Positions 1-64,000 of a stretch of 64,000 nucleotides of DNA are shown here, piece after piece. The position numbers and the translations under genes were made by a program. Source of the stretch: Streptomyces sp. NBC_01571 (GTDB lineage Bacteria; Actinomycetota; Actinomycetes; Streptomycetales; Streptomycetaceae); the NCBI RefSeq assembly GCF_026339875.1, contig NZ_JAPEPZ010000001.1:5766001-5830000 (forward strand), in the 5' to 3' direction. Every line of letters begins with the position of its first letter. Positions within the stretch are counted from its first letter, which is position 1. A model generated the notes under the pieces. It searched no databases, was not told where the DNA came from, and saw only the letters and a list, made by a program, of their open reading frames with translations.

Positions 1-304
1 TACGGTCGTCGAGGTCGGTGGCGAAATCGATGTATATACCGCGCCCAAGCTGCGTGAGCAGCTGGTCGAGCTGGTGAACGACGGCAGTTTCCATCTTGTC
101 GTCGACATGGAGGGCGTGGACTTCCTCGACTCCACCGGGCTCGGCGTTTTGGTGGGCGGCCTGAAGCGTGTGCGGGCCCATGAGGGCTCGCTGCGACTGG
201 TCTGCAACCAGGAGCGCATTCTGAAGATCTTCCGTATCACCGGTCTCACCAAGGTGTTCCCCATCCACACCTCGGTCGAGGAAGCGGTAGCGGCCACCGA
301 CTGA
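1..304 (+). CDS. bldG: Anti-anti-sigma factor BldG (5' partial)
   Basis: STAS-domain anti-sigma factor antagonist needed for aerial growth and antibiotic production in Streptomyces. The reading frame is open from base 2 and no start lies in the window. The 100 visible residues include the phosphoacceptor loop FLDSTGLGV, with its serine at 131-133. If the protein is the usual 113 residues, 13 are missing upstream and this serine is Ser57. BldG works in a partner switch: kinase/anti-sigma proteins bind and phosphorylate it, and the unphosphorylated form frees sigma factors. The next gene encodes a matching ATPase-type anti-sigma protein, the conserved bldG-orf3 pair. Identification is nearly certain because the visible sequence agrees with BldG as I remember it. 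Confidence 0.95.
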
Positions 305-317
305 CCCCGTCGTGGGG

Positions 318-335
318 CGCCACGGGAGCGTGGCG
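318..335 (+). terminator. Short hairpin between bldG and the ATPase gene
   Basis: Perfect 7-bp stem (CGCCACG / CGTGGCG) with a GGAG loop, just after the bldG stop and with no T-run. It could act as an attenuator that lowers read-through into the downstream gene, or simply stabilise the 3' end of a bldG-only transcript. Confidence 0.35.
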
Positions 336-418
336 TCCGAGACGGTAGAAGCAATGGAGGGGGACCGGGCCTCGGCGGCCCGGCCCCCTGACAGCACGCC
401 CGTAGTTGAGGGGGATGC

Positions 419-856
419 ATGGCCACCGTTGAGCTCCGCTTCAGCGCGCTGCCCGAGCACGTCAGGACCGCCCGACTGGTGGCGGCAGCGGTGGCGCGCA
501 GGGCCGGAGTGGACGAGGCCGTTCTCGACGAGGTCAGACTCGCCGTGGGCGAGGCCTGCAGCCGTGCCGTCGGACTGCACCAGAGCAGCGGCATCTCGGC
601 GCCGGTGCGGGTGACGCTGATCGAGGAGGAGAAGCAGTTCTCCATCGAGGTCGGCGACGAGGCGCCGCGTTCGGTGCCCGGTGCGACGGTGCCCGGAGCC
701 GCTCCCGGCAATGCCGACACGGACGCCGAGGAGGACGAGATGGGCCTCGCGGTCATCAGCGGCCTCGTCGACGACGTAGAGGTCAGCGCCGACGAGCACG
801 GTGGACTGATCAGGATGAGCTGGCCGACCACGCCGCCGGTCACGCTCGTTCCCTGA
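419..856 (+). CDS. HATPase-domain anti-sigma factor, BldG partner
   Basis: 145-residue protein of the SpoIIAB/RsbW-like ATP-binding family (HATPase_c_2), the orf3 that follows bldG in streptomycetes. The N-box helix is visible as EVRLAVGEACSRAV (about residues 38-51), with the conserved Glu and an Ala or Ser where Asn is common. A DEMGLAVISGLVDDVEV stretch (about 105-120) corresponds to the G-region. An acidic segment rich in Gly, Ala and Asp (about 85-105) lies between them. The ATG at 419 is preceded by a GGGGG run. The gene is 114 bp downstream of bldG on the same strand, so it is likely co-transcribed in part. Predicted role: bind and perhaps phosphorylate BldG and hold a sigma factor. 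The actual partner cannot be read from the sequence. Confidence 0.85.
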   Translation: MATVELRFSALPEHVRTARLVAAAVARRAGVDEAVLDEVRLAVGEACSRAVGLHQSSGISAPVRVTLIEEEKQFSIEVGDEAPRSVPGATVPGAAPGNADTDAEEDEMGLAVISGLVDDVEVSADEHGGLIRMSWPTTPPVTLVP

Positions 857-1178
857 TGTCCCCCTCGTAGCAGGACACGTACAAGACACACTCATCACAC
901 GAAGGGCCCTGCCTCGCAGGGCCCTTTTTCTTGCGCCCGGGCAGGTGAGATGACTGCACACGCCATTCGTGAATTGGTTCACGATCAATCACGCGATTAT
1001 TTGATCAAGGGTCAACGCTTTTGGGGCATTACCTCTTTTGGGTTCTGTGGATGCCCGTCGATCATTTGCTGACGGGGATGTGAAGGCGAATTCCGTTTAC
1101 CGCGTACTGTTTTGATCAGGTTCCGGTACCTACAATCCGTCCACATCTTGAGCTCAGCCCAAGCGTCAAGGAGGACGA
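857..1178. other. Intergenic: terminator and hppA promoter region
   Basis: 322 bp without a gene. It holds the terminator at 902-929, then an unusually AT-rich block (about 960-1045) with TTGATC/GATCAA repeats, and finally the hppA promoter and leader. TACAAT at 1131-1136 is a good -10 candidate; no convincing -35 is seen. The AT-rich block is typical of a regulated Streptomyces promoter. Confidence 0.5.
902..929 (+). terminator. Rho-independent terminator of the bldG operon
   Basis: Perfect 11-bp stem AAGGGCCCTGC / GCAGGGCCCTT with a CTC loop (902-926), followed by a run of Ts (925-929). Strong intrinsic terminator 46 bp after the anti-sigma gene. Confidence 0.9.
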
Positions 1179-3584
1179 ATGGCGGGGCTTTCTACCCCTC
1201 ATCAGTTTGACCATCCCACAACCTTCGCAGCCGCAGTTCTGACCGACGACAACCGCCTGATCGTGATGGTCATCGGCGTCGTCGCGCTGGCGGCCCTTGC
1301 GGTCGCCGGGGTTCTGGTACGACAAGTGCTCGCTGCCGGCGAGGGCACCGACAGCATGAAGAAGATCGCGGCAGCGGTCCAGGAGGGCGCGAACGCCTAC
1401 CTGGGGCGGCAGTTGCGCACCCTGGCGGTTTTCGCCGCCGTGGTGTTCTTCCTGCTCATGCTGCTGCCCGCGGACGACTGGAATCAGCGTGCCGGAAGGT
1501 CGATCTTCTTCCTGATCGGCGCGGTGTTCTCGGCGACCACCGGATATATCGGTATGTGGCTCGCCGTCCGGAGCAATGTCCGCGTGGCCGCCGCGGCACG
1601 GGAAGCGACTCCGACGGCGGGTGAGCCCGAAAAGGATCTCACCGCCGTCTCGCACAAAGCCATGAAGATCGCATTCCGTACGGGCGGCGTCGTCGGCATG
1701 TTCACGGTCGGGCTCGGGCTGCTGGGCGCCTCCTGTGTGGTGCTGGTGTACGCGGCCGACGCGCCGAAGGTCCTGGAGGGATTCGGCCTCGGCGCCGCGC
1801 TGATCGCCATGTTCATGCGTGTCGGTGGCGGCATCTTCACCAAGGCCGCCGACGTCGGCGCCGACCTGGTCGGCAAGGTCGAGCAGGGCATCCCGGAGGA
1901 CGACCCGCGCAATGCCGCGACCATCGCGGACAACGTGGGCGACAACGTCGGGGACTGCGCCGGTATGGCCGCGGACCTCTTCGAGTCGTACGCCGTCACG
2001 CTCGTCGCCGCGCTGATCCTCGGCAAGGCGGCGTTCGGCGACTCCGGGCTCGCCTTCCCGCTGATCGTGCCCGCGATCGGCGTCCTCACGGCCATGGTCG
2101 GCATCTTCGCGGTGGCGCCACGCCGTTCCGACCGCAGCGGCATGTCCGCGATCAACCGCGGTTTCTTCGTCTCCGCGGTGATCTCGCTGGTGCTGGTCGC
2201 GGTGGCCGTCTTCGTCTACCTGCCGGGGAAGTACTCCGGCCTGGACGGCGTCACGGACGCGGCGATCAAGGCCAGGGGCGGCGACCCGCGGATCCTCGCG
2301 CTGGTGGCCGTCGCGATCGGCATCGTGCTGGCCGCGCTGATCCAGCAGTTGACCGGCTACTTCACCGAGACCACCCGCCGTCCCGTACGGGACATCGGCA
2401 AGAGCTCGCTCACCGGTGCGGCCACCGTCGTCCTCGCCGGTATCTCCATCGGTCTCGAATCGGCCGTCTACACCGCCCTGCTGATCGGTCTCGGCGTGTA
2501 CGGGGCCTTCCTGCTCGGCGGCGCGTCCATCACGCTGGCGCTCTTCGCGGTGGCGCTCGCCGGTACCGGCCTGCTCACCACGGTCGGCGTCATCGTCGCC
2601 ATGGACACCTTCGGCCCGGTCTCCGACAACGCCCAGGGCATCGCGGAGATGTCCGGCGACGTCACGGGCGCGGGCGCCCAGGTGCTCACCGACCTGGACG
2701 CGGTGGGCAACACCACCAAGGCCATCACCAAGGGCATCGCCATCGCCACGGCCGTCCTCGCGGCCTCGGCGCTCTTCGGGTCGTACCGGGACGCGATCCT
2801 GTCGGCCGCGAACGACGTCGGCGAGAAGGTCTCCGGGCCCGGCGCGCCGTTGAACCTGATGATGGACATCTCCCAGCCCAACAACCTGGTGGGTCTGATC
2901 GCCGGCGCGGCCGTCGTGTTCCTCTTCTCGGGCCTCGCGATCAACGCCGTGTCGCGCTCCGCGGGGGCCGTCGTCTACGAGGTGCGGCGGCAGTTCCGCG
3001 AGCACCCCGGGATCATGGACTACACGGAGAAGCCCGAATACGGACGGGTCGTCGACATCTGCACCAAGGACGCCCTGCGGGAGCTGGCCACCCCGGGTCT
3101 GCTCGCCGTCCTGGCGCCCATCGCCATCGGCTTCACACTCGGTGTCGGCGCGCTCGGCTCGTATCTCGCGGGCGCGATCGGGACCGGCACCCTGATGGCC
3201 GTCTTCCTCGCCAACTCCGGCGGCGCGTGGGACAACGCGAAGAAACTCGTGGAGGACGGTCACTACGGTGGCAAGGGCAGCGAGGCGCACGCCGCCACGG
3301 TGATCGGCGACACGGTCGGTGACCCCTTCAAGGACACGGCGGGACCCGCGATCAACCCGCTTCTGAAGGTGATGAACCTGGTGGCGCTGCTGATCGCGCC
3401 GGCGGTCGTCAAGTTCTCGTACGGCGAAGACAAGAACCTCGCTCTGCGCATCCTGATCGCGGTGCTCTCGTTGCTCGTGATCGTGGTCGCGGTGTACATC
3501 TCCAAGCGACGCGGGATCGCCGTGGGTGACGAGGAGGACGCGGAACGGGTCTCCAAGTCACCGGATGCGGCGGTGGTTTCGTAA
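1179..3584 (+). CDS. hppA: Membrane proton-translocating pyrophosphatase
   Basis: 801-residue integral membrane H+-PPase that couples PPi hydrolysis to proton export, with the family's 15-17 transmembrane helices. The start is fixed by a strong ribosome site, AAGGAGGACGA at 1168-1178. The catalytic loop is intact: DVGADLVGKVEQGIPEDD, then NVGDNVGDCAGMAADLFESY (about residues 225-271), giving the acidic Mg-PPi ligands. The GNTTK segment puts Lys at residue 514, where K+-dependent enzymes have Ala, so this is predicted to be a K+-independent proton pump. It is monocistronic, with a strong hairpin at 3624-3659. The soluble pyrophosphatase ppa is also in the window (46050-46541), so the cell has both ways of removing PPi. 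Confidence 0.97.
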   Translation: MAGLSTPHQFDHPTTFAAAVLTDDNRLIVMVIGVVALAALAVAGVLVRQVLAAGEGTDSMKKIAAAVQEGANAYLGRQLRTLAVFAAVVFFLLMLLPADDWNQRAGRSIFFLIGAVFSATTGYIGMWLAVRSNVRVAAAAREATPTAGEPEKDLTAVSHKAMKIAFRTGGVVGMFTVGLGLLGASCVVLVYAADAPKVLEGFGLGAALIAMFMRVGGGIFTKAADVGADLVGKVEQGIPEDDPRNAATIADNVGDNVGDCAGMAADLFESYAVTLVAALILGKAAFGDSGLAFPLIVPAIGVLTAMVGIFAVAPRRSDRSGMSAINRGFFVSAVISLVLVAVAVFVYLPGKYSGLDGVTDAAIKARGGDPRILALVAVAIGIVLAALIQQLTGYFTETTRRPVRDIGKSSLTGAATVVLAGISIGLESAVYTALLIGLGVYGAFLLGGASITLALFAVALAGTGLLTTVGVIVAMDTFGPVSDNAQGIAEMSGDVTGAGAQVLTDLDAVGNTTKAITKGIAIATAVLAASALFGSYRDAILSAANDVGEKVSGPGAPLNLMMDISQPNNLVGLIAGAAVVFLFSGLAINAVSRSAGAVVYEVRRQFREHPGIMDYTEKPEYGRVVDICTKDALRELATPGLLAVLAPIAIGFTLGVGALGSYLAGAIGTGTLMAVFLANSGGAWDNAKKLVEDGHYGGKGSEAHAATVIGDTVGDPFKDTAGPAINPLLKVMNLVALLIAPAVVKFSYGEDKNLALRILIAVLSLLVIVVAVYISKRRGIAVGDEEDAERVSKSPDAAVVS

Positions 3585-3623
3585 CCCCAGGGTTCTCCAT
3601 CTGGTCAGGTACTGGCCAACGGA

Positions 3624-3659
3624 CGGGCGGGCGGCGCGTATTGACGCGCCGCCCGCCCG
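3624..3659 (+). terminator. Strong hairpin terminator after hppA
   Basis: Perfect 16-bp GC-rich stem with an ATTG loop (arms 3624-3639 and 3644-3659) and no T-run, the usual form in Streptomyces. Confidence 0.85.
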
Positions 3660-3807
3660 CTCCGTGTGTGTTCACACCGTCGCCGTGAGCCTTCTCTCGC
3701 TTGGTGCAAATGGCTTCAAAAAGGGGTGAACCGGGTGCACGGCCCGCGGATGTCGCCCGGATGGCGTGTATGTTCCGGGGCCGAGAGCCATGGAAGGGAC
3801 CAATCCG

Positions 3808-4380
3808 GTGAACAAGAAGCTCACGGCCGCACTGTCCGGCGGTGCGGTACTGGTACTGGCGCTGTCGGGATGCAGCAGCGACAACGGCAACGACGACAAG
3901 CTGAACTCGTGGGCCAAGCAGGTCTGTGACGCGGTGCAGCCGCAGGCCAAGAAGATCGAGGCCGCCAACGCCGCGATCCAGAAGGAGACCTCGGACAACA
4001 GCGCGCCGGATGCCGTCCGGAAGACGGACGCACAGGCCTTCCAGGACATGTCCGACGCCTACAAGGCGATCGGCGCCGCCGTCGACGGTGCCGGCGCGCC
4101 CGACGTCACCGACGGCAAGCAGAAGCAGACGGATGCCGTGAAGGAACTCAACGGCATCTCCGCGTCCTACGCCGCCCTCAAGAAGCAGGTCGACGGGCTC
4201 GACACGAAGGACCAGGCGAAGTTCGCGGACGGCCTCAAGGGCATCGCGACGCAGCTCGCCAAGCTGAGCCAGAGCGGCAACGACGCGCTGAAGAAGCTGG
4301 AGGAGGGCGACGTGGGCAAGGCGATGGCCAAGCAGGAGAGCTGCAAGTCGGCGTCGTCGCCCTCCGCGGCCCAGGGCTGA
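3808..4380 (+). CDS. Small secreted lipoprotein, helical
   Basis: 190-residue predicted lipoprotein. The GTG at 3808 is preceded by GAAGGGA at 3794-3800. The signal peptide is short (VNKKLTAALSGG, then VLVLALSGC), and the lipobox LSGC gives the lipidated Cys at about residue 19. The mature part is hydrophilic, rich in Lys, Ala, Asp and Gln, and looks mostly alpha-helical (heptad-like KKIEAANAAIQ, YAALKKQVDGL and similar), with one Cys near each end (QVCDAV and QESCKS) that could pair. No catalytic motif is seen. I recognise it only as a conserved lipoprotein found next to hppA in streptomycetes; function unknown. Hairpins follow at 4386-4409 and 4416-4466. Confidence 0.85.
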   Translation: MNKKLTAALSGGAVLVLALSGCSSDNGNDDKLNSWAKQVCDAVQPQAKKIEAANAAIQKETSDNSAPDAVRKTDAQAFQDMSDAYKAIGAAVDGAGAPDVTDGKQKQTDAVKELNGISASYAALKKQVDGLDTKDQAKFADGLKGIATQLAKLSQSGNDALKKLEEGDVGKAMAKQESCKSASSPSAAQG

Positions 4381-4385
4381 GCGGC

Positions 4386-4409
4386 GGGCGGGCGAACGGC
4401 CGCCCGCCC
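4386..4409 (+). terminator. Hairpin after the lipoprotein gene
   Basis: 9-bp perfect stem GGGCGGGCG / CGCCCGCCC with loop AACGGC, 6 bp after the stop codon. No T-run. Confidence 0.6.
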
Positions 4410-4415
4410 CGACGA

Positions 4416-4466
4416 GGACCCGGCACGTGCCCGAACCAGGACCCGGTACGCACGCGTGCCGGGTCC
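4416..4466. repeat. 12-bp inverted repeat beside the DnaA-box-like array
   Basis: GGACCCGGCACG at 4416-4427 is repeated exactly in inverted orientation at 4455-4466, with a 27-bp spacer. It lies directly before the 22-bp array and may form a second hairpin ending upstream transcription. Confidence 0.6.
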
Positions 4467-4473
4467 CCGGCAT

Positions 4474-4561
4474 GTGTCCACAGGCGTGCCTGCCACTGTC
4501 CACAGGAGCAGGTGCTGCTGTCCACAGGAGTGCGTGCCGCTGTCCACAGGAGTGCGTGCCG
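4474..4561 (+). repeat. Four 22-bp tandem units, each with a DnaA-box-like TGTCCACAGG
   Basis: NTGTCCACA begins at 4474, 4496, 4518 and 4540, exactly 22 bp apart and in the same orientation. Units 3 and 4 are identical over 22 bp; units 1 and 2 share only the TGTCCACAGG part and a few other bases. Streptomyces DnaA boxes have the consensus TTGTCCACA, so each unit carries an 8-of-9 match (G or C at position 1). The array ends 20 bp before the methyltransferase start. Confidence 0.8.
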
Positions 4562-4580
4562 GTCGGCGGGAGCGGACACA

Positions 4581-6110
4581 ATGGGGGATGTGAGTCACAC
4601 CAGCCTGCCACCGTTGCCCTCGTCCGACCGCGTCGACGTCGCCGATCGGCTGCGGGACGCCCTGCTCGGCGCCTCGTTCACCGCCGACGGAATGCTCGAC
4701 CTGCTCGGCGCACCCGCCTACGCGGCGCTGGCGCGCAGTGAGACCGTGCCCGCTCTCCGGGCGACCCGCGGGGACACGCCCCTGGAGACGCTCGTCCGGC
4801 TGTTCCTGTTGCAGCAGCCCGTGCCGCACGCGCGCGTGGCGGACGTACTGCCGGTCGAGGACTGCCTGGAGAGCGGCTGGCTGACCCGGGTGGGCGGCGA
4901 CGAGGTCACCGCGACGGTGGACGTCCGGCCGTACGGCGGACCCGGTGGCGAGGACTGGTTCATCGTGTCCGACCTCGGGTGCGCCGTCGGGGGCGCGGGC
5001 GGCATCGGAACCCGTGAGGAGGGCGTCGTCCTCGGTGTGGGCGGCGCCTCCACGACCCTGGCCGGCATCACGGTCCGCGAGCCCGTCGCCGCCGCGCTCG
5101 ATCTCGGCACCGGCTCCGGTATCCAGGCCCTGCACGCGGCCCAGCACGCCACACGCGTGACCGCGACCGACCTCAACCCCCGCGCGCTGCACATCACCGC
5201 GCTCACCCTGGCGCTCTCCGGCGCCCCGGCGGCCGATCTGCGCGAGGGCTCGCTCTTCGACCCGGTCCCGGACGACGAGACGTACGACCTGATCGTCTCC
5301 AACCCGCCTTTCGTGATCTCGCCCGACGCCCGGCTCACCTACCGCGACGGCGGGATGGGCGGGGACGATCTGTGCCGCACGCTCGTTCAGCAGGCGGGGG
5401 ACCGGCTGAACGAAGGGGGGTACGCCCAGTTCCTGGCCAACTGGCAGCACGTGGAGGGCGAGGACTGGCAGGACCGGCTGCGCTCCTGGGTGCCGCGCGG
5501 CTGTGACGCGTGGATCGTGCAGCGCGAGGTGCAGGACATCACGCAGTACGCGGAGTTGTGGCTGCGCGACGCGGGCGACCACCGCTCCGACCCGGCCGAG
5601 TACCAGGCGCGGTACGACGCCTGGCTGGACGAGTTCGAGGCGCGCAAGGTCAAGGCGGTCGGCTTCGGGTGGATCACGCTGCGCAGGACGGCGGCCGCCG
5701 AGCCCTCGATCACCGTCGAGGAGTGGCCGCACCCCGTCGAACAGCCGCTCGGCGACACCGTGCGCGCGCACTTCGCCCGCGTCGACTTCCTGCGGGCCAG
5801 CGACGACGCGGCGCTGCTCGCCGGGCACTTCAGGCTCACGGCCGAGGTGGTCCAGGAGCAGGTCGGCCTGCCCGGCGCCGAGGACCCGGAGCACGTGGTG
5901 CTGCGCCAGAACCGCGGGATGCGGCGGGCCACCAAGGTGGACACGGTCGGCGCGGGCTTCGCGGGCGTGTGCGACGGCACCCTGAGCGCCGGGCGGATCC
6001 TCGACGCCATCGCCCAACTGGTCGGTGAGGATCCGGTGTTGCTGCGTGACCGGACACCCGGCCAGATCCGGCTGCTGGTGGAACAGGGGTTCCTCGAGCC
6101 CGCGGAGTGA
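4581..6110 (+). CDS. Class I SAM-dependent methyltransferase (N6-adenine/glutamine type)
   Basis: 509-residue protein. The SAM-binding motif I is DLGTGSGIQALHAAQ (about residues 173-187), followed by the acidic loop TATDLNPRALH and the catalytic NPPF of motif IV (VSNPPFVISP). NPPF/NPPY places it with enzymes that methylate a planar amide or amino group (HemK/PrmC, RlmG/RsmC, adenine methylases). There are about 150 residues ahead of the catalytic domain and a further 200-residue C-terminal region, longer than a plain PrmC, typical of a conserved actinobacterial family with unknown substrate. The start is the ATG at 4581 with GGGAG about 8 bp upstream; a GTG at 4590 is the alternative. It sits directly downstream of the DnaA-box-like array and is followed by 610 bp without a clear gene. 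Confidence 0.85.
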   Translation: MGDVSHTSLPPLPSSDRVDVADRLRDALLGASFTADGMLDLLGAPAYAALARSETVPALRATRGDTPLETLVRLFLLQQPVPHARVADVLPVEDCLESGWLTRVGGDEVTATVDVRPYGGPGGEDWFIVSDLGCAVGGAGGIGTREEGVVLGVGGASTTLAGITVREPVAAALDLGTGSGIQALHAAQHATRVTATDLNPRALHITALTLALSGAPAADLREGSLFDPVPDDETYDLIVSNPPFVISPDARLTYRDGGMGGDDLCRTLVQQAGDRLNEGGYAQFLANWQHVEGEDWQDRLRSWVPRGCDAWIVQREVQDITQYAELWLRDAGDHRSDPAEYQARYDAWLDEFEARKVKAVGFGWITLRRTAAAEPSITVEEWPHPVEQPLGDTVRAHFARVDFLRASDDAALLAGHFRLTAEVVQEQVGLPGAEDPEHVVLRQNRGMRRATKVDTVGAGFAGVCDGTLSAGRILDAIAQLVGEDPVLLRDRTPGQIRLLVEQGFLEPAE

Positions 6111-6720
6111 CGAGGCACGCGCCTCCCGGCGCCCGGCGACACGCGCTCCGCCGGGCACCGGATGCACCAGGGCCCGCATGCATCAGGACTCTTCGCCGGA
6201 GCCCCCAGGACCCCTTCGCCGGAGCGACCCGGGACCTTCGCGGGGCCCCAGGCCCCCCAGGGACCCCCTTCGGCGGGGCCCCCAGGACCGTTCGGCGGGG
6301 TCCCGGGGACCCTCGCGGGGAGCCCGGCCGTCGCCGGGATGTGGATTCGGCCAACATCCGACCGGTGCCGGACGTTCCGGGCGTTCCGGGCGGCGTTTCC
6401 TGCGCAGGTGTGCCGCTCACCGGCCAGGGAAGCGGGTTCGGTGCCTCAGGACCCGCGCCGGGCCGCGCGGCAGGGGTGAGCCGGTCGGTGAGGGCGGGGG
6501 CTGGGGAACGGCGGACGACGAATTCGCCACAGTCCCGCGCCCGGCGGGTCGCTTCCGGCGACACGAGGACGGCCCGGAGGGCACCCGCGCCGGGCGTGAT
6601 CCGAGCCGTCCAGGCCCGCCGATGGGGTGCCGTCCGCCCTGCGTTCACCGCAGGTTCGCACAGCCGCTTCCGGGGCGTGCCAGCCTCCCGACCCTGGGAC
6701 CCGGGGCGGAAGGCATATCG
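6111..6720. other. 610-bp intergenic block of very GC-rich degenerate repeats
   Basis: No supportable gene. About 6190-6340 consists of imperfect repeats built from GGACC, CTTCG, GCGGGGCCCC and CCCAGG, able to form many overlapping hairpins. Forward open frames here are Pro/Gly/Arg-rich with no recognisable domain and no ribosome site. The last part (about 6640-6720) holds the leader of the next small gene. Confidence 0.5.
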
Positions 6721-6918
6721 ATGGAAAGTGGACCGGCGATCTTCGTGGGGACGGTGTTCGCCCTGTTCGGAGGCGCACTGCTGGCGTGGACGGTGGTGCG
6801 GCTGCGGCAGGGCGAGCCCATCGCCGTCGGTGTGAACCGCGTCGCATCGGCGACGGTCGCGAGCGTTGCCGGAGCGGGTGCGCTCGCACTCGGGATGTGG
6901 TGTTTCACGCGCGTGTGA
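6721..6918 (+). CDS. Small two-helix membrane protein
   Basis: 65-residue protein starting at ATG 6721, with GGAAGG at 6708-6713 (7-bp spacing). It has two hydrophobic helices: about residues 5-26 (PAIFVGTVFALFGGALLAWTV) and 42-62 (ATVASVAGAGALALGMWCF). A short basic loop (RLRQGEP) joins them. No motif beyond that. It is conserved in position before topA in streptomycetes as I recall; function unknown. It is easily missed because longer frames run through it upstream. Confidence 0.6.
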   Translation: MESGPAIFVGTVFALFGGALLAWTVVRLRQGEPIAVGVNRVASATVASVAGAGALALGMWCFTRV

Positions 6919-7154
6919 GGGCCGGCACCCCGGTGACCGGGGGGTCACGCTCCGGTTAGGGCCGAAAGGGCGGCTGCGTACTCCGGGCGGCAGGAATGGC
7001 GGTAGTCGGGTTACCGTTCGAGTGGCCGTTGCGGGCTTTTCCCGTTTGACACGGGGGCGGGATGTACCGTCACACTCCGCAGCGTCAGCACGACCCGACC
7101 CCCGGGACCTAGGCCTGGGGAGACCCCCTGCGTCGACCGGAGAGAAGAGCGAAG
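6919..7154 (+). promoter_or_regulatory. topA promoter region
   Basis: 236-bp gap before topA. A consensus -35 TTGACA is at 7046-7051. A matching -10 is not obvious: TACCGT at 7065-7070 gives only 13 bp spacing, and CACACT at 7071-7076 gives 19 bp. Streptomyces topA is known to be induced when supercoiling rises, and non-standard spacing would fit such control. Confidence 0.4.
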
Positions 7155-9968
7155 TTGTCCCCGACCAGCGACACCGCACACGGCGGCCGCCGACTCGTCA
7201 TCGTCGAGTCGCCTGCCAAGGCGAAGACGATCAAGGGCTATCTCGGCCCCGGCTATGTCGTCGAAGCGAGCGTCGGGCACATCCGCGACCTCCCCAACGG
7301 CGCGGCGGAGGTGCCGGAGGAGTACACCGGCGAGGTGCGCCGCCTCGGCGTGGACGTCGAGCACGACTTCCAGCCGATCTACGTGGTCAACGCCGACAAG
7401 AAGGCCCAGGTCAAGAAGCTCAAGGACCTGCTGAAGGACTCCGACGAACTCTTCCTCGCCACCGATGAGGACCGCGAGGGCGAGGCCATCGCGTGGCACC
7501 TCCTGGAGGTCCTGAAGCCCAAGGTTCCCGTCCACCGGATGGTCTTCCACGAGATCACCAAGGACGCGATCCGCAGCGCCGTCGCCAATCCGCGCGAGCT
7601 CAACCAGCGCATGGTCGACGCCCAGGAGACCCGCCGCATCCTGGACCGCCTCTACGGCTACGAGGTCTCGCCGGTCCTGTGGAAGAAGGTCATGCCGCGT
7701 CTGTCGGCGGGCCGCGTGCAGTCCGTGGCGACCCGCCTCGTCGTCGAGCGGGAGCGCGAGCGCATCGCCTTCCGGTCCGCCGAGTACTGGGACCTGACCG
7801 GCACCTTCGGCACCGGCCGCCGTGGGGACGCGTCCGACCCGTCCTCCCTGGTCGCCCGTCTCACCGCGGTCGACGGGAAGCGCGTCGCCCAGGGCCGGGA
7901 CTTCGACTCGCTCGGCCAGTTGAAGGGCGCCAACACACTCCACCTGGACGAGGCGAACGCCCGCGCGCTCGCCGCCGCCCTGGAGAACACGGACTTCTCG
8001 GTCCGCTCGGTCGAGTCCAAGCCCTACCGCCGTTCGCCGTACGCGCCGTTCCGCACGACGACGCTCCAGCAGGAGGCCTCGCGCAAGCTCGGCTTCGGCG
8101 CGAAGGCCACCATGCAGGTGGCCCAGAAGCTGTACGAGAACGGCTTCATCACCTACATGCGTACGGACTCCACGACCCTCTCGGAGACGGCGGTCACCGC
8201 CGCCCGCACCCAGGTCACGCAGCTGTACGGCGCCGACTACCTGCCGGCCCAGCCGCGCACGTACGCCGGAAAGGTCAAGAACGCGCAGGAGGCGCACGAG
8301 GCGATCCGCCCCTCGGGTGATCGTTTCCGCACTCCGGCCGAGACGGGTCTGACCGGCGACCAGTTCAAGCTGTACGAGCTGATCTGGAAGCGGACCGTCG
8401 CCTCGCAGATGAAGGACGCGGTCGGCAACTCGGTCACGGTGAAGATCGCCGGCACGTCCGCCGACGGGCGTGACGCCGAGTTCAGCGCGTCCGGCAAGAC
8501 GATCACCTTCCACGGCTTCCTGAAGGCCTACGTCGAAGGCGCGGACGATCCGAACGCCGAGCTCGACGACCGTGAGCGCCGTCTCCCGCAGGTCGGCGAG
8601 GGCGACCGGCTGTCCGCCGAGGAGATCACGGTCGACGGGCACGCCACCAAGCCCCCGGCCCGCTACACCGAGGCCTCGCTCGTCAAGGAGCTCGAGGAGC
8701 GCGAGATCGGCCGCCCGTCGACGTACGCGTCGATCATCGGCACGATCCTCGACCGCGGCTACGTCTTCAAGAAGGGCACGGCACTGGTGCCGTCCTTCCT
8801 GAGCTTCGCCGTGGTCAACCTCCTGGAGAAGCACTTCGGCCGGCTCGTCGACTACGACTTCACGGCCAAGATGGAGGACGACCTCGACCGCATCGCGCGG
8901 GGCGAGGCACAGGCCGTGCCGTGGCTGCGGCGGTTCTACTTCGGCGAGGGCGAGGCGACCGGTGCCGCCGAGGCCGGGAACGGCGACGGCGACCACCTGG
9001 GCGGCCTCAAGGAGCTCGTCACCGACCTGGGCGCCATCGACGCCCGCGAGGTGTCGTCCTTCCCCGTCGGCAACGACATCGTGCTCCGCGTGGGCCGCTA
9101 CGGCCCGTACGTCGAGCGCGGCGAGAAGGACTCCGAGAACCACCAGCGCGCGGACGTCCCCGAGGACCTCGCCCCGGACGAACTCTCCGTGGAGCTGGCG
9201 GAGGAGCTGCTCGCCAAGCCGAGCGGCGACTTCGAACTCGGCAACGACCCGGAGTCGGGCCACCAGATCATCGCGCGGGACGGACGCTACGGCCCGTACG
9301 TCACCGAGGTGCTCCCCGAGGGCACCCCGAAGACGGGCAAGAACGCCGTCAAGCCGCGTACCGCGTCCCTCTTCAAGTCCATGTCGCTGGACACGGTGAC
9401 TCTTCAGGACGCCCTCAAACTGATGTCCCTGCCGCGCGTCGTCGGCAAGGACGCCGAGGGGGTGGAGATCACCGCGCAGAACGGGCGCTACGGGCCGTAC
9501 CTGAAGAAGGGCACTGACTCGCGCTCCCTGCAGACCGAGGACCAGCTCTTCACCATCACGCTCGAAGAGGCGCTGGAGATCTACTCCCAGCCCAAGCAGC
9601 GTGGCCGTGCGGCCGCCAAGCCGCCGCTGAAGGAGCTGGGCGAGGACCCGGTCAGCGCGAAGCCCGTCGTCGTCAAGGACGGCCGTTTCGGGCCGTACGT
9701 GACCGACGGCGAGACCAACGCGACCCTGCGGTCCGGGGACAGCGTCGAGGACATCACTCCGGAGCGCGGCTTCGAGCTGCTCGCCGAGAAGCGCGCCAAG
9801 GCCCCGGCCAAGAAGACCGCGAAGAAGGCGGCCGCCAAGAAGACGGCCACCAAGAAGGCCCCGGCCAAGAAGGCCGCCGCGAAGAAGACGACGACGTCGA
9901 AGACGGCCGCCAAGAAGGCGCCCGCCAAGAAGACGGCCGCCAAGAAGACGGCCGCTTCCGAGAGCTGA
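7155..9968 (+). CDS. topA: DNA topoisomerase I with Lys-repeat tail
   Basis: 937-residue type IA topoisomerase that relaxes negative supercoils by nicking one strand. Start is TTG at 7155 with a purine-rich GGAGAGAAGAG upstream; the protein then reads MSPTSDTAHGGRRLVIVESP. The Toprim domain (about 14-135) contains VESPAKAKTIKGYLG and ATDEDREGEAIAWH. The active-site tyrosine is in FITYMRTDS (Tyr334). Three C-terminal repeats of the GRYGPYV or GRFGPYV type (about 640-860) replace the zinc fingers of enterobacterial enzymes. From about residue 881 the tail is (P/A)AKKTAAKK repeats, the Lys-rich tail known in Streptomyces TopA to increase processivity and DNA binding. The coding DNA of the tail (9790-9960) is itself a degenerate repeat. 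A strong terminator follows at 9993-10034. Confidence 0.98.
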   Translation: MSPTSDTAHGGRRLVIVESPAKAKTIKGYLGPGYVVEASVGHIRDLPNGAAEVPEEYTGEVRRLGVDVEHDFQPIYVVNADKKAQVKKLKDLLKDSDELFLATDEDREGEAIAWHLLEVLKPKVPVHRMVFHEITKDAIRSAVANPRELNQRMVDAQETRRILDRLYGYEVSPVLWKKVMPRLSAGRVQSVATRLVVERERERIAFRSAEYWDLTGTFGTGRRGDASDPSSLVARLTAVDGKRVAQGRDFDSLGQLKGANTLHLDEANARALAAALENTDFSVRSVESKPYRRSPYAPFRTTTLQQEASRKLGFGAKATMQVAQKLYENGFITYMRTDSTTLSETAVTAARTQVTQLYGADYLPAQPRTYAGKVKNAQEAHEAIRPSGDRFRTPAETGLTGDQFKLYELIWKRTVASQMKDAVGNSVTVKIAGTSADGRDAEFSASGKTITFHGFLKAYVEGADDPNAELDDRERRLPQVGEGDRLSAEEITVDGHATKPPARYTEASLVKELEEREIGRPSTYASIIGTILDRGYVFKKGTALVPSFLSFAVVNLLEKHFGRLVDYDFTAKMEDDLDRIARGEAQAVPWLRRFYFGEGEATGAAEAGNGDGDHLGGLKELVTDLGAIDAREVSSFPVGNDIVLRVGRYGPYVERGEKDSENHQRADVPEDLAPDELSVELAEELLAKPSGDFELGNDPESGHQIIARDGRYGPYVTEVLPEGTPKTGKNAVKPRTASLFKSMSLDTVTLQDALKLMSLPRVVGKDAEGVEITAQNGRYGPYLKKGTDSRSLQTEDQLFTITLEEALEIYSQPKQRGRAAAKPPLKELGEDPVSAKPVVVKDGRFGPYVTDGETNATLRSGDSVEDITPERGFELLAEKRAKAPAKKTAKKAAAKKTATKKAPAKKAAAKKTTTSKTAAKKAPAKKTAAKKTAASES

Positions 9969-9992
9969 GACCAGGCCGGCACCGCCCGGCAG

Positions 9993-10034
9993 ATGTGGAC
10001 GCCCCCGTACCTTCCGGTGTGGGGGCGTCCACAT
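9993..10034 (+). terminator. Terminator between topA and the tmk fusion gene
   Basis: Perfect 14-bp inverted repeat ATGTGGACGCCCCC (9993-10006) and its complement (10021-10034), with a 14-nt loop. Confidence 0.85.
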
Positions 10035-10082
10035 GTTCGGGCACCCCTCCGGACAGTCAGTGGGTCCCGATAGGCTTGCAGA

Positions 10083-13000
10083 ATGACGCGAGCCGAGCAG
10101 CCTACGGCCCACACTCCGGCCCCCGACGACGCCCTGGTCGCGGATTCGCGCGAGCGCGCCGTGCGCGCGCTGCTGCGCCAGCCGCAGCTGAAACGCCTGT
10201 GGGGCGCCCATCTCGTAGGGAGTGTCGCCGACGCCCTGGCCCTGCTCGTCCTGGTCGTACTCGTCCTCCAGGCGGCGGTCGCCGAGGGCTCCTTCGGCGG
10301 CGGCTACCGCGGCGTCGCCCTCGCGGTGTCCGCGGTCTTCGCGGCGCGTGTGCTCGCGACGCTGCTCTTCGGAGCGGTCCTGCTGGGCCCGCTCACCTCG
10401 CTGACGTCGAAGGACGGCCCCCTCGACAGGCGCTGGACCATGGTCGGCGCCGACGGGCTGCGCGCCCTGCTGTTGATCGTCGCGCCTCTGTGGATCGACT
10501 GGACACCGGACGACGCCCTCGCCGTCCTCCTGGTCGTCGCGTTCGTGACCGGTGTGGCCGAGCGCTTCTGGACGGTGAGCCGGGAGGGCGCGGCCCCCGC
10601 GCTGCTGCCGGCGCCACCCCTTGAGGGCGCCACCGTGCGCCCGCTGCCGGACCACATGGACGCGCTGCGACGCCTGTCCCTGCGTACCGCGTTCGCGGCG
10701 GTGCCGATCGCGGCCGCGGCGCTCGTCGTGGTGTCCCTCGTCAACAACCTGCTGGGTGCCGGGATCACCTGGTTCGACCAGCACCAGGCGGCGCTCGCCT
10801 CGTATGTCGCCGCCGGGCTGTTCGCCGCCTCGCTCTCCGTGCTCACGTTCCTCGAACTGCCCGACACCCGCACCCCCCGCGCCCGCTCGCCCCTGGAGGG
10901 CCTGCGCCGCCCCAAGACGGGCACCGGTGTCGACAAGGGCCGTACCGGCGTGATCCCGCTCCTGGTGCTCGCCTGCGCGGCCGTCGCCGCCGCGATCGCG
11001 GCAGCCGTCGCGGTCTCCGTGCTGCAGGCCAAGGACCTGGGCGGCGGACCTGTCACGTACGGGCTGCTGGTGCTGGCGCTGACCGGCGGTGTCGTCGTCG
11101 GTGTCCGTACCGCCGCCAAGGTGCTGCCGTCGCTGTCGCGCCGCCGGCTCCTCTCCCTCGCGATCGCCTTCACCGGTATCGCCCTGCTGGCCGCCGGACT
11201 GGTCCCGGACGTCACCACCGTGCTGCTGATCGTCGCCCTCGCCGGCGTCGGCGCGGGTGTCGCCGCGAACACCGGGCACGCGCTGCTCGACCAGGAGGCC
11301 GAGGAGTACCGGCGGGCGCGCACCACCGAACACCTGCACGCGGTCGTACGGGTCTCCGTGGCGCTCGGCGCCCTGCTGGCCCCCCTGGTGGCCGCGGCGA
11401 TCGGACCGCACCGCCTGGAGAACGGCAAGTTCGTGTTCGCGCACGGCGGCGCCGCCTTCACCCTGATGCTGGTCGGCGCCCTGCTGCTGCCCGTCGCCGC
11501 CCTGGTGCTCGCCAAGGTCGACGACCGCTCGGGCGTGCCGCTGCGCCACGACCTGCTGGACGCGCTGCGCGGCGGCGACGACCCGCTGCCGACGCCCGCC
11601 GGGAACGGCTTCTTCATCGCCCTGGAGGGCGGCGACGGAGCCGGGAAGTCGACCCAGGCCGAGGCGCTCGCCGAGTGGATCCGGGCCAAGGGCCACGAGG
11701 TCGTGGTGACCCGCGAACCCGGTGCCACACCGGTCGGCAAGCGACTGCGGTCGATCCTGCTGGACGTGTCCTCGGCAGGTCTGTCGCACCGCGCGGAGGC
11801 GCTGCTGTACGCCGCCGACCGCGCGGAGCACGTGGACACGGTGGTGCGGCCCGCGCTGGAGCGCGGTGCCGTCGTCATCTCCGACCGCTACATCGATTCC
11901 TCGGTGGCCTACCAGGGCGCGGGCCGCGACCTGTCACCAACCGAGATCGCCCGCATCAACCGGTGGGCGACCAACGGACTGGTGCCGCACCTGACGGTGC
12001 TGCTCGACGTCTCCCCGGAGGCGGCGCGCGAGCGGTTCACGGAGGCGCCGGACCGGCTGGAGTCGGAGCCCGTCGAGTTCCACACGCGCGTGCGGTCCGG
12101 TTTCCTGACGCTGGCCGCCGCCGACCCCGGCCGCTACCTGGTCGTCGACGCCGCACAGGAGCCCGAGGCGGTCACCACCGTCGTCCGGCACCGCCTCGAC
12201 GTGATGCTGCCCCTCTCCGAGGCCGAGGTGAAGGCCCAGGAGGAGGCGCGCAAGGCGGCCGAGGAGGAGGCCCGGCGCAAGGCCGAGGAAGAGGCTGCCC
12301 GCAAGGCCGAGGAGGAGCGCCAGGAGCGCGAGCGCCAGGAACAGCTAGCCCGGTTGCGCGCGGAGGAAGAGGAACGCCAGCAGCGGGAGCTGGAGGAGGC
12401 CCAGCGTCGCGAGGCGGAGCGGCAGGCGGAGGAGGCCCGGCAGCGTGCCGAGGACGCCCGCCGGCGGGCCGAGGAGGAGCGGGCCCGACTGCTGGCCGAG
12501 GAGAAGGTCAGGGCCGCCGAGCAGGAACGGCTGCGCAAGCAGGCCGAGGAGGAGGCCCGGCTGCGCGCCGAGGCGGAGACCCGGCGTCTGGAGAAGCAGC
12601 GCAAGGCCGAGGAGGCATTGCTGCGCGCGGAGCGGGCACGGCGTGCGGCGGCGGAGACGGCGGCCGCCTCGGCCGCTGCCGCAGCCGCGGCGAGCGCCGC
12701 CGCGTCCTTGCCGTCCACCGGGGCCGCTTCGACCACCAGGGCTTCGACGTCGGCCGCCGCGTCCGACTCCGCTCCGGCGCCGACCCCGGCCTCGTCGCAG
12801 GCATCCACTCCTGCCCCCGCCACAAATCCGGCCGGCACCAACACCAGCACTGGTACCGAGTCCGACAACGAGACGACCGTGCCCACGCCGGTCGTCGCGC
12901 CCCCGAACGCGTCGGGCGGTGCGGTGGACGACACGGCGGTGCTGTCGCCGGTGCGGGACAGGGGCAACCGCGGCGGTTCCCGGTCCGACTCCGAGGAGAC

Positions 13001-13484
13001 GGCCAAGCTGCCGAAGCCGCCCGTGCCGGAGGACGCCGCCGAGCGGACGACGGTGCTGCCGCCGGTCGCGGGAGCCGCCGACGAGACGGCGGTCCTGCCG
13101 CCGGTGACACCCGGCGCGTCCGACGAGACGGCGGTGCTGCCTCCCGTACGGGACCGGGCCCCGGACTCGGGCAGGGACAGGGACAGGGACAGGGGTAGGG
13201 GTGGGGATTCGGCCGGGGACCCGTCCGACCGGGTGCCCCCGGGCTTCTTCCGGGACGAGCGGGCGGCGGCGCAGCGCTCCGACGACGGGGTCGACCGTAC
13301 GCGCGAGCTGCCCCAGGTCGACGCCTCGGGCACGCCCCGCCGCCGCCCGCGTCCCGACTGGGCCGAGGAGACGCCGCTCGACGACCTTCCGACCCTCGCG
13401 GACGAGCTGCTGGGCCCGCGGGAGGACGACGAAGCGGACGAGGGACGCGAGGGACGCGAGGGACGCGGCGGGAACCGTCGCTGA
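10083..13484 (+). CDS. tmk: Membrane transporter-like / thymidylate kinase fusion protein
   Basis: 1133-residue fusion. Residues about 35-485 form an MFS-like multi-helix membrane domain (AALLVLVVLVLQAAV-type helices). A complete thymidylate kinase follows at about 508-705, with P-loop GGDGAGKS (516-523), TREPGATPVG, and DRYIDSSVAYQGAGRDL. Thymidylate kinase makes dTDP from dTMP. About 710-865 is an Ala/Glu/Arg/Lys coiled-coil. The rest is Ala/Ser-rich, then repeats of the form ETAVLPPV (about 935-1030), then a charged tail. The architecture is known in streptomycetes (an integral membrane protein with kinase activity). No other tmk is in the window, so this may be the cell's dTMP kinase, which would tether dTTP supply to the membrane. 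It is flanked by topA and holB. The ATG at 10083 lacks a good ribosome site. Confidence 0.9.
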   Translation: MTRAEQPTAHTPAPDDALVADSRERAVRALLRQPQLKRLWGAHLVGSVADALALLVLVVLVLQAAVAEGSFGGGYRGVALAVSAVFAARVLATLLFGAVLLGPLTSLTSKDGPLDRRWTMVGADGLRALLLIVAPLWIDWTPDDALAVLLVVAFVTGVAERFWTVSREGAAPALLPAPPLEGATVRPLPDHMDALRRLSLRTAFAAVPIAAAALVVVSLVNNLLGAGITWFDQHQAALASYVAAGLFAASLSVLTFLELPDTRTPRARSPLEGLRRPKTGTGVDKGRTGVIPLLVLACAAVAAAIAAAVAVSVLQAKDLGGGPVTYGLLVLALTGGVVVGVRTAAKVLPSLSRRRLLSLAIAFTGIALLAAGLVPDVTTVLLIVALAGVGAGVAANTGHALLDQEAEEYRRARTTEHLHAVVRVSVALGALLAPLVAAAIGPHRLENGKFVFAHGGAAFTLMLVGALLLPVAALVLAKVDDRSGVPLRHDLLDALRGGDDPLPTPAGNGFFIALEGGDGAGKSTQAEALAEWIRAKGHEVVVTREPGATPVGKRLRSILLDVSSAGLSHRAEALLYAADRAEHVDTVVRPALERGAVVISDRYIDSSVAYQGAGRDLSPTEIARINRWATNGLVPHLTVLLDVSPEAARERFTEAPDRLESEPVEFHTRVRSGFLTLAAADPGRYLVVDAAQEPEAVTTVVRHRLDVMLPLSEAEVKAQEEARKAAEEEARRKAEEEAARKAEEERQERERQEQLARLRAEEEERQQRELEEAQRREAERQAEEARQRAEDARRRAEEERARLLAEEKVRAAEQERLRKQAEEEARLRAEAETRRLEKQRKAEEALLRAERARRAAAETAAASAAAAAAASAAASLPSTGAASTTRASTSAAASDSAPAPTPASSQASTPAPATNPAGTNTSTGTESDNETTVPTPVVAPPNASGGAVDDTAVLSPVRDRGNRGGSRSDSEETAKLPKPPVPEDAAERTTVLPPVAGAADETAVLPPVTPGASDETAVLPPVRDRAPDSGRDRDRDRGRGGDSAGDPSDRVPPGFFRDERAAAQRSDDGVDRTRELPQVDASGTPRRRPRPDWAEETPLDDLPTLADELLGPREDDEADEGREGREGRGGNRR

Positions 13485-13799
13485 ATCCGGGGCGGCGGCT
13501 GCGCGGGGCGGTCGCTGCCGCTGGAACGGGGTGGGGTGACCGCCGGGTGCGGTCGTCGTGGCCGTGGGAGACCCGGTGAGGATGATCCGCCGGGAGTGCG
13601 GCGATCGTGAGCCGGCCAGGTCGGCGGTCGTGACCGGCGGAGGCGGCACGGGCGGGATCTCCGAGCATCGCGGTCTCCGCCTGTCGGCCCGTGGCCCGGG
13701 GCCGTGGTCGGCGGCGTCCGTCGGCAGCGGCGTCCGTTGTCAGTGGCGACCCGCACAATGGACGCGGCAAGGCAGAGTGCGACGAAAGGGCGGTGCCCC
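13485..13799. other. Intergenic region before holB
   Basis: 315 bp, G-rich, with repeated GGCGG and GTCG words but no terminator or gene that I can support. GAAAGGG at 13784-13790 is the ribosome site for the next gene. Confidence 0.4.
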
Positions 13800-15005
13800 G
13801 TGCCCGTATGGGACGACCTGGTGGGCCAGGAGAAGGTGAGCGAGCAGCTCGCCGCCGCCGCGCGTGACGCAGACGCCCTGGTCACGGCGGTCGCCGGGGC
13901 CACCCCGCCGCCCGAGGCGTCCAGGATGACCCACGCCTGGCTGTTCACCGGGCCGCCCGGGTCGGGCCGTTCCACCGCGGCGCGCGCCTTCGCCGCGGCG
14001 CTCCAGTGCGTGAGCCCCGACCGCGCGCTGGGCGGGGTCCCCGGCTGCGGTTTCTGCGACGGCTGCCACACCAGCCTGATCGGGACGCACGCCGACGTGC
14101 AGATCGTCCGCACCGACCTCCTCTCCATCGGTGTGAAGGAGACCCGTGACCTGGTGCGCCGCGCCCAGATGTCGCCCGCCGTCGGCCGCTGGCAGGTCAT
14201 CGTCCTGGAGGACGCGGACCGCCTGACGGAAGGCGCGGGCAATGTGCTGCTGAAGGCCGTCGAGGAGCCGGCGCCGCGCACGGTCTGGCTCCTGTGCGCG
14301 CCCTCCATCGAGGACGTCCTGCCCACCATCCGCTCCCGCTGCCGCCTGCTGACCCTGCGCACGCCCCCGGTGGAAGCGGTCGCCGACATCCTCGTACGGC
14401 GTGACGGCATCGACCCGGATGTCGCCGCGGCCGCCGCGAGCGCGACGCAGGGGCACATCGGGCGGGCCCGGCGCCTCGCCACGGACCCGCGGGCTCGGGA
14501 GCGCCGGGCCGCCGTCCTCAAGCTCCCGCTCCGGGTCGACGACGTCGGCAGTTGCCTCAGGGCGGCCCAGGAACTGGTCGACACGGCCGCGGAGGACGCG
14601 AAGCAGCTCGCCGAGGAGGTCGACGTGAAGGAGACCGAGGAGCTGAAGACCGCCCTCGGCGCGGTGCAGGGCGGGCGCATGCCGCGTGGCACCGCGGGCG
14701 TCATGAAGGAGCTGGAGGACCGGCAGAAGCGCCGCAGAACGCGTACCCAGCGCGACAGTCTGGACCTCGCGCTCATCGACCTCACGGGCTTCTACCGCGA
14801 CGTCCTCGCCCTCCAGCTCGGCTCCCGCCTGGCCATCGCCAACGCGGATTCCGGGGATGTGCTGGAGAGACTGGCTCGCGGCAGCTCGCCGGAGGCGACC
14901 CTGCGCCGGATCGACGCCATCGCGGCGTGCCGCGAGGCCCTCGACCGAAATGTGGCACCGCTGCTGGCGGTGGAGGCGATGACGATGGCGCTGCGCGCGG
15001 GCTGA
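13800..15005 (+). CDS. holB: DNA polymerase III, delta prime subunit
   Basis: 401-residue clamp-loader subunit of the AAA+ family; with delta and DnaX it loads the beta clamp. The GTG at 13800 has GAAAGGG about 9 bp upstream and begins VPVWDDLVGQEKV, which also matches the family start. The P-loop position reads GPPGSGRST (about residues 50-58), with Arg in place of the catalytic Lys; delta prime is normally not an ATPase, so this is expected. The zinc module follows (CVSP...GCGFCDGCHT, about 68-92). The sensor/SRC-like region IRSRCRLL is present. It follows tmk on the same strand, a conserved actinobacterial arrangement. Confidence 0.93.
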   Translation: MPVWDDLVGQEKVSEQLAAAARDADALVTAVAGATPPPEASRMTHAWLFTGPPGSGRSTAARAFAAALQCVSPDRALGGVPGCGFCDGCHTSLIGTHADVQIVRTDLLSIGVKETRDLVRRAQMSPAVGRWQVIVLEDADRLTEGAGNVLLKAVEEPAPRTVWLLCAPSIEDVLPTIRSRCRLLTLRTPPVEAVADILVRRDGIDPDVAAAAASATQGHIGRARRLATDPRARERRAAVLKLPLRVDDVGSCLRAAQELVDTAAEDAKQLAEEVDVKETEELKTALGAVQGGRMPRGTAGVMKELEDRQKRRRTRTQRDSLDLALIDLTGFYRDVLALQLGSRLAIANADSGDVLERLARGSSPEATLRRIDAIAACREALDRNVAPLLAVEAMTMALRAG

Positions 15006-15196
15006 CGCGGTCGTCGAATTCGGGCGCGCGGGCTTACGTGTCGCCGTCGGGATGTGGCGCGCGGGGGCTGACGCGCGGGCGTCGGGGTGCGGCATGCGCG
15101 TGGTGCGCGTGGTGCGCGAGGTTGACGATGTCACTCGTAAGAGGCGCGTGCGCCACTGAAGGTGATCAATCGATCGCGCAAGGTTACGCTCGCGGA

Positions 15197-16804
15197 ATGT
15201 ACTTCAGGCGCATCCTCAGGCCCCTCCGCAGGGGCGGCATGCTGCTGGCCGCCACGACGCTGCTCGTCTCCGCCTGCTCCTCGGAGAGTTTCACCACGTT
15301 CACCACGACGGCGCCGAGTGCCGCCGAGGCGGCGCCGACGACGGCCGAGGCGGTGCTGACCCCGCTGCCCAACACCACTCCGGCGACGCTGACGCCCTAC
15401 TACGAGCAGAAGCCGGCCTGGCGCTCCTGCGGTGCGTCCGGCTTCGAATGCACCACGATCAAGGTGCCGCTCGATTACGGCGACCCGGCTTCGGGCCCCA
15501 TCAAACTGGCCGTCGCCCGCAAGAAGGCCACGGGTCCGGGGAAGCGGATCGGCTCGCTGCTGGTCAACCCGGGCGGTCCGGGCGGCTCGGCGGTCGGATA
15601 CCTGCAGTCGTACGCGGGGCTCGGCTACCCGGCGCAGGTCCGCGCCCGCTACGACATGGTCGCGGTCGACCCGCGCGGAGTGGCCCGCAGCGAGCCGGTC
15701 GAATGCCTCAGCGGCCCGGAGATGGACGCGTTCACGAAGACGGACATGACGCCCGACAACGTGCGGGAGACGAGTGAACTGGTCGACGCCTACAAGAAGT
15801 TCGCCGAGGGATGCGCCCGGCACTCGCCCAAGCTGCTGCGGCATGTCTCCACGGTCGAGGCGGCCCGAGACATGGACATCCTGCGCGCGGTACTGGGCGA
15901 CCAGAAGCTGAACTACGTGGGAGCGTCGTACGGGACGTTCCTGGGAGCGACGTACGCGGGCCTGTACCCGCAGCGGGTGGGCCGGATGGTCCTGGACGGC
16001 GCGCTGGACCCCTCGATCACCGCCCGCAAGCTCAACGAGGACCAGACGGCGGGCTTCGAGACGGCCTTCCAGTCCTTCGCGAAGGACTGCGTACGCCACA
16101 GCGGCTGCCCGCTGGGCGGCGCGGGTACCAGCCCGGACCAGGTGGGCAAGAACCTCAGCGCCTTCTTCAAGAAGCTCGACTCGAACCCCATCCCGACCGG
16201 CGACGCGAAACGCCGTCAGCTCACCGAGTCGCTCGCGACGACGGGCGTGATCGCGGCGATGTACGACCAGGCGGCCTGGCCCCAGCTGCGTGAGGCGCTC
16301 AGCGCGGCGATGAAGGACAAGGACGGGGCGGGCCTGCTCGCCCTCTCCGACAGCTACTACGAGCGTGACGCCGAGGGCCACTACACGAACCTGATGTACG
16401 CCAACGCGGCCGTGAACTGCCTCGATCTCCCGGCCGCCTTCTCCAGCCCCGACCAGCTGGAGAAGAGCCTCCCCACCTTCGAGAAGGCGTCCCCCGTCTT
16501 CGGCGACGGCCTGGCCTGGGCCTCCCTGAACTGCGCGTACTGGCCCGTGAAACCAACGGGGGAGCCCCACCGCATCGAGGCGAAGGGCGCGGGCCCGATC
16601 CTGGTGGTCGGCACCACCCGGGACCCGGCCACCCCCTATGCCTGGGCCGAGTCCCTCGCCAGGCAGCTCTCCTCCGCCACACTCCTGACCTACGTCGGCG
16701 ACGGCCACACCGCCTACGGCCGCGGCAGCGTCTGCATCGACTCCGCGATCAACCGCTACCTCCTCGACGGGACCCCTCCACCCAAGGGAAAGCGCTGCTC
16801 ATAG
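15197..16804 (+). CDS. Secreted alpha/beta-hydrolase, tripeptidyl-aminopeptidase type
   Basis: 535-residue lipoprotein hydrolase. ATG at 15197; signal peptide MYFRRILRPLRRGG...LLVSAC, with lipobox VSAC (Cys about residue 26). A Thr/Ala-rich linker leads into the catalytic domain. The oxyanion region is LVNPGGPGGSA, the nucleophile is in VGASYGTFLGATYA, the acid is in GTTRDPATPYAWAE, and the histidine is in YVGDGHTAYG near the C terminus. The C-terminal block is the TAP-like domain of Streptomyces tripeptidyl aminopeptidases and proteinases. Predicted to release short peptides from the N terminus of proteins outside the cell. A terminator at 16816-16840 separates it from the tRNA gene. Confidence 0.9.
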   Translation: MYFRRILRPLRRGGMLLAATTLLVSACSSESFTTFTTTAPSAAEAAPTTAEAVLTPLPNTTPATLTPYYEQKPAWRSCGASGFECTTIKVPLDYGDPASGPIKLAVARKKATGPGKRIGSLLVNPGGPGGSAVGYLQSYAGLGYPAQVRARYDMVAVDPRGVARSEPVECLSGPEMDAFTKTDMTPDNVRETSELVDAYKKFAEGCARHSPKLLRHVSTVEAARDMDILRAVLGDQKLNYVGASYGTFLGATYAGLYPQRVGRMVLDGALDPSITARKLNEDQTAGFETAFQSFAKDCVRHSGCPLGGAGTSPDQVGKNLSAFFKKLDSNPIPTGDAKRRQLTESLATTGVIAAMYDQAAWPQLREALSAAMKDKDGAGLLALSDSYYERDAEGHYTNLMYANAAVNCLDLPAAFSSPDQLEKSLPTFEKASPVFGDGLAWASLNCAYWPVKPTGEPHRIEAKGAGPILVVGTTRDPATPYAWAESLARQLSSATLLTYVGDGHTAYGRGSVCIDSAINRYLLDGTPPPKGKRCS

Positions 16805-16815
16805 CCCTCCCGCAC

Positions 16816-16840
16816 GCCCCGGATCCGGGCCCTCCGGGGC
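16816..16840 (+). terminator. Hairpin after the peptidase gene
   Basis: Perfect 8-bp stem GCCCCGGA / TCCGGGGC with a 9-nt loop, 12 bp after the stop. Confidence 0.6.
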
Positions 16841-16867
16841 GTGTACGGAGCACCCTCGGAAACTGTG

Positions 16868-16873
16868 TAGACT
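16868..16873 (+). promoter_or_regulatory. tRNA-Thr -10 element
   Basis: TAGACT, 38 bp before the mature tRNA 5' end, matches the Streptomyces -10 (TAGRRT). No clear -35 is seen. Confidence 0.5.
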
Positions 16874-16910
16874 TACCGCGTTGCTGATCGCACCATAGTG
16901 CGGACGGCGC

Positions 16911-16984
16911 GCCGCCTTAGCTCAGATGGCCAGAGCAACGCACTCGTAATGCGTAGGTCTCGGGTTCGAATCCCGAAGGCGGCT
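16911..16984 (+). tRNA. tRNA-Thr (anticodon CGU)
   Basis: Complete cloverleaf: acceptor GCCGCCT/AGGCGGC, D arm GCTC...GAGC, anticodon stem ACGCA/TGCGT with loop CTCGTAA (anticodon CGT in DNA), TPsiC arm TCGGG-TTCGAAT-CCCGA. U73 at 16984; CCA is not encoded. It reads ACG. Its 3' half (from 16956) is repeated at 20893, so the gene served as the attachment site of an integrative element and was restored on integration. Confidence 0.95.
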
Positions 16985-16997
16985 CTGTAGAAGCCCC
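16956..16997 (+). repeat. Left attachment-site copy (attL core), 42 bp
   Basis: The 42 bases from GGTCTCGGGTTCG to AGAAGCCCC, covering the T arm and acceptor 3' side of tRNA-Thr plus 13 bp, are identical to 20893-20934. Weaker similarity continues for about 90 bp more, through the tRNA terminator and the integrase tail. Confidence 0.85.
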
Positions 16998-17030
16998 AGG
17001 ATTCTCACTCGCCGTGACCTGGGGCTTTTG
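16991..17030 (+). terminator. tRNA-Thr terminator
   Basis: AAGCCCCAGG (16991-17000) pairs with CCTGGGGCTT (17018-17027), followed by TTTTGCTTTTT. It overlaps the 3' end of the integrase remnant on the other strand. Confidence 0.8.
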
Positions 17031-17289
17031 CTTTTTGCTGGATACGGCGGCCGCGCCGTGCACGAGCCGCGCGGCGGTCCCCAGTCTCAGTTGCGGGCTC
17101 AGAGGCAGCTGCCGGGGCGGGCAGGTGGGCGTCACCCATGCGGCGCATGGTGTCCTTCGAGAGGTGCGAGCGGCCCTTGACCTAACGGCGCGTCTGACTG
17201 ATCTGGGTGTACTGCCAGGATCTCCATGATGATGGTCGGCATGTCCACGCCCAGCTCGTTTCAGGACATCAGCTCCCGGACCGCGTGGG
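17005..17289 (-). pseudogene. Tyrosine-recombinase (integrase) C-terminal remnant
   Basis: Read on the minus strand, the DNA encodes a phage/plasmid integrase C terminus: HAVRELMS-stop-NELGVDMPTIIMEIL, then after a +1 shift HTQISQTRR-stop-VKGRSHLSKD and TMRRMGDAHLPAPAAAS, ending in an Arg-rich tail at 17005. Three lesions are visible: an in-frame TGA, the frameshift inside ILGHTQ, and a TAG at 17182-17184 exactly where the catalytic tyrosine of RRYVKG should be. The gene ends 8 bp from the left att core, the usual position for an element's integrase. Only about 95 codons remain. Confidence 0.75.
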
Positions 17290-17844
17290 TCAGCTCGGGA
17301 GAGGCGCGTCGCTCGACCAGAACGTCGACTTCACGTTCGGCGCCGGCAGCCTCTGCTTCGAGTAGTCCGGGCCGTTCGGCTTGCTGGTTGGCGGAGCAAC
17401 CTCGGACTTCTCCGCACACGGGGTGGTGACGCTCAGGTGGGCCTGGCCAGTGGTCCCGATCAGGACTTCGAGCTGGAAGCCGTCCTGGGTCTCGAAGTTG
17501 GCCGCCAGCCCGTTCTGACTCGCCGCGACGAACTTGTAGCCTTTCCCCTTCCAGTGGCGTTCCAATACGCCGAGGAAGCTGGCACGCCGTTCGGCCGAGA
17601 TGATCGTCATGACGGAACGATCGCGGTCCACATAGCAGTCACCCGGCATTGAGTACGTGTGCGTCCACTGAACGGGAGGCTTGATGGCCGCAAACGTCTC
17701 GTCCAGAATCGCGTCCGCCTTGTCGGCCGCCTCTTGCATGTTCATATTCGATTGGCTTTCCTTGCTTGAGGACGCGGTACCTGTCGAGCCGCACCCAGCC
17801 AGAAGCAGAACCAGCACTGCGGCCGCTGCAACCCTTTTCCTCAT
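17290..17844 (-). CDS. Lipoprotein of the island cassette
   Basis: 184-residue predicted lipoprotein. Signal MRKRVAAAAVLVLLLAGC with lipobox LAGC (Cys 18), then a Ser/Lys/Asn-rich linker and a soluble domain of about 130 residues (DKADAILDETFAAIKPPVQW, YSMPGDCYVD, SFLGVLERHWKGKGY, LEVLIGTTGQAHLSV, TTPCAEKS). Two Cys in the mature part could form a disulfide. The start ATG overlaps the stop of the hydrolase gene by 4 bp (ATGA), so the two are translationally coupled. I do not recognise a named family; small lipoproteins in this position often accompany DUF1023 hydrolases in Streptomyces. A protective or accessory role is inference only. Confidence 0.75.
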   Translation of the reverse strand: MRKRVAAAAVLVLLLAGCGSTGTASSSKESQSNMNMQEAADKADAILDETFAAIKPPVQWTHTYSMPGDCYVDRDRSVMTIISAERRASFLGVLERHWKGKGYKFVAASQNGLAANFETQDGFQLEVLIGTTGQAHLSVTTPCAEKSEVAPPTSKPNGPDYSKQRLPAPNVKSTFWSSDAPLPS

Positions 17845-19664
17845 CGCGGCGTCTCCCTCGTGACGTATCCCGGCTGTCCTGCGGTAATGGCAGCGATGTT
17901 TCGCGCAGAAACCTTATCCTTTCCATCCTCTGGGGAGAAGTAATTACTATGGGCATCGATATCCAACTTCGAGTCCAACACGTCGGGGAAGGAAGGATGA
18001 ACTAGCTCCGGTCCGGGCAAGGTCTCGAATCTGTTGGCGCCGAACGCTTTGCTCGCCGGATCCTTGCCGAACCAGATGTCGTCGTCACCCCGGTCTGCGA
18101 TTTCTCCTCCGAGGTACGCGCCAAACGGCCCTCCCCCGAAGAATCCCATGGTTCCTGCCGCGGCTTCCTTTGACGAAGGGAGCCTGGTGACGATGTCGTT
18201 CTCGGCCGCGCCCACCCAGACGTGATCCTTGCCCACACCTAGGTCCGCCGCCTTGTCAACGCCGACGCCGGGACTGCCGACGAGGATGATGTCATCGGCC
18301 CCCGGAATCCCTCCTGCCTCCTGTGTGGCGGCCCCCACCAGTCGAGAACCGTAGGAATGCCCAATGGCAGTAATGTGAGGATCGGCATGCTCGTTGGTCG
18401 CCGAAATTCCACTCATGAAACTGTTGTAAGCGGGGGCGCCGCGCTCAGCGTCGTCCGTGGTCATTACATCGATCGATTGCGGGGCATCGTAGCCGAGCCA
18501 TACGATCGCGGATGAGGAGGGATCGATACCCTGGGCGCCCTTAGCCGTATCGAAGGCACGTTTCACCGTGCCGTCGGCAAAACCGGAATTAAGTTTAGTG
18601 CCCAATCCAGGCACGTAAGCGGAGACGTTCTTCGAGGTGTCAGGGTTCCCGAAGGCAACGATTGCTCTCCCGTTTCCTTCGAGGCCGACCCCTAGTAGGA
18701 ACATCGGCGGCTGACTGCCCGAGTCGAGCTTGGTCCGGATACCTTTCAGTCCGTCAAGCTTGTCTTTGAACGCCTCGTCGTGCCTGGCCTCCAACTCAGC
18801 GATGAGAAGTTGGATGTTCCCGCGGTTTGCTTCGTCGCGGACCACGGCCGGGATGCCGTCCAGGTTTCCGATGATTTCCGGGAAGGCCGCCTTGTACTCC
18901 GCGCGCTCCTCGTCGCTGAGGTTGTCCCACCACTCCTTGCGGTCGGTGGGCGACTTGTCCAACGGGACGTGGTCCGCGATGTAGTCACTCGCGGCAGAAC
19001 TCACAGCGTCGACGTCGGACGCTACGTCTGCCCATACCTCGGTGTTGACGTTCAGGCCTGGTGCCGCTTTGAGCTTGCGCAGTGCCTTGCTGTACCGATC
19101 GTCGATCTCCTGGGCTTCCCTTACGGCGTGGGCGATGCGGTCGGCGATGTCCACAGCTTTGGCGTAGTGCGGGTTCGGACTCTTGAACCGAGGATCGTTC
19201 GGCGCCAGCCTCGGTGACTGAAATCCACTGTTGTTGCTCGTGACCAGACCGTTGTTGCCCAGAACCGTGCCGCCGGGGATCGGCTCACCGGTGAGCTCGT
19301 TCGTACCGCTGGCGGGATACGTGATGGCGCCGTTCTCGTTGACGGTGTACGCCAGCGCGACCGCGTCGTCCAGTGCCTCAGTCAGACGCCGCTTGGGGGC
19401 AGCGATTTCGGACGAGAAGCCGTCGAGGGCTCCAGTGATCAGACCGCACTCGACCTGGGTGTAGTGGAAGTTCTCCGAGAGTTTCCGCAGCTGCTTGAGT
19501 GCCGCGTCCGCGGCCTCACCCTCATTGGCCTTTCGCATGGCCGCGGTGATCTGGTTGTCGATGCGGTCCTTGGCCGCGTCGGCCATGCCGTTCATCGCGC
19601 GGTACCCGTCCGCCGCGTCCGCGTACTCGGTCGGTTTGAGGGCCTTGAGAGTCAGGTGGTCCAT
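17841..19664 (-). CDS. Large alpha/beta hydrolase (DUF1023 type) with helical N terminus
   Basis: 607 residues. Residues about 1-330 are mostly helical and charged with no signal peptide (MDHLTLKALKPTEYADAADGY, then AMRKANEGEAADAALKQLRK), resembling the N-terminal stalks of WXG/LXG-associated proteins. The C-terminal 270 residues are an alpha/beta hydrolase with nucleophile elbow TAIGHSYGSRLVG (Ser about 437), preceded by VWLGYDAPQSIDV, typical of the DUF1023 family. A Gly-rich stretch GTMGFFGGGPFGAYLGG lies near the end. It sits 9 bp after the small helical gene and overlaps the lipoprotein gene by 4 bp, so the three form one operon inside the tRNA-Thr island. Substrate unknown; lower GC than the flanks. 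Confidence 0.85.
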   Translation of the reverse strand: MDHLTLKALKPTEYADAADGYRAMNGMADAAKDRIDNQITAAMRKANEGEAADAALKQLRKLSENFHYTQVECGLITGALDGFSSEIAAPKRRLTEALDDAVALAYTVNENGAITYPASGTNELTGEPIPGGTVLGNNGLVTSNNSGFQSPRLAPNDPRFKSPNPHYAKAVDIADRIAHAVREAQEIDDRYSKALRKLKAAPGLNVNTEVWADVASDVDAVSSAASDYIADHVPLDKSPTDRKEWWDNLSDEERAEYKAAFPEIIGNLDGIPAVVRDEANRGNIQLLIAELEARHDEAFKDKLDGLKGIRTKLDSGSQPPMFLLGVGLEGNGRAIVAFGNPDTSKNVSAYVPGLGTKLNSGFADGTVKRAFDTAKGAQGIDPSSSAIVWLGYDAPQSIDVMTTDDAERGAPAYNSFMSGISATNEHADPHITAIGHSYGSRLVGAATQEAGGIPGADDIILVGSPGVGVDKAADLGVGKDHVWVGAAENDIVTRLPSSKEAAAGTMGFFGGGPFGAYLGGEIADRGDDDIWFGKDPASKAFGANRFETLPGPELVHPSFPDVLDSKLDIDAHSNYFSPEDGKDKVSARNIAAITAGQPGYVTRETPR

Positions 19665-19673
19665 GCTTCCGGG

Positions 19674-20144
19674 TCACTGCCCCTTGGCCTGGCCGCGGCT
19701 GGCCGGCGCGTCCTCGTAGTACTTGGACTTCAGCTTGGCGATCTCGGCCTCGATGACCTCGTCGGTCCGTAGCTGGTCGTTGCCCGTCTTCTCGAGTACT
19801 CCGGCAAGCCCGTCGCACACCCCGCTCACGTCCTTGACGTAGCGTCTCCAGGAGTCGTAAACCCCCTTCTGGGCCGCCGCGGTCAGGCACCCGGCCCCCT
19901 TCTCGAGTCCCGTCTGGCCCGACTCCGCCTTCGCCCACGCCTTGCCAAGGTCTTCCCGTAACGAACCGACGCCTTCCCCCGCCTTGGTCCACGCCGCCTT
20001 GTCGGACCTCAGCTCGTCGGCACCGACGCTACTGCCACCCGAAGTGGAACCTCCGGGGTCGGCAGGTAGTTGGTTGAGCTGCATCTGTGTGGTGTGCCGC
20101 TCGACAGCCGCGGTCTTGAGCTGCTCCCACTCATCCCACGCCAT
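19674..20144 (-). CDS. Small helical, ESX-like partner protein
   Basis: 156 residues, starting at ATG 20142-20144 with a GGGGAGGGGG ribosome site. It is almost all alpha-helix and charged, without a signal peptide: MAWDEWEQLKTAAVERHTTQ, a Gly/Ser linker, then SDKAAWTKAGEGVGSLREDL and a helix with VYDSWRRYVKDVSGVCDGLA. The size, helix-turn-helix layout and position in front of a large effector-like gene recall WXG100/ESX-type proteins, but a strict WXG motif is not seen. First gene of the three-gene cassette. Function inferred from context only. Confidence 0.7.
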   Translation of the reverse strand: MAWDEWEQLKTAAVERHTTQMQLNQLPADPGGSTSGGSSVGADELRSDKAAWTKAGEGVGSLREDLGKAWAKAESGQTGLEKGAGCLTAAAQKGVYDSWRRYVKDVSGVCDGLAGVLEKTGNDQLRTDEVIEAEIAKLKSKYYEDAPASRGQAKGQ

Positions 20145-20892
20145 GCCTGGCCCCCTCCCCGTGCCTCGTCGTACACCGACGAGTGGATGCGAACGTGTGA
20201 CAGCATCGTTTTGGTGATCGAGAAGTACCGTAGCGCCGTTCATCACCTGCCCCATCCGCACCGGTAACCATCGCACCTGAGTATCTGTACTCATGTGGAA
20301 CAAGGGCCTCGGTCGGAAGGGCTGACGCTGCTCGGGGCCGAATGCGGAGGATGAGTGAGCCCGGTTTCTGCGTAAGGGAATTGGCTCAGGGGGATCGTGG
20401 CCGCCTGGAGCGACGCTGCGGGGGCCTTCCGGGCAGTACTGCCGTCCCGACACCCGGCGAGATCCGGAGGGTGCTGTCGTCGTCCCTGGGCGCGGAGCCC
20501 GTCGTGGCGGAGTGGTCATCCTCTGCCGCCGCGTCGGTGCCGTTGGATCTGGAGGCGTCGGGAGACGGTGACTGCGACGCTGCGGCTGCGAGTTCCGGGA
20601 GGGGGTACTCGTTGGCGGGGCCCGGAACGTAGGGTTCTGCAGAGCAATGCGGGGGCGTACGGCCCCGTATCTAGCCGAGGTTGTCGGTCCGCTCCTTAGG
20701 CCCGCCCGATTGGGGCCCGGCCGGCCCGCCGACGAGGTCCTCCGGGGGCCAGGATGGGGCCGGAAGGACAGTGGAACCCGGTGAACGATCATCAGGCCCC
20801 GGATGCCTCCATGCCCTCTGACCTGCGCAGACAGTAAAAGTGGGAACAGTCAGGGAAGTCCGGGGCAACGCTCTGGCGATCTTGTGATGCGT

Positions 20893-20934
20893 GGTCTCGG
20901 GTTCGAATCCCGAAGGCGGCTCTGTAGAAGCCCC
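20893..20934 (+). repeat. Right attachment-site copy (attR core), 42 bp
   Basis: Identical to 16956-16997. Upstream bases only partly match the tRNA (GCAACGC and ATGCGT retained), so it is a fragment and not a second tRNA gene. Downstream, CACTCGCCGTGACCTGGGGC and TTTTGCTTTT also match the left side. Confidence 0.85.
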
Positions 20935-21033
20935 CGGATTCCCGGATTCCCACTCGCCGTGACCTGGGGCTTTTGCTTTTCCCGAACGCGGCGGCGGTGT
21001 CGTGCGCGTGCCGCCTTGTTGTCCGTGGCGCGG
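20935..21033 (-). pseudogene. Second integrase-tail relic beside attR
   Basis: On the minus strand the codons read TDRATDNKAARARHRRRVREKQ... then KPQVTASGNPG, parallel to the Arg-rich tail and to the alternative-frame KKQKPQVTASENPG on the left. An integrase end should occur on one side only, so this relic points to a second element of the same family. It has been cut to about 33 codons and abuts the lipoprotein stop at 21034. Confidence 0.5.
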
Positions 21034-21723
21034 TCAGTTGGCGTCGGTGATGCAGCGGGGGGTGGACGCGCTGCAGACCTTGGCCTGTGGGGGTATTTCA
21101 GGGCCGTTGTGGCCCCATTCGAGGAAGGTGACGGTCCGGTCGGGCTCCAAGGTGGCCCGGGACTGATACAGGAAGCCCTGGTGTTCGTCCCCGGTGAGGT
21201 GGAAGGGTCCACGATCGTCGACGACGACGGCGAGGCTGTAGTAACGGTGCTGGAACTCGTCCGATGAAGGCATGTGGTCGGGGATCCCCTCCATCCGGCC
21301 GATCCTCGGCACGGATGGGTCCTGGGCGACGTTGTAAGGGCCGCACTTGAATCCCGCTCCGTCCTCGCGCCGGTAACCGAGGCAGTAGCCGTCGCCGGAG
21401 ATCCAGCCCACCTCGCCAGTGCCTTTCTGTCCGCGATGGATGACCACCACGGTGTTCAGGGCCGGTATGGGGTGCCCCTGGGGAGGGGCTGCCGTATTGA
21501 GCCACTTCACGAGAGCGCTGTCCTTCGGCCCGAGGCGGGCCGCCACTCCAACGGGACGTGCCGGGCCCGCGGCCGGCGTGGGCGCCGCCGAGGTCGACGA
21601 GAGGGCTGAGGCGGTGGGGCGAGGCGTGCCCGCAGCCTTGCCGTGCCCCTCGCTCGTGCACCCGGCGAGGGCCAGGAACAGTACGCCGCACGCTGTGAAC
21701 CGTCTGCCAAGCCCCGTCGCCAT
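21034..21723 (-). CDS. Secreted lipoprotein of unknown function
   Basis: 229 residues from ATG 21721-21723; longer frames extend upstream, but this start gives the signal peptide MATGLGRRFTACG...LALAGC with lipobox LAGC. A Thr/Pro/Ala linker follows, then a globular region with LVKWLNTAAPPQGHPIP, VVIHRGQKGTGEVGWISG, GYCLGYRREDGAGFKCG, and CSASTPRCITDAN at the end. Four Cys in the mature part suggest two disulfides. It abuts the integrase relic and may be cargo of a second, mostly deleted element. No family recognised. Confidence 0.7.
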   Translation of the reverse strand: MATGLGRRFTACGVLFLALAGCTSEGHGKAAGTPRPTASALSSTSAAPTPAAGPARPVGVAARLGPKDSALVKWLNTAAPPQGHPIPALNTVVVIHRGQKGTGEVGWISGDGYCLGYRREDGAGFKCGPYNVAQDPSVPRIGRMEGIPDHMPSSDEFQHRYYSLAVVVDDRGPFHLTGDEHQGFLYQSRATLEPDRTVTFLEWGHNGPEIPPQAKVCSASTPRCITDAN

Positions 21724-21974
21724 CGAACCCAAGCCCCCTGGTAGCAGTACTGGAAGGAGCCGACGCCGAGACCTTCGCGACCGGCCGCCGCCCAGGCGCG
21801 GTGCGTTCCGCTTGCCGGTCGGCCACGTTGATCGCTCACTCACGGACGCGCTCCTGAGGGTGACAACCGAACGGCGTCAGGGGTTGTGCAGCAGCCTCCG
21901 GCGTGACGGAGGGGAGATCCCCGGCAGGTCGGCCGGTCAGACGATGAGGGTGAACGACGTGCCCGCCGGCATGG

Positions 21975-22433
21975 TCAACCACGTGGCCACGGGCGTCCGT
22001 CGAGGCGCTCGATGTCGCGGTTGAAGCGGCTGAGATAGGCGGCGAACTCGGCGACGTCCTCGGCCGCCCAGTCGACCATGACCTTCTCCAGACCCTCCAG
22101 GTTCTCGGTCCGATGGATGTCCAGACGACGCTCGCCCTCGGCGGTGATGGCGAACTTGCGGGCCATGCCCCCCTCGGGGTCGGGCATACGCTCGACGACC
22201 CCGGCCCGCACCATGGCGGCGGTCTGTCGGTTGAGGGTCGAGGCGTCCAGGCCGAAAGCCTCGCTGAACTCGCCGATCGACATCGGCCCCTGTGCCTGGA
22301 TGCGGCTGAGCAGGACGTACGCGCTGCGGTCCAGCCGTTCCTCACCGGCCCCACGCGCCCGCGGGTTGAGCATGTGCATGTGCCGCCCGAGCAGCATGGT
22401 CTCGAATTCCAGCAGATCAAGTGGCTTGTCCAC
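21975..22433 (-). CDS. MarR-family transcriptional regulator
   Basis: 152 residues. GTG at 22431-22433 is preferred because GAAGG lies 9 bp upstream; the in-frame ATG at 22440-22442 would touch that site directly. A winged helix is visible: SAYVLLSRIQAQGPMSIGEF, FGLDASTLNRQTAAMV, then the wing ERMPDPEGGMARKFAITAEG. The C-terminal helix carries the dimer contacts. It is divergent from the monooxygenase-like gene at 22734, the standard layout for a MarR regulator and its target. The ligand is not predictable. Confidence 0.85.
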   Translation of the reverse strand: MDKPLDLLEFETMLLGRHMHMLNPRARGAGEERLDRSAYVLLSRIQAQGPMSIGEFSEAFGLDASTLNRQTAAMVRAGVVERMPDPEGGMARKFAITAEGERRLDIHRTENLEGLEKVMVDWAAEDVAEFAAYLSRFNRDIERLDGRPWPRG

Positions 22434-22733
22434 GCGAGGCATCCTTCAGTTCCCGGCTCGCTTCCCCTGTCAGGAGAACCGCCTTCGGCTAGATATACCA
22501 CCCATATATGCATCATACACTCAACATGTACCGTGCACATCCCTGCCTGCCGGGAGTGGCGACCCATGGCACCCCGGCCGTCCCCCGGTGGACGACACGG
22601 TGAGCTCCCGAAGATGCCGGCGCCGGTCACACATCCACCCCGGGGTGCGTCAAGAGGGAGGCGCCACCCCTGCGACCCGGTGGGGGTGTGACAGGTGTGA
22701 CAGGTGTGACAGGGACGAGAAGGAGATGACGAC
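22434..22733. promoter_or_regulatory. Divergent control region, MarR gene and monooxygenase
   Basis: 300 bp. An AT-rich patch (22488-22540) holds several short palindromes: CATATATG (22503-22510), ATGCAT, ACATGT (22524-22529) and GTGCAC. These are candidate MarR sites near the MarR promoter. GGTGTGACA is repeated three times in tandem at 22685-22711, just before the ribosome site AAGGAG (22720-22725) of the forward gene. Confidence 0.55.
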
Positions 22734-23030
22734 ATGGCCGTTCTGATGGTGCGTGCCACGGTGAAGCCCGAGTGTGTCGACGAGCTCGAAGCGGCGCTGC
22801 GGAGGATGTTCACCGCGATCGAGGCCGCGCGGCCCAAGGGCGTGCGGTACGCCTCGTACCGGCTGGCCGACGGGGTCACCTACCTCGCGGAACTGGAGAT
22901 CGCGGACGGGATCGGGAATCCGCTTCCCGAGATCCAGGAGTTCCGCGAGTTCCAGGCGGCCCTCAAGGACTGGCTGGCCGCCCCGCCCGCCGTCGAGCAC
23001 TTCGAGGTGCGGGGCGCGTACGCCGCCTGA
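22734..23030 (+). CDS. Small ABM-fold (antibiotic biosynthesis monooxygenase-like) protein
   Basis: 98 residues with the ferredoxin-like alpha+beta pattern of the ABM superfamily: beta strand MAVLMVRATVK, helix VDELEAALRRMFTAIEAARP, strands VRYASYRLADGVTYLAELEI, then helix EFREFQAALKDWLAAPP and a final strand EHFEVRGAYA. Such proteins are small quinol or polyketide oxygenases, or structural stress proteins. ATG at 22734 with AAGGAG 8 bp upstream. Divergent from the MarR gene, its probable regulator. Confidence 0.75.
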   Translation: MAVLMVRATVKPECVDELEAALRRMFTAIEAARPKGVRYASYRLADGVTYLAELEIADGIGNPLPEIQEFREFQAALKDWLAAPPAVEHFEVRGAYAA

Positions 23031-23334
23031 GGACACGTGGGTGTCCGGTAAGAGCTGGTAAGAGTCGGCCGGACGCCGGGTGTGCTCCCGTCCCGCGGTC
23101 CCCGCGCCGCGTAGGTTCGCTCCCGACCGCGCGGCCGGCCGGCCGGGGAGAGCTCCGACAAGGGCCGGGCGGCGGCTGCGGCCGGTGCCGGGACCGAGGG
23201 CCGTACGGGGCGGGGAGCCGCGAACGGCGTGAGGAACCGCATACGGGGCGAGGAAAGACGGCGTACCTGAGGGATACGCCCGGTGAACGGTTAGCATCGC
23301 GGGCAGTGTTGTCGGCCTGGGATGGAGTGGTGTC
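23031..23334. other. Intergenic region before the glycosyltransferase
   Basis: 304 bp. It contains a direct repeat GGTAAGAG (23047-23054, 23057-23064), a GCCGGCCGGCCGG run, and a small inverted repeat GGCGTA/TACGCC (23260-23280). TAGCAT near 23293 is a possible -10 for the next gene. No gene. Confidence 0.4.
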
Positions 23335-24231
23335 GTGCCGGAGGGTCCACGGATCGCCGTTGCCGTCGTGACGATGGGGAATCGGCCCGTCGAGGTCGAC
23401 GCGCTGCTCACCTCGGTGGCCAAGCAGGACGTCGCGCCCGCCCGGATCGTGATCGTCGGGAACGGGTGTCCGCTGCCCGACTTCGCCGAGCGGCTCGGGC
23501 TGCCCGGCGAGGTGACCACCATCGAGGTCGACGAGAACCTCGGCTGCCCGGGCGGCCGGAACGTGGGCCTGGCCAGGCTCGCGGAGTTCGGGGACGTGGA
23601 CGTCGTGGTCGAGCTCGACGACGACGGGCTGCTGGTCGACGCGGATGTGCTGCGCAAGGTCCGTGACCTGTACGCCGCCGACCCGCACCTCGGCATCGTC
23701 GGCTTCCGGATCGCCGACGAGAACGGGGAGACCCAGCGCCGGCACGTGCCCCGGGTCGGGGCGAAGGACCCGATGCGGGGTGGCCCGGTCACCGGGTTCC
23801 TCGGCGGCGGGCACGCGCTGTCGATGCCCATGGTCGCCGAGATCGGTGACTGGCCCGCCGAGTTCTTCTTCGCCCATGAGGAGACCGACATGGCCTGGCG
23901 TGCCATCGACGCCGGGTGGACCGTGCTGTACGAGCCCGAACTGCTGCTCCAGCACCCGAAGACCTCACCCGCGCGGCACGCCATCTACTACCGGGTCACC
24001 GCCCGCAACCGCGTCTGGCTCACCCGCCGCCGACTGCCCTTCGCGCTCATCCCCGTGCACCTGGGGATCTGGGTGCTGCTCACACTCGTACGGACGCGGT
24101 CGCTCGGCGGGCTGCGGGCCTGGTTCGGCGGCTTCGCGGAAGGCCTGCGCGAGTCCGGCGGCCGACGGCAGCCGATGCGGTGGCGGACGGTGTGGCGGCT
24201 CACGCGGCTCGGACGCCCGCCCGTCATCTGA
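23335..24231 (+). CDS. Family 2 glycosyltransferase
   Basis: 298 residues, GTG start at 23335 with GGAG about 10 bp upstream. GT-A fold: VVTMGNRPVEVDALLTSVAK at the N terminus, IVIVGNGCPL, EVDENLGCPGGRNVGLARL, the metal-binding acidic motif VVELDDDGLLVDADV, and the acceptor-side segment FFFAHEETDMAWRAIDAGW (EDxD-like). A hydrophobic C-terminal helix IPVHLGIWVLLTLVRT may attach it to the membrane. It transfers a sugar from a nucleotide donor; the acceptor is unknown. No other glycan gene is adjacent. A terminator follows at 24260-24292. Confidence 0.88.
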   Translation: MPEGPRIAVAVVTMGNRPVEVDALLTSVAKQDVAPARIVIVGNGCPLPDFAERLGLPGEVTTIEVDENLGCPGGRNVGLARLAEFGDVDVVVELDDDGLLVDADVLRKVRDLYAADPHLGIVGFRIADENGETQRRHVPRVGAKDPMRGGPVTGFLGGGHALSMPMVAEIGDWPAEFFFAHEETDMAWRAIDAGWTVLYEPELLLQHPKTSPARHAIYYRVTARNRVWLTRRRLPFALIPVHLGIWVLLTLVRTRSLGGLRAWFGGFAEGLRESGGRRQPMRWRTVWRLTRLGRPPVI

Positions 24232-24531
24232 CGGTTCGATGGGCGCCGGGAAGGACGAAGGCCCCGGTCGTTCACCTCCGACGACCAGGGCCCTCTCTGT
24301 CCCCGGATCCGGCCACGGCGGCGACACTCCCCCGAGTTACGCGTCGTACGCGCGCACCGTCGGGCCAGATCCGATGCACTGATCCCATCAGGCCGCGCCA
24401 ACGGATCGCTAACATGTGGCCAACGGGTCCCTCGGGAACCGGCCAACGGTTCCGCCGGAACCGGGAGTCGGTCGGTGCGAAGTCGCCAGGGGCACGGCCG
24501 GACGGTCGCGTGGGAAGGCAGTGGGCGGGCT
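24232..24531. other. Intergenic: terminator and regulator promoter
   Basis: 300 bp. Hairpin at 24260-24292, then unremarkable GC-rich sequence. Near 24400-24460 the words CCAACGG and AACGG(A/G)(T/A)C recur (CCAACGGATCG, CCAACGGGTCC, CCAACGGTTCC), which might be binding sites for the SARP-type regulator that follows. Confidence 0.4.
24260..24292 (+). terminator. Terminator after the glycosyltransferase gene
   Basis: 11 of 12 pairs: arms 24260-24271 and 24281-24292, one C/A mismatch, 9-nt loop, then CTCTCTGT. Confidence 0.7.
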
Positions 24532-27500
24532 ATGCGGTACGGGCTGCGGTTCGGGCTGCTGGGTCCACCGGTCCTGTACGACGCCGACGGCGAGGTCGGG
24601 TCGATCGGCGGCGGCAAGATGCGTGCCCTGCTGGTGGCGCTGCTGCTGGAGCCGGGCCGGGTCGTCTCGGTCGACGCGCTCAAGGACGCGCTGTGGGGTG
24701 GATCACCGCCCGCGTCCGCACAGGCCTCACTGCAGAACCACGTCACCCGGCTGCGTCGGCTCCTCGACGATCCGGAGCGGCTGCGGGCCGTACCGCCGGG
24801 GTATCTGCTGCGGGTCGGCGAGGGCGAGCTCGATGTCCGCGTCTTCGAGTCCCACGTCACGGCGGCGCGTGCCGCGCATGCCGGGCGGGACGGCGCACGG
24901 GCGCTGCGCGAGGCACTGGCGGCGCTCGCGCTGTGGCGCGGCACCCCGCTCGGCGGAGTCCGGCCCGAGCTCGGCGGGCACGCCCTCGTCCAGCGCCTGG
25001 AGGAGGCGCGGCTGCTGCTCCTGGAGTGGCGCTACGAGGCCGAGTTGTGGCTCGCGCCGCCGATCGCCGGAAGCGGTGGGCGCGCCGGCGGTGGCCGTGG
25101 CGGGGGAGCGGTGGGGACTTCGGGGGGTGCGGAGGGCACCGGGGAGACACGTGCTTCCGGGAACTCCCCGAGCTTTGCGGACGCGAGTGGTTCCGTGAGC
25201 TCCACCAACTCCGCGGGCGAGGACGGCTTCGGGAGTTCCATGAACTCCGTGGGCGAGGACGGCTTCGGGAGCTCCACGAACTCCGCGGACGTGGGTGGCT
25301 TCGGGAGCTCCACGAACCCCGCGGACGCGGGCGTCTTCGGGCATGCCCGACTGGCCGGCCTCGCACCCGAGTTGGCCGCTCTGGTCGCGGAGCACCCGTT
25401 GCGGGAGGCCTTTCACCGGCTGCTGATGCTCGTGCTGCACCGCACTGGTCGTCAGGCCGAGGCCCTGGCCGTCCACCGCGACCTGCGGGCCCGTCTGATC
25501 GAGGAACTCGGGGTCGAGCCGGGCCCCGCCGTGCGAGAGGCACATCTGGAGATCCTGCGCGACCGCGAGCCCGGCGTGTCAGTCGGATCAGTCGGATCCG
25601 CCGGGTCGGGCGGCAGGGCCGGAACAGCCGGCACGGGCGGAAAGGACAGTGCGGGTACGCCGGCCGGGTCAGGCAGGTCGGGCGGACCACGGAGAACAAG
25701 CGGATCGAGCAGAGCAGGCGCATCGAGCGGCGAAGGCGGATCGGGCAGGGCCGGCGCATCGGGCAGGGCCGGCGCATCGGGCGGAGTGGACGGGGCCGGC
25801 GACATCGGTCAGGCCCCCTGCGCGGACGGAGACGTACCGGCCGCACCGGCGCAGCCGGTTTCCCCCCGTCCTGCCCAACTCCCACCGCCTCCGGCCCACT
25901 TCACCGGACGCGGCGACGTACGCGACGAACTGGGCCTGGTCCTGGACACGGACCGGCGGTTGCGCCTGCCCGTTCCCGCCGTGGCCGTCATCAGCGGCAT
26001 GGCCGGGGTCGGCAAGAGCGCGCTGGCGCTACACGTGGCCCACGGACTGCGGGAACGTTTCCCTGACGGCCAGCTGTACGTCAACCTGCACGGGGCCACC
26101 CCTGGAATGACCCCGCTCTCGCCCGGTCAGGCGCTCGCGGCGCTGCTGCGCGACCTCGGCGTCGAGTCGCGCCGTATCCCCGAACTCCCTGACGCGGCAG
26201 CCGCGTTGCTCCGTTCGACGCTGGCCCCGACGCGCACCCTGATGGTGCTGGACGACGCCGCGCACGCCGCTCAGGTACGGCCGCTGCTGCCGGCGGGCGC
26301 CGGGTGCGCGGTGATCGTGACGAGCCGTTCGCCGCTCACGGTGCTGGACGGCGCACACCGTTTCCCGCTCGCACCGCTGTCGGACGAGGACAGCGCGGCG
26401 CTGCTGCGCGCGGTCTCCGGACGCCGCGACGGCCTCGACGGCGGGCACCCGCTCGTCGAACTCACCGGTCGGCTCCCGCTCGCCCTGCGCGTCGTCGCGG
26501 CCCGCCTCGCCGCGCGCCGGGCGCTCACCCCGGACGCACTTGCCGATCAACTGACCGACACGGAAGGCAGGTTGCGTCATCTGGAGTACGACGACCTGAG
26601 CGTTCGCAGGTCCCTCGCCGTGGCCCATGACGCGCTGCGCGCCTCGGACCGCGAGGCCGACCGGGACGCGGCGCGCGCCCTGTGCAGCATCGGGGCGCTC
26701 GACCTGCCCGTCTACGGTGCGCCCCTGCTCGCCCGGCTTTCCGGCATCGCCGAACACCGCGCCGAGGCCGCGCTCGACCGCCTCGTCGACGTCGCCCTCC
26801 TGGAGGAGACGGCGTACGCCCGCTACGCACCCCACGACCTCGTCCGCGACTTCGCCCGGGAGATCGCGGGAACGACGACGACGACGGGAACGAGAGAGGC
26901 ACCAGGGACACCTGGCGCAACAGGGTCGACGGAGACAGCAGGAGCGACCGAGACGCCAGGGCCGGCGGAGGCGGCCGACGAAGCAGCCGGCGCTGACGGA
27001 GCGGACAGGACGGGCGGGGTGAGCGAGGGTCCCTGCGTCTCCGAGCGTGCCCTGCGCTGGTACGCCGGAGTCGCCGCCCGCTCGCTCGAAGTGATCGTCG
27101 AGGCGGGGCTCGACCGCGCGGACCGCAGCCGGCCGACGGCCACGCAGCCGGCCGCGCACACGGCCGACGCCGCCGCCACACCGCCGTTCCGCTCCGCCAA
27201 GGACGCCTTCGCCTGGGGCGATCTGGAGCTGGAGAACGTGATGACGCTGGTGGAGCGGTACGCGGAGGTGTCCGCGTATGTGCCGGTGCTGGTGCGGCTG
27301 CTCAACCCCTACCTCCAGCGCAGCGGCCGGGTCGCGGAGTCGGAGGTGCTCCTGCGGACGGCGCTGGGCGCGGCGCGGCGGCTCGGGGACGAGGCCGCGC
27401 AGGCGTACGCGCTCGGCGACCTCGCGGGGCTGCACTTCATGACGGGGCGGGCGGGCGAGGCGCTCACCCTGAACGACGAGGCGCTGGCGATCTGGCGGCG

Positions 27501-28149
27501 GCTCGGGGTGCTGTCGTGGGTGCGGCGCGGTCTGAACAACCGCGGCATGCTCCTGGAGGGGCTCGGCCGGTACGTGGAGTCCAGCGAGGCCCTGCTGATG
27601 AGCCTGGAACTCTCCCGGGAGCTGGGCGACCCGCACACGGAGGCCATCACCTACAGCCATCTCGGCAACCTGTACGAGCACACCGACGCCCGCGCCGCCA
27701 TCGACCACCACAAGCGCAGCCTCGCGATCGGCGACGTGATGGATGACGTGATCATCCGGCACTCGGCGCACTGCAACATCGGGTACGCGCACCTCACCCT
27801 CGGGGAACCGGCCGCCGCCGTACCGCACTTCGAGGAGAGCCTGCGCATCCTCGGGGGGCACGACGACTGGCACGGGGAGTCGCAGACCCGGCTCGGGCTG
27901 GTGCGCGCGCTGCGCGGGGTGGGGCACTGCGAGCGGGCCGCGCTGGAGTGCGAGCTGCTGCTGTGCCGTGCCGATCGGCGCGCCGACCAGTTCACCGGCG
28001 GTCTGGCGCGGCACCAGCGCGGACTGCTGCTGCGCACCCGGGGGGACGCCGAGGGGGCGTACGCACAGTGGAGGGCGGCGCTGGAGGCGCTGGACGGCAG
28101 GGACACCTCGGTGGTGGGGGAGCTGCGGGAGCTTCTCCAGGAGGCGTAG
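24532..28149 (+). CDS. AfsR/SARP-type regulator: winged helix, BTAD, NB-ARC, TPR
   Basis: 1205 residues from ATG 24532 (GTG 24511 is the alternative). N-terminal OmpR-like winged helix (about 1-100: LRFGLLGPPVLYDADGEV through QASLQNHVTRLRRLLDD), then the BTAD domain (about 105-345). The BTAD is split by a Gly/Ser/Asn insert of about 100 residues (about 180-275) encoded in part by a 36-bp tandem repeat. A second Gly/Ala/Ser linker (about 355-430) precedes the NB-ARC NTPase, P-loop SGMAGVGKSALALHVAH (Gly490 to Ser497), with LMVLDDAAHAAQVRPLLP as Walker B. A low-complexity Thr/Gly stretch (about 780-830) and five or more TPR repeats (about 905-1200) follow. Such proteins activate secondary metabolism or development genes. 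The stop abuts the stop of the convergent polymerase gene. Confidence 0.93.
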   Translation: MRYGLRFGLLGPPVLYDADGEVGSIGGGKMRALLVALLLEPGRVVSVDALKDALWGGSPPASAQASLQNHVTRLRRLLDDPERLRAVPPGYLLRVGEGELDVRVFESHVTAARAAHAGRDGARALREALAALALWRGTPLGGVRPELGGHALVQRLEEARLLLLEWRYEAELWLAPPIAGSGGRAGGGRGGGAVGTSGGAEGTGETRASGNSPSFADASGSVSSTNSAGEDGFGSSMNSVGEDGFGSSTNSADVGGFGSSTNPADAGVFGHARLAGLAPELAALVAEHPLREAFHRLLMLVLHRTGRQAEALAVHRDLRARLIEELGVEPGPAVREAHLEILRDREPGVSVGSVGSAGSGGRAGTAGTGGKDSAGTPAGSGRSGGPRRTSGSSRAGASSGEGGSGRAGASGRAGASGGVDGAGDIGQAPCADGDVPAAPAQPVSPRPAQLPPPPAHFTGRGDVRDELGLVLDTDRRLRLPVPAVAVISGMAGVGKSALALHVAHGLRERFPDGQLYVNLHGATPGMTPLSPGQALAALLRDLGVESRRIPELPDAAAALLRSTLAPTRTLMVLDDAAHAAQVRPLLPAGAGCAVIVTSRSPLTVLDGAHRFPLAPLSDEDSAALLRAVSGRRDGLDGGHPLVELTGRLPLALRVVAARLAARRALTPDALADQLTDTEGRLRHLEYDDLSVRRSLAVAHDALRASDREADRDAARALCSIGALDLPVYGAPLLARLSGIAEHRAEAALDRLVDVALLEETAYARYAPHDLVRDFAREIAGTTTTTGTREAPGTPGATGSTETAGATETPGPAEAADEAAGADGADRTGGVSEGPCVSERALRWYAGVAARSLEVIVEAGLDRADRSRPTATQPAAHTADAAATPPFRSAKDAFAWGDLELENVMTLVERYAEVSAYVPVLVRLLNPYLQRSGRVAESEVLLRTALGAARRLGDEAAQAYALGDLAGLHFMTGRAGEALTLNDEALAIWRRLGVLSWVRRGLNNRGMLLEGLGRYVESSEALLMSLELSRELGDPHTEAITYSHLGNLYEHTDARAAIDHHKRSLAIGDVMDDVIIRHSAHCNIGYAHLTLGEPAAAVPHFEESLRILGGHDDWHGESQTRLGLVRALRGVGHCERAALECELLLCRADRRADQFTGGLARHQRGLLLRTRGDAEGAYAQWRAALEALDGRDTSVVGELRELLQEA
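25180..25341 (+). repeat. 36-bp coding minisatellite, 4.5 copies
   Basis: Units start at 25180, 25216, 25252, 25288 and 25324 (partial). Each encodes 12 residues such as GEDGFGSSMNSV, GEDGFGSSTNSA and DVGGFGSSTNPA. The period is a multiple of three, so copy-number change keeps the reading frame. It lies inside the BTAD domain of the SARP regulator. Confidence 0.9.
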
Positions 28150-29841
28150 CTACTTCGCGTCCGCGTAGCACTCCACGACCGCGGTCGTGAAGGGGAAGTG
28201 GACCGGTGTCTCGCCGAACGTCAGCCTGCCCGCCAGCTCCGCGGCCTCCCGGACGGCCGCCACGACCACGTCCGCCTCCTCGGCCGGGCAGTGCACGATC
28301 ACCTCGTCGTGCTGGAAGAAGACCAGCTCGGCGGCGAGGCCGGCGCAGGCGCGGCGGAGGGCGGCGAGCAGCAGCAGCGCCCAGTCGGCGGCGCTGCCCT
28401 GGACGACGAAGTTGCGTGCGAAACGGCCGCGGGCGCGGGAGTTGGAGGAGGCGTACCCGGGCACCCAGCCCTGGTCGCCGAGTGCCTCGGCGGGCTCGTC
28501 CTGGGGGAGGCCCGCCTCCTCCGACGCCCGGTCGGAGGCACCGGCGGCCGGGGGGCTGGTCCGGCCCAGCCAGGTCCGTACGAGGCGGCCCTCCTCGCCC
28601 GCGCGGGCGGCGTCGTCCACGTACGCCACCGCCTTGGGGAAGCGGCGGCGCAGTGCGGCCAGGTTCTTCAGGCCGTCGCCCGACGTCTGCCCGTACACCG
28701 CGCCGAGGACGGCGAGCTTGGCCTGGTCGCGGTCGCCGGCGAAGGCCCGGTCCGACACCGCCTGGTAGAGGTCGCCCTCCCGGCCCGCGACCTCCATCAG
28801 GCCGGGGTCGCGGGAGATCGCGGCCAGTACCCGCGGCTCCATCTGGTCGGCGTCGGCCACCACGAGTCGCCAGCCGGGGTCGGCGACGACGGCACGGCGG
28901 ATGACCTTGGGGATCTGGAGCGCGCCCCCGCCGTTGGTCACCCAGCGTCCGGTGACCGTGCCGCCCGGGAGGTACTCGGGGCGGAAGCGTCCGTCGCGCA
29001 CCCAGTCCTGCAGCCAGGACCAGCCGTGGGCCACCCAGATCCGGTACAGCTTCTTGTAGGCGAGCAGGGGCCGCACGGCGGGATGGTCGACCGATTCGAG
29101 CTCCCACCGCCGGGTGGACCCGACCTTGATCCCGGCCTGCGCGAAGGCCTTGACGACGTCGGCGGGCAGGTCGGGTCTGACCCGTCTGCCGAAGGCCGCC
29201 GAGACCTCGTCCGTGAGCTCGGCGAGGCGGCGGGGCTCGCCGCCGCCCGCGTACCGCTCGCCGAGCATCTCGCGCAACAGCTCGCGGTGGACGTCCGCGC
29301 GCCACGGCAGTCCCGTCGCGTTCATCTCCGCCGCCACCAGCATGCCCGCCGACTCGGCGGTGGTGAGCAGGTGCATGCGCTCGGGGTGGGCGGTGGCCGC
29401 ATGGCGGCGCCGCTGCTCCGCGTACACCTCGATGAGGTCTTCCAGGGGGAGGTGGACCGGGCGGGGCTCGAAGAGGGACGACTGCGAGCCGGGCTCGGCG
29501 GAGCGCTGCGGGGGGTCCGGTGGCACGGGCCCGCCGCGCAGCCTGGCCAGCGCGGCGGCCGCCGCGCGGGGTTCGCCGAGCCGGCCCTCGTGGCCGAGCA
29601 GCAGGTTCTCGGCGGCCTCGATGTCGTAGCACCGCTCCACGCGCACCCCGGCGGCGAGCAGGCGTGGGTGGACGCCGGCCGTGGACCGCCAGACCCACCG
29701 GACCACGTCGGGCCGGGCCCGCACGGCCTCGACGAGATCGGCCTCCCTGCGCACCGGTCCCACGGGCAGCCCGTCGGGTCCGAGGGGGGCGAGCTCCGCG
29801 CCGCCGTCCTCGGCCGGTCCGACAGCCCACCGGTCGCTCAT
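28150..29841 (-). CDS. Family A DNA polymerase-like protein
   Basis: 563 residues from ATG 29839-29841; a TTG 10 codons upstream is possible. Usually labelled bifunctional 3'-5' exonuclease/DNA polymerase in actinobacteria. The polymerase motifs are present: motif A VVADADQMEPRVLAAIS, motif B DQAKLAVLGAVYGQTSGDG, motif C FFQHDEVIVH. The exonuclease half (about 1-150) shows no DxE or other Exo motif, so proofreading activity is doubtful. About 150 residues shorter than the Klenow part of Pol I, with a loop insertion ASDRASEEAGLPQDEPAEA before ARNFVVQGSAADW. Convergent with the SARP gene with no gap, and downstream of the Clp-N/HTH gene. The role is probably repair or a specialised synthesis; unproven. 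Confidence 0.88.
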   Translation of the reverse strand: MSDRWAVGPAEDGGAELAPLGPDGLPVGPVRREADLVEAVRARPDVVRWVWRSTAGVHPRLLAAGVRVERCYDIEAAENLLLGHEGRLGEPRAAAAALARLRGGPVPPDPPQRSAEPGSQSSLFEPRPVHLPLEDLIEVYAEQRRRHAATAHPERMHLLTTAESAGMLVAAEMNATGLPWRADVHRELLREMLGERYAGGGEPRRLAELTDEVSAAFGRRVRPDLPADVVKAFAQAGIKVGSTRRWELESVDHPAVRPLLAYKKLYRIWVAHGWSWLQDWVRDGRFRPEYLPGGTVTGRWVTNGGGALQIPKVIRRAVVADPGWRLVVADADQMEPRVLAAISRDPGLMEVAGREGDLYQAVSDRAFAGDRDQAKLAVLGAVYGQTSGDGLKNLAALRRRFPKAVAYVDDAARAGEEGRLVRTWLGRTSPPAAGASDRASEEAGLPQDEPAEALGDQGWVPGYASSNSRARGRFARNFVVQGSAADWALLLLAALRRACAGLAAELVFFQHDEVIVHCPAEEADVVVAAVREAAELAGRLTFGETPVHFPFTTAVVECYADAK

Positions 29842-29940
29842 GATGCCGAGTCTCGCAGGAGGGTCTGACAACGCCGTCGCGACGACTCGGCTGGTCGGGG
29901 CGACGCGGCTGGTCGGGGCCGCCCCGACGGCGCGGCCGGA

Positions 29941-29992
29941 CGCCGCGCCGCGACGACTCGGCCGGATGCCGCGCCGCGACGACTCGGCCGGT
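29941..29992. repeat. Two 26-bp tandem units between polymerase and Clp-N genes
   Basis: 29941-29966 and 29967-29992 differ at two positions only (GCCGCGCCGCGACGACTCGG core). A third partial copy of GCGACGACTCGG is at about 29879-29890, and GCGGCTGGTCGGGGC-like words repeat at 29888-29920. The second unit runs into the stop codon of the Clp-N gene. Confidence 0.8.
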
Positions 29993-30714
29993 TACGGCGC
30001 CTCGGTGAGGTCCGCCAGCGCGCGGGCGACGTGGGCCTCGGTCGCCTGCTTGGTGACGCCGGCGTCGCTGAGCACCCCCTGGCCGTTCTCGTGCTCCAGG
30101 AGGGCCAGGAGGATGTGTTCGGTGCCGATGTAGTTGTGGCCGAGGCGGAGGGCCTCGCGGAAGGTGAGTTCGAGGACCTTCTTCGCGGCGGGGCCATAGG
30201 GGACGAGCTCCGGGACCTCGGCGGCGGCCGGCGGGAGCGCCGCGGTCGCCGCCTCACGGAGCGCCTCCAGGGTCACGCCCTGCGCGGTGATCGCGAGCGC
30301 TGCGAGCCCCCCGGGCTCGGCGAGCAGACCGAGGACCAGGTGTTCGGGGAGGCCTTCGGCGTTGCCCGAGGTCTTGGCCTCGGCGTGCGCGGCCATGACC
30401 ACGTTCCGGGCGCGCGGTGTGTAGCGGCCGAAGCCCTGGCTGGGGTCGAGGTCCGACTCCGCCTTCGGGACGAACCGCTTCTGCGCCGCCTGCCGGGTGA
30501 CCCCCATGCTCCTGCCGATGTCCGTCCAGGACGCGCCCGAACGCCGGGCCTGGTCCACGAAGTGCCCGATCAGATGGTCGGCGACGTCGCCGAGGTGGTC
30601 CGCGGCGATCACCGCGTCCTGGAGCTGGTCGAGCGCGTCGGTGTGGACCTTCTTGATGGCCTCGATGAGGTCGTCGAGGCGTACGGATGGCGTGCCGAGT
30701 GGGTTCGTCGTCAT
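29992..30714 (-). CDS. Clp N-terminal-domain protein with N-terminal HTH
   Basis: 240 residues. N-terminal region (about 1-85): a helical dimer-like part LDDLIEAIKKVHTDALDQLQ, then a helix-turn-helix SGASWTDIGRSMGVTRQAAQ followed by KRF. C-terminal region (about 95-240): two Clp-N repeats, FGRYTPRARNVVMAAHAEA...GLPEHLVLGLL and LTFREALRLGHNYIGTEHIL with LALLEHENGQ. No ATPase domain, so it is not a ClpA/C chaperone. The ATG is not preceded by a ribosome site. Instead TTGACA-N17-TACGGT-N6-ATG reads as a leaderless promoter covered by two palindromes, so the protein probably represses itself. Clp-N domains bind adaptor or substrate peptides, so it could link protein quality control to transcription; this is inference. 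Confidence 0.85.
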   Translation of the reverse strand: MTTNPLGTPSVRLDDLIEAIKKVHTDALDQLQDAVIAADHLGDVADHLIGHFVDQARRSGASWTDIGRSMGVTRQAAQKRFVPKAESDLDPSQGFGRYTPRARNVVMAAHAEAKTSGNAEGLPEHLVLGLLAEPGGLAALAITAQGVTLEALREAATAALPPAAAEVPELVPYGPAAKKVLELTFREALRLGHNYIGTEHILLALLEHENGQGVLSDAGVTKQATEAHVARALADLTEAP

Positions 30715-30715
30715 G

Positions 30716-30762
30716 TGTCAACCGTAAGTTGACAGTGGAGGGGTGTCAACCCGAAGTTGACA
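30716..30762 (-). promoter_or_regulatory. Twin operators and leaderless promoter of the Clp-N/HTH gene
   Basis: Two 19-bp sites of the form TGTCAAC-N5-GTTGACA at 30716-30734 (N5 CGTAA) and 30744-30762 (N5 CCGAA), centres 28 bp apart. On the minus strand the -35 TTGACA is 30749-30744, the spacer is 17 bp, the -10 TACGGT is 30726-30721, and the ATG begins 6 bp later. Each palindrome therefore covers one promoter box. Confidence 0.85.
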
Positions 30763-30825
30763 TCTCGCGCGCCCTCGTCCGGGGAAGGCTCGGGCGAACA
30801 GCTGGGGAGAATCCGCGGGGAAACG

Positions 30826-30846
30826 TTGTCCACAGGGTGTGGATAC
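30826..30846 (+). promoter_or_regulatory. Inverted pair of DnaA-box-like sites
   Basis: TTGTCCACA at 30826-30834 is a perfect Streptomyces DnaA box; TGTGGATAC at 30838-30846 is an inverted copy (GTATCCACA). The GGG between them leaves a TCCACA/TGTGGA dyad. It lies in the 200-bp divergent gap between the Clp-N and DUF2786 genes. Confidence 0.6.
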
Positions 30847-30918
30847 TTTTTTCGCGTGACGGAAGCCCGACGGCACCTGCCCCGGAGGGGACCCCGGAGC
30901 GCGTGGCACGATCGGAGG

Positions 30919-32034
30919 ATGAGCAGCAGTACGACGCCCAGCACCGTGGAGCGTGCCTTCGGGGCCGCCCTCTACGCCGACACCGACGCGGCCCTCGACA
31001 CGGGCGCCTCGCTGCTCGCCGCCGATCCCGCGGCGGACGCCGAACTCGCCCTGCGCGGCACGGAGTTCGTCGCCGCCGCCTGGCGCCGCGGCTGGCAGCC
31101 CGCCGACGTCGTACGGATCGTGCGGCGCGAACTGGACGACGTACACGTGGGCCTGGTGTCGGCCCTGATCCTGCGGGAGGACCGGACACCCCGGGGCCCG
31201 CGCTGGGCGGCTCAGCTCGACGAACTGGACGCGGCCGCCGGGCCGCCGCGCGCCGACCGCTTCACACACGCCACCACCGTGCTGGAGCTGTACCGGCTGT
31301 TGCTGCGGCTGCCCGCCATCGAGCCGTTGGACCCGCCCCGGCAGGACGCGCCGCAGGACTCCCGGATGCTCACCCGCATCCGCGCCCTGCTCGCCAAGGC
31401 CGAGGCGACCGGCTTCCCGGAGGAGGCGGAGGCACTGAGCGCCAAGGCCCAGGAGCTGATGGCGCGGCACAGCATCGACGAGGCACTGCTCGCGGCCCGC
31501 ACGCACGCCAAGGACGCGCCCGGCGCCTGCCGCATCGGTGTCGAGCCGCCGTACGAGACGGCCAAGGCGGTACTGCTCGACGCGGTGGCCGGAGCGAACC
31601 GCTGCCGTGCCGTGTGGAACGAGCCCCTCGCCTTCTCGACCGTCGTCGGCTTCGAACCCGACCTGGAGGCGGTCGAACTCCTCTACACCTCGCTGCTCGT
31701 GCAGGCCACCACCGCGATGGCGAAGGCGGAGGCGGCGCAGCGGGCCGGCGGGCGGAAGCGTACGAAGACGTTCCGGCAGTCGTTCCTCGCCGCGTACGCC
31801 CATCGCATCGGAGACCGGCTCGCGACGGCCGCCGAGGGGCAGGTCGCGTCGTCGGAGGGGGAGCTGCTGCCCGTCCTGGCGGCCCGCGAGGTGGCGGTCA
31901 CCGACCACATGGAACAGATGTTCCCGGACACCGTCACCACCCGGCTGCGCGGGGTGGACGACGCGGCCGGGTGGCAGGAAGGGGCCGCCGCGGCGGACCG
32001 GGCCCAGGTCAGAGCCCGGCCGCCGCTGCGATGA
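30919..32034 (+). CDS. DUF2786-domain protein
   Basis: 371 residues from ATG 30919. The GGAGG at 30914-30918 touches the ATG, so the start may be slightly different; an upstream GTG (30856) is in frame. Hydrophilic, mainly helical. The DUF2786 signature is RIRALLAKAEATGFPEEAEA followed by LSAKAQELMARHSID (about residues 155-190), which occurs in phage-associated and actinobacterial proteins of unknown function. The C-terminal region has FRQSFLAAYAHRIGDRL and a charged tail. It is divergent from the Clp-N/HTH gene, with a DnaA-box pair in its upstream region. A zinc or nucleic-acid role has been guessed for the family, but nothing here shows it. Confidence 0.8.
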   Translation: MSSSTTPSTVERAFGAALYADTDAALDTGASLLAADPAADAELALRGTEFVAAAWRRGWQPADVVRIVRRELDDVHVGLVSALILREDRTPRGPRWAAQLDELDAAAGPPRADRFTHATTVLELYRLLLRLPAIEPLDPPRQDAPQDSRMLTRIRALLAKAEATGFPEEAEALSAKAQELMARHSIDEALLAARTHAKDAPGACRIGVEPPYETAKAVLLDAVAGANRCRAVWNEPLAFSTVVGFEPDLEAVELLYTSLLVQATTAMAKAEAAQRAGGRKRTKTFRQSFLAAYAHRIGDRLATAAEGQVASSEGELLPVLAAREVAVTDHMEQMFPDTVTTRLRGVDDAAGWQEGAAAADRAQVRARPPLR

Positions 32035-32070
32035 GGCGACGGCCGGCGGGCCCTGCGAGCGGCTGATCGG

Positions 32071-32610
32071 TCAGTCGCCGGCCGCCTGGAAGGTGCTCAC
32101 GGAGGCGTTCAGGTCGTCCGGCCCGGTCTTGCCCGCGAGGGGGCCGTACGACCACTTGAAGCGCTGGGCGTCCTTGGCACCGGGCAGGCTGATCTTCAGC
32201 GAGGTCGCGGCGAGGCTCTTCGCGTCGCCCGCCTTGCCCCGCACGTAGGTGATCGTGAAGGAGGCGGTGCCGTCCTTCGCCAGGGTCATCTTCTGCGGCT
32301 TCGCCGACTTGTCCGCGAAGACCTCCGTTCCCCGGGTGCTGTCGTGCAGCTCGATGCCGGGGAAGCCCGTGAGGGTGCACTCCTCGCCGTGGTTGGTGAG
32401 CGTGACGGGCACGTTGCCGGTGTCCCCGGCGGCCGGGGCGGTGTTGGCGGGGCCGACCTCGAAGTCGATCCGGTCGATCGCGCAGACGCTGGAGGAGGCC
32501 GAGGTCGCCGTGGAGCCGCCGGAATCCTTCTTGTCGGCACCGCCGCTGTCGCAGGCGGTCAGCATGAGGGCCGCCGCGGCGGTGACGACGGCGATCGGAA
32601 GGGCGCGCAT
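32071..32610 (-). CDS. DUF4232 lipoprotein
   Basis: 179 residues, ATG 32608-32610, with an AGGGGG ribosome site upstream. Signal MRALPIAVVTAAAALMLTAC, lipobox LTAC (Cys 20). A Gly/Ser/Lys linker leads to a DUF4232-like beta domain: VCAIDRIDFEVGPANTAP, VPVTLTNHGEECTLTGFPGI, then FTITYVRGK and a final segment with FKWSYGP. The two Cys (VCAID, ECTL) are the family's disulfide pair. Extracellular, function unknown, common in Streptomyces. Convergent with the DUF2786 gene 36 bp away. Confidence 0.85.
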   Translation of the reverse strand: MRALPIAVVTAAAALMLTACDSGGADKKDSGGSTATSASSSVCAIDRIDFEVGPANTAPAAGDTGNVPVTLTNHGEECTLTGFPGIELHDSTRGTEVFADKSAKPQKMTLAKDGTASFTITYVRGKAGDAKSLAATSLKISLPGAKDAQRFKWSYGPLAGKTGPDDLNASVSTFQAAGD

Positions 32611-32848
32611 GGGTTTCCCCCTGGGTTCGTGACGGTGCACACCGATCATCACGCAGACCGGGGGGTGAGTGTCGCGCGACCCCCCGCTCCGGCGCGTCGT
32701 CCGTGCGACTGGCACCCGGAGAATCACCTGAACGTCGAACGGGGCGGGCCCGCGGGCGTCCGGCACGGAGCCGCGGAACATGGGGAGATCGACGTCCCGT
32801 TCGGGGGCGGGGCCCGCAAGTGCGCAGGCGGGAGCCGTGGGCGGGGGT

Positions 32849-33385
32849 TCAGGACCCCAGGCTCGCCGTCGGCAGCCCCGACGGCAGCTTGCCGCCCTGG
32901 GCCTTCGTGTACGACTCCTTGCCGAGACCGCCCGACCAGGTGACCTTGAGCGTCGTGGCGTTGACGGAGTCGACCATGCCCGTGGCGCGCTGCTTGTTTC
33001 CGTCCGCGCAGGTGAGGTGGATCATCCGCATGCCCGACTCCTCCCCGGCCGTACCGCTGCACACGGTGCCGCCCGTCGCGAAGAGCCCGGCCTGCTTCCC
33101 GGTGATCACCAGCGCCACCGCTTTGCCGCCTGTGGTGGCCAGCCAACTGCCCTCGAGTCCGGCCTTGGCGGTGGGCGAGGTGCTCGCATCCCCGCCCGTG
33201 CCGCCGGTCCCGGACGCGCCGGTGCTCGCGGTCTTGTCCGCGGATCCCGGACTGGAGGAGCCGGAGTCGTCGCTGCTGCAGCCGGTCAGCGCGAGCGCGC
33301 CCGCCAGACCCGCGGCCACGAGCATGGCGGTGGCCGCGGTCCGGACCCGCCGACGCGGGAGGATCGCCGAAGTCGCCGATGTCAC
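32849..33385 (-). CDS. Secreted lipoprotein, small beta-rich domain
   Basis: 178 residues from GTG 33383-33385, chosen because GGGGGC lies 5 bp upstream; a TTG 4 codons earlier lacks one. Signal ends ALALTGCSS (lipobox LTGC). A Ser/Gly/Thr-rich linker of about 45 residues precedes a domain with LEGSWLATTGGKAVALVITG, a KQAGLFATGGTVCSGTAG segment, MIHLTCADGNKQRATG and VTWSGGLGKE. Two Cys likely bonded. No known family recognised; the pattern of short strands around Gly-Lys turns suggests a lipocalin- or META-like barrel. Confidence 0.75.
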   Translation of the reverse strand: MTSATSAILPRRRVRTAATAMLVAAGLAGALALTGCSSDDSGSSSPGSADKTASTGASGTGGTGGDASTSPTAKAGLEGSWLATTGGKAVALVITGKQAGLFATGGTVCSGTAGEESGMRMIHLTCADGNKQRATGMVDSVNATTLKVTWSGGLGKESYTKAQGGKLPSGLPTASLGS

Positions 33386-34337
33386 TGAAGCCCCCAAGGG
33401 TGGTGGTGTCGCTGGGGTCGCCGGAACGACCGCAGCAAGCTACCAGGAGCATGCGTGAACGCCTCGGGCGAGTCGTGCGGAGTACGTACGGATGTCCTGA
33501 GCGGTCCGGTCCTATCCGGTCGGGCCGGGTCGGGTCCGTTCCCTCCGGGGCCGTCCGGGAGGCCGGCGGCACCCGCCGCCGCACCGAGTGGGCCTGCGGG
33601 CTCGACGGGCCCGGTGGCCTGGTGGCGCGATGGCCTGGAAGTGGCTCCGGCGTGATCGCTATTCCGTCCCGGAGATCCGGTCCGCGGCCCGCGCGCAGGG
33701 AGACGGGGCCCTGCCCCGTCCCACCCCTAGGTGCTGGACCGCGGGCGAGACCGCGTACGGCGACGGCGTCGGGCCGCCCCGACCGCGAGAGCGCCGACCT
33801 GCCGAAGAGGTTCCTCCGCGACGGTGAGGGGCTCCGCGACGGTGGGGTCGGCCGTGCGACTGTAGGGACGGGAGGGGGAGCTGGTGTGTGCGAACGGGAA
33901 CGCGGGGGAGAGGGCATCGCGGCCGTACCGCCGCACCTGCCGCCGACCGGGTCCTGGGCCGGAGGTTGAAAACCGGACGTTGAAGCCGAACGTTGAAACT
34001 CGAAAGGCTCGCCCTGCGTCTGTTCCTAGTACATAGGGATTCGACCCGGGCGAACCCGTACGGATGCCGGGGCGGACGAGCATGCACGGGGGGCGGAGGT
34101 CGTGTGTCGGGCGACTTCCGGGGCAGGCGAGGGGCCGTCGGCGGCCCGGCGGGCAGCAGGCCGTAGTCAAGCGGACAGCAGGCAGTAGTCAAAGGCCGGT
34201 AAAAGCTGTAACCGTGGGACCACCCCCCGTGCACGTGCATCTGCTCATGCATCTGCACATGAACAGAGCTATGATCCGGGGCAGTTGGCCACTGCATCAA
34301 TGGCCACATCGGCCACTGCACGACCGGGGAGCGACCT
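33386..34337. other. 950-bp gene-poor region before the DUF397 gene
   Basis: No gene I can support. Open frames at 33630-33827 (+) and 33727-34170 (-) have Arg/Pro-rich composition without ribosome sites. Features seen: GTTGAA three times (33965, 33979, 33992); a 22-bp imperfect direct repeat (34150-34171, 34172-34193, words AGCAGGC and TAGTCAA); and the shared promoter element at 34230-34256. Confidence 0.5.
34230..34256 (+). promoter_or_regulatory. Shared 27-bp promoter element, copy 1 (DUF397 gene)
   Basis: GTGCACGTGCATCTGC-T-C-A-TGCATCTG. It matches the element at 35307-35333 (minus strand) at 25 of 27 positions. It contains a direct repeat of TGCATCTG, 13 bp apart. Its centre is about 95 bp before the DUF397 GTG. 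A -10 TATGAT at 34271-34276 lies 14 bp downstream. Confidence 0.8.
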
Positions 34338-34598
34338 GTGGACCACGACGTGTGCGACGTGGATGACGTGTACAACGGCATGGCTGCGACAGAGCTGACC
34401 GGGGTGGCCTGGCAGAAGAGCAGACACAGCAACTCGCAGGGATCCTGCGTGGAGTTCGCGAGGCTGCCGGGGGGTGACGTGGCCGTGCGGAACTCGCGGT
34501 TCCCCGAGGGGCCGGCGCTCGTCTACACCCGCGCCGAGATCGAGGCGATGCTCCTGGGCATCAAGGACGGCGAGTTCGACCACCTGATCGCGGGCTGA
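34338..34598 (+). CDS. DUF397 protein
   Basis: 86 residues, GTG 34338 with GGGGAGCGACCT upstream. The DUF397 core is clear: LTGVAWQKSRHSNSQGSCVE, then FARLPGGDVAVRNSRFPEGP and ALVYTRAEIEAMLLGIKDGE. About 22 extra residues precede it (MDHDVCDVDDVYNG). DUF397 genes sit next to WhiJ-like XRE regulators and are thought to modulate them; many affect sporulation or antibiotic timing. Here the XRE gene is at 35530 and a HATPase gene lies between, in opposite orientation. Ends at the hairpin 34682-34711. Confidence 0.92.
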   Translation: MDHDVCDVDDVYNGMAATELTGVAWQKSRHSNSQGSCVEFARLPGGDVAVRNSRFPEGPALVYTRAEIEAMLLGIKDGEFDHLIAG

Positions 34599-34681
34599 GG
34601 GCGGGGTGCCGGCGGACCGGTACCGAGTGCCCGTTCCGTGAACGCGGCGCGGTCGTCACCTCGCGCCGCGTAACGCGCGTA

Positions 34682-34711
34682 GAACCGCGGCGCCGAAAGG
34701 CGCCGCGGTTC
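34682..34711. terminator. Bidirectional terminator, DUF397 and HATPase genes
   Basis: Perfect 13-bp stem GAACCGCGGCGCC / GGCGCCGCGGTTC with a GAAA tetraloop, followed on the plus strand by TTC. It lies between two convergent genes. Confidence 0.85.
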
Positions 34712-34712
34712 T

Positions 34713-35231
34713 TCATTCGGCCGGGGCCGTGGCGGGGGCGTGCGGCGGGAGCCGGAACAGCGCCCACACGACCTTGCCGCTGAGGGTGCCCGCGAGCGGA
34801 TGCCAGCCCCAGCTGTCGGCGAACGAGTCGACCAGGAACAGGCCCCGGCCCGACTCCGCCGAGAAGTCGTCCGAATCGCCGGCCACCGGACTGTCGTGAC
34901 TGGGGTCGCGCACCGCGCACACCAGACGTGAGGTCCACCGCATCAAGTGCAGCCGCACGGGCGCGCCTTGGTCGTCCGCGCGGGGCGTGTCCGAGGGCAG
35001 CGCGTGTCGCAGCGCGTTGGTGACGAGTTCGGAGACCACCAGGCACACGTCGTCGAAGCGGTCGCCCATGTCCCACTGGTCCAGCGTCCTGCGCGTGAAC
35101 CGCCGGGCCTCGCGCACCGCTTCGTAGCGTGCGGGCAGGGCACAGGAAGCGGCGCTGGACACGGCCGCGGGATCGAGCGGCGGAAGTCCCTGCCGTAAGG
35201 GCTCGAGCATGGTCGATCCATTCGTCCCCAT
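34713..35231 (-). CDS. HATPase-type regulatory ATP-binding protein
   Basis: 172 residues from ATG 35229-35231. RsbW/SpoIIAB-like ATP-binding fold: N-box helix DVCLVVSELVTNALRHALPS (Asn retained), G1 region VCAVRDPSHDSPV, and G2 ESGRGLFLVDSFADSWGWHP. It has no anti-sigma linkage in view; in streptomycetes such proteins are the abaA-type partners of XRE/DUF397 genes. Shares a promoter element with the DUF397 gene. Divergent from the XRE gene. Confidence 0.88.
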   Translation of the reverse strand: MGTNGSTMLEPLRQGLPPLDPAAVSSAASCALPARYEAVREARRFTRRTLDQWDMGDRFDDVCLVVSELVTNALRHALPSDTPRADDQGAPVRLHLMRWTSRLVCAVRDPSHDSPVAGDSDDFSAESGRGLFLVDSFADSWGWHPLAGTLSGKVVWALFRLPPHAPATAPAE

Positions 35232-35529
35232 GCGAGGCACTCCCGGGTGTTCGCGGTCGTTGCGATGCAGCGGTGGCGCGGGGACCATGGTTCCGAATGC
35301 GTACAGCAGATGCAAGGGCAGATGCACGTGCACGCGCCCGAACTGAAGTCTTTTGCCCCCTTTTCCAGCTACTTCTTCTGTCGTCTTCTTCCCTCTTGTT
35401 GGCCCTCGCGTGCCCCTTTGCTGCGCGGTGCCTTCGGAAGCTTTCCGTTTCTGTAATCGAACGAGTACTGCTTGAAGTGTTTTAGTGGCAGACTTCGGCG
35501 TCTGAAGACGGTTGGGGAGGCGGACGAAC
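35232..35529. promoter_or_regulatory. Divergent control region, HATPase and XRE genes
   Basis: 298 bp. Contains copy 2 of the shared element (35307-35333). On the plus strand 35347-35400 is pyrimidine-rich (TTTTCC, CTTCTT and similar runs), so the minus-strand leader is purine-rich there. GTTTTAGTGG near 35478 may hold the XRE -10. Confidence 0.55.
35307..35333 (-). promoter_or_regulatory. Shared 27-bp promoter element, copy 2 (HATPase gene)
   Basis: Minus strand reads GTGCACGTGCATCTGC-C-C-T-TGCATCTG, 25 of 27 identical to copy 1 and in the same orientation relative to its gene. Centre is about 89 bp before the ATG. Confidence 0.8.
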
Positions 35530-36393
35530 GTGAGCGCTGGTGAGTCGAGCGGCTCTGTGGTGCGGCGCATGCTGCTGGGGTCACATCTGCGGCGCCTGCG
35601 GGAGGCGCGCGGCATCACCAGGGAAGCGGCCGGCTACTCGATCCGTGCCTCCGAATCGAAGATCAGCCGCATGGAGTTGGGACGGGTGAGCTTCAAGACG
35701 CGCGACGTCGAGGACCTGCTGACGCTGTACGGCATCACGGACGAGGCCGAGCGCACCTCCCTGGTGTCCCTCGCCAAGGAGGCCAACGTCGCGGGCTGGT
35801 GGCACAGTTACTCGGACGTGCTGCCCAGCTGGTTCCCGACCTACGTCGGCCTGGAGGGCGCGGCCCACCTGATCCGGTCGTACGAAGTCCAGTTCGTGCA
35901 CGGCCTGTTGCAGACCGAGTCCTACGCCCACGCGGTCGTCGCGCGCGGCATGAAGGGCGCGAGCGCGGCCGACATCGAGCGGCGGGTGGCGCTGCGTCTG
36001 GAGCGGCAGAAGTACCTCGTCTCCGAGAAGGCCCCGGAGTTCCACATCGTCCTCGACGAGGCCGCGCTGCGCCGTCCCTACGGCGACCGCGAGGTGATGC
36101 GCGGCCAGCTCCAGCATCTGATCGAGGTGTCGGAGCGCCCCAACGTGCGCCTCCAGGTGATGCCGTTCAGCTTCGGCGGCCACTCCGGCGAGAGCGGCTC
36201 CTTCACGATCCTGAGCTTCCCCGAGTCCGATCTGTCGGACGTCGTCTATCTGGAGCAGCTGACCAGCGCGCTCTACCTGGACAAACGCGAGGACGTCACC
36301 CAGTACGAGAGTGCGCTGAAGCAGTTGCAGCAGGACAGCCCCGGGCCGTCCGAGAGCCGCGATCTGCTCCGTGGACTGCTCCAGCTCTCCTGA
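35530..36393 (+). CDS. WhiJ-like XRE regulator with DUF5753 domain
   Basis: 287 residues, GTG 35530, with GGAGG 9 bp upstream. N-terminal HTH_XRE: LGSHLRRLREARGITREAAG then YSIRASESKISRMELGRVSF. From about residue 95 the DUF5753 domain: EAAHLIRSYEVQFVHGLLQT-like start (here LEGAAHLIRSYEVQFVHGLL), VALRLERQKYLVSE, FHIVLDEAALRRPYGDREVM, LQVMPFSFGGHSGESGSFTI, DVVYLEQLTSALYLD. This is the DNA-binding member of the DUF397/HATPase/XRE set. WhiJ-type proteins repress developmental genes until relieved by a small partner. Confidence 0.93.
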   Translation: MSAGESSGSVVRRMLLGSHLRRLREARGITREAAGYSIRASESKISRMELGRVSFKTRDVEDLLTLYGITDEAERTSLVSLAKEANVAGWWHSYSDVLPSWFPTYVGLEGAAHLIRSYEVQFVHGLLQTESYAHAVVARGMKGASAADIERRVALRLERQKYLVSEKAPEFHIVLDEAALRRPYGDREVMRGQLQHLIEVSERPNVRLQVMPFSFGGHSGESGSFTILSFPESDLSDVVYLEQLTSALYLDKREDVTQYESALKQLQQDSPGPSESRDLLRGLLQLS

Positions 36394-36578
36394 ACCCTCG
36401 GCCCGGCATCCACCGGACGCCTCTCCGTCCTCTCCGGGGAGTCTTCACGGACTGTCCCGAGCTGCCCCCCAACTCCCTTTGTGCACAAGTACGATGACGT
36501 CTGATCAGTCGTTGATCGGATGTCTGCTGACTCAGACTCGAAATGTCTGCCTCGGCAGCAAGGGGATCGAGGGAGCAC

Positions 36579-38039
36579 ATGTCGTCCTACTTCACCGACC
36601 TGGCCCGGCAGTACATCGGCGGGGAGTGGCGCCCGGGCACCGGCTCCTGGGACATCATCGACTTCAACCCGTACGACGGTGAGAAGCTGGCGTCCATCAC
36701 CATAGCCACGGTGGACGAGGTCGACGAGGCCTACCGCGCGGCCGAGCGAGCCCAGAAGGAATGGGCCGCGGTCAACCCGTACGCGCGCCGCGCCGTCTTC
36801 GAGAAGGCCCTGCGTCTCGTCGAGGAGCGCGAGGCGGAGATCACCGAGGTGATCATCGCCGAACTCGGCGGCACCCACCTCAAGGCCGGCTTCGAGCTCT
36901 ACCTCGCCAAGGAGTTCCTGCGCGAGTCGATCCAGCTGGCGCTGCGGCCCGAGGGCAGGATCCTCCCCTCGCCGATCGACGGCAAGGAGAACCGCGTCTA
37001 CCGGCTGCCCGTCGGTGTCGTCGGTGTGATCAGCCCCTTCAACTTCCCCTTCCTGCTCTCCCTGAAGTCCGTCGCGCCGGCCCTGGCGCTGGGCAACGGC
37101 GTGGTCCTGAAGCCGCACCAGAACACCCCGATCGTCGGCGGCTCGCTGGTCGCCAAGATCTTCGAGGACGCGGGGCTCCCCGGCGGCCTGCTCAACGTCG
37201 TGATCACCGACATAGCGGAGATCGGCGACGCCTTCATCGAGCACCCCGTCCCGAAGGTGATCTCCTTCACCGGTTCGGACAAGGTCGGCCGGCACGTCGC
37301 CACCGTCTGCGCCTCGCACTTCAAGAGCGCGGTCCTCGAACTCGGCGGCAACAGCGCGCTGGTGGTCCTGGACGACGCCGACATCGACTACGCCGTGGAC
37401 GCGGCGGTCTTCAGCCGGTACGTCCACCAGGGCCAGGTCTGCATGGCCGCCAACCGCGTCCTCGTGGACCGCTCGGTCGCCGACGAGTTCACCGAGAAGT
37501 TCGTCGCCAAGGTCAGGACGTTGAAGGTGGGCGACCCGAGCGACCCGCGGACGGTCATCGGCCCGGTCATCAACTCCTCCCAGGCGGACGCGATCACGGG
37601 CGCCGTCGAGCAGGCGATCGCCGAGGGCGCCACCGCGCTCGTGCACGGCGCCACCACCGACAACCTGGTCGGGCCGACCGTCCTGACGGACCTGCCGTCC
37701 GACTCCGGCATCCTCCGGCAGGAGATCTTCGGCCCGGTCGCGCTCCTGGTCCCCTTCGACGGCGAGGAGGAGGCCGTACGCATCGTCAACGACACCCCGT
37801 ACGGGCTCAGCGGCGCCGTCCACACCGCCGACGTCGAGCGCGGGGTCTCCTTCGCCAAGCAGATCGACACCGGCATGTTCCACGTCAACGACGGCACCGT
37901 GCACGACGAGCCGCCGGTCGCCTTCGGCGGCGAGAAGCACTCGGGCATCGGCCGCCTCAACGGCGAGGCGACGGTCGAGGCTTTCACCACCCAGAAGTGG
38001 ATCTCGGTGCAGCACGGGCGGAGCTTCTTCCCGTTCTGA
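36579..38039 (+). CDS. Aldehyde dehydrogenase, benzaldehyde/vanillin type
   Basis: 486 residues from ATG 36579 (GGGAG just upstream); the in-frame ATG at 36543 lacks a ribosome site. NAD(P)-dependent oxidation of an aldehyde to an acid. Motifs: Rossmann entry GVVGVISPFNFPFLLSLKSV, catalytic Glu in AVLELGGNSALVVLDDADID, catalytic Cys in YVHQGQVCMAANRVLVD, and EIFGPVALLVPFDGEEEAV near the end. The GGNSALVVLDDAD form is seen in aryl-aldehyde (vanillin, benzaldehyde) dehydrogenases, so an aromatic substrate is plausible. A PadR regulator follows at 38273; PadR often controls phenolic-acid genes, which supports this. Confidence 0.92.
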   Translation: MSSYFTDLARQYIGGEWRPGTGSWDIIDFNPYDGEKLASITIATVDEVDEAYRAAERAQKEWAAVNPYARRAVFEKALRLVEEREAEITEVIIAELGGTHLKAGFELYLAKEFLRESIQLALRPEGRILPSPIDGKENRVYRLPVGVVGVISPFNFPFLLSLKSVAPALALGNGVVLKPHQNTPIVGGSLVAKIFEDAGLPGGLLNVVITDIAEIGDAFIEHPVPKVISFTGSDKVGRHVATVCASHFKSAVLELGGNSALVVLDDADIDYAVDAAVFSRYVHQGQVCMAANRVLVDRSVADEFTEKFVAKVRTLKVGDPSDPRTVIGPVINSSQADAITGAVEQAIAEGATALVHGATTDNLVGPTVLTDLPSDSGILRQEIFGPVALLVPFDGEEEAVRIVNDTPYGLSGAVHTADVERGVSFAKQIDTGMFHVNDGTVHDEPPVAFGGEKHSGIGRLNGEATVEAFTTQKWISVQHGRSFFPF

Positions 38040-38065
38040 GAGAGGCCGGAAGAGGGGCAGCCCGC

Positions 38066-38106
38066 GGCAGACATGCATCCAGGTGCGCAGTGGACGCATG
38101 TCTGCC
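38066..38106 (+). terminator. Long hairpin between ALDH and PadR genes
   Basis: 16-bp arms (38066-38081, 38091-38106) with one mismatch and a 9-nt loop; the outer GGCAGACATGC / GCATGTCTGCC is perfect. A terminator or a regulator site. Confidence 0.7.
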
Positions 38107-38272
38107 AGGTATCCCGTCACTGGGGCGAGGGGCAAAACCGGAGACCTCGCCCGCGGAGCGGCCCGGCACGAGCGCATCGTGGGGGACGGCGCGAGCGCCG
38201 TCGGCCTGCCGGCCGCGGAGCAGGAGGGCCCGTCAGCCGGCGGGCGGGTGACCGGGTCATAACCTTGGGCGC

Positions 38273-38914
38273 ATGTCAGCGATCCGTCTCCTGGTGCTGG
38301 GGGCCGTGCGCCAGCACGGGCGGGCCCACGGTTACCAGGTGCGCAACGACCTCGAGTACTGGGGCGCGCACGAGTGGTCCAACGCCAAGCCCGGCTCGAT
38401 CTACCACGCGCTCAAGCAGATGGCGAAGCAGGGACTGCTGCACGCCCACGAGATCGCGCCGTCCACGGCGGGCGGCCCCCCGCGCACCGAGTACGAGATC
38501 ACGGGCACGGGCACCGAGGAGTACCTCACGCTGCTGCGCCGGTCGTTGACCGCGTACGACCAGAAGCCCGATATCCTCTCGGCCGCGCTCGGCTTCATGG
38601 TCGACCTCGGCCGGGCGGAGGTCCTCGGGCTCCTTCGGGAGCGGGTGCGCGCCATCGAGGAGTGGCGCACGTCCGTCACCGAGTACTACACCCCCGAGGA
38701 CGGCCCCGGACAGCTCGGCCACATCGGCGAGATCATGAACTTCTGGGTCCACTCCGCCGACTCCGGAGCGCAGTGGACCCGGGGGCTCATCGAGCGGATC
38801 GAGGGCGGCGCGTACACGTTCGCGGGCGAGGGCCCGCCCTTCGTCGGCGTGCTGGGGGAGGGCGAGGAGAACCCGTACGCGACGGGGGCTCCGCACCCCG
38901 GCGACCGTATCTAG
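38273..38914 (+). CDS. PadR-family transcriptional regulator
   Basis: 213 residues. Winged helix: MSAIRLLVLGAVRQHGRAHG, YQVRNDLEYWG, then SIYHALKQMAKQGLLHAHEI and the wing TAGGPPRTEYEITGTGTEEY. A long C-terminal helical part (residues 100-190) mediates dimers. No ribosome site precedes the ATG; TAACCT lies 7 bp upstream (about 38260-38265), which fits a leaderless transcript. The neighbour is the aldehyde dehydrogenase; control of it, or of genes elsewhere, is plausible. The long acidic C-terminal tail (GEGPPFVGVLGEGEENPYAT) has no known role. Confidence 0.9.
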   Translation: MSAIRLLVLGAVRQHGRAHGYQVRNDLEYWGAHEWSNAKPGSIYHALKQMAKQGLLHAHEIAPSTAGGPPRTEYEITGTGTEEYLTLLRRSLTAYDQKPDILSAALGFMVDLGRAEVLGLLRERVRAIEEWRTSVTEYYTPEDGPGQLGHIGEIMNFWVHSADSGAQWTRGLIERIEGGAYTFAGEGPPFVGVLGEGEENPYATGAPHPGDRI

Positions 38915-39311
38915 AGCTGCCGTGGCGCCCAGGCGGAACGGTGCGCGCGGGCACCGTTCCGTCCCGTCCCCGGGGGCTCCGCCCCGGACCCCGCCAAGGG
39001 GCCGCCGCCCCCTGGACCCCCGCTCGCCCGGAGGGCTCGTCCTCAAACGCCGGACGGGCTGAAATGCGTGGCCCGGGCGCCAGTCTTCGAGTGCGCCCCA
39101 GCAGCGCGGGCTCGCACTTCCAGCCCGGTCGAAGTCCCCGGCGCACGCCGAAGTCCCCAGCGCACGCCGAAGTCCCCAGCGCGCGCCGAACTCTCCAGTG
39201 TGGGCCCGCATCTCCAGCCCGTCCGGCGATTGAGGACAAGGCCCTTAAGGCCGAACGGGGGTCTGGGGGCGGAGCCCCCAGGGATGGGAACGGCGCGCGC
39301 CGCACGCGCCG
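38915..39311. repeat. Streptomyces-type intergenic repeat element
   Basis: 397 bp between convergent genes, built as a large imperfect inverted repeat. The left arm 39015-39061 and right arm 39215-39262 match in inverted orientation, sharing words such as GTCCTCAA and CGCCGGACGGGCTG. GGGGGCTCCGCCCC-like blocks lie outside both arms (about 38970-38990 and 39264-39280). The middle has three tandem 19-bp units (39130-39186, CGAAGTCCCCNGCGCACGC). Elements of this kind are common between Streptomyces genes. Confidence 0.75.
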
Positions 39312-40718
39312 TCAGTGGTGGAAGCCGGTCGCCCGCTGCTTGTCACGGGTCCACGGATGTGGCTGACGGCGCAGTTGGGGCACCAGCCGGCTCAGGTCCT
39401 CCATGAAGAGGTCGGCGAGATCCGCCGAGAAGCCGTTACGGCACACCACCCGCAGCACCGACAGGTCCTCCCGGTTGGCCGGGAAGGTGTACGCGGGTAC
39501 CAGCCAGCCGTTCTCCCGCAGGCGCCGGGACACGTCGAAGACGTCGTAAGCGCTCACGTGGGGCGCCGTCGTGAAGGCGAAGACGGGCAGTTGGTCGCCC
39601 CGGGTGATCAGGCGGAAGTCCTCCAGCTCCTCGATCCGTCGGGCGAGCCCGCGGGCCAGGTCCCGGGTCGTCTGCTGGACGGCCCGGTAGCCCTCGCGGC
39701 CCAGCCGCAGGAAGGTGTAGTACTGCGCCGCGACCTGTGCGCCGGGCCGCGAGAAGTTGAGCGCGAAGGTCGGCATGTCGCCGCCCAGGTAGTTGACCCG
39801 GAAGACGAGCTCCTCCGGCAGCTCGGCCGACGACCGCCACAGCGCCCATCCGACACCCGGGTAGACGAGTCCGTACTTGTGCCCCGAGGTGTTGATCGAC
39901 GACACCCGCGGCAGCCGGAAGTCCCAGACCAGGTCCGGGTCCAGGAAGGGGGCGATCATCCCGCCGGACGCTCCGTCGACATGGACGGGGATGTCCAGGC
40001 CCGTACGCTCCTGGAGCCGGTCGAGGGCCGCGCAGAGGTCCGCGATCGGCTCGTAGGACCCGTCGAAGGTGGAGCCGAGGATCCCGACGACCCCGATGGT
40101 GTTCTCGTCGCACAGCTCGGCCGCCGCCTGCGGGTCGAGGTGGAACCGGTCGCCCTCCATGGGCACTTGGCGGGCCTCGACCTCCCAGAAGTTGCAGAAC
40201 TTCTCCCAGCAGACCTGGACGTTCACCCCCATGACGAGGTTGGGGCGCGCTCCCGGGTAGCGGTCCGCGTTCCGCTGCGTCCAGCGCCGCTTCAGCGCCA
40301 TCCCCGCGAGCATGCACGCCTCGCTCGAACCGGTCGTGGAACAGCCCACGACGGCGCCGGGATCGGGCGCGTTCCACAGGTCCGCGAGCATGGCCACGCA
40401 GCGTCGCTCCAGCTCGGCGGTGCGCGGGTACTCGTCCTTGTCGATCATGTTCTTGTCGAGGCACTCCCCCATCAGCACCCCGGCCTGCGGCTCCATCCAG
40501 GTGGTGACGAAGGTGGCGAGATTCAGCCGTGCGTTGCCGTCCAGCATCAGTTCGTCGTGGACCAGCTGGTAGGCGATCGTGGGCGTCAGCGGCCGGTCCG
40601 GGAGCCGGTGCTTGGGTGGCGCCTCGGTCATGTCGCCGAGCGGATTCGCGTCGCCGAAGAAGGGGTTGACGGACATCGGTCGCTCGTCGGGCTTCTCGGA
40701 GCCTTGGTGGAGCGGCAT
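39312..40718 (-). CDS. gadB: Glutamate decarboxylase
   Basis: 468 residues. The ATG at 40716-40718 has GGGAGAG 5 bp upstream; an ATG four codons earlier does not. PLP-dependent conversion of glutamate to GABA and CO2, which consumes a proton. Motifs: TAELERRCVAMLADLWNAPD, CSTTGSSEACMLAGMALKRR, VHVDGASGGMIAPFLDPDL (Asp binding the pyridine nitrogen), and the Schiff-base lysine in SINTSGHKYGLVYPGVGWAL. Length fits the bacterial GadA/B family. A ClC channel gene lies 40 bp upstream, probably in one operon; the pair resembles an acid-resistance unit. Confidence 0.95.
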   Translation of the reverse strand: MPLHQGSEKPDERPMSVNPFFGDANPLGDMTEAPPKHRLPDRPLTPTIAYQLVHDELMLDGNARLNLATFVTTWMEPQAGVLMGECLDKNMIDKDEYPRTAELERRCVAMLADLWNAPDPGAVVGCSTTGSSEACMLAGMALKRRWTQRNADRYPGARPNLVMGVNVQVCWEKFCNFWEVEARQVPMEGDRFHLDPQAAAELCDENTIGVVGILGSTFDGSYEPIADLCAALDRLQERTGLDIPVHVDGASGGMIAPFLDPDLVWDFRLPRVSSINTSGHKYGLVYPGVGWALWRSSAELPEELVFRVNYLGGDMPTFALNFSRPGAQVAAQYYTFLRLGREGYRAVQQTTRDLARGLARRIEELEDFRLITRGDQLPVFAFTTAPHVSAYDVFDVSRRLRENGWLVPAYTFPANREDLSVLRVVCRNGFSADLADLFMEDLSRLVPQLRRQPHPWTRDKQRATGFHH

Positions 40719-40769
40719 GAGCTCTCCCATCGCGTCTGAGGGTCCTGTGGGGTTCTGGGTCCTGTGGGG

Positions 40770-42056
40770 TCAACGAACGGCGGTTCCGTCCTGGTGGAGC
40801 TGCATCTGCGGTCTGCCGGTCACCAGCAGCCAGGCCGGCAGGGTGGCGATGCACAGCAGGGCGAGGATCGTGGGAGAGGCGACCAGGACGGCCGCCGTGA
40901 ACAGACTCATCCAGCCCTGCCGGGTGATCGCGAGGAGCATGCCCAGCACCCCCGCGGACACGCCGAGAGCGGGCGGGACCGCCGGGACGAGCGCATGGGC
41001 GAACAGGCCGAACGCGGCGCCGATGAAGACGGCCGGGAAGATCCGGCCGCCCCGGAAGCCGCAGGACGCGGCGACGACCAGGGCGGCGAGCTTCACCACC
41101 GTCATCGTGGCGAACTGCCCGGCCGACCAGCCCTCGGGGTTCCTGGCCAGCTCGCCCACCTCGGCCAGCCCCTTGAAGAGCGTCAGATGACCGCCCAGGG
41201 CGCCCAGCAGGCCGAGGACGAGCCCGCCGAGCGGAAGCGCCAGCATCGGGTGCCCGAGCCGGGAGAAGACGCCGTGGACGTACGGGAAGGCGTAGACCGC
41301 CGCCATGCCGAGCAGCGCCGCCGCGGAGGCGACCACGAGCGCGGCCAGGACGTCGCCCCCGCGGGGCGGTCCGAGCGGGGGCATATGGAGCTCGAAGGTC
41401 GGATGGGCCACCAGGGCGGTCGTCGTGGCACCCGTGGCGGCGGCCGTCAACGGACCGAACAGGTTGTCCCACAACTTGCCGTCCAGCTGTTGTCCGGCGA
41501 GCGCCTCGGAGATGACCAGCGCCGCCGCGACCGGCGTCCCGAACAGCGCGCCGATCGTCGCCGCCTCGGCCAGCGCCGCCCACAGGCCACCGGGCAGCCG
41601 TGGCGCGAGCCTGCGGCCCAGCCAGAACGCGAGTGCGATATTGGTGGCGATGATCGGGTTCTCCGGTCCCAGACTCGGACCGCCGGCCAGCATCAGCGCG
41701 GTCGCCACCAGCAGGCCGGGCAGCACGGCGGGTGGCATCGGGGGCGCCGAGAGCCCGACGGTCGCCGGGTCGGGGCCCGCGTGGCCCGGGACCTTCCACA
41801 CCACCAGACCGACCAGGACGCCCGTCGAGGTGAGGACGACGAGCATCCAGAGCACGGAGTACCGGCCGACCCCCAGCGACTCGGGGAGGCCGTTCCAGAG
41901 CACCCCCTGGAGTCTCTCCGCGAGCGCGCTCACCCCGAGGAACAGAAGGCTGGCCGCGACGCCGACGACGAGTGCCGGGACGATCAGCGGCAGCAGCGCC
42001 CGCGCGGGGGTCGCCGGGGCGGAGGCATGTGCCTGCCGGGCCGCGTCGTGGGTCAC
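40770..42056 (-). CDS. ClC-family chloride channel/antiporter
   Basis: 428 residues, about 10-12 hydrophobic helices. ClC signatures: AGGPSLGPENPIIATNIALA, where GPENP replaces GREGP but keeps the gating glutamate, and SCGFRGGRIFPAVFIGAAFG, the chloride-binding segment. The N terminus is a short polar stretch (MTHDAARQAHASAP). ClC antiporters are needed for extreme acid resistance in E. coli because they balance charge for the decarboxylase/antiporter cycle. Here the gene precedes glutamate decarboxylase by 51 bp to its start, so the link is likely functional. No glutamate/GABA antiporter is in the window. Confidence 0.88.
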   Translation of the reverse strand: MTHDAARQAHASAPATPARALLPLIVPALVVGVAASLLFLGVSALAERLQGVLWNGLPESLGVGRYSVLWMLVVLTSTGVLVGLVVWKVPGHAGPDPATVGLSAPPMPPAVLPGLLVATALMLAGGPSLGPENPIIATNIALAFWLGRRLAPRLPGGLWAALAEAATIGALFGTPVAAALVISEALAGQQLDGKLWDNLFGPLTAAATGATTTALVAHPTFELHMPPLGPPRGGDVLAALVVASAAALLGMAAVYAFPYVHGVFSRLGHPMLALPLGGLVLGLLGALGGHLTLFKGLAEVGELARNPEGWSAGQFATMTVVKLAALVVAASCGFRGGRIFPAVFIGAAFGLFAHALVPAVPPALGVSAGVLGMLLAITRQGWMSLFTAAVLVASPTILALLCIATLPAWLLVTGRPQMQLHQDGTAVR

Positions 42057-42119
42057 GCGGTCACCCTAAGCGGGCAAACCGGGCACCACATCCGGAGTGG
42101 CGTCGCGCGGAATCCCCGC

Positions 42120-42150
42120 TTGCACCTCACGTGACGTCAGGGGCCAGGCT
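42120..42150 (+). promoter_or_regulatory. tipA promoter with MerR-type dyad
   Basis: -35 TTGCAC (42120-42125) and -10 CAGGCT (42145-42150) are 19 bp apart, the long spacing of MerR-activated promoters. The spacer holds the dyad CCTCACGT-G-ACGTCAGG (42125-42141) with one mismatch. Matches the known ptipA organisation. Confidence 0.8.
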
Positions 42151-42176
42151 GAAGGCGTACGGAGGAAGGAGCGGAA

Positions 42177-42938
42177 GTGAGCTATTCGGTGGGCCAGGTC
42201 GCCGGTTTCGCCGGGGTCACGGTGCGCACCCTGCACCACTACGACGAGATCGGCCTGCTCGTGCCGAGCGGGCGCAGCCACGCGGGGCACCGGCGCTACG
42301 GCGACACCGACCTCGACCGGCTGCAGCAGATCCTGTTCTACCGGGAGCTCGGCTTCCCGCTCGACGAGGTCGCGGCCCTGCTCGACGACCCGGAAGCGGA
42401 CCCGCGCGCGCATCTGCGCCGCCGGCACGACCTGCTGACCGCCCGGATCGAGAAACTGCAGAAGATGGCCGCGGCCGTGGAGCACGCCATGGAGGCACGC
42501 ACGATGGGCATAGATCTCACGCCCGAGGAGAAGTTCGAGGTCTTCGGGGACAAGGACCCCGAGGCGCACGCCGAGGAGGCCGAGCAGCGCTGGGGAGGCA
42601 CCGAGGCGTACGCCGAGTCGCAGCGCCGCGCCGCCCGCTACACCAAGGACGACTGGAAGCGCATGCAGGCCGAGGTGGCTTCCTGGGGCGAGCGTTACGA
42701 CGCCCTCATGGAGGCCGGTGAGCCCGCGACCGGCGAGCGCGCCATGGACATGGCCGAGGAGCACCGGCTCCACATCACCCGGTGGTTCTACGCCTGCTCG
42801 TACGAGACGCATCGGGGTCTCGGCGAGATGTACGTGGCCGACGAGCGGTTCAAGGAGTTCTACGACTCCATGCGCCCGGGACTGGCCGAGCACCTGAAGG
42901 GGGCGATCGCGGCGAACGTCACGCGGCACGGAGGCTGA
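42177..42938 (+). CDS. tipA: Thiopeptide-responsive regulator TipAL
   Basis: 253 residues, GTG 42177, with GGAGGAAGGAG just upstream. N-terminal MerR HTH and coiled coil (MSYSVGQVAGFAGVTVRTLH, HYDEIGLLVPSGRSHAGHRR, LQQILFYRELGFPLDEVAAL) is almost identical to S. lividans TipA. The C-terminal TipAS domain (from Met110) binds thiopeptides covalently through a Cys; here it is in WFYACSYETHRGLGEMYVAD. The C-terminal half is less conserved than the HTH, so ligand range may differ. It activates its own promoter with drug bound. Confidence 0.95.
   Translation: MSYSVGQVAGFAGVTVRTLHHYDEIGLLVPSGRSHAGHRRYGDTDLDRLQQILFYRELGFPLDEVAALLDDPEADPRAHLRRRHDLLTARIEKLQKMAAAVEHAMEARTMGIDLTPEEKFEVFGDKDPEAHAEEAEQRWGGTEAYAESQRRAARYTKDDWKRMQAEVASWGERYDALMEAGEPATGERAMDMAEEHRLHITRWFYACSYETHRGLGEMYVADERFKEFYDSMRPGLAEHLKGAIAANVTRHGG
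42504..42938 (+). CDS. tipA: TipAS, internal translation product of tipA
   Basis: In-frame ATG at codon 110 (MGIDLTPEEKFEV) has GGAGG at 42491-42495, 8 bp upstream. The product is 144 residues, as known for TipAS in S. lividans, where it is the more abundant form and sequesters thiopeptides. Known biology; conservation of the internal ribosome site is seen here. Confidence 0.75.
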   Translation: MGIDLTPEEKFEVFGDKDPEAHAEEAEQRWGGTEAYAESQRRAARYTKDDWKRMQAEVASWGERYDALMEAGEPATGERAMDMAEEHRLHITRWFYACSYETHRGLGEMYVADERFKEFYDSMRPGLAEHLKGAIAANVTRHGG

Positions 42939-43128
42939 CGGCGCCTGTCCCGCGGGTCCCCGGCCGCGGCCGTGTTCTCCGGTCCCCGTGGCTCACAGCT
43001 TTGTGCCAGTGGGACCACAGTGCATGCTGGGGACATCCGTGGAACCTGGCGTGGACACAATGCGTTGATAGCTTTGACCGCCGTACCAGGACGCCGCCTC
43101 TTCCTTCACCCCTCAGGAGCCCGGAACC

Positions 43129-44262
43129 GTGACGACGCTCGCCCTCGGTCCAAGCTGGCTGGATCCGAACACGCTCCTGGACAACTTCGGCATCTGGGGC
43201 CTCCTTCTCGTCGTCTTCGCGGAGTCCGGCCTGCTCATCGGCTTCTTCCTGCCGGGCGACTCGCTGCTGTTCACCTGCGGTCTGCTGATCACGTCGCACC
43301 GGCTGGACTTCCCCCTGTGGGGAGCCGTCGCCCTGATCTGCGTCGCCGCGATCCTCGGCGACCAGGCGGGTTACCTCTTCGGCAAGAAGGTCGGCCCCTC
43401 GCTCTTCACCCGCCCGGACTCCCGCCTCTTCAAGCAGGAGAACGTGGTCAAGGCCCACGAGTTCTTCGAGAAGTACGGCCCCAAGTCCCTGGTCCTGGCC
43501 CGCTTCGTGCCGATCGTGCGGACGTTCACGCCGATCATCGCGGGCGTCAGCGGCATGCGGTACCGCTCCTTCATCACCTTCAACATCATCGGTGGCGTCC
43601 TGTGGGGCGCGGGCGTCACCCTGCTCGGCTCCTGGCTCGGCAACATCGCCGTCGTCAAGGACAACATCGAGGCGATCCTGATCCTGATCGTCCTCGTCTC
43701 GGTGGTCCCGATCGCCATCGAGTTCCTGCGGGCGCGCTCCAAGGCCAGGAAGAACCCGCCGGAGCCGGAGGCCCCCCAGGGCCCGGCCGCGTACCAGCAG
43801 CAGCCCACGGCCCCCGTCATGGACGACGCCACGCGGCCGCTGCGGATGCACCAGCCGCAGCAGGGCCAGGACCCGTACCAGCAGCAGGACCCGTACCAGC
43901 AGGACCCGTACCAGCAGGGCGGCCGACAGCCGGGGCGGCACCAGCAGGACCAGTACGCCCAGGGCCAGGGATACCCGCAGCAACAGGACCCCTACGGCCA
44001 GGGCCGGCGATACCCGCAGCAGCAGCCCCAGCAGCCGTACGGCAACCAGGACCAGGGCTACTACCAGGGCCACGACCAGAACTACGGCCAGCACCGCGAC
44101 CAGGGCCACGGTCAGAACCACGGCCAGGGTTACGGCCAGGGTCAGGGCCAGAACCATGATCAGGGCCAGGCCTATCCGCCCCAGCAGTCCCCGCAGGGCT
44201 ACCCGCAGCAGCCGTACGACGCGCAGCAGAACCCGTATCACCAGGGCTACCCGCAGGGCTGA
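43129..44262 (+). CDS. DedA-family membrane protein with Gln/Tyr-rich tail
   Basis: 377 residues, GTG 43129, with AGGAG upstream. DedA/SNARE-associated core (about 1-200): GLLIGFFLPGDSLLFTCGLL, ILGDQAGYLFGKKVGPSLFT, then FFEKYGPKSLVLARFVPIVR and TFTPIIAGVSGM with the conserved Arg residues, and GSWLGN. DedA proteins act in lipid (undecaprenyl phosphate or phospholipid) translocation and need the proton-motive force. From about residue 222 to the end the tail is repetitive Gln/Tyr/Gly/Pro/His-rich (DPYQQQDPYQQDPYQQGG, GQGYGQGQGQNHDQGQ), cytoplasmic by helix count. Such a tail is low-complexity and prion-like in composition. Confidence 0.88.
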   Translation: MTTLALGPSWLDPNTLLDNFGIWGLLLVVFAESGLLIGFFLPGDSLLFTCGLLITSHRLDFPLWGAVALICVAAILGDQAGYLFGKKVGPSLFTRPDSRLFKQENVVKAHEFFEKYGPKSLVLARFVPIVRTFTPIIAGVSGMRYRSFITFNIIGGVLWGAGVTLLGSWLGNIAVVKDNIEAILILIVLVSVVPIAIEFLRARSKARKNPPEPEAPQGPAAYQQQPTAPVMDDATRPLRMHQPQQGQDPYQQQDPYQQDPYQQGGRQPGRHQQDQYAQGQGYPQQQDPYGQGRRYPQQQPQQPYGNQDQGYYQGHDQNYGQHRDQGHGQNHGQGYGQGQGQNHDQGQAYPPQQSPQGYPQQPYDAQQNPYHQGYPQG

Positions 44263-44299
44263 GCCCGGCACACCGCGCCCCCGAAGGGGTCCTGGGGAC

Positions 44300-45940
44300 T
44301 CAGAAGCCCCTGGTCCGCTTGGCGGCCCGCCGCCCCGCGGCGGAGCCGCCGGGCACCCGCAGGAACAGCCGGGAGATCTCCGACCCCAGGTTCACCCCGA
44401 TCGCGATGGCCATCGCGAGCGCGGCGGCCTTGGTGAGGGACACCAGCCCCTTGTCGACGTTGTTCTGGGCGATGGACAGCAGCCCGAAGTAGGTGGCCGA
44501 ACCCGGCAGCAGGGGCCCGATCGCGGCGGTCGTGTACGGCAGCGCGGAGGCGAAGCGGTAGCGGGACAGAAGCTGCCCGAAGAGACCGACCAGGCCCGCC
44601 GCGACGGCCGTCGAGGCCACCGGTGAGATGCCGCCCGGGTAGTGCATCGCCCCGTAGACCGACCAGGCCACCCCGCCGTTGAGGGTGACCGCGAGGACGG
44701 TGGACCGTTCCTGCTGGAGCAGGACCGCGAAGGTCAGCGACAGCAGCATGGACGCGGCGATCTGCACCAGGGGCCGCTCGGAGATGCTCAGGGACTGGTC
44801 CGGGTTGAGCTGGGCGTCGAACTTCACGCCGAAATACAGCACCACCAGGACACCGACGACGATGCCCACGAAGAGGTACATGACCTCCAGCAGGCGCGCG
44901 GACGCGGTGATGTAGAAGCCGGTCAGCCCGTCCTGCACGCCGGCGACGAGCGCCCGTCCGGGCAGCAGCGCGAAGAGCCCACCGGTGATCACCGCGGACG
45001 CCTTCACGTCGACGTGCGCCAGCTGGAGCGCGACCCCGATCGCGGCCGGCGGCATCGCGGCCACCGTGAACTGGTAGAACTCCGGCAGCCCGCGCCCGGC
45101 GCACAGCCACGCGAGCCGGTCACCGAGCATCGCGCCGAGCGCCGCGGCGACGAACACCACGGCGTCACCGCCGACGAGCACCGAGGCGGCGCCCGCGAGC
45201 AGCCCGCTGGAGCCGGTCAGCACCCAGCCGGGATACGGGTGCCGGTTGCGTCGCATCTCGGCGAGCCGCCGGTAGGCGTCCTCCAGGGAGATGCCGGTCT
45301 CGGTGTCGCTCAGGTCGTCGACGAGCCGGTAGACGGCCGCCAGGCGTGTGTAGTCGGTGCCCCGGCGGCGTACCGTCCGTGAGGCCGTCACGGGATCGTC
45401 CACCAGGGACGGCTGGTGCGAGATCGACAGCAGCGTGAAGGTGACGTTCGGCTCGCAGCGGTCCAGGCCGTAGGAGCGGCAGACGGCGAACATGGCCGCC
45501 TCCACGTCCTCGGCGCCCTCGCCGCCCGCGAGCAGCAGCTCGCCGATACGCAGCGTCAGGTCGAGCACGCGCGGGACGGCGGGCCCCGACTCGTCCTCCT
45601 TGTGCACCAGCTCGGGTGCCGGGCGCTCGGCCACGGGCATGCGCAGCATCGTGCGCATCCGGTCCTGCCAGGGCACGTCCTTGGTCAGACTGACGACGGG
45701 GACGCCGGTCGCCGGTGTGAAGGCCGGCGGCGCGTGCCGTGCGCTGTAGGTGCGCGGCGTGCTGAACGCAGACCCCTCGGAGTCCGCCCCCGCCGGCTCC
45801 GGCGGCGCCAGCCCCCTGGGGATCGCGAACTCCGACGTGGTCCCCGACTCGTCCTCGACCGCCTGCGCCACGCCGTCCGGTTGGACGAAGGCGCTCCTCG
45901 CCTCGTCCGACTGCGGTTTGCGGTCCTCCGCTTCCGTCAC
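44300..45940 (-). CDS. ThrE-type threonine/serine exporter family protein
   Basis: 546 residues from GTG 45938-45940 with GGGAG 6 bp upstream. After about 115 hydrophilic residues comes the DUF1212 half (LDLTLRIGELLLAGGEGAED, then VEAAMFAVCRSYGLDRCEPN and a helix bundle about 255-375), then the DUF3815 half (about 395-535, with QNNVDKGLVSLTKAAALAMA). This two-domain order is the ThrE fold known from Corynebacterium threonine export. About ten transmembrane helices. The long N-terminal Pro/Glu-rich region is absent in short homologues. Substrate not proven. Confidence 0.88.
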   Translation of the reverse strand: MTEAEDRKPQSDEARSAFVQPDGVAQAVEDESGTTSEFAIPRGLAPPEPAGADSEGSAFSTPRTYSARHAPPAFTPATGVPVVSLTKDVPWQDRMRTMLRMPVAERPAPELVHKEDESGPAVPRVLDLTLRIGELLLAGGEGAEDVEAAMFAVCRSYGLDRCEPNVTFTLLSISHQPSLVDDPVTASRTVRRRGTDYTRLAAVYRLVDDLSDTETGISLEDAYRRLAEMRRNRHPYPGWVLTGSSGLLAGAASVLVGGDAVVFVAAALGAMLGDRLAWLCAGRGLPEFYQFTVAAMPPAAIGVALQLAHVDVKASAVITGGLFALLPGRALVAGVQDGLTGFYITASARLLEVMYLFVGIVVGVLVVLYFGVKFDAQLNPDQSLSISERPLVQIAASMLLSLTFAVLLQQERSTVLAVTLNGGVAWSVYGAMHYPGGISPVASTAVAAGLVGLFGQLLSRYRFASALPYTTAAIGPLLPGSATYFGLLSIAQNNVDKGLVSLTKAAALAMAIAIGVNLGSEISRLFLRVPGGSAAGRRAAKRTRGF

Positions 45941-46049
45941 CCACTGCTCCCGACTGCACAGGTCCAGTACGCCCCAGTATGCGCACTGATGCACGAACGG
46001 GCCGCGCCACCCCCGCAGGGGTGGCGCGGCCCGCGGATCTCAGGAGGGA

Positions 46050-46541
46050 TCAGTGACCGCCCTGCTCCTTGAGTCGCTTGTAGGAACGCTCGATCTCGGC
46101 CTCGGCCTCCGTGCGGCCCACCCAGTTCGCGCCCTCGACGGACTTGCCGGGCTCCAGGTCCTTGTAGACCTCGAAGAAGTGCTGGATCTCCAGGCGGTCG
46201 AACTCCGACACGTGGTGGATGTCGCGCAGGTGCTCCACCCGCGGGTCGTGCGCCGGGACGCACAGCAGCTTGTCGTCGCCGCCGGCCTCGTCCGTCATAC
46301 GGAACATGCCGATCGTGCGGCACTGGATGAGGCAGCCCGGGAAGGTCGGCTCGTCCAGGATGACCAGCGCGTCCAGCGGGTCGCCGTCCTCGCCGAGGGT
46401 GTTCTCGACGAAGCCGTAGTCGGCCGGGTAGCTGGTCGAGGTGAAGAGTCGACGGTCCAGGCGGATCCGACCGGTCTCGTGGTCCACCTCGTACTTGTTC
46501 CGCGAACCCTTCGGAATCTCGATCGTGACGTCGAACTCCAC
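46050..46541 (-). CDS. ppa: Inorganic pyrophosphatase
   Basis: 163 residues from GTG 46539-46541, because GGAGGAG lies about 6 bp upstream, giving the usual family length and start ([20 protein letters not shown]). ATGs 5 and 8 codons upstream are alternatives. Family I enzyme; metal-binding motif [20 protein letters not shown], and [20 protein letters not shown]. Cytosolic Mg2+-dependent hydrolysis of PPi. It runs divergently from the PBP4 gene. The membrane pyrophosphatase hppA is at the other end of the window. Confidence 0.97.
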
Positions 46542-46626
46542 CGGTGGCTCCTCCATGATCAACACATAGTTCTGGTGATTAAGTGTCCCTCACGCAGGTG
46601 TGTGATCGCGAAAGGGGCTGGTGGTC

Positions 46627-48201
46627 GTGCCAGAGCTGAGGGCTTGGCGGGCCGCGAGACCGCATGTGCTGCGGGTCGCGCGGGCCGCGCGACCGCGGGT
46701 GAGGCGGGTCGCGCAGTCCGTACGTCCGCAGCTGGTGCGGGTCGCTCAAGCCGTGCGGCCGCGCTCCGGGAGGATCACGGCCCCGCAGCTCACGGCCGTG
46801 GCCGCCACCGCGGGCCTGGCGCTCGCGGCCGGGGCGGTGGCCGTGGCCGGTCCCTGGGACTCCACCGGTCAGCGTACGGCGGAGCGCGACTGGGCCGCAT
46901 CGCGGGACCAGCAGGGTGGCGCAGATCACGGGCGGAACGCCGATACGTCCCCTACGTCGCCGGCACCCGCGCCCAGCGCCGCGTCCGTGCTCACCGGCCT
47001 CGGCAGTGTCACGTCCGCGGCGCCCGCGCCGGACGGCAAGGCCCTCGCGGCCACCCTCGACCGGCTCTTGGGCGTGCCCGCGCTCGGCGCCCGGCGCACG
47101 GCCGTGGTCGTCGACGTCGCGACCGGCAGGCGGCTGTACGGCAAGGAGGCAGCCACGGCGCAGACCCCGGCCTCCACCACCAAGATCGCCACCGCCGTCG
47201 CCGTGCTCTCCGCCGCGGGCGCCGACCACCGCCTCACCACCCGCACGGTGCTGGAACCCGGCACCAAGGAGGTCGTCCTCGTCGGCGGCGGCGACCCGAC
47301 GCTGACCGCCCGCAAGGACGCCGGGGAGTGGGCGAGCCTGCGCACCCTCGCCGACGACACGGCGAAAGCGCTGAAGGCCCGTCACCTGGACCAGGTGACG
47401 CTCTCGTACGACACCTCGCTCTACTCCGGTCCCGCCGTGCATCCCATCGGTCCCAACCCCAACCTCGCGCCGGTCAGCGCCCTGACGGCCGACGAGGGGC
47501 GCACCGACGCCTCCACCAGCGGCCCGGCCGAACGCACCGCGGACCCGGCGGCGGACGCCGCCGGCACGTTCGCGGACCTGCTGCGGGCCAAGGGCATCGA
47601 CACCACGTCCCCCGGCCCGTCGCGAGCCACCAGCGGCTCGCAGGCCCTCGCCTCGGTCTCCTCGCCACCCCTGTCCGCCCTCGTGGAGCGGATGTTGACG
47701 AACAGCGACAACGACATCGCGGAGGCCATGGCGCGTCAGGTCGCCGTCGCCACGGGACGGCAGCCGAGCTTCGGCGGCGGCGCCGGGGCGATCGACGCGC
47801 AGCTGCGGAAGCTCGGACTCCCGCTGTCCGGGGCGCACTTCACGGACGGCAGCGGCCTGAACCGCGACGACCGGCTGACGGCGGACCTGCTCACCGCCCT
47901 CCTGGTGAAGGCCGGCGACCCTGCCCGGCCCGAGCTGCGCCCGGTCCTGACCGGCCTCCCGGTCGCTGGCTTCACGGGCACCCTCAGCGACCGCTACACC
48001 GACGACTCCTCCGGACCCGGTGTCGTACGCGCCAAGACCGGCACCCTGACCGGGGTGAACACCCTGGCGGGCACGGTCGTCGACGCGGACGGCCGGCTGC
48101 TGGCCTTCGCCTTCCTGGCCTCCGGCACGTCCGATCCCATGGCGGCGCAGGCGGCCCTGGACGACACGGCCTCGACACTGGCGGGCTGCGGCTGCCGCTA
48201 G
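46627..48201 (+). CDS. dacB: PBP4-type D-Ala-D-Ala carboxypeptidase/endopeptidase
   Basis: 524 residues from GTG 46627, with AAAGGGG 9 bp upstream (GTG 46621 is closer to it). N-terminal cytoplasmic Arg-rich region with four 11-residue repeats (residues 8-51, such as RAARPHVLRVA), then a helix LTAVAATAGLALAAGAVAVA as membrane anchor, a Ser/Pro linker, and the S13 peptidase domain: ASTTK (Ser183, Lys186), SDN (360-362), KTG (470-472). It trims the peptide stem of peptidoglycan. Family length fits except for the Arg-rich N terminus. Confidence 0.92.
   Translation: MPELRAWRAARPHVLRVARAARPRVRRVAQSVRPQLVRVAQAVRPRSGRITAPQLTAVAATAGLALAAGAVAVAGPWDSTGQRTAERDWAASRDQQGGADHGRNADTSPTSPAPAPSAASVLTGLGSVTSAAPAPDGKALAATLDRLLGVPALGARRTAVVVDVATGRRLYGKEAATAQTPASTTKIATAVAVLSAAGADHRLTTRTVLEPGTKEVVLVGGGDPTLTARKDAGEWASLRTLADDTAKALKARHLDQVTLSYDTSLYSGPAVHPIGPNPNLAPVSALTADEGRTDASTSGPAERTADPAADAAGTFADLLRAKGIDTTSPGPSRATSGSQALASVSSPPLSALVERMLTNSDNDIAEAMARQVAVATGRQPSFGGGAGAIDAQLRKLGLPLSGAHFTDGSGLNRDDRLTADLLTALLVKAGDPARPELRPVLTGLPVAGFTGTLSDRYTDDSSGPGVVRAKTGTLTGVNTLAGTVVDADGRLLAFAFLASGTSDPMAAQAALDDTASTLAGCGCR
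46648..46779 (+). repeat. Four 33-bp coding repeats in the dacB N terminus
   Basis: Units of 33 bp (11 codons): RAARPHVLRVA, RAARPRVRRVA, QSVRPQLVRVA, QAVRPRSGRIT. In the third and fourth units the DNA is more diverged. Confidence 0.8.
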
Positions 48202-48218
48202 GCCGTGTCCGGACGCGG

Positions 48219-48266
48219 CCGGCTCGAAGGGTCAGGACCCGGCCGGCGCGAAGGGCCAGGACCCGA
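48219..48266 (+). repeat. Two 24-bp tandem units after dacB
   Basis: 48219-48242 and 48243-48266 agree at 21 of 24 positions (CGAAGGG(T/C)CAGGACCCG core). Non-coding. Confidence 0.7.
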
Positions 48267-48443
48267 CCCGGTGCCGCGACGGCGCCGATCCGACGTGGGC
48301 CCGCGGACCCGGACCGGGCCCCGCCGGACGCGCCGACGGGTCCTGGCCCCCGCAGCCGCACGAGCCCCAGCAGCCCCGGGCGGGGGACTCATCCGGCGCC
48401 GTACCCCTAACCGCAGCCGGATCCCCTCACGTACGGTTGACGC

Positions 48444-49565
48444 ATGACGAGCATCGGTGGTGCCGAGATGGTCGACTGGAATCTCGCGGTGGCGACCGCG
48501 ACCCGGCTCGTGCGGCCTGGCCCCGACGTGAGCCGCGACGAGGCCCGGGAGGTCGTCGCGGAGCTGCGCAGGCACGCGAAGGCCTCGGAGGCGCACGTCC
48601 GGGGCTTCACGCGGATGGGCACGGAGGACCTCCACGACACCCCCGTACTCGTGGTCGACCGACCCGGTTGGGTGCGGGCGAACGTCGCCGGGTTCCGGGA
48701 GGTCCTCAAGCCCCTGCTGGACAAGATGCAGGAACGCCGGGCGAGCGGCCCGGGCGGAGCCGTCCTCGGCGCCGTCGGCGGCAAGGTGACCGGCGTGGAG
48801 CTGGGCATGCTGCTGTCGTTCCTGTCGTCGCGGGTCCTAGGCCAGTACGAGACCTTCGCCCCCGCGACCCGCGAGCTGCCCGCCGGGGAGAACGGCGGCG
48901 GCAGGCTCCTGCTGGTCGCGCCGAACATCGTCCACGTGGAGCGCGAACTCGACGTGGAGCCCCACGACTTCCGCCTCTGGGTGTGTCTGCACGAGGAGAC
49001 CCACCGCACCCAGTTCTCGGCCGTGCCCTGGCTGCGCGACCACCTGGAGGGCGAAATCCAGTCTTTCTTGGCCGAGACCGAGGTCGACCCCATGACGGTC
49101 CTGGAGCGCATCAGGGAGGCGGCGCAGTCGCTCGCGGGCGGGCGGCCCGAGGGCGAGGAGGACGAGGGCCGCTCACTGGTCGAGATCGTGCAGACGCCCG
49201 CCCAGCGGGAGATCCTGGCCCGGCTGACGGCCGTGATGTCGCTCCTGGAGGGGCACGCGGACTTCGTCATGGACGGCGTGGGCCCGGACGTGGTCGCGTC
49301 CGTCGGGGAGATCCGCGAGAAGTTCCAGCAGCGCCGGGCCAAGGGTGCCTCGCGCCTGGACCTCGCCCTGCGCAAGCTGCTGGGTCTGGACGCCAAACTG
49401 AAGCAGTACAGGGACGGCGAACGGTTCGTGCGCGCGGTCGTCGAACAGGTGGGCATGGACGGGTTCAACCGCGTGTGGACTTCCCCGAACACGCTCCCGA
49501 CCAAGACGGAGATCGCCAAACCGGCGGACTGGGTCGCGCGGGTGCACCGCAAGACGGAGTCGTGA
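48444..49565 (+). CDS. Zinc metalloprotease-like protein (zincin_2)
   Basis: 373 residues, ATG 48444. Zinc motif HEETH at 183-187 (FRLWVCLHEETHRTQFSAVP) with a downstream conserved EGHADFVMDGVG likely supplying the third ligand Glu. Actinobacterial DUF2342/zincin_2 family, sometimes labelled coenzyme F420 biosynthesis-associated from gene neighbourhood. No signal peptide, so probably cytoplasmic. It lies between dacB and tilS on the same strand. Substrate unknown. Confidence 0.9.
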   Translation: MTSIGGAEMVDWNLAVATATRLVRPGPDVSRDEAREVVAELRRHAKASEAHVRGFTRMGTEDLHDTPVLVVDRPGWVRANVAGFREVLKPLLDKMQERRASGPGGAVLGAVGGKVTGVELGMLLSFLSSRVLGQYETFAPATRELPAGENGGGRLLLVAPNIVHVERELDVEPHDFRLWVCLHEETHRTQFSAVPWLRDHLEGEIQSFLAETEVDPMTVLERIREAAQSLAGGRPEGEEDEGRSLVEIVQTPAQREILARLTAVMSLLEGHADFVMDGVGPDVVASVGEIREKFQQRRAKGASRLDLALRKLLGLDAKLKQYRDGERFVRAVVEQVGMDGFNRVWTSPNTLPTKTEIAKPADWVARVHRKTES

Positions 49566-49758
49566 ACCCTACGGCAAGGTCGTGAAACGAATCCGGCCGA
49601 CGGCAGGTGAACGCCCCTCCAATCACCCGTCCGAGGGACCGTGGGCCATGCGTAGGCGTGCAATGCTCGGGGAACGGCCTGTTTCTGTCACCATCGACAC
49701 ACTCTGAGTGACCGAAACTCGGGCTCACCCCCCGAAAACTTCATGAAGGGAACCGGAC

Positions 49759-50784
49759 ATGGGTCCCCATCCTGCGGTCGCGGCGATACGCCTGGCGGTC
49801 CGCCGCGTACTCCACGACATCCTCATCGACCACACCCGACCCCCAGGCGGGTCCTCCCCGCTCGGCCCGCTCGGCCCGCTCGTTCTGGTCGCCTGCTCCG
49901 GCGGCGCCGACTCCATGGCGCTCGCCTCCGCGCTCGCCTTCGAAGCCCCCAAACTCGGTGTCCGCGCCGGCGGCATCACCGTGGACCACGGTCTGCAGTC
50001 CGGCTCCGATCTGCGCGCCGACGACGTGGTCGGACGCCTCGTCGAGCTGGGCATGGCGCCCGTCGAGTCCCTCGCCGTGACCGTCGGCCGCGACGGTGGC
50101 CCCGAGGCCGCCGCCCGCGACGCCCGGTACGCCGCCCTGGACGCCGCCGCAGAGCGCCACGGCGCCGCCGCGATCCTCCTCGGACACACGCGCGACGACC
50201 AGGCCGAGACGGTTCTGCTGGGCCTCGCCCGCGGCTCCGGCATCCGCTCCCTGTCCGGCATGGCCGAGGTCTCGGGGGCCGGCGGCCGTTACCGGCGCCC
50301 GTTCCTGCACCTCGACCGGCAGACCGCGCGCAAGGCCTGCATGGTCCAGTCGCTGCCCGTCTGGGACGACCCGCACAACGCCGACCCGGCCTACACCCGC
50401 TCGCGACTGCGCCACGAGGGTCTGCCCGCCCTGGAGAAGGCGCTGGGCAAAGGGGTGGTCGGAGCCCTCGCCCGTACGGCCCAGCTCTCCCGTGACGACG
50501 CCGACGCCCTCGACGCCTGGGCCCGTCAGGCCGAGGCCTCCGTGCGGGACACCGCGGGCCTGCTGGAGTGCGCCAAGCTGTACGCCCTGCCGCCCGCCGT
50601 ACGCCGCCGCATCCTGCGCCGGGCCGCCATCGAGGCGGGTGCCCCGGCCGGTTCGCTGTTCGCCCGCCACATCGAGGAAGTCGACCGGCTGATCACCGGC
50701 TGGCGCGGTCAGGGAGTCATCAATCTCCCGGGCAAAGTCGTCGCGCAGCGGCAGGGTGGCAGACTGGTGATTCGGCAAAGCTGA
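49759..50784 (+). CDS. tilS: tRNA(Ile)-lysidine synthase
   Basis: 341 residues, ATG 49759, with GAAGGGA about 7 bp upstream. PP-loop ATP pyrophosphatase [20 protein letters not shown] (SGGADS at 47-52), [20 protein letters not shown]. It attaches lysine to C34 of the AUA-decoding tRNA-Ile, releasing PPi. The C-terminal helical domain has [19 protein letters not shown]. Shorter than the E. coli enzyme, as usual in actinobacteria. Followed by hpt 52 bp later and ftsH, the conserved tilS-hpt-ftsH order. Confidence 0.97.
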
Positions 50785-50836
50785 AACGCGCCCCCTCCGG
50801 AGAGGGCCGTGACAGCCGGTGGGACGACCGAAAGTG

Positions 50837-51397
50837 ATGCGGGTGGACGCGAAAGACATGGGCACCGACCTCAAGTCGGTGCTCATCACCAAGGAAGAGA
50901 TCGACGCGAAGCTGGTCGAGCTGGCCGCGAAGGTCGACGCGGAGTACGCGGGCAAGGACCTGCTGATCGTGGGGGTGCTCAAGGGTGCCGTCATGGTCAT
51001 GGCGGACCTCGCGCGCGCGCTGTCCACCCCCGTCACCATGGACTGGATGGCGGTGTCCTCGTACGGCGCGGGCACCCAGTCCTCCGGTGTGGTGCGGATC
51101 CTCAAGGACCTCGACACCGACATCAAGGGCAAGCACGTCCTGATCGTCGAGGACATCATCGACTCCGGGCTGACCCTGTCCTGGCTGATCTCCAACCTCG
51201 GCTCCCGCGAGCCGGCCTCCCTCAAGGTGTGCACGCTGCTGCGCAAGCCGGAGGCGGCCAAGGTCGCGATCGACGTGGAGTGGGTCGGCTTCGACATCCC
51301 GAACGAGTTCGTGGTCGGGTACGGCCTGGACTACGCCGAGAAGTACCGCAACCTCCCGTTCGTCGGTACGCTCGCGCCTCACGTCTACGGCGGCTGA
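50837..51397 (+). CDS. hpt: Hypoxanthine phosphoribosyltransferase
   Basis: 186 residues from ATG 50837; GTG 50819 in frame would add six residues, and neither start has a strong ribosome site. Converts hypoxanthine or guanine with PRPP to IMP or GMP plus PPi. The PRPP motif is [20 protein letters not shown]; other family features are [17 protein letters not shown] and [15 protein letters not shown] (flexible loop). Between tilS and ftsH, the position found in most bacteria. Confidence 0.96.
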
Positions 51398-51595
51398 ACC
51401 CCCGAGTCCCGGTCTTCGTAAGACGATCGGGAACCCCAGCGGGTTTCGCGCCGTTGGAGCATGCGTGGGCGGGATTGTCAGTCGTCCCCTGCGGCTTCGG
51501 GTGACAATGCTGGGGTACCGTCCGAAGAACAGTCTTTCTAAGTCTTTATCAAACTCACTATGGCAGGAGGGACGGGGCGGCTCCGCTCCGTATGG

Positions 51596-53620
51596 ATGGA
51601 CGTGAAGCGATACTTCCGTGGGCCGGTCATGTGGATCGTGCTGGCCGTCCTTGCCGTGGTCGTGTTGATGCAGGTCGTCGGCTCGTCCGGCGGCTACAAG
51701 ACAGTGGACACCGGCCAGGTCGTCCAGGCGATCAATGACAACAAGGTCGAGTCGGCCAAGATCACCACTGGCGACGAGCAGGTCATCAAGGTCTCGCTGA
51801 AGGACGGCGAGAAGGTCGATGGCAGCTCGAAGATCCAGTCGAGCTACATCGGCGACCAGGGCGTGGCCCTGGCCAACACCCTGCAGGACAAGTACCAGAA
51901 CAAGCAGATCCCGGACGGCTACACGGTTTCGCCGTCCAAGCAGAACCCGTTCCTGGGCATCCTGCTGTCGCTGCTTCCCTTCGTCCTCATCGTCGTCGTC
52001 TTCCTGTTCCTGATGAACCAGATGCAGGGCGGCGGCTCCCGGGTCATGAACTTCGGGAAGTCCAAGGCGAAGCTCATCACCAAGGACACCCCGAAGACGA
52101 CGTTCTCGGACGTCGCGGGTTCGGACGAGGCGGTGGAGGAACTCCAGGAGATCAAGGAGTTCCTGCAGGAGCCGGCGAAGTTCCAGGCCGTCGGGGCGAA
52201 GATCCCCAAGGGTGTGCTCCTGTACGGGCCTCCCGGTACCGGCAAGACGCTGCTCGCACGCGCCGTCGCGGGCGAGGCCGGCGTTCCCTTCTACTCGATC
52301 TCGGGTTCCGACTTCGTCGAGATGTTCGTCGGTGTCGGTGCCTCCCGGGTCCGTGACCTCTTCGAGCAGGCCAAGGCGAACGCCCCGGCGATCGTCTTCG
52401 TCGACGAGATCGACGCGGTCGGCCGCCACCGCGGCGCCGGCCTCGGCGGTGGTCACGACGAGCGCGAGCAGACGCTGAACCAGCTGCTCGTCGAGATGGA
52501 CGGCTTCGACGTGAAGGGCGGCGTGATCCTCATCGCCGCCACGAACCGGCCCGACATCCTCGACCCGGCCCTTCTGCGCCCCGGCCGCTTCGACCGCCAG
52601 ATCGCGGTCGACCGCCCGGACATGCAGGGCCGTCTGGAGATCCTCAAGGTTCACCAGAAGGGCAAGCCGGTCGCTCCGGACGTCGACCTGTCCGCCGTCG
52701 CCCGCCGCACGCCCGGCTTCACGGGTGCCGACCTGGCCAACGTGCTGAATGAGGCCGCGCTCCTGACGGCCCGCAGCAACCAGAAGCTGGTCGACAACAA
52801 CATGCTGGACGAGGCGATCGACCGTGTGGTCGCGGGCCCGCAGAAGCGGACCCGGATCATGTCGGACAAGGAGAAGAAGATCACCGCGTACCACGAGGGC
52901 GGCCACGCCCTGGTCGCGGCGGCGTCTCCGAACTCCGACCCGGTCCACAAGATCACGATCCTGTCGCGCGGACGGGCCCTCGGCTACACGATGGTCCTGC
53001 CGGACGAGGACAAGTACTCCACGACGCGCAACGAGATGCTGGACCAGCTTGCTTACATGCTGGGCGGCCGCGCGGCCGAGGAGCTCGTCTTCCACGACCC
53101 GACCACCGGTGCCGCGAACGACATCGAGAAGGCCACCGCAACGGCCCGCGCGATGGTCACGCAGTACGGCATGACCGAGCGTCTCGGCGCGATCAAGTTC
53201 GGCGGCGACAACACCGAGCCGTTCCTCGGCCGGGAGATGTCGCACCCGCGCGACTACTCGGAAGAGGTCGCCGCGCTCGTCGACGAAGAGGTCAAGAAGC
53301 TCATCGAGAACGCGCACAACGAGGCCTGGGAGATCCTGGTCGAGAACCGCGATGTTCTGGACGCGCTGGTGCTCCAGCTGCTGGAGAAGGAGACGCTGAG
53401 CAAGGAGCAGATCGCCGAGGTCTTCGCTCCCATCGTGAAGCGCCCGGCCCGCCCCGCGTGGACCGGCTCCTCCCGCCGCACCCCGTCCACCCGCCCGCCG
53501 GTGCTCTCCCCCAAGGAGCTGTCACTGACGAACGGGGCGAACGGCGCGACGCCGTCCATCGTCAAGACGGAATCCGTCCCGGCGAAGGAAGCGGCTCCCG
53601 AGGACCGCACGGAGGGCTGA
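51596..53620 (+). CDS. ftsH: ATP-dependent membrane protease FtsH
   Basis: 674 residues from ATG 51596 ([15 protein letters not shown]); an in-frame ATG at 51560 adds 12 residues and could be a leaderless start. Helix 1 at about 9-27, an extracytoplasmic domain, helix 2 ([20 protein letters not shown]), AAA+ domain with Walker A GPPGTGKT (211-218), [16 protein letters not shown], arginine-finger region RPGRFDRQI. The zinc protease motif HEGGH is at 433-437. The C-terminal tail is Ser/Thr/Pro-rich and poorly conserved. It degrades misassembled membrane and some regulatory proteins. Confidence 0.97.
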
Positions 53621-53661
53621 CCCGCTCAGCTCCCCGGCGGCCTCAGCAGGCCCGGAATGAT

Positions 53662-53699
53662 TGCCGCGCCCCCCAGGTTTTAGCCTGGGGGGCGCGGCA
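53662..53699 (+). terminator. Terminator between ftsH and folE
   Basis: Perfect 16-bp stem (53662-53677 / 53684-53699) with loop TTTTAG. Confidence 0.85.
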
Positions 53700-53765
53700 T
53701 TGCGGTATGCCCGCACGTCGGCGCGTCGAACCGCACGCGCCGAGAGGCACAGGAACGAGGACCAC

Positions 53766-54371
53766 ATGACCGACCCCGTGACGCTGGACGGCGAGGGCTC
53801 GATCGGCGAATTCGACGAGAAGCGCGCCGAGAACGCCGTACGAGAGCTCCTCATCGCGGTCGGCGAGGACCCGGAGCGCGAGGGCCTGCGGGAGACACCG
53901 GGGCGGGTGGCGAGGGCCTACAGGGAGATATTCGCCGGGCTGTGGCAGCGGCCCGAGGACGTGCTGACGACCACTTTTGACCTCGGGCACGACGAGATGG
54001 TCCTCGTGAAGGACATCGAGGTCCTTAGCAGCTGTGAGCATCATCTGGTCCCGTTCGTCGGGGTGGCCCATGTGGGGTACATCCCGTCCTCGGACGGCAA
54101 GATCACGGGGCTCTCGAAGCTGGCCCGGCTCGTGGACGTCTACGCCCGGCGTCCGCAGGTTCAGGAACGGCTCACCACGCAGATCGCCGACTCCCTGATG
54201 GAGATCCTGGAGCCGCGCGGCGTGATCGTCGTCGTGGAGTGCGAACACATGTGCATGTCGATGCGCGGGGTCCGCAAGCCGGGAGCGAAGACCATCACCT
54301 CGGCGGTGCGCGGCCAGATGCGGGATCCGGCCACTCGCAACGAGGCGATGAGCCTGATCATGGCCCGCTGA
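53766..54371 (+). CDS. folE: GTP cyclohydrolase I
   Basis: 201 residues, ATG 53766, with GAGGACC upstream. First step of folate synthesis: GTP to 7,8-dihydroneopterin triphosphate. Zinc-binding [20 protein letters not shown] and [20 protein letters not shown], plus the family start [20 protein letters not shown]. Convergent with the DUF3180 gene that ends the fol operon, so the two folate units face each other. Confidence 0.97.
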
Positions 54372-54488
54372 GCCCGCTCCTCGCACACCGGGCGTGCTCC
54401 CGGTGCGCGGACGCCCTCCGGGCGGGCCAGGGCCCGGTCACCGGCGTCGGGGGTCGGGTCGCTGTGCGGTGCGGGCGCCGGACGGGCG

Positions 54489-54977
54489 TCACGCGACCGG
54501 AGCCGCGCCGCCGTGTTCGTTGTCGTCGTCCTCCGGGAGTTTGCAGACGCGCTCCAGGAAGAAGGCGGCCGCTATGACGGCGATGCCGGCCAGGACCGAG
54601 AAGCCGGCGTAGATGGCCTGGTCGCGCAGGGCCGGGACTTCCAGGGACTCGAGCAGGAACGCGCCCGCGCCGCCGTACATGCCCGCCACCAGGGCGGCGA
54701 CCAGGGCGCTCGCCTGGCCGAAGACGACCGCGCGGGCCGCCATCAGCGGGTCGACGCCCTTGGCGCCGGGGCGGCGCTCGCGCTGGGCCTTGAGGCGGGC
54801 GCGCAGCGAGAGCGCCGTGGACAGCAGCACGACGGCGATCAGGGCCAGCACGATGGGGGCGGCCAGAGGGACGCGGGGAAGCGTCCCCACCGCGTTCCAC
54901 AGCCGGGCGCCCGCCCAGGACAGCACGCCCGCCACGACGAACACGGCGGCCAGCGTCCTGATCCGCAGCTCTTTCAC
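54489..54977 (-). CDS. DUF3180 membrane protein
   Basis: 162 residues with four predicted helices: about 8-26 (LAAVFVVAGVLSWAGARLW), 38-56 (LAAPIVLALIAVVLLSTAL), 82-102 and 121-143. A basic loop RARLKAQRERRPGAKG lies between helices 2 and 3, and an acidic tail ends it. DUF3180 is restricted to actinobacteria and usually follows folK. 64 bp after folK on the same strand. Function unknown; its constant place after folK hints at a link to pterin or cofactor metabolism. Confidence 0.9.
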   Translation of the reverse strand: MKELRIRTLAAVFVVAGVLSWAGARLWNAVGTLPRVPLAAPIVLALIAVVLLSTALSLRARLKAQRERRPGAKGVDPLMAARAVVFGQASALVAALVAGMYGGAGAFLLESLEVPALRDQAIYAGFSVLAGIAVIAAAFFLERVCKLPEDDDNEHGGAAPVA

Positions 54978-55041
54978 TTTGCCCCTTCGGTCACCCGCCC
55001 CCGGACGGTCGTCCGGCCTCTGGTCGTCTTGACCTTAACGA

Positions 55042-55653
55042 CTACTCGGGCAGGTGGAGTTCCAGGTCGGCGCGGGGCGTGACATCGTCCTGGCCGACGC
55101 CGGCGAGGAGCTGTGCCACCGGGCCGCGTCCGGGCAACTGGGCCTCGGGTTCCACGTCCTGCCAGGGGACGAGGACGAAGGCCCGCTCGTGGGCGTGCGG
55201 GTGAGGGAGCGTCAGGACCGGGTCGTCCGAGACGACATCGGCGTACGCCACGATGTCCACGTCGATCGTGCGGGCGCCCCAGCGTTCGTCGCGTACCCGG
55301 TCGAAGGCCTCCTCGACCGCGTGCGCCCGCTCCAGGAGCGAGGACGGGGGGAGGGTGGTCTTGAGGACCACGACCGCGTTGAGGTACGACGGCTGGCTGC
55401 CCGGCTCGACGCCCCACGGCTCCGTCTCGTAGACGGGCGAGACCGCTTTGATGCGGACGCCGGGGGTGTCCTCCAGAGCGTCGACGGCGCCCTGCAGGGT
55501 CTCCAGCCGGTTGCCCAGGTTCGAGCCGAGCGAGAGGACCGCCCGCTTCGGGTTCTGCAGGGTCGTGTCGGCCGCGTCCACGCGCTCCACCACGGAGGCG
55601 GGCACCGGCTGGACCGTCGGGTCGCTCTGGCCTTCGGTGTAGGACGCAGTCAT
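55042..55653 (-). CDS. folK: HPPK (6-hydroxymethyldihydropterin pyrophosphokinase)
   Basis: 203 residues from ATG 55651-55653, overlapping the folB stop by 4 bp (ATGA), so translation is coupled. Core: RAVLSLGSNLGNRLETLQGA, VSPVYETEPWGVEPGSQPSY, ERWGARTIDVDIVAYADVVS, and PHPHAHERAFVLVPWQDVEP. The N-terminal 38 residues (MTASYTEGQSDPTVQPVPAS...) are an extension beyond the usual HPPK start. Transfers pyrophosphate from ATP to 6-hydroxymethyl-7,8-dihydropterin. Confidence 0.96.
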   Translation of the reverse strand: MTASYTEGQSDPTVQPVPASVVERVDAADTTLQNPKRAVLSLGSNLGNRLETLQGAVDALEDTPGVRIKAVSPVYETEPWGVEPGSQPSYLNAVVVLKTTLPPSSLLERAHAVEEAFDRVRDERWGARTIDVDIVAYADVVSDDPVLTLPHPHAHERAFVLVPWQDVEPEAQLPGRGPVAQLLAGVGQDDVTPRADLELHLPE

Positions 55654-56009
55654 ACTCGGCTCCGGGTGATGGTGACGGTCACGTCGTCGAAGGGGACCGG
55701 GATCGGCGCGTCCGGTTTGTGGACGCAGACTTCGACCTCGCTCACCCCGTCGTGCTTCAGGCAGGCCTGGGCGATGCGCTCGGCGAGCGTCTCGATGAGA
55801 TCGACGGGTTCGCCCTCGACGATGGCCACGACCTCCTCCGCCACGATGCCGTAGTGCACGGTCTTCGTCAGGTCGTCGTCGGCCGCGGCCGATCGGGTGT
55901 CCAGGCCCAGCGACAGGTCCACGATGAAGGGCTGTCCCTCTTCGCGTTCCTTCTGGAAGACACCGTGGTGTCCGCGAGCCTTGAGGCCGCGCAGCGCGAC
56001 ACGATCCAC
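55650..56009 (-). CDS. folB: Dihydroneopterin aldolase
   Basis: 119 residues from GTG 56007-56009 with AGGAG 8 bp upstream. Family features: VALRGLKARGHHGVFQKERE, FIVDLSLGLD, TVHYGIVAEEVVAIVEGEPV, LIETLAERIAQACL with the catalytic Glu/Tyr/Lys positions. Converts dihydroneopterin to hydroxymethyldihydropterin and glycolaldehyde. 249 bp after the NTF2-like gene and coupled to folK. Confidence 0.95.
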   Translation of the reverse strand: MDRVALRGLKARGHHGVFQKEREEGQPFIVDLSLGLDTRSAAADDDLTKTVHYGIVAEEVVAIVEGEPVDLIETLAERIAQACLKHDGVSEVEVCVHKPDAPIPVPFDDVTVTITRSRV

Positions 56010-56258
56010 GCGAATCACTCCTGCAATCGTCGGTAGGGTCCGTCGTGCACCGCGTGCGGTCGGCACACCGGCCTTCGGACGAATCTACCTGCGGGCACTG
56101 ACAGTGTCGGTCCGTGGGGGCGCGCGCCCACATGATGGTCACGAGGCTTCATCGGGTGTTTCCCCTGGGGAACGCGGCGGCTCACGGGTCGGTAGCGGCC
56201 CATACCCGGCGGTTCGTGATTCCAACCACTTCTTGGTTCCCCCGGGCGTCCGGCCCAC

Positions 56259-56753
56259 TCAACCGGGTGTCTCCTCGTCCTCCTCCTCGCCGGATTCGGC
56301 GAGGACGGGGGAGGCGTGGTGCGACCAGAGCTTCCAGCCGTCGTCCGTGCGCCGGAACACGTTCGTGGCGACGACCAGCTGGCCGACCAGCGGGCCGAGC
56401 TCGTCGCTGTCGTCGGGCGCGGGGCCGCCGCTGAGGATGTTCTCGGTGCAGGTGACCAGCGCGGTGTCGCCGGTCACGGAGACGTGCACGTCCGTGAGGA
56501 AGAACTGGATGTACTCGGTGTTGGCCATGATCAGCGCGTACGAGCGCAGGACCTCGCCTCGGCCGTTGAGGACCGGCCAGCCGGGGTGGACGCAGGAGAC
56601 GTCCGCGCCCTCGCTCCCGACGCTGTCGTCGCCGGTGTCCAGAGGGGCCAGCCAGAGGGACGACAGCGTCTCGAAGTCGCCCCTTTCCAGTGCCTCGTAG
56701 AAGGCGGTGTTGGCGAGTTCGACCTGCTCGACGTCGGTGCGCGGTGCGCTCAC
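56259..56753 (-). CDS. NTF2/SnoaL-like protein inside the fol operon
   Basis: 164 residues from GTG 56751-56753, overlapping the folP stop by 4 bp (GTGA). NTF2-fold pattern: VEQVELANTAFYEALERGDF, LSSLWLAPL, VSCVHPGWPVLNGRGEVLRS, VHVSVTGDTALVTCTENILS, VVATNVFRRTDDGWKLWSHH, the standard cone-shaped helix and strands. An acidic tail ends it (LAESGEEEDEETPG). Coupled translation with folP makes a related role likely, for example binding a pterin or sulfonamide-like molecule; unproven. Confidence 0.88.
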   Translation of the reverse strand: MSAPRTDVEQVELANTAFYEALERGDFETLSSLWLAPLDTGDDSVGSEGADVSCVHPGWPVLNGRGEVLRSYALIMANTEYIQFFLTDVHVSVTGDTALVTCTENILSGGPAPDDSDELGPLVGQLVVATNVFRRTDDGWKLWSHHASPVLAESGEEEDEETPG

Positions 56754-57610
56754 TGGGCTCCCTCGACGGCCCGGGCGACGCGGACGGCGTCGGCGGTGGC
56801 CCGTACCTCGTGGACACGGACCGCCCACGCGCCCTGGTGGGCGGCGAGCGCGGAGACGGCGGCGGTGGCGGCGTCCCGTTCGCGGGCGGGTGGCGGGGCG
56901 CCCTCCGGGCCCGCCAGGACGTGGCCGAGGAAGCGTTTGCGCGACGCGGCGACCAGGAGCGGGCGGCCGAGTCCGCCCAGCCGGTCGAGGTGGGCGAGGA
57001 GTGCCAGGTCGTGCTCGGAGTCCTTGGAGAAGCCGAGGCCCGGGTCGACGACGATCCGGTCGGGGCTGACGCCGCCGGCCAGAACGGCCTCCACGCGCGC
57101 GTGGAGCTCGTCGACGACTTCGGAGACGACGTCCGTGTAGGTCCCCCGTACGTTGCCGCCCTCCAGGAAGCCGCGCCAGTGCATGACCACGAAGGGGGCT
57201 CCGGCCGCGGCGACGGCGGGGATCATCGCGGGGTCGGCGAGACCGCCGCTGACGTCGTTGACCAGGGCGGCTCCGGCGGCGAGCGCCTGCTCGGCGACGC
57301 TGGCGCGCATGGTGTCCACGGAGACGGTGATGCCCTCGGAGGCCAGGCCCCGGACGACCGGGATCACCCGCTTGAGCTCTTCCGCCTCGTCGACGCGGGA
57401 GGCGCCGGGGCGGGTGGACTCGCCGCCCACGTCCACCAGGTCGGCGCCCTCGGTGACCAGGTGGAGGCCGTGTTTGACGGCGGCCGTCGTGTCGAACCAG
57501 CGTCCGCCGTCCGAGAAGGAATCGGGCGTGACGTTGACGACTCCCATGACCGCGCAGCGGTCCCAGGTCGGCAGTCCCGCGACGTGGCCGCGCCGGCGCT
57601 CAGTGCTCAT
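56750..57610 (-). CDS. folP: Dihydropteroate synthase
   Basis: 286 residues. Joins p-aminobenzoate to hydroxymethyldihydropterin pyrophosphate; the sulfonamide target. Motifs: VMGVVNVTPDSFSDGGRWFD, DLVDVGGESTRPGASRVDEA, ITVSVDTMRASVAEQAL, VNDVSGGLADP, VVMHWRGF (where MHxR is usual), VVDPGLGFSKDSEHDL, and VAASRKRFLGHVL. First gene of the folP-NTF2-folB-folK-DUF3180 transcript. Confidence 0.96.
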   Translation of the reverse strand: MSTERRRGHVAGLPTWDRCAVMGVVNVTPDSFSDGGRWFDTTAAVKHGLHLVTEGADLVDVGGESTRPGASRVDEAEELKRVIPVVRGLASEGITVSVDTMRASVAEQALAAGAALVNDVSGGLADPAMIPAVAAAGAPFVVMHWRGFLEGGNVRGTYTDVVSEVVDELHARVEAVLAGGVSPDRIVVDPGLGFSKDSEHDLALLAHLDRLGGLGRPLLVAASRKRFLGHVLAGPEGAPPPARERDAATAAVSALAAHQGAWAVRVHEVRATADAVRVARAVEGAQ

Positions 57611-57818
57611 ACGTCCAGCCTAGGCCTCCGGCGAGGGCCGGATTCCTCCGCGGGCCGCCCGTGACCGGGGTCTTCGGGCCGCTCCCGGCCGGTTCGGGTT
57701 GCTCCGCGGACCCCTCCACCGTGCGGGCCCCCGTGGTGCGGGCGAGGGCCCCCAGGGCTGGGGCAGGAGTCCTCGGGCGGCGTCGTCCGCGCGGCTACGC
57801 GCGGCTCCGTCCGTGCGC

Positions 57819-59648
57819 CTACGCCGCTCTGACCCCGTGTTCCGCCACCGCGTGCGCGCAGGGGCGCGGGGCCCGGACGCGGCGGCGGAGCAGCCCGGGA
57901 AGGGCCAGGTTCACGAAGCCCTCGGCCTGCATGGCGGCGAAGCCGATGCGCGGGAGGTCGCGGGAGGAGCCGTAGACGACGAAGCGGGGCTCCCAGCGCG
58001 GGCGGAACTTGGCGTTGAACTTGTACAGGGACTCGATCTGGAACCAGCGGGACAGGAAGACCAGCAGTCCCCGCCAGGCGCGCAGCACGGGCCCCGCGCC
58101 GATCTTCTCGCCGCGTGCCAGCGCCGAGCGGAACATCGCGAAGTTGAGCGAGATCCGCTGGATGCCGAGGCGGGGGGACGCCTCCAGGGCGGCCACGATG
58201 AGGAGTTCGTTCATGCCGGGGTCGGCCGCGCGGTCGCGCCGCATGAGGTCCAGGGAGACCCCGTCGGCGCCCCACGGGACGAAGTGGAGGACGGCCTTCA
58301 GGTCACCGTACGGGCCGGGTGTGTCGTCGGCCTTGTGGGCGGTGGCGATGAGGCAGTCGCTGTCGGAGGGGTCGCCGATGCGGCCGAGCGCCATGGAGAA
58401 GCCGCGTTCGGTGTCCGTGCCGCGCCACGCCTCCGAGGCGCGGCGTATCCGGTCCAGTTCGCCCTCGCTCAGGTCACGGATGCGCCGCACCCGGGTCTCG
58501 TAGCCAGCCCGTTCGATGCGTTTCACCATCTGGCGCACGTTGCGCATCGCGCGCCCGGCCAACGAGAAATCCGCGACGTCCACCACCGCCTCGTCGCCCA
58601 GTTCGAGGGCGTCGAGACCGGTCTCGCGGGTCCACACCTCGCCGCCCGTCTCCGAGCAGCCCATCACGGCGGGGGTCCAGGAGTGGGCCTTGGCCTCGTC
58701 CATGAAGCGTTCGATGGCGCCGGGCCAGGCCTCGACGTCACCGATGGGGTCGCCGCTGGCCAGCATCACGCCGGAGACGACGCGGTAGGTGACGGCGGCC
58801 TTGCCGCTGGGCGAGAACACGACGGCCTTGTCACGGCGGAGCGCGAAGTGACCGAGCGAGTCGCGGCCGCCGTGCTTGTCGAGGAGGGTCCGCAGCCGGC
58901 TCTCGTCGTCCTCCGTCAGGCGGGCGGCGGGGTGTTCGGGGCGGAAGGCCAGATAGATCGTCGTGACGGCGGTCAGCCAGCCGAGCGCGCCGAGCGAGAA
59001 GGCGACCGTCCAGGAGGTGGGTCCGGCGTAGTCGACGGGGCCCTCGAAGCCGAACAGCCCGTACAGCACGTGGGCGAGGCGGTCGGCCACGCTCGGGTCG
59101 CCGACCATCCGGTCCTCGTGGACGCTGACGATGATCAGCCCGAGAACGAGGGAGCCGGCGCCCATGAGGACGAAGTTCGCGAGGGCCCGCCAGCGGCTGC
59201 GCGGATCGGGCAGGGCGGCGAACTCGCTGCGGTGGCGCAGCAGCGGTGCGAGCAGCGCGAGGGAGATGACGACGCCGATGAGCGAATGGCGGTAGGCGAA
59301 CTGGGCGACGGCGCCGGCCGGCAGCAGCACCACGGCGGCGCGCCACGCCCGGCGCTTGCGGCGGCGCAGTCCATGAGCGAGGAGCAGGAGGAGCACGCCC
59401 GCGCTGAGCGACAGCGCCGCGGCGAAGGGTCCGAACGAACCCGGCAGCACCTCGGCGAGGGCGTGCATACGGCTGCGCCGGAAGCGCGGGAAGACGCCGG
59501 CGGCGATGTCCAGGACCCCTACGAGTGTGCAGGCCCTGGCGACGAGGGCGGGGACGGCCTCAGGGCGGGGACCACGGACTATGCGTCGCGTCCCACCTGT
59601 TCGGTCTGGAACCTCACCCGACATTTCCCCATCTATCCTGACAGACAT
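57819..59648 (-). CDS. MprF-like (DUF2156) membrane lysyltransferase-family protein
   Basis: 609 residues from ATG 59648; the nearby ATG 59624 is almost as likely, since neither has a clear ribosome site. Five to seven N-terminal helices (about 50-260) are followed by the DUF2156 catalytic fold (about 280-590): FALRRDKAVVFSPSGKAAVT, VSGVMLASGDPIGDVEAW, YGDLKAVLHFVPWGADGVSL, LDLMRRDRAADPGMNELLIV and a C-terminal FNAKFRPRWEPRFVVYGSSR. MprF-type enzymes move Lys or Ala from aminoacyl-tRNA to phosphatidylglycerol. No tRNA synthetase domain here, unlike LysX. The product confers resistance to cationic peptides in other bacteria. It diverges from a membrane esterase at 59849. Confidence 0.9.
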   Translation of the reverse strand: MSVRIDGEMSGEVPDRTGGTRRIVRGPRPEAVPALVARACTLVGVLDIAAGVFPRFRRSRMHALAEVLPGSFGPFAAALSLSAGVLLLLLAHGLRRRKRRAWRAAVVLLPAGAVAQFAYRHSLIGVVISLALLAPLLRHRSEFAALPDPRSRWRALANFVLMGAGSLVLGLIIVSVHEDRMVGDPSVADRLAHVLYGLFGFEGPVDYAGPTSWTVAFSLGALGWLTAVTTIYLAFRPEHPAARLTEDDESRLRTLLDKHGGRDSLGHFALRRDKAVVFSPSGKAAVTYRVVSGVMLASGDPIGDVEAWPGAIERFMDEAKAHSWTPAVMGCSETGGEVWTRETGLDALELGDEAVVDVADFSLAGRAMRNVRQMVKRIERAGYETRVRRIRDLSEGELDRIRRASEAWRGTDTERGFSMALGRIGDPSDSDCLIATAHKADDTPGPYGDLKAVLHFVPWGADGVSLDLMRRDRAADPGMNELLIVAALEASPRLGIQRISLNFAMFRSALARGEKIGAGPVLRAWRGLLVFLSRWFQIESLYKFNAKFRPRWEPRFVVYGSSRDLPRIGFAAMQAEGFVNLALPGLLRRRVRAPRPCAHAVAEHGVRAA

Positions 59649-59848
59649 CGCATCCCGTAGTTCTGCGAGAGACCTTGATTCCGGTGCCATTCCGGCATCC
59701 GGCGACATTGCGCCCTCTAGGACGGTGTCTAGGGGGGTCAGGTTCACTCCCCATCGGAAAGCCGTTTCAAAAGGCAAGGAAAGTCCGGGGCAAGCTCCTG
59801 CGAAGGAGCAGGGCGGCCCGGGACGGGAAGCGCAGGCGGGAACAGTCC

Positions 59849-60973
59849 ATGGGTCTCACAAGCAACAAGGTGCTGGTGTTGGCGATCTTGTTCGCCGTGC
59901 TGCTGTTCGCCGGCACGGTGTGGTGGTGGCCACGGCTGGCGCGGCGCGACTGGCCGGCTGTCGGCGGACGGATCGGCATGCTTCTGGTCACCCAGGTGGC
60001 GGTCTTCGTCTCGATCGGCCTGTTCGCCAACCAGGCGTTCGGGTTCTACGCGAGCTGGGCCGACCTTCTCGGCCGGGAGAGCGGCCAGGGTGTGGTGGTC
60101 GACCATTCGGGCCGCGGGGCCGGCGGCCCTCTCCAGGTGGTCGACACCCAGCAGGTGAATGTGTCGGGCGGGGCCCGGCCGCAGGTCGGCGGTCAGATCC
60201 AGAAGGTCGACATCGTCGGCCGTACGACACACATCGCCACCCCGGCGTACGTCTATCTGCCCCCCGAGTACTTCCAGTCGCGCTATCGCACCCGTACCTT
60301 CCCGGCGACCACGGTCCTCACCGGGTACCCGGGCACCGCGGAGGCGCTCATCAAGGGGCTGCACTATCCGCAGACGGCCCACGAGTTGGCCAAGGACGGC
60401 AGGATGCAGCCGATGATCCTCGTCATGATGCGGCCCACCGTCGCGCCGCCGCGGGACACCGAATGCGTGGACATCCCGGGCGGACCGCAGACCGAGTCCT
60501 TCTTCGCCAAGGACCTTCCCGAGGTCGTGGCGGCCCACTACAGGGTGGGCAGGAAGCCCGGGAGCTGGGGGATCATCGGCGACTCCACGGGCGGCTACTG
60601 CGCGCTGAAGCTGGCCGTGCACCACCCCGAGACGTACGCCGCCGGGGCGGGCCTGTCGCCCTACTACAGGGCGCCGATCGATCCGACGACGGGCGACCTC
60701 TTCCACGGGGACCGGCTGCTGCGCAACTCGGCCGACCTGCGCTGGTACCTGCGGCACAATCCCGCGCCCCGCACGTCGCTGCTGGTCACCAGCAGCAAGG
60801 AGGGCGAGCACAACTACAGGGACACGCTGAGGTTCATCGACCAGGTGAAGGGCACGGGGCGCACCGGGATCGCGTCGATCATCCTCGACAGCGGGGGTCA
60901 CAATTTCAACACGTGGCGCAGGGAGATCCCGGGGGCGCTGCAGTGGATGAGCGGGATGCTGAGCGACCGCTGA
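59849..60973 (+). CDS. Membrane-anchored esterase, antigen 85/esterase D fold
   Basis: 374 residues, ATG 59849. Two N-terminal helices (LVLAILFAVLLFAGTVWWW; GMLLVTQVAVFVSIGLFANQ), then an extracytoplasmic alpha/beta hydrolase. Nucleophile elbow IIGDSTGGYCALKLAV, the Ser near residue 249; acid and His probably in IASIILDSGGHNFNTW. YVYLPPEYFQSRYRTRTFPA and the GDST motif match the esterase D family. Divergent from the MprF-like gene (200 bp). Pairs of an aminoacyl-lipid synthase and a hydrolase are known (Enterococcus, Corynebacterium), so it may deacylate aminoacyl-lipids; inference. Confidence 0.9.
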   Translation: MGLTSNKVLVLAILFAVLLFAGTVWWWPRLARRDWPAVGGRIGMLLVTQVAVFVSIGLFANQAFGFYASWADLLGRESGQGVVVDHSGRGAGGPLQVVDTQQVNVSGGARPQVGGQIQKVDIVGRTTHIATPAYVYLPPEYFQSRYRTRTFPATTVLTGYPGTAEALIKGLHYPQTAHELAKDGRMQPMILVMMRPTVAPPRDTECVDIPGGPQTESFFAKDLPEVVAAHYRVGRKPGSWGIIGDSTGGYCALKLAVHHPETYAAGAGLSPYYRAPIDPTTGDLFHGDRLLRNSADLRWYLRHNPAPRTSLLVTSSKEGEHNYRDTLRFIDQVKGTGRTGIASIILDSGGHNFNTWRREIPGALQWMSGMLSDR

Positions 60974-61352
60974 CGGCCCCGACGGAGATCGCCGACGGCC
61001 CTTCCGGGGAGCGCGATCGGCCGGGCGGAGAAGATCCGGAGAATTCCCGCTGACTGTTTCGCGGTGCGTTCTCCGGCCGTTCCGCGGGCTATTCGGCGAG
61101 AAACACGACCTCAAAGCGCTTTCGGAAAGGCGAGCGGTCCGGTGAGGGATCCGGACGAAGGATCCGGACGAAGAGGCTGATCAACCACCAGCGGCGCTCG
61201 CGGGGCATGCGGGGCGTGCGGGGCATGCGGTGGCCCTTTAGGGGTAAGGGGTCGCCCCCAGGGGCTGCCGGGGCGCTGCGAAGGTTTCGGGGTGGCTGTG
61301 TTTTTACCGGGCGGGGCTCCAAGATTCGCCTACGCGCGGTAAGTTTCTGGCC
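60974..61352. other. Intergenic region with short direct repeats
   Basis: 379 bp. A 13-bp tandem repeat GGATCCGGACGAA (61147-61159, 61160-61172) and three nearly identical GGG(C)(A/G)TGC words at 61204-61230. No gene or strong terminator. The next gene's ATG at 61353 has no ribosome site, so a leaderless start is possible. Confidence 0.4.
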
Positions 61353-63110
61353 ATGCCACGTGGACGTCACCGCCATTCCCCGCCTCTGCACCGGCTGCTG
61401 CCTCCCTCGGCGATCGCGGGCGTCTCGCTCGTCTGCGCCGTGGGTCCCTGGCTGTTCACGGAGCCAGGTGTGCTCCGCATGCTGGCGGCGGGCGCCGCGG
61501 TGACCGCTGTCGTCGGGGCCGTCGTCATGCGCAGCTGGGACACGGCGGCGGGCAAGCGGGTCGCGGACCTCACGCGCGCGCGTGCGAGCGACGAGTGGCG
61601 CCACGAGGAGCGTGTCGCCGAACTGGAGACGGACCTCGACGAGTCGCGCGAGCTGCGCACCAAGCTCGAACACAACCTGCGGGCCAAGCGCGTGGAGCTG
61701 GCGGGCCTGCGCAACGAGCACGCGGCGCTGCTGCGGCGGTACGCGACGGCGGAGACCGAGCGGGCGAGCGCGCTGGAGGGCCGGCGGCTGCTCGAGATAG
61801 AGACCACGGCTCCCGCGCGCGAGCTTCCGGCCGCGGGGGAGCCGGCGCGGTCCGCGGACCCCGCGGAGCCGGAGACCGGCGAAGCGGTCGACTCGACGGA
61901 GACGCCCGAGGACGTGGCCGAAACGGGCGAGGAGACGAACGCCGACGCGGGTGAGGGCACGGACGCGGAAGCGGAAGCGACGGCGGAGAAGGCGGAGCAG
62001 GGCGTAACTGAGAAGGCGGAGCAGGGCGTAGGCGAGAAGGAGGCCGGCGAGGAGGAGGCGGAAGGCGGGGCGGCGGACGCGTCCGAGGCTGCCGAGGCCT
62101 TCTCCCCGGCCGGATCGTCGCTCTTCCTGCGGGCCGACGCGGCGCTCAGCCGGATCGCGGACGGTGCCGCGGAGGCGGACATCCCCGACACGGACGCCGG
62201 CACCGGCAACACCGAAAGCACCGGAAGCACCGGAAGCACCGGCTCCGGCTCCGCCTCGGACGGCGCCTCCGCCACCGATGGTGAGGGCACCGCCGACGGC
62301 GACGCACACGGCGACGCACACGGCGACGCACACGGCGATGCCCCCGGCGATGCGGACAACGCCACCGAAGCGACGGCGGACTCCGATCCCGAGCCCGACC
62401 CCGATCCCGAGGCCGAGTCCGTGCCGGAGGACGACGACCCCGGGGCCTTCGCGGGTGTCGAGCCCGGCGACTCACCGGCGCAGGGGTCCGCGCACGACGC
62501 CCCCGCGACCCCCGCGAGCGCCCTGAGCCTCCTGGACGAGCAGCGCGCGCGGGCCGACGCCACCGAAGCCGCCGACGTCGCTCCGTCCGCGCCCGGAGCC
62601 GACGGCGAGACGGACGGGACACGGCCGGCGACGACGCCCGAGGCGGCCGACGGGCACGAGCGCACGGACACCGTTTCCGCGCCCACGCAGGCCACGGCGC
62701 CCGCTCCCACCCCCGCTCACGCGAAGGCGTCCGCGGCGGCCGAGGAGGCGGCCCACCCCGCGCAGCCGGTGAAGCCCGCCAAGCCCGTGCGTCCCTCCGG
62801 ACACTTCACCGTGCCGACCGCGGTGGCCGTCGTGCCGACCGCGCCCGCCCGGCGCCCGTCCGTCGAGGGCGGGTTCGACTTCTTCGGTACGCAGCAGGGG
62901 TCGTCGTCCGACGCGATGGAGTCCGTGCAGAACGAGGACCTCGCCGACGTGGTCGGCCAAGAGGCGCTCGCCCTGCACAAGGCCGAGGCCGAGGCCGGTT
63001 TCAAGCCCGTCGACGAGGAGTCCCGCGGGGTCGGCCAGGTCATCGACCTGACGGCGCACGACGAGACCGAGCACATCGACGTGGGCGTCCTGCGGAGCGC
63101 GGTTTCCTGA
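61353..63110 (+). CDS. Repeat-rich membrane protein with coiled coil
   Basis: 585 residues, ATG 61353. Two N-terminal helices (about 19-36 and 43-60), then a coiled coil of about 85 residues (LTRARASDEWRHEERVAELE through VELAGLRNEHAALL). The middle is very acidic and low-complexity: Ala/Glu repeats, GDAHGDAHGDAHGDAPGDAD, and DPEPDPDPEAESVPE. A Pro/Ala-rich part follows, then a basic segment (QPVKPAKPVRPSGHFTV) and a well-formed C terminus (GFDFFGTQQGSSSDAMESVQ, NEDLADVVGQEALALHK, GVGQVIDLTAHDETEHIDVG), which looks like a conserved docking region. I do not recognise the family; it could be a scaffold linking the membrane to a partner. Confidence 0.8.
   Translation: MPRGRHRHSPPLHRLLPPSAIAGVSLVCAVGPWLFTEPGVLRMLAAGAAVTAVVGAVVMRSWDTAAGKRVADLTRARASDEWRHEERVAELETDLDESRELRTKLEHNLRAKRVELAGLRNEHAALLRRYATAETERASALEGRRLLEIETTAPARELPAAGEPARSADPAEPETGEAVDSTETPEDVAETGEETNADAGEGTDAEAEATAEKAEQGVTEKAEQGVGEKEAGEEEAEGGAADASEAAEAFSPAGSSLFLRADAALSRIADGAAEADIPDTDAGTGNTESTGSTGSTGSGSASDGASATDGEGTADGDAHGDAHGDAHGDAPGDADNATEATADSDPEPDPDPEAESVPEDDDPGAFAGVEPGDSPAQGSAHDAPATPASALSLLDEQRARADATEAADVAPSAPGADGETDGTRPATTPEAADGHERTDTVSAPTQATAPAPTPAHAKASAAAEEAAHPAQPVKPAKPVRPSGHFTVPTAVAVVPTAPARRPSVEGGFDFFGTQQGSSSDAMESVQNEDLADVVGQEALALHKAEAEAGFKPVDEESRGVGQVIDLTAHDETEHIDVGVLRSAVS
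62301..62348 (+). repeat. 12-bp coding tandem repeat
   Basis: GACGCACACGGC three times (62301-62336), then a variant (62337-62348), encoding DAHG or DAPG units in the acidic middle of the repeat-rich membrane protein. Confidence 0.9.
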
Positions 63111-63148
63111 CGGCGCCCCCGGCCGGAGGCGTCAGGGGTTCGCTACAT

Positions 63149-63177
63149 GAGGGCAGTGGCACCGAGCCACTGCCCTC
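63149..63177. terminator. Bidirectional terminator
   Basis: Perfect 12-bp stem GAGGGCAGTGGC / GCCACTGCCCTC with loop ACCGA, between convergent genes. Confidence 0.85.
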
Positions 63178-63223
63178 TCGCCGTCAGACCCTCCCCGCGA
63201 GCCCTCCCCGCCAGCCCTCCGCA

Positions 63224-64000
63224 TCAGGCCTCCGCATCAGGCCCTCCAGGCCCCGCCATCCACCGGTCCGGCCGGGCCTCCCGCCGCCCCGTCCGTGACC
63301 GGTCCGCCTGCGCCTGAAGAAGCTCCGCGGCCTCCGGGGCGCCGCGCAGCCGAGCCGTCACCGTCTTGCCGGCCCCGGTGTCCACATGGACGTCGGCGAG
63401 GCCGTGGAGGCGTCTCCAGGGCCCCTGCGTCAGCCGGACGCTCTGGACCTTCGCATGGGGTACGAGGGAGAGGGTGCGGCGCAGCAGGCCGTGACGCGCG
63501 GCGAACACGGTGTCGGTGACGGCGAGTCCGTACCCCCGCCACCAGAACGGCACGCACCACCCGGCCCGGCGCGGCGGCCGGGACAGGGCGGACGGCACGG
63601 TCACCCCCGGCAGCACGCCCGCGACCACCGCCTCGGCGACCTCGCGCGGGGCGACCGGCACGAGGACGGAGTTGGACGACCCCGCCACGTCCAGCTCGAC
63701 CCGTACCCATCCGCGCCGCCGCCACAGCAGCGGTTCGATGATCCGCACGGTCTGCACGCGCCCCGGCGGCACCGTCTCGTGCGTTCGGTCGAGGAGGCCG
63801 TGGTCGATGCGGAGCCCGTCGGGGGAGTCGCCCACCGTCCAGTCGTACTCGCCGACGAACCGGCCCACGCTGCTCGCGCCCGCGGCGCCGAGCAGCGGCA
63901 CCCCGGTCGCGAGGACCGACCACACGCTGTGGGTGGCGAACCAGAGCACGGGCGGTACGACGAGCGCGGCGGCCAGGGAGCCCCAGGTGGCGCCGGTGAG
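63224..64000 (-). CDS. PH-domain membrane protein (partial)
   Basis: Minus-strand gene open to the right end of the window, so the N terminus is missing; at least 259 residues are visible. bPH_2 (YdbS/YdbT-like) repeats: VGEYDWTVGDSPDGLRIDHG, LLDRTHETVPPGRVQTVRII, EPLLWRRRGWVRVELDVAG, then a second copy TDTVFAARHGLLRRTLSLVP, HAKVQSVRLTQGPWRRLHGL and ADVHVDTGAG. Hydrophobic helices lie between and before them (LWFATHSVWSVLATGVPLLG). The C-terminal tail is Arg/Gly-rich. Function unknown; this family in actinobacteria is often next to a second small PH-domain gene, which would be outside the window. Confidence 0.88.
   Translation of the reverse strand, partial: LTGATWGSLAAALVVPPVLWFATHSVWSVLATGVPLLGAAGASSVGRFVGEYDWTVGDSPDGLRIDHGLLDRTHETVPPGRVQTVRIIEPLLWRRRGWVRVELDVAGSSNSVLVPVAPREVAEAVVAGVLPGVTVPSALSRPPRRAGWCVPFWWRGYGLAVTDTVFAARHGLLRRTLSLVPHAKVQSVRLTQGPWRRLHGLADVHVDTGAGKTVTARLRGAPEAAELLQAQADRSRTGRREARPDRWMAGPGGPDAEA

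Follow-up and report, generated by a model that had tools for sequence, protein, structure and literature searches.

Two genes in a developmental-type locus of Streptomyces sp. NBC_01571, one for a DUF397 protein and one for an HATPase, are preceded by nearly identical 27-bp elements, and the locus raises the question of which protein reads them. The preliminary description of the window (the whole stretch of 64,000 nucleotides that was analyzed) had proposed that both genes are controlled by one regulator, perhaps the XRE protein encoded next to them. Our data support this proposal: in the Streptomyces loci compared, both genes carry the element, and, judged from sequence, it is likely to be the operator that the neighboring XRE regulator of the WhiJ family reads. 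A little-understood developmental switch thereby gains a precise candidate target.

Genes, repeat units, and promoters of the locus

The DUF397 (BldB-like) gene (34338..34598, plus strand; Pfam PF04149, 66.3 bits) encodes 86 amino acids and has a GTG start with GGGGAG 6 nt upstream. It is followed by the HATPase_c_2 gene (34713..35231, minus strand; PF13581, 49.5 bits), which encodes an AbaA-like, anti-sigma-type protein of 172 amino acids, and by the gene of the XRE regulator (35530..36393, plus strand; 287 amino acids), whose GTG start was deduced from the ribosome-binding site; an aldehyde dehydrogenase gene lies 3' of the latter. The XRE protein has the domain arrangement of the WhiJ family, with an N-terminal XRE-type HTH (HTH_31, PF13560, 57.3 bits) and a C-terminal DUF5753 (PF19054, 200.6 bits), both of which exceed the curated cut-offs. 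Its gene also has the neighborhood of the family, with an HATPase gene in 60/61 loci and a DUF397 gene in 59/61 (window counted); the misses concern L102, which has neither gene, and L099, which lies at a contig end. No sequence relative of the XRE protein or of the DUF397 protein was found in the PDB.

Codon 12 of the HATPase gene is TTA (35196..35198, minus strand). TTA codons in Streptomyces depend on the bldA tRNA, and dependence of this gene on bldA is therefore implied. A TTA codon is present in 52/60 HATPase genes, 50 of them having it at codon 12 (window included), so that the gene carries the conserved in-frame TTA codon of a bldA-dependent gene; the matched segments of the 61 XRE and the 59 DUF397 genes contain none.

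A search of the window with GTGCACGTGCATCTGCNNNTGCATCTG revealed exactly two occurrences, one ahead of the DUF397 gene (copy 1; 34229..34255, plus strand) and one ahead of the HATPase gene (copy 2; 35307..35333, minus strand), and 100 dinucleotide shuffles gave no match with up to three mismatches allowed. Copy 2 lies where it had been placed before, and copy 1 starts one base to the left of the 34230 given earlier. The two copies agree at 25 of 27 positions and each is oriented toward its own gene, both as previously described; the two differences fall into a variable triplet (TCA versus CCT). The center of copy 2 is 89 bp 5' of the HATPase start (ATG 35231), in line with the earlier value, and that of copy 1 is about 96 bp, rather than 95 bp, 5' of the DUF397 start (GTG 34338). 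Across the 11.5 Mb of the genome, the 24-bp form is matched perfectly only by the two window copies, and the next best matches have 2 mismatches; the inner 20-mer has one additional exact match, located within a cluster of similar matches (G000:C1:3267188).

The internal direct repeat had been described with a spacing of 13 bp. We measured 12 bp in both copies, with TGCATCTG at 34236/34248 in copy 1 and at 35307/35319 in copy 2, and the corrected period is important, as the repeating unit is defined by it. The proposed operator consists of two head-to-tail 12-bp units, TGCACGTGCATC and TGCYCWTGCATC. In copy 1 they occupy 34230-34241 (TGCACGTGCATC) and 34242-34253 (TGCTCATGCATC), with a degenerate third unit from 34254 (plus strand); in copy 2 they occupy 35321-35332 and 35309-35320 (minus strand). 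Compared with 200 random sequences per region that matched it in dinucleotide composition, the self-match at a lag of 12 was reached by none in the DUF397 region and, being weaker there, by 6/200 in the HATPase region. However, 12 is not the top lag in the window: 22 is narrowly ahead at DUF397, and 10 and 13 are ahead at HATPase. Chance or an assembly artefact as the origin of the repeat was ruled out by the shuffles together with its recurrence in 199 genomes.

Counting the G of GTGCAC as motif position 1, the DUF397 promoter has a -10 hexamer, TATGAT (34270..34275, plus strand), at positions 42-47 in 52/59 loci. The HATPase promoter has a weak -10-like hexamer, AACCAT (35287..35292, minus strand), in the same register; AACCAT is found in 42 loci, AACGAT in 12, and AAGCAT in 4 (58/60 in total). 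In both promoters the second TGCATC box (positions 20-25) is 16 bp from the -10 and therefore takes the -35 position. Furthermore, extra units are inserted in the DUF397 promoter of L081, L085, and L091, and in these loci the last TGCAT-like box starts 22 to 23 bp ahead of the -10. That this distance is kept despite the insertions favors repeating units over one fixed palindrome; since the TGCA boxes are self-complementary, dyad binding is also compatible.

Conserved GGAAC follows the HATPase site and resembles a sigma-E -35. It was considered as such, but because it is in register with TATGAT of the DUF397 promoter, a -10 is the better reading. Sigma-E was also considered as the reader of the element and rejected: the published sigma-E site of sco3424 was sought in Streptomyces loci and not found, including the S. 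violaceoruber locus, the best match within L181 having 6 mismatches of 23.

Conservation of the element and its linkage to the XRE gene

Relatives of the XRE protein, paralogues included, were found in 61/61 genomes of the genus (E 1e-60). Sixty loci were taken: 59 genomes contributed a single orthologous locus apiece, and the sixtieth locus is the paralogue L102; G001 (79% complete) yielded no locus. The motif stands 5' of DUF397 in 59/59 loci with 0 to 5 mismatches over 24 letters and 5' of the HATPase gene in 60/60 loci with 0 to 3, and the best of 20 single-base shuffles per region had 7 to 11 mismatches. Absence of the element from orthologous loci, for which the preliminary description had asked to look, thus did not occur. 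Within the motif, the agreement per column averages 0.91 and 0.98, compared with 0.76 to 0.77 at positions 28-41 and 0.65 to 0.70 in the outer flanks; positions 2-24 of the HATPase site are invariant or nearly so among 59 distinct sequences. In 80 named Streptomyces loci, both sites were found in 76 (with up to 5 mismatches), and the other 4 have the HATPase site with one extra base separating its units.

The exact core GTGCACGTGCATNNGCNNNTGCA occurs in 195/199 Streptomyces genomes, never at more than two sites: by hand count, two sites in 144 genomes, one in 51, and none in 4. A reversed pattern, used as control, gave one match in total in the 199 genomes. The four genomes lacking the exact core have variants beside the same genes (L200 and L297-L299), and in L298 the core scan gave a site solely near the HATPase gene. 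One or two sites per genome point to a local regulator. The two target genes may lie apart, at 1.0 kb in L087, 1.3 kb in L091, and 3.4 kb in L289, and each keeps its own site.

Outside Streptomyces, the element can be compared with the presence of the XRE gene. A class-wide set of 246 genomes, in which up to nine candidates per genome were scored at a cut-off of E 1e-75, contained an XRE homologue in 75 genomes, of which 22 are from Streptomyces and 53 are not. A general form of the pattern, TGCACGTGCA-N8-TGCANNNGCA, is matched perfectly at 29 places outside the genus, in 22/53 XRE-positive and 0/171 XRE-negative genomes; this confinement supports the XRE protein as the regulator. With one mismatch, however, the pattern is found in 30/53 XRE-positive and 25/171 XRE-negative genomes (hand count). 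We take the latter as background, because the reversed control at one mismatch also matches many genomes. Of the perfect sites, 23/29 are at most 2 kb from a listed XRE gene. Five more belong to one genus and lie 50 to 70 bp 5' of a DUF397 gene; four of these have an XRE gene nearby, and the contig of the fifth ends. No related gene lies 2 kb or less from the remaining perfect site (G288:C1:4806369).

Within the family, a stricter pattern was found in 17/51 non-Streptomyces genomes but not in the other 34, with the XRE gene in 49/51 (E 1e-95). In the sister genera of the family, 19/19 strict-pattern sites are within 2 kb of an XRE gene, and the core TGCACGTGCA is present within 1.5 kb in all of the best-scoring 20 XRE loci returned. 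The arrangement varies: L263, L267, and L275, from related families, have a single site between the HATPase gene and XRE-DUF397, and L260-L262 have the core about 200 bp 5' of DUF397.

Sign of regulation and known WhiJ systems

With a transcription start about 7 bases past the -10, the two units would be centered near -41, a class II activator position. Class II activation by an XRE-type protein is known from lambda cI at OR2/PRM, whose operators are dyads. Our proposed regulator would resemble lambda cI as an HTH protein that overlaps the -35 region and is a potential activator; it would differ in reading a head-to-tail 12-bp unit instead of a dyad, although the TGCA boxes themselves are palindromic. 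In our model, the XRE regulator would turn on two genes side by side, that of the HATPase (AbaA-like) and that of DUF397; the DUF397 product probably acts back on the XRE regulator, as proposed for BldB and for SCO4542, the partner of WhiJ. Such an operator would imply local feedback in a closed circuit that has no more than two exact sites in any genome; translation of the HATPase may be gated additionally by the TTA codon. Provided that the XRE protein binds, activation is a reasonably likely outcome. We favor activation with DUF397 feedback over repression because of the precedent of WhiJ9 of S. venezuelae: according to the available text of PMC10294661, a set of three direct repeats is bound by WhiJ9, without which iosA is not activated in a bldB mutant. 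Expression of abaA paralogues is raised in this mutant as well, and the authors speculate that neighboring WhiJ proteins drive them.

The XRE protein may instead repress both promoters by covering the -35 region, with the DUF397 protein relieving the repression, a scheme already put forward for WhiJ and SCO4542. The binding step is common to both models, and given binding, repression is a possible but less probable outcome; on the whole, we consider it rather unlikely. It would fit the overlap of the second unit with the -35 position in both promoters, and, in the available text of the sources, whiJ genetics are read as repression (PMC4255298, PMC6262351) and WhiJ9 apparently represses its own gene (PMC10294661). 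However, both promoters lack a good -35, and the -10 of the HATPase gene (AACCAT) is weak, features that suit an activator, and the findings on iosA and on the abaA paralogues argue in the same direction.

A direct-repeat operator read by a WhiJ-type regulator is not new in kind. The iosA-whiJ9 locus, as presented in the available text of PMC10294661, is similar to ours in that a WhiJ-family XRE gene lies beside a BldB-family (DUF397) gene and in that the promoter region contains short direct repeats, a feature that TGCATCTG at 12 bp provides in both copies here. The WhiJ9 repeats, however, are CGXXCTCAAC in three copies, whereas here two separate sites with TGCATC boxes 12 bp apart lie over the -35 of the HATPase and DUF397 promoters, and the units TGCACGTGCATC/TGCYCWTGCATC do not conform to the WhiJ9 consensus. 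The WhiJ9 repeats arranged at 12-bp spacing (CTCAACNNCGNNCTCAAC) match in 57/121 genomes, and coding sequence is the suspected source.

The whiJ cluster of S. coelicolor (SCO4542-SCO4543-SCO4544) has the same three kinds of genes (PMC4255298, PMC6262351, available text), and the available text of PMC4255298 states that there was no information on the targets of WhiJ as of 2013. In comparison, target sites are proposed here, and the DUF397 gene has a promoter of its own and does not adjoin the XRE gene. The window locus is very probably the orthologue of SCO3421-SCO3424 of S. coelicolor, to which it was matched by published description; SCO3421 and SCO3423 appear in PMC4255298 and sco3424 in PMC6767563, and the available text of these papers describes no operator. 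Cpb1 of S. lividans, the orthologue of Scr1/SCO4441, is another WhiJ-like XRE protein and is reported in the available text of PMC6262351 to bind the chiA promoter; chiA, however, codes for a chitinase and is not part of the cluster, and that text shows no binding site for Cpb1. In a type II toxin-antitoxin system of the XRE-DUF397 type, the XRE partner would neutralize a toxic DUF397 protein; for Scr2, the same text reports that no toxicity was found.

Among the literature matches listed, no title or abstract opening described the operator proposed here. Judged by these matches and the available text of the sources, what appears new is the operator itself, its pairing at the HATPase and DUF397 promoters, the register with the -10, the conservation beyond the genus, and the correlation of Ser or Ala in the helix with the unit. 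Streptomyces genomes have many WhiJ/AbaA/BldB-like clusters, few direct targets of which are known; the available text of PMC10294661 and PMC6262351 offers a single mapped operator, bound by WhiJ9, and a single further target, chiA, which is reported for Cpb1. A predicted operator that is present genus-wide makes the published speculation that WhiJ proteins control abaA genes testable by oligonucleotide binding.

The recognition helix and the letters of the proposed operator

The recognition helix of the XRE protein was located by homology to XRE-type HTH domains. Its codons (35650..35676, plus strand) encode SESKISRME, residues 41-49, and include that of Ser43 (35656-35658, plus strand), the residue that differs in a sister group. 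The SESKIS helix is present in 16/19 aligned non-Streptomyces homologues, although the identity over the whole protein is merely 55 to 64%. Counted by rows, with some loci counted twice, the core TGCACGTGCA lies within 2 kb in 87/91 cases for SESKIS, 5/7 for SASKIS, 5/7 for SHSKIS, and 1/9 for SHAKIS; thus, 4/91 SESKIS proteins have no nearby site. The paralogue L102, which is 74% identical and has the helix SAVSIN, has neither the partner genes nor the site.

For a comparison by helix position 3, identical proteins were counted once, only matches above 360 bits to the XRE profile were taken, and L265, L277, and L280 (duplicates or split) were left out. With Ser at this position and an HATPase or DUF397 neighbor, TGCACGTGCA was found in 93/95 cases, most of which are Streptomyces orthologues, so that the trials are not independent and stand for few independent lineages; the two exceptions are SESKMS loci that have the partner genes but no core. 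Ser-type proteins without partner genes had the core in 2/15 cases, 13 being without it. With Ala, TGCACGTGCA was found in 1/11, and TGCAA units 12 bp apart were found in 8/11; L305 also has the helix SHAKIS and such units. The sites thus alter when the recognition helix alters, which again supports the XRE protein as the regulator. A single helix residue may therefore set the cluster that the regulator serves.

These data also bear on whether the element is read by another regulator, such as a sigma factor or a global factor of development, with the XRE gene as a mere passenger of the locus. This is improbable, though the tie between the XRE protein and the site was drawn from sequence comparisons and sco3423 and sco3424 are listed in sigma-E studies: none of the 199 genomes has more than two exact sites, a number ill-suited to a global factor, the presence of the site tracks the XRE gene across genera, the letters of the operator track the recognition helix, and the core TGCACGTGCA occurs in 0/20 loci of other WhiJ-like genes in G000. 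That the similarity is a remnant of promoter duplication or gene conversion without regulatory function is very improbable: the single site per HATPase-XRE-DUF397 cluster in L263, L267, and L275 makes a duplication upon a move of DUF397 plausible, but the motif columns are far above the outer flanks in conservation down to an XRE identity of 66%, the copies retain distinct conserved triplets and -10s, and neither flanks as conserved as the motif nor distant orthologues missing it were found when both were checked.

One motif common to all WhiJ clusters was considered and rejected, as the 20 other loci in G000 lack TGCACGTGCA and have 7 mismatches at best. Returning to the XRE protein as the reader, we tentatively suggest that this branch of the WhiJ family reads arrays of head-to-tail 12-bp units via a simple helix code that can be switched, in which Ser would specify TGCACG and Ala TGCAAG; sister circuits in one cell might thereby avoid cross-talk. 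The number of units varies, with two here and five to seven at some Ala-type loci, while the distance of the promoter-proximal TGCAT to the -10 is constant, and array length could therefore tune the switch. The Ala-type intergenic regions contain tandem 12-bp units of the form TGCAAGNACNNN, with seven in-frame units in L300, six in L305, and five to six in L301; in this comparison, runs of three units also occur by chance. In 17 other intergenic regions of G000, at least 16/200 random sequences equal or exceed the lag-12 self-match; in the Ala-type regions, the self-match is above all 200 random sequences in 6/8 loci and is reached by 1/200 and 3/200 in the other two.

The operator beside a GGDEF-motif gene

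At two loci from a single genus (L271 in genome G288 and L272 in genome G384), the operator and its -10 element are flanked on one side by a DUF397-XRE gene pair and on the other by a divergent gene that encodes a protein with a GGDEF motif, and the operator promoter is directed toward this divergent gene. Judging from the motif, the gene probably encodes a diguanylate cyclase. The arrangement suggests that, outside Streptomyces, this WhiJ-type XRE regulator may be linked to c-di-GMP.

Tandem arrays and palindromes

In three Streptomyces loci of the sister XRE group (L300, L301, and L305), whose regulators have Ala at recognition-helix position 3, 12-bp units of TGCAAGNACNNN stand in tandem upstream of the DUF397-XRE genes, with five to seven in-frame units in the arrays. 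Inspection by eye of paralogue loci L244 to L248 in the genome holding the window (G000) revealed perfect or near-perfect palindromes upstream of other WhiJ-like genes, as exemplified by TTGGCAATTGCCAA in L244 and L245. These palindromes are possibly operators of a different type.

Related sites and their gene neighborhoods

Several genomes belonging to one family share a type of site akin to the operator, TGCACATGCAT...TGCA (L284 to L287; G411, G302, G420, and G394). When the 4 kb fetched were searched with profiles, XRE genes of this group were absent from the matches, and the sole HATPase match was weak and more than 300 bp from the site. Locus L288 (G288:C1:4806369) has a perfect site built of TGCATA/TGCACG hexamers in tandem; there, WhiJ-type, DUF397, and HATPase genes were all not found by profile search within 2 kb of the site.

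TTA codon of the HATPase gene

The HATPase gene of the window (34713..35231, minus strand) contains a TTA codon close to its start (35196-35198), and 50 of 60 loci have TTA as codon 12 of this gene.
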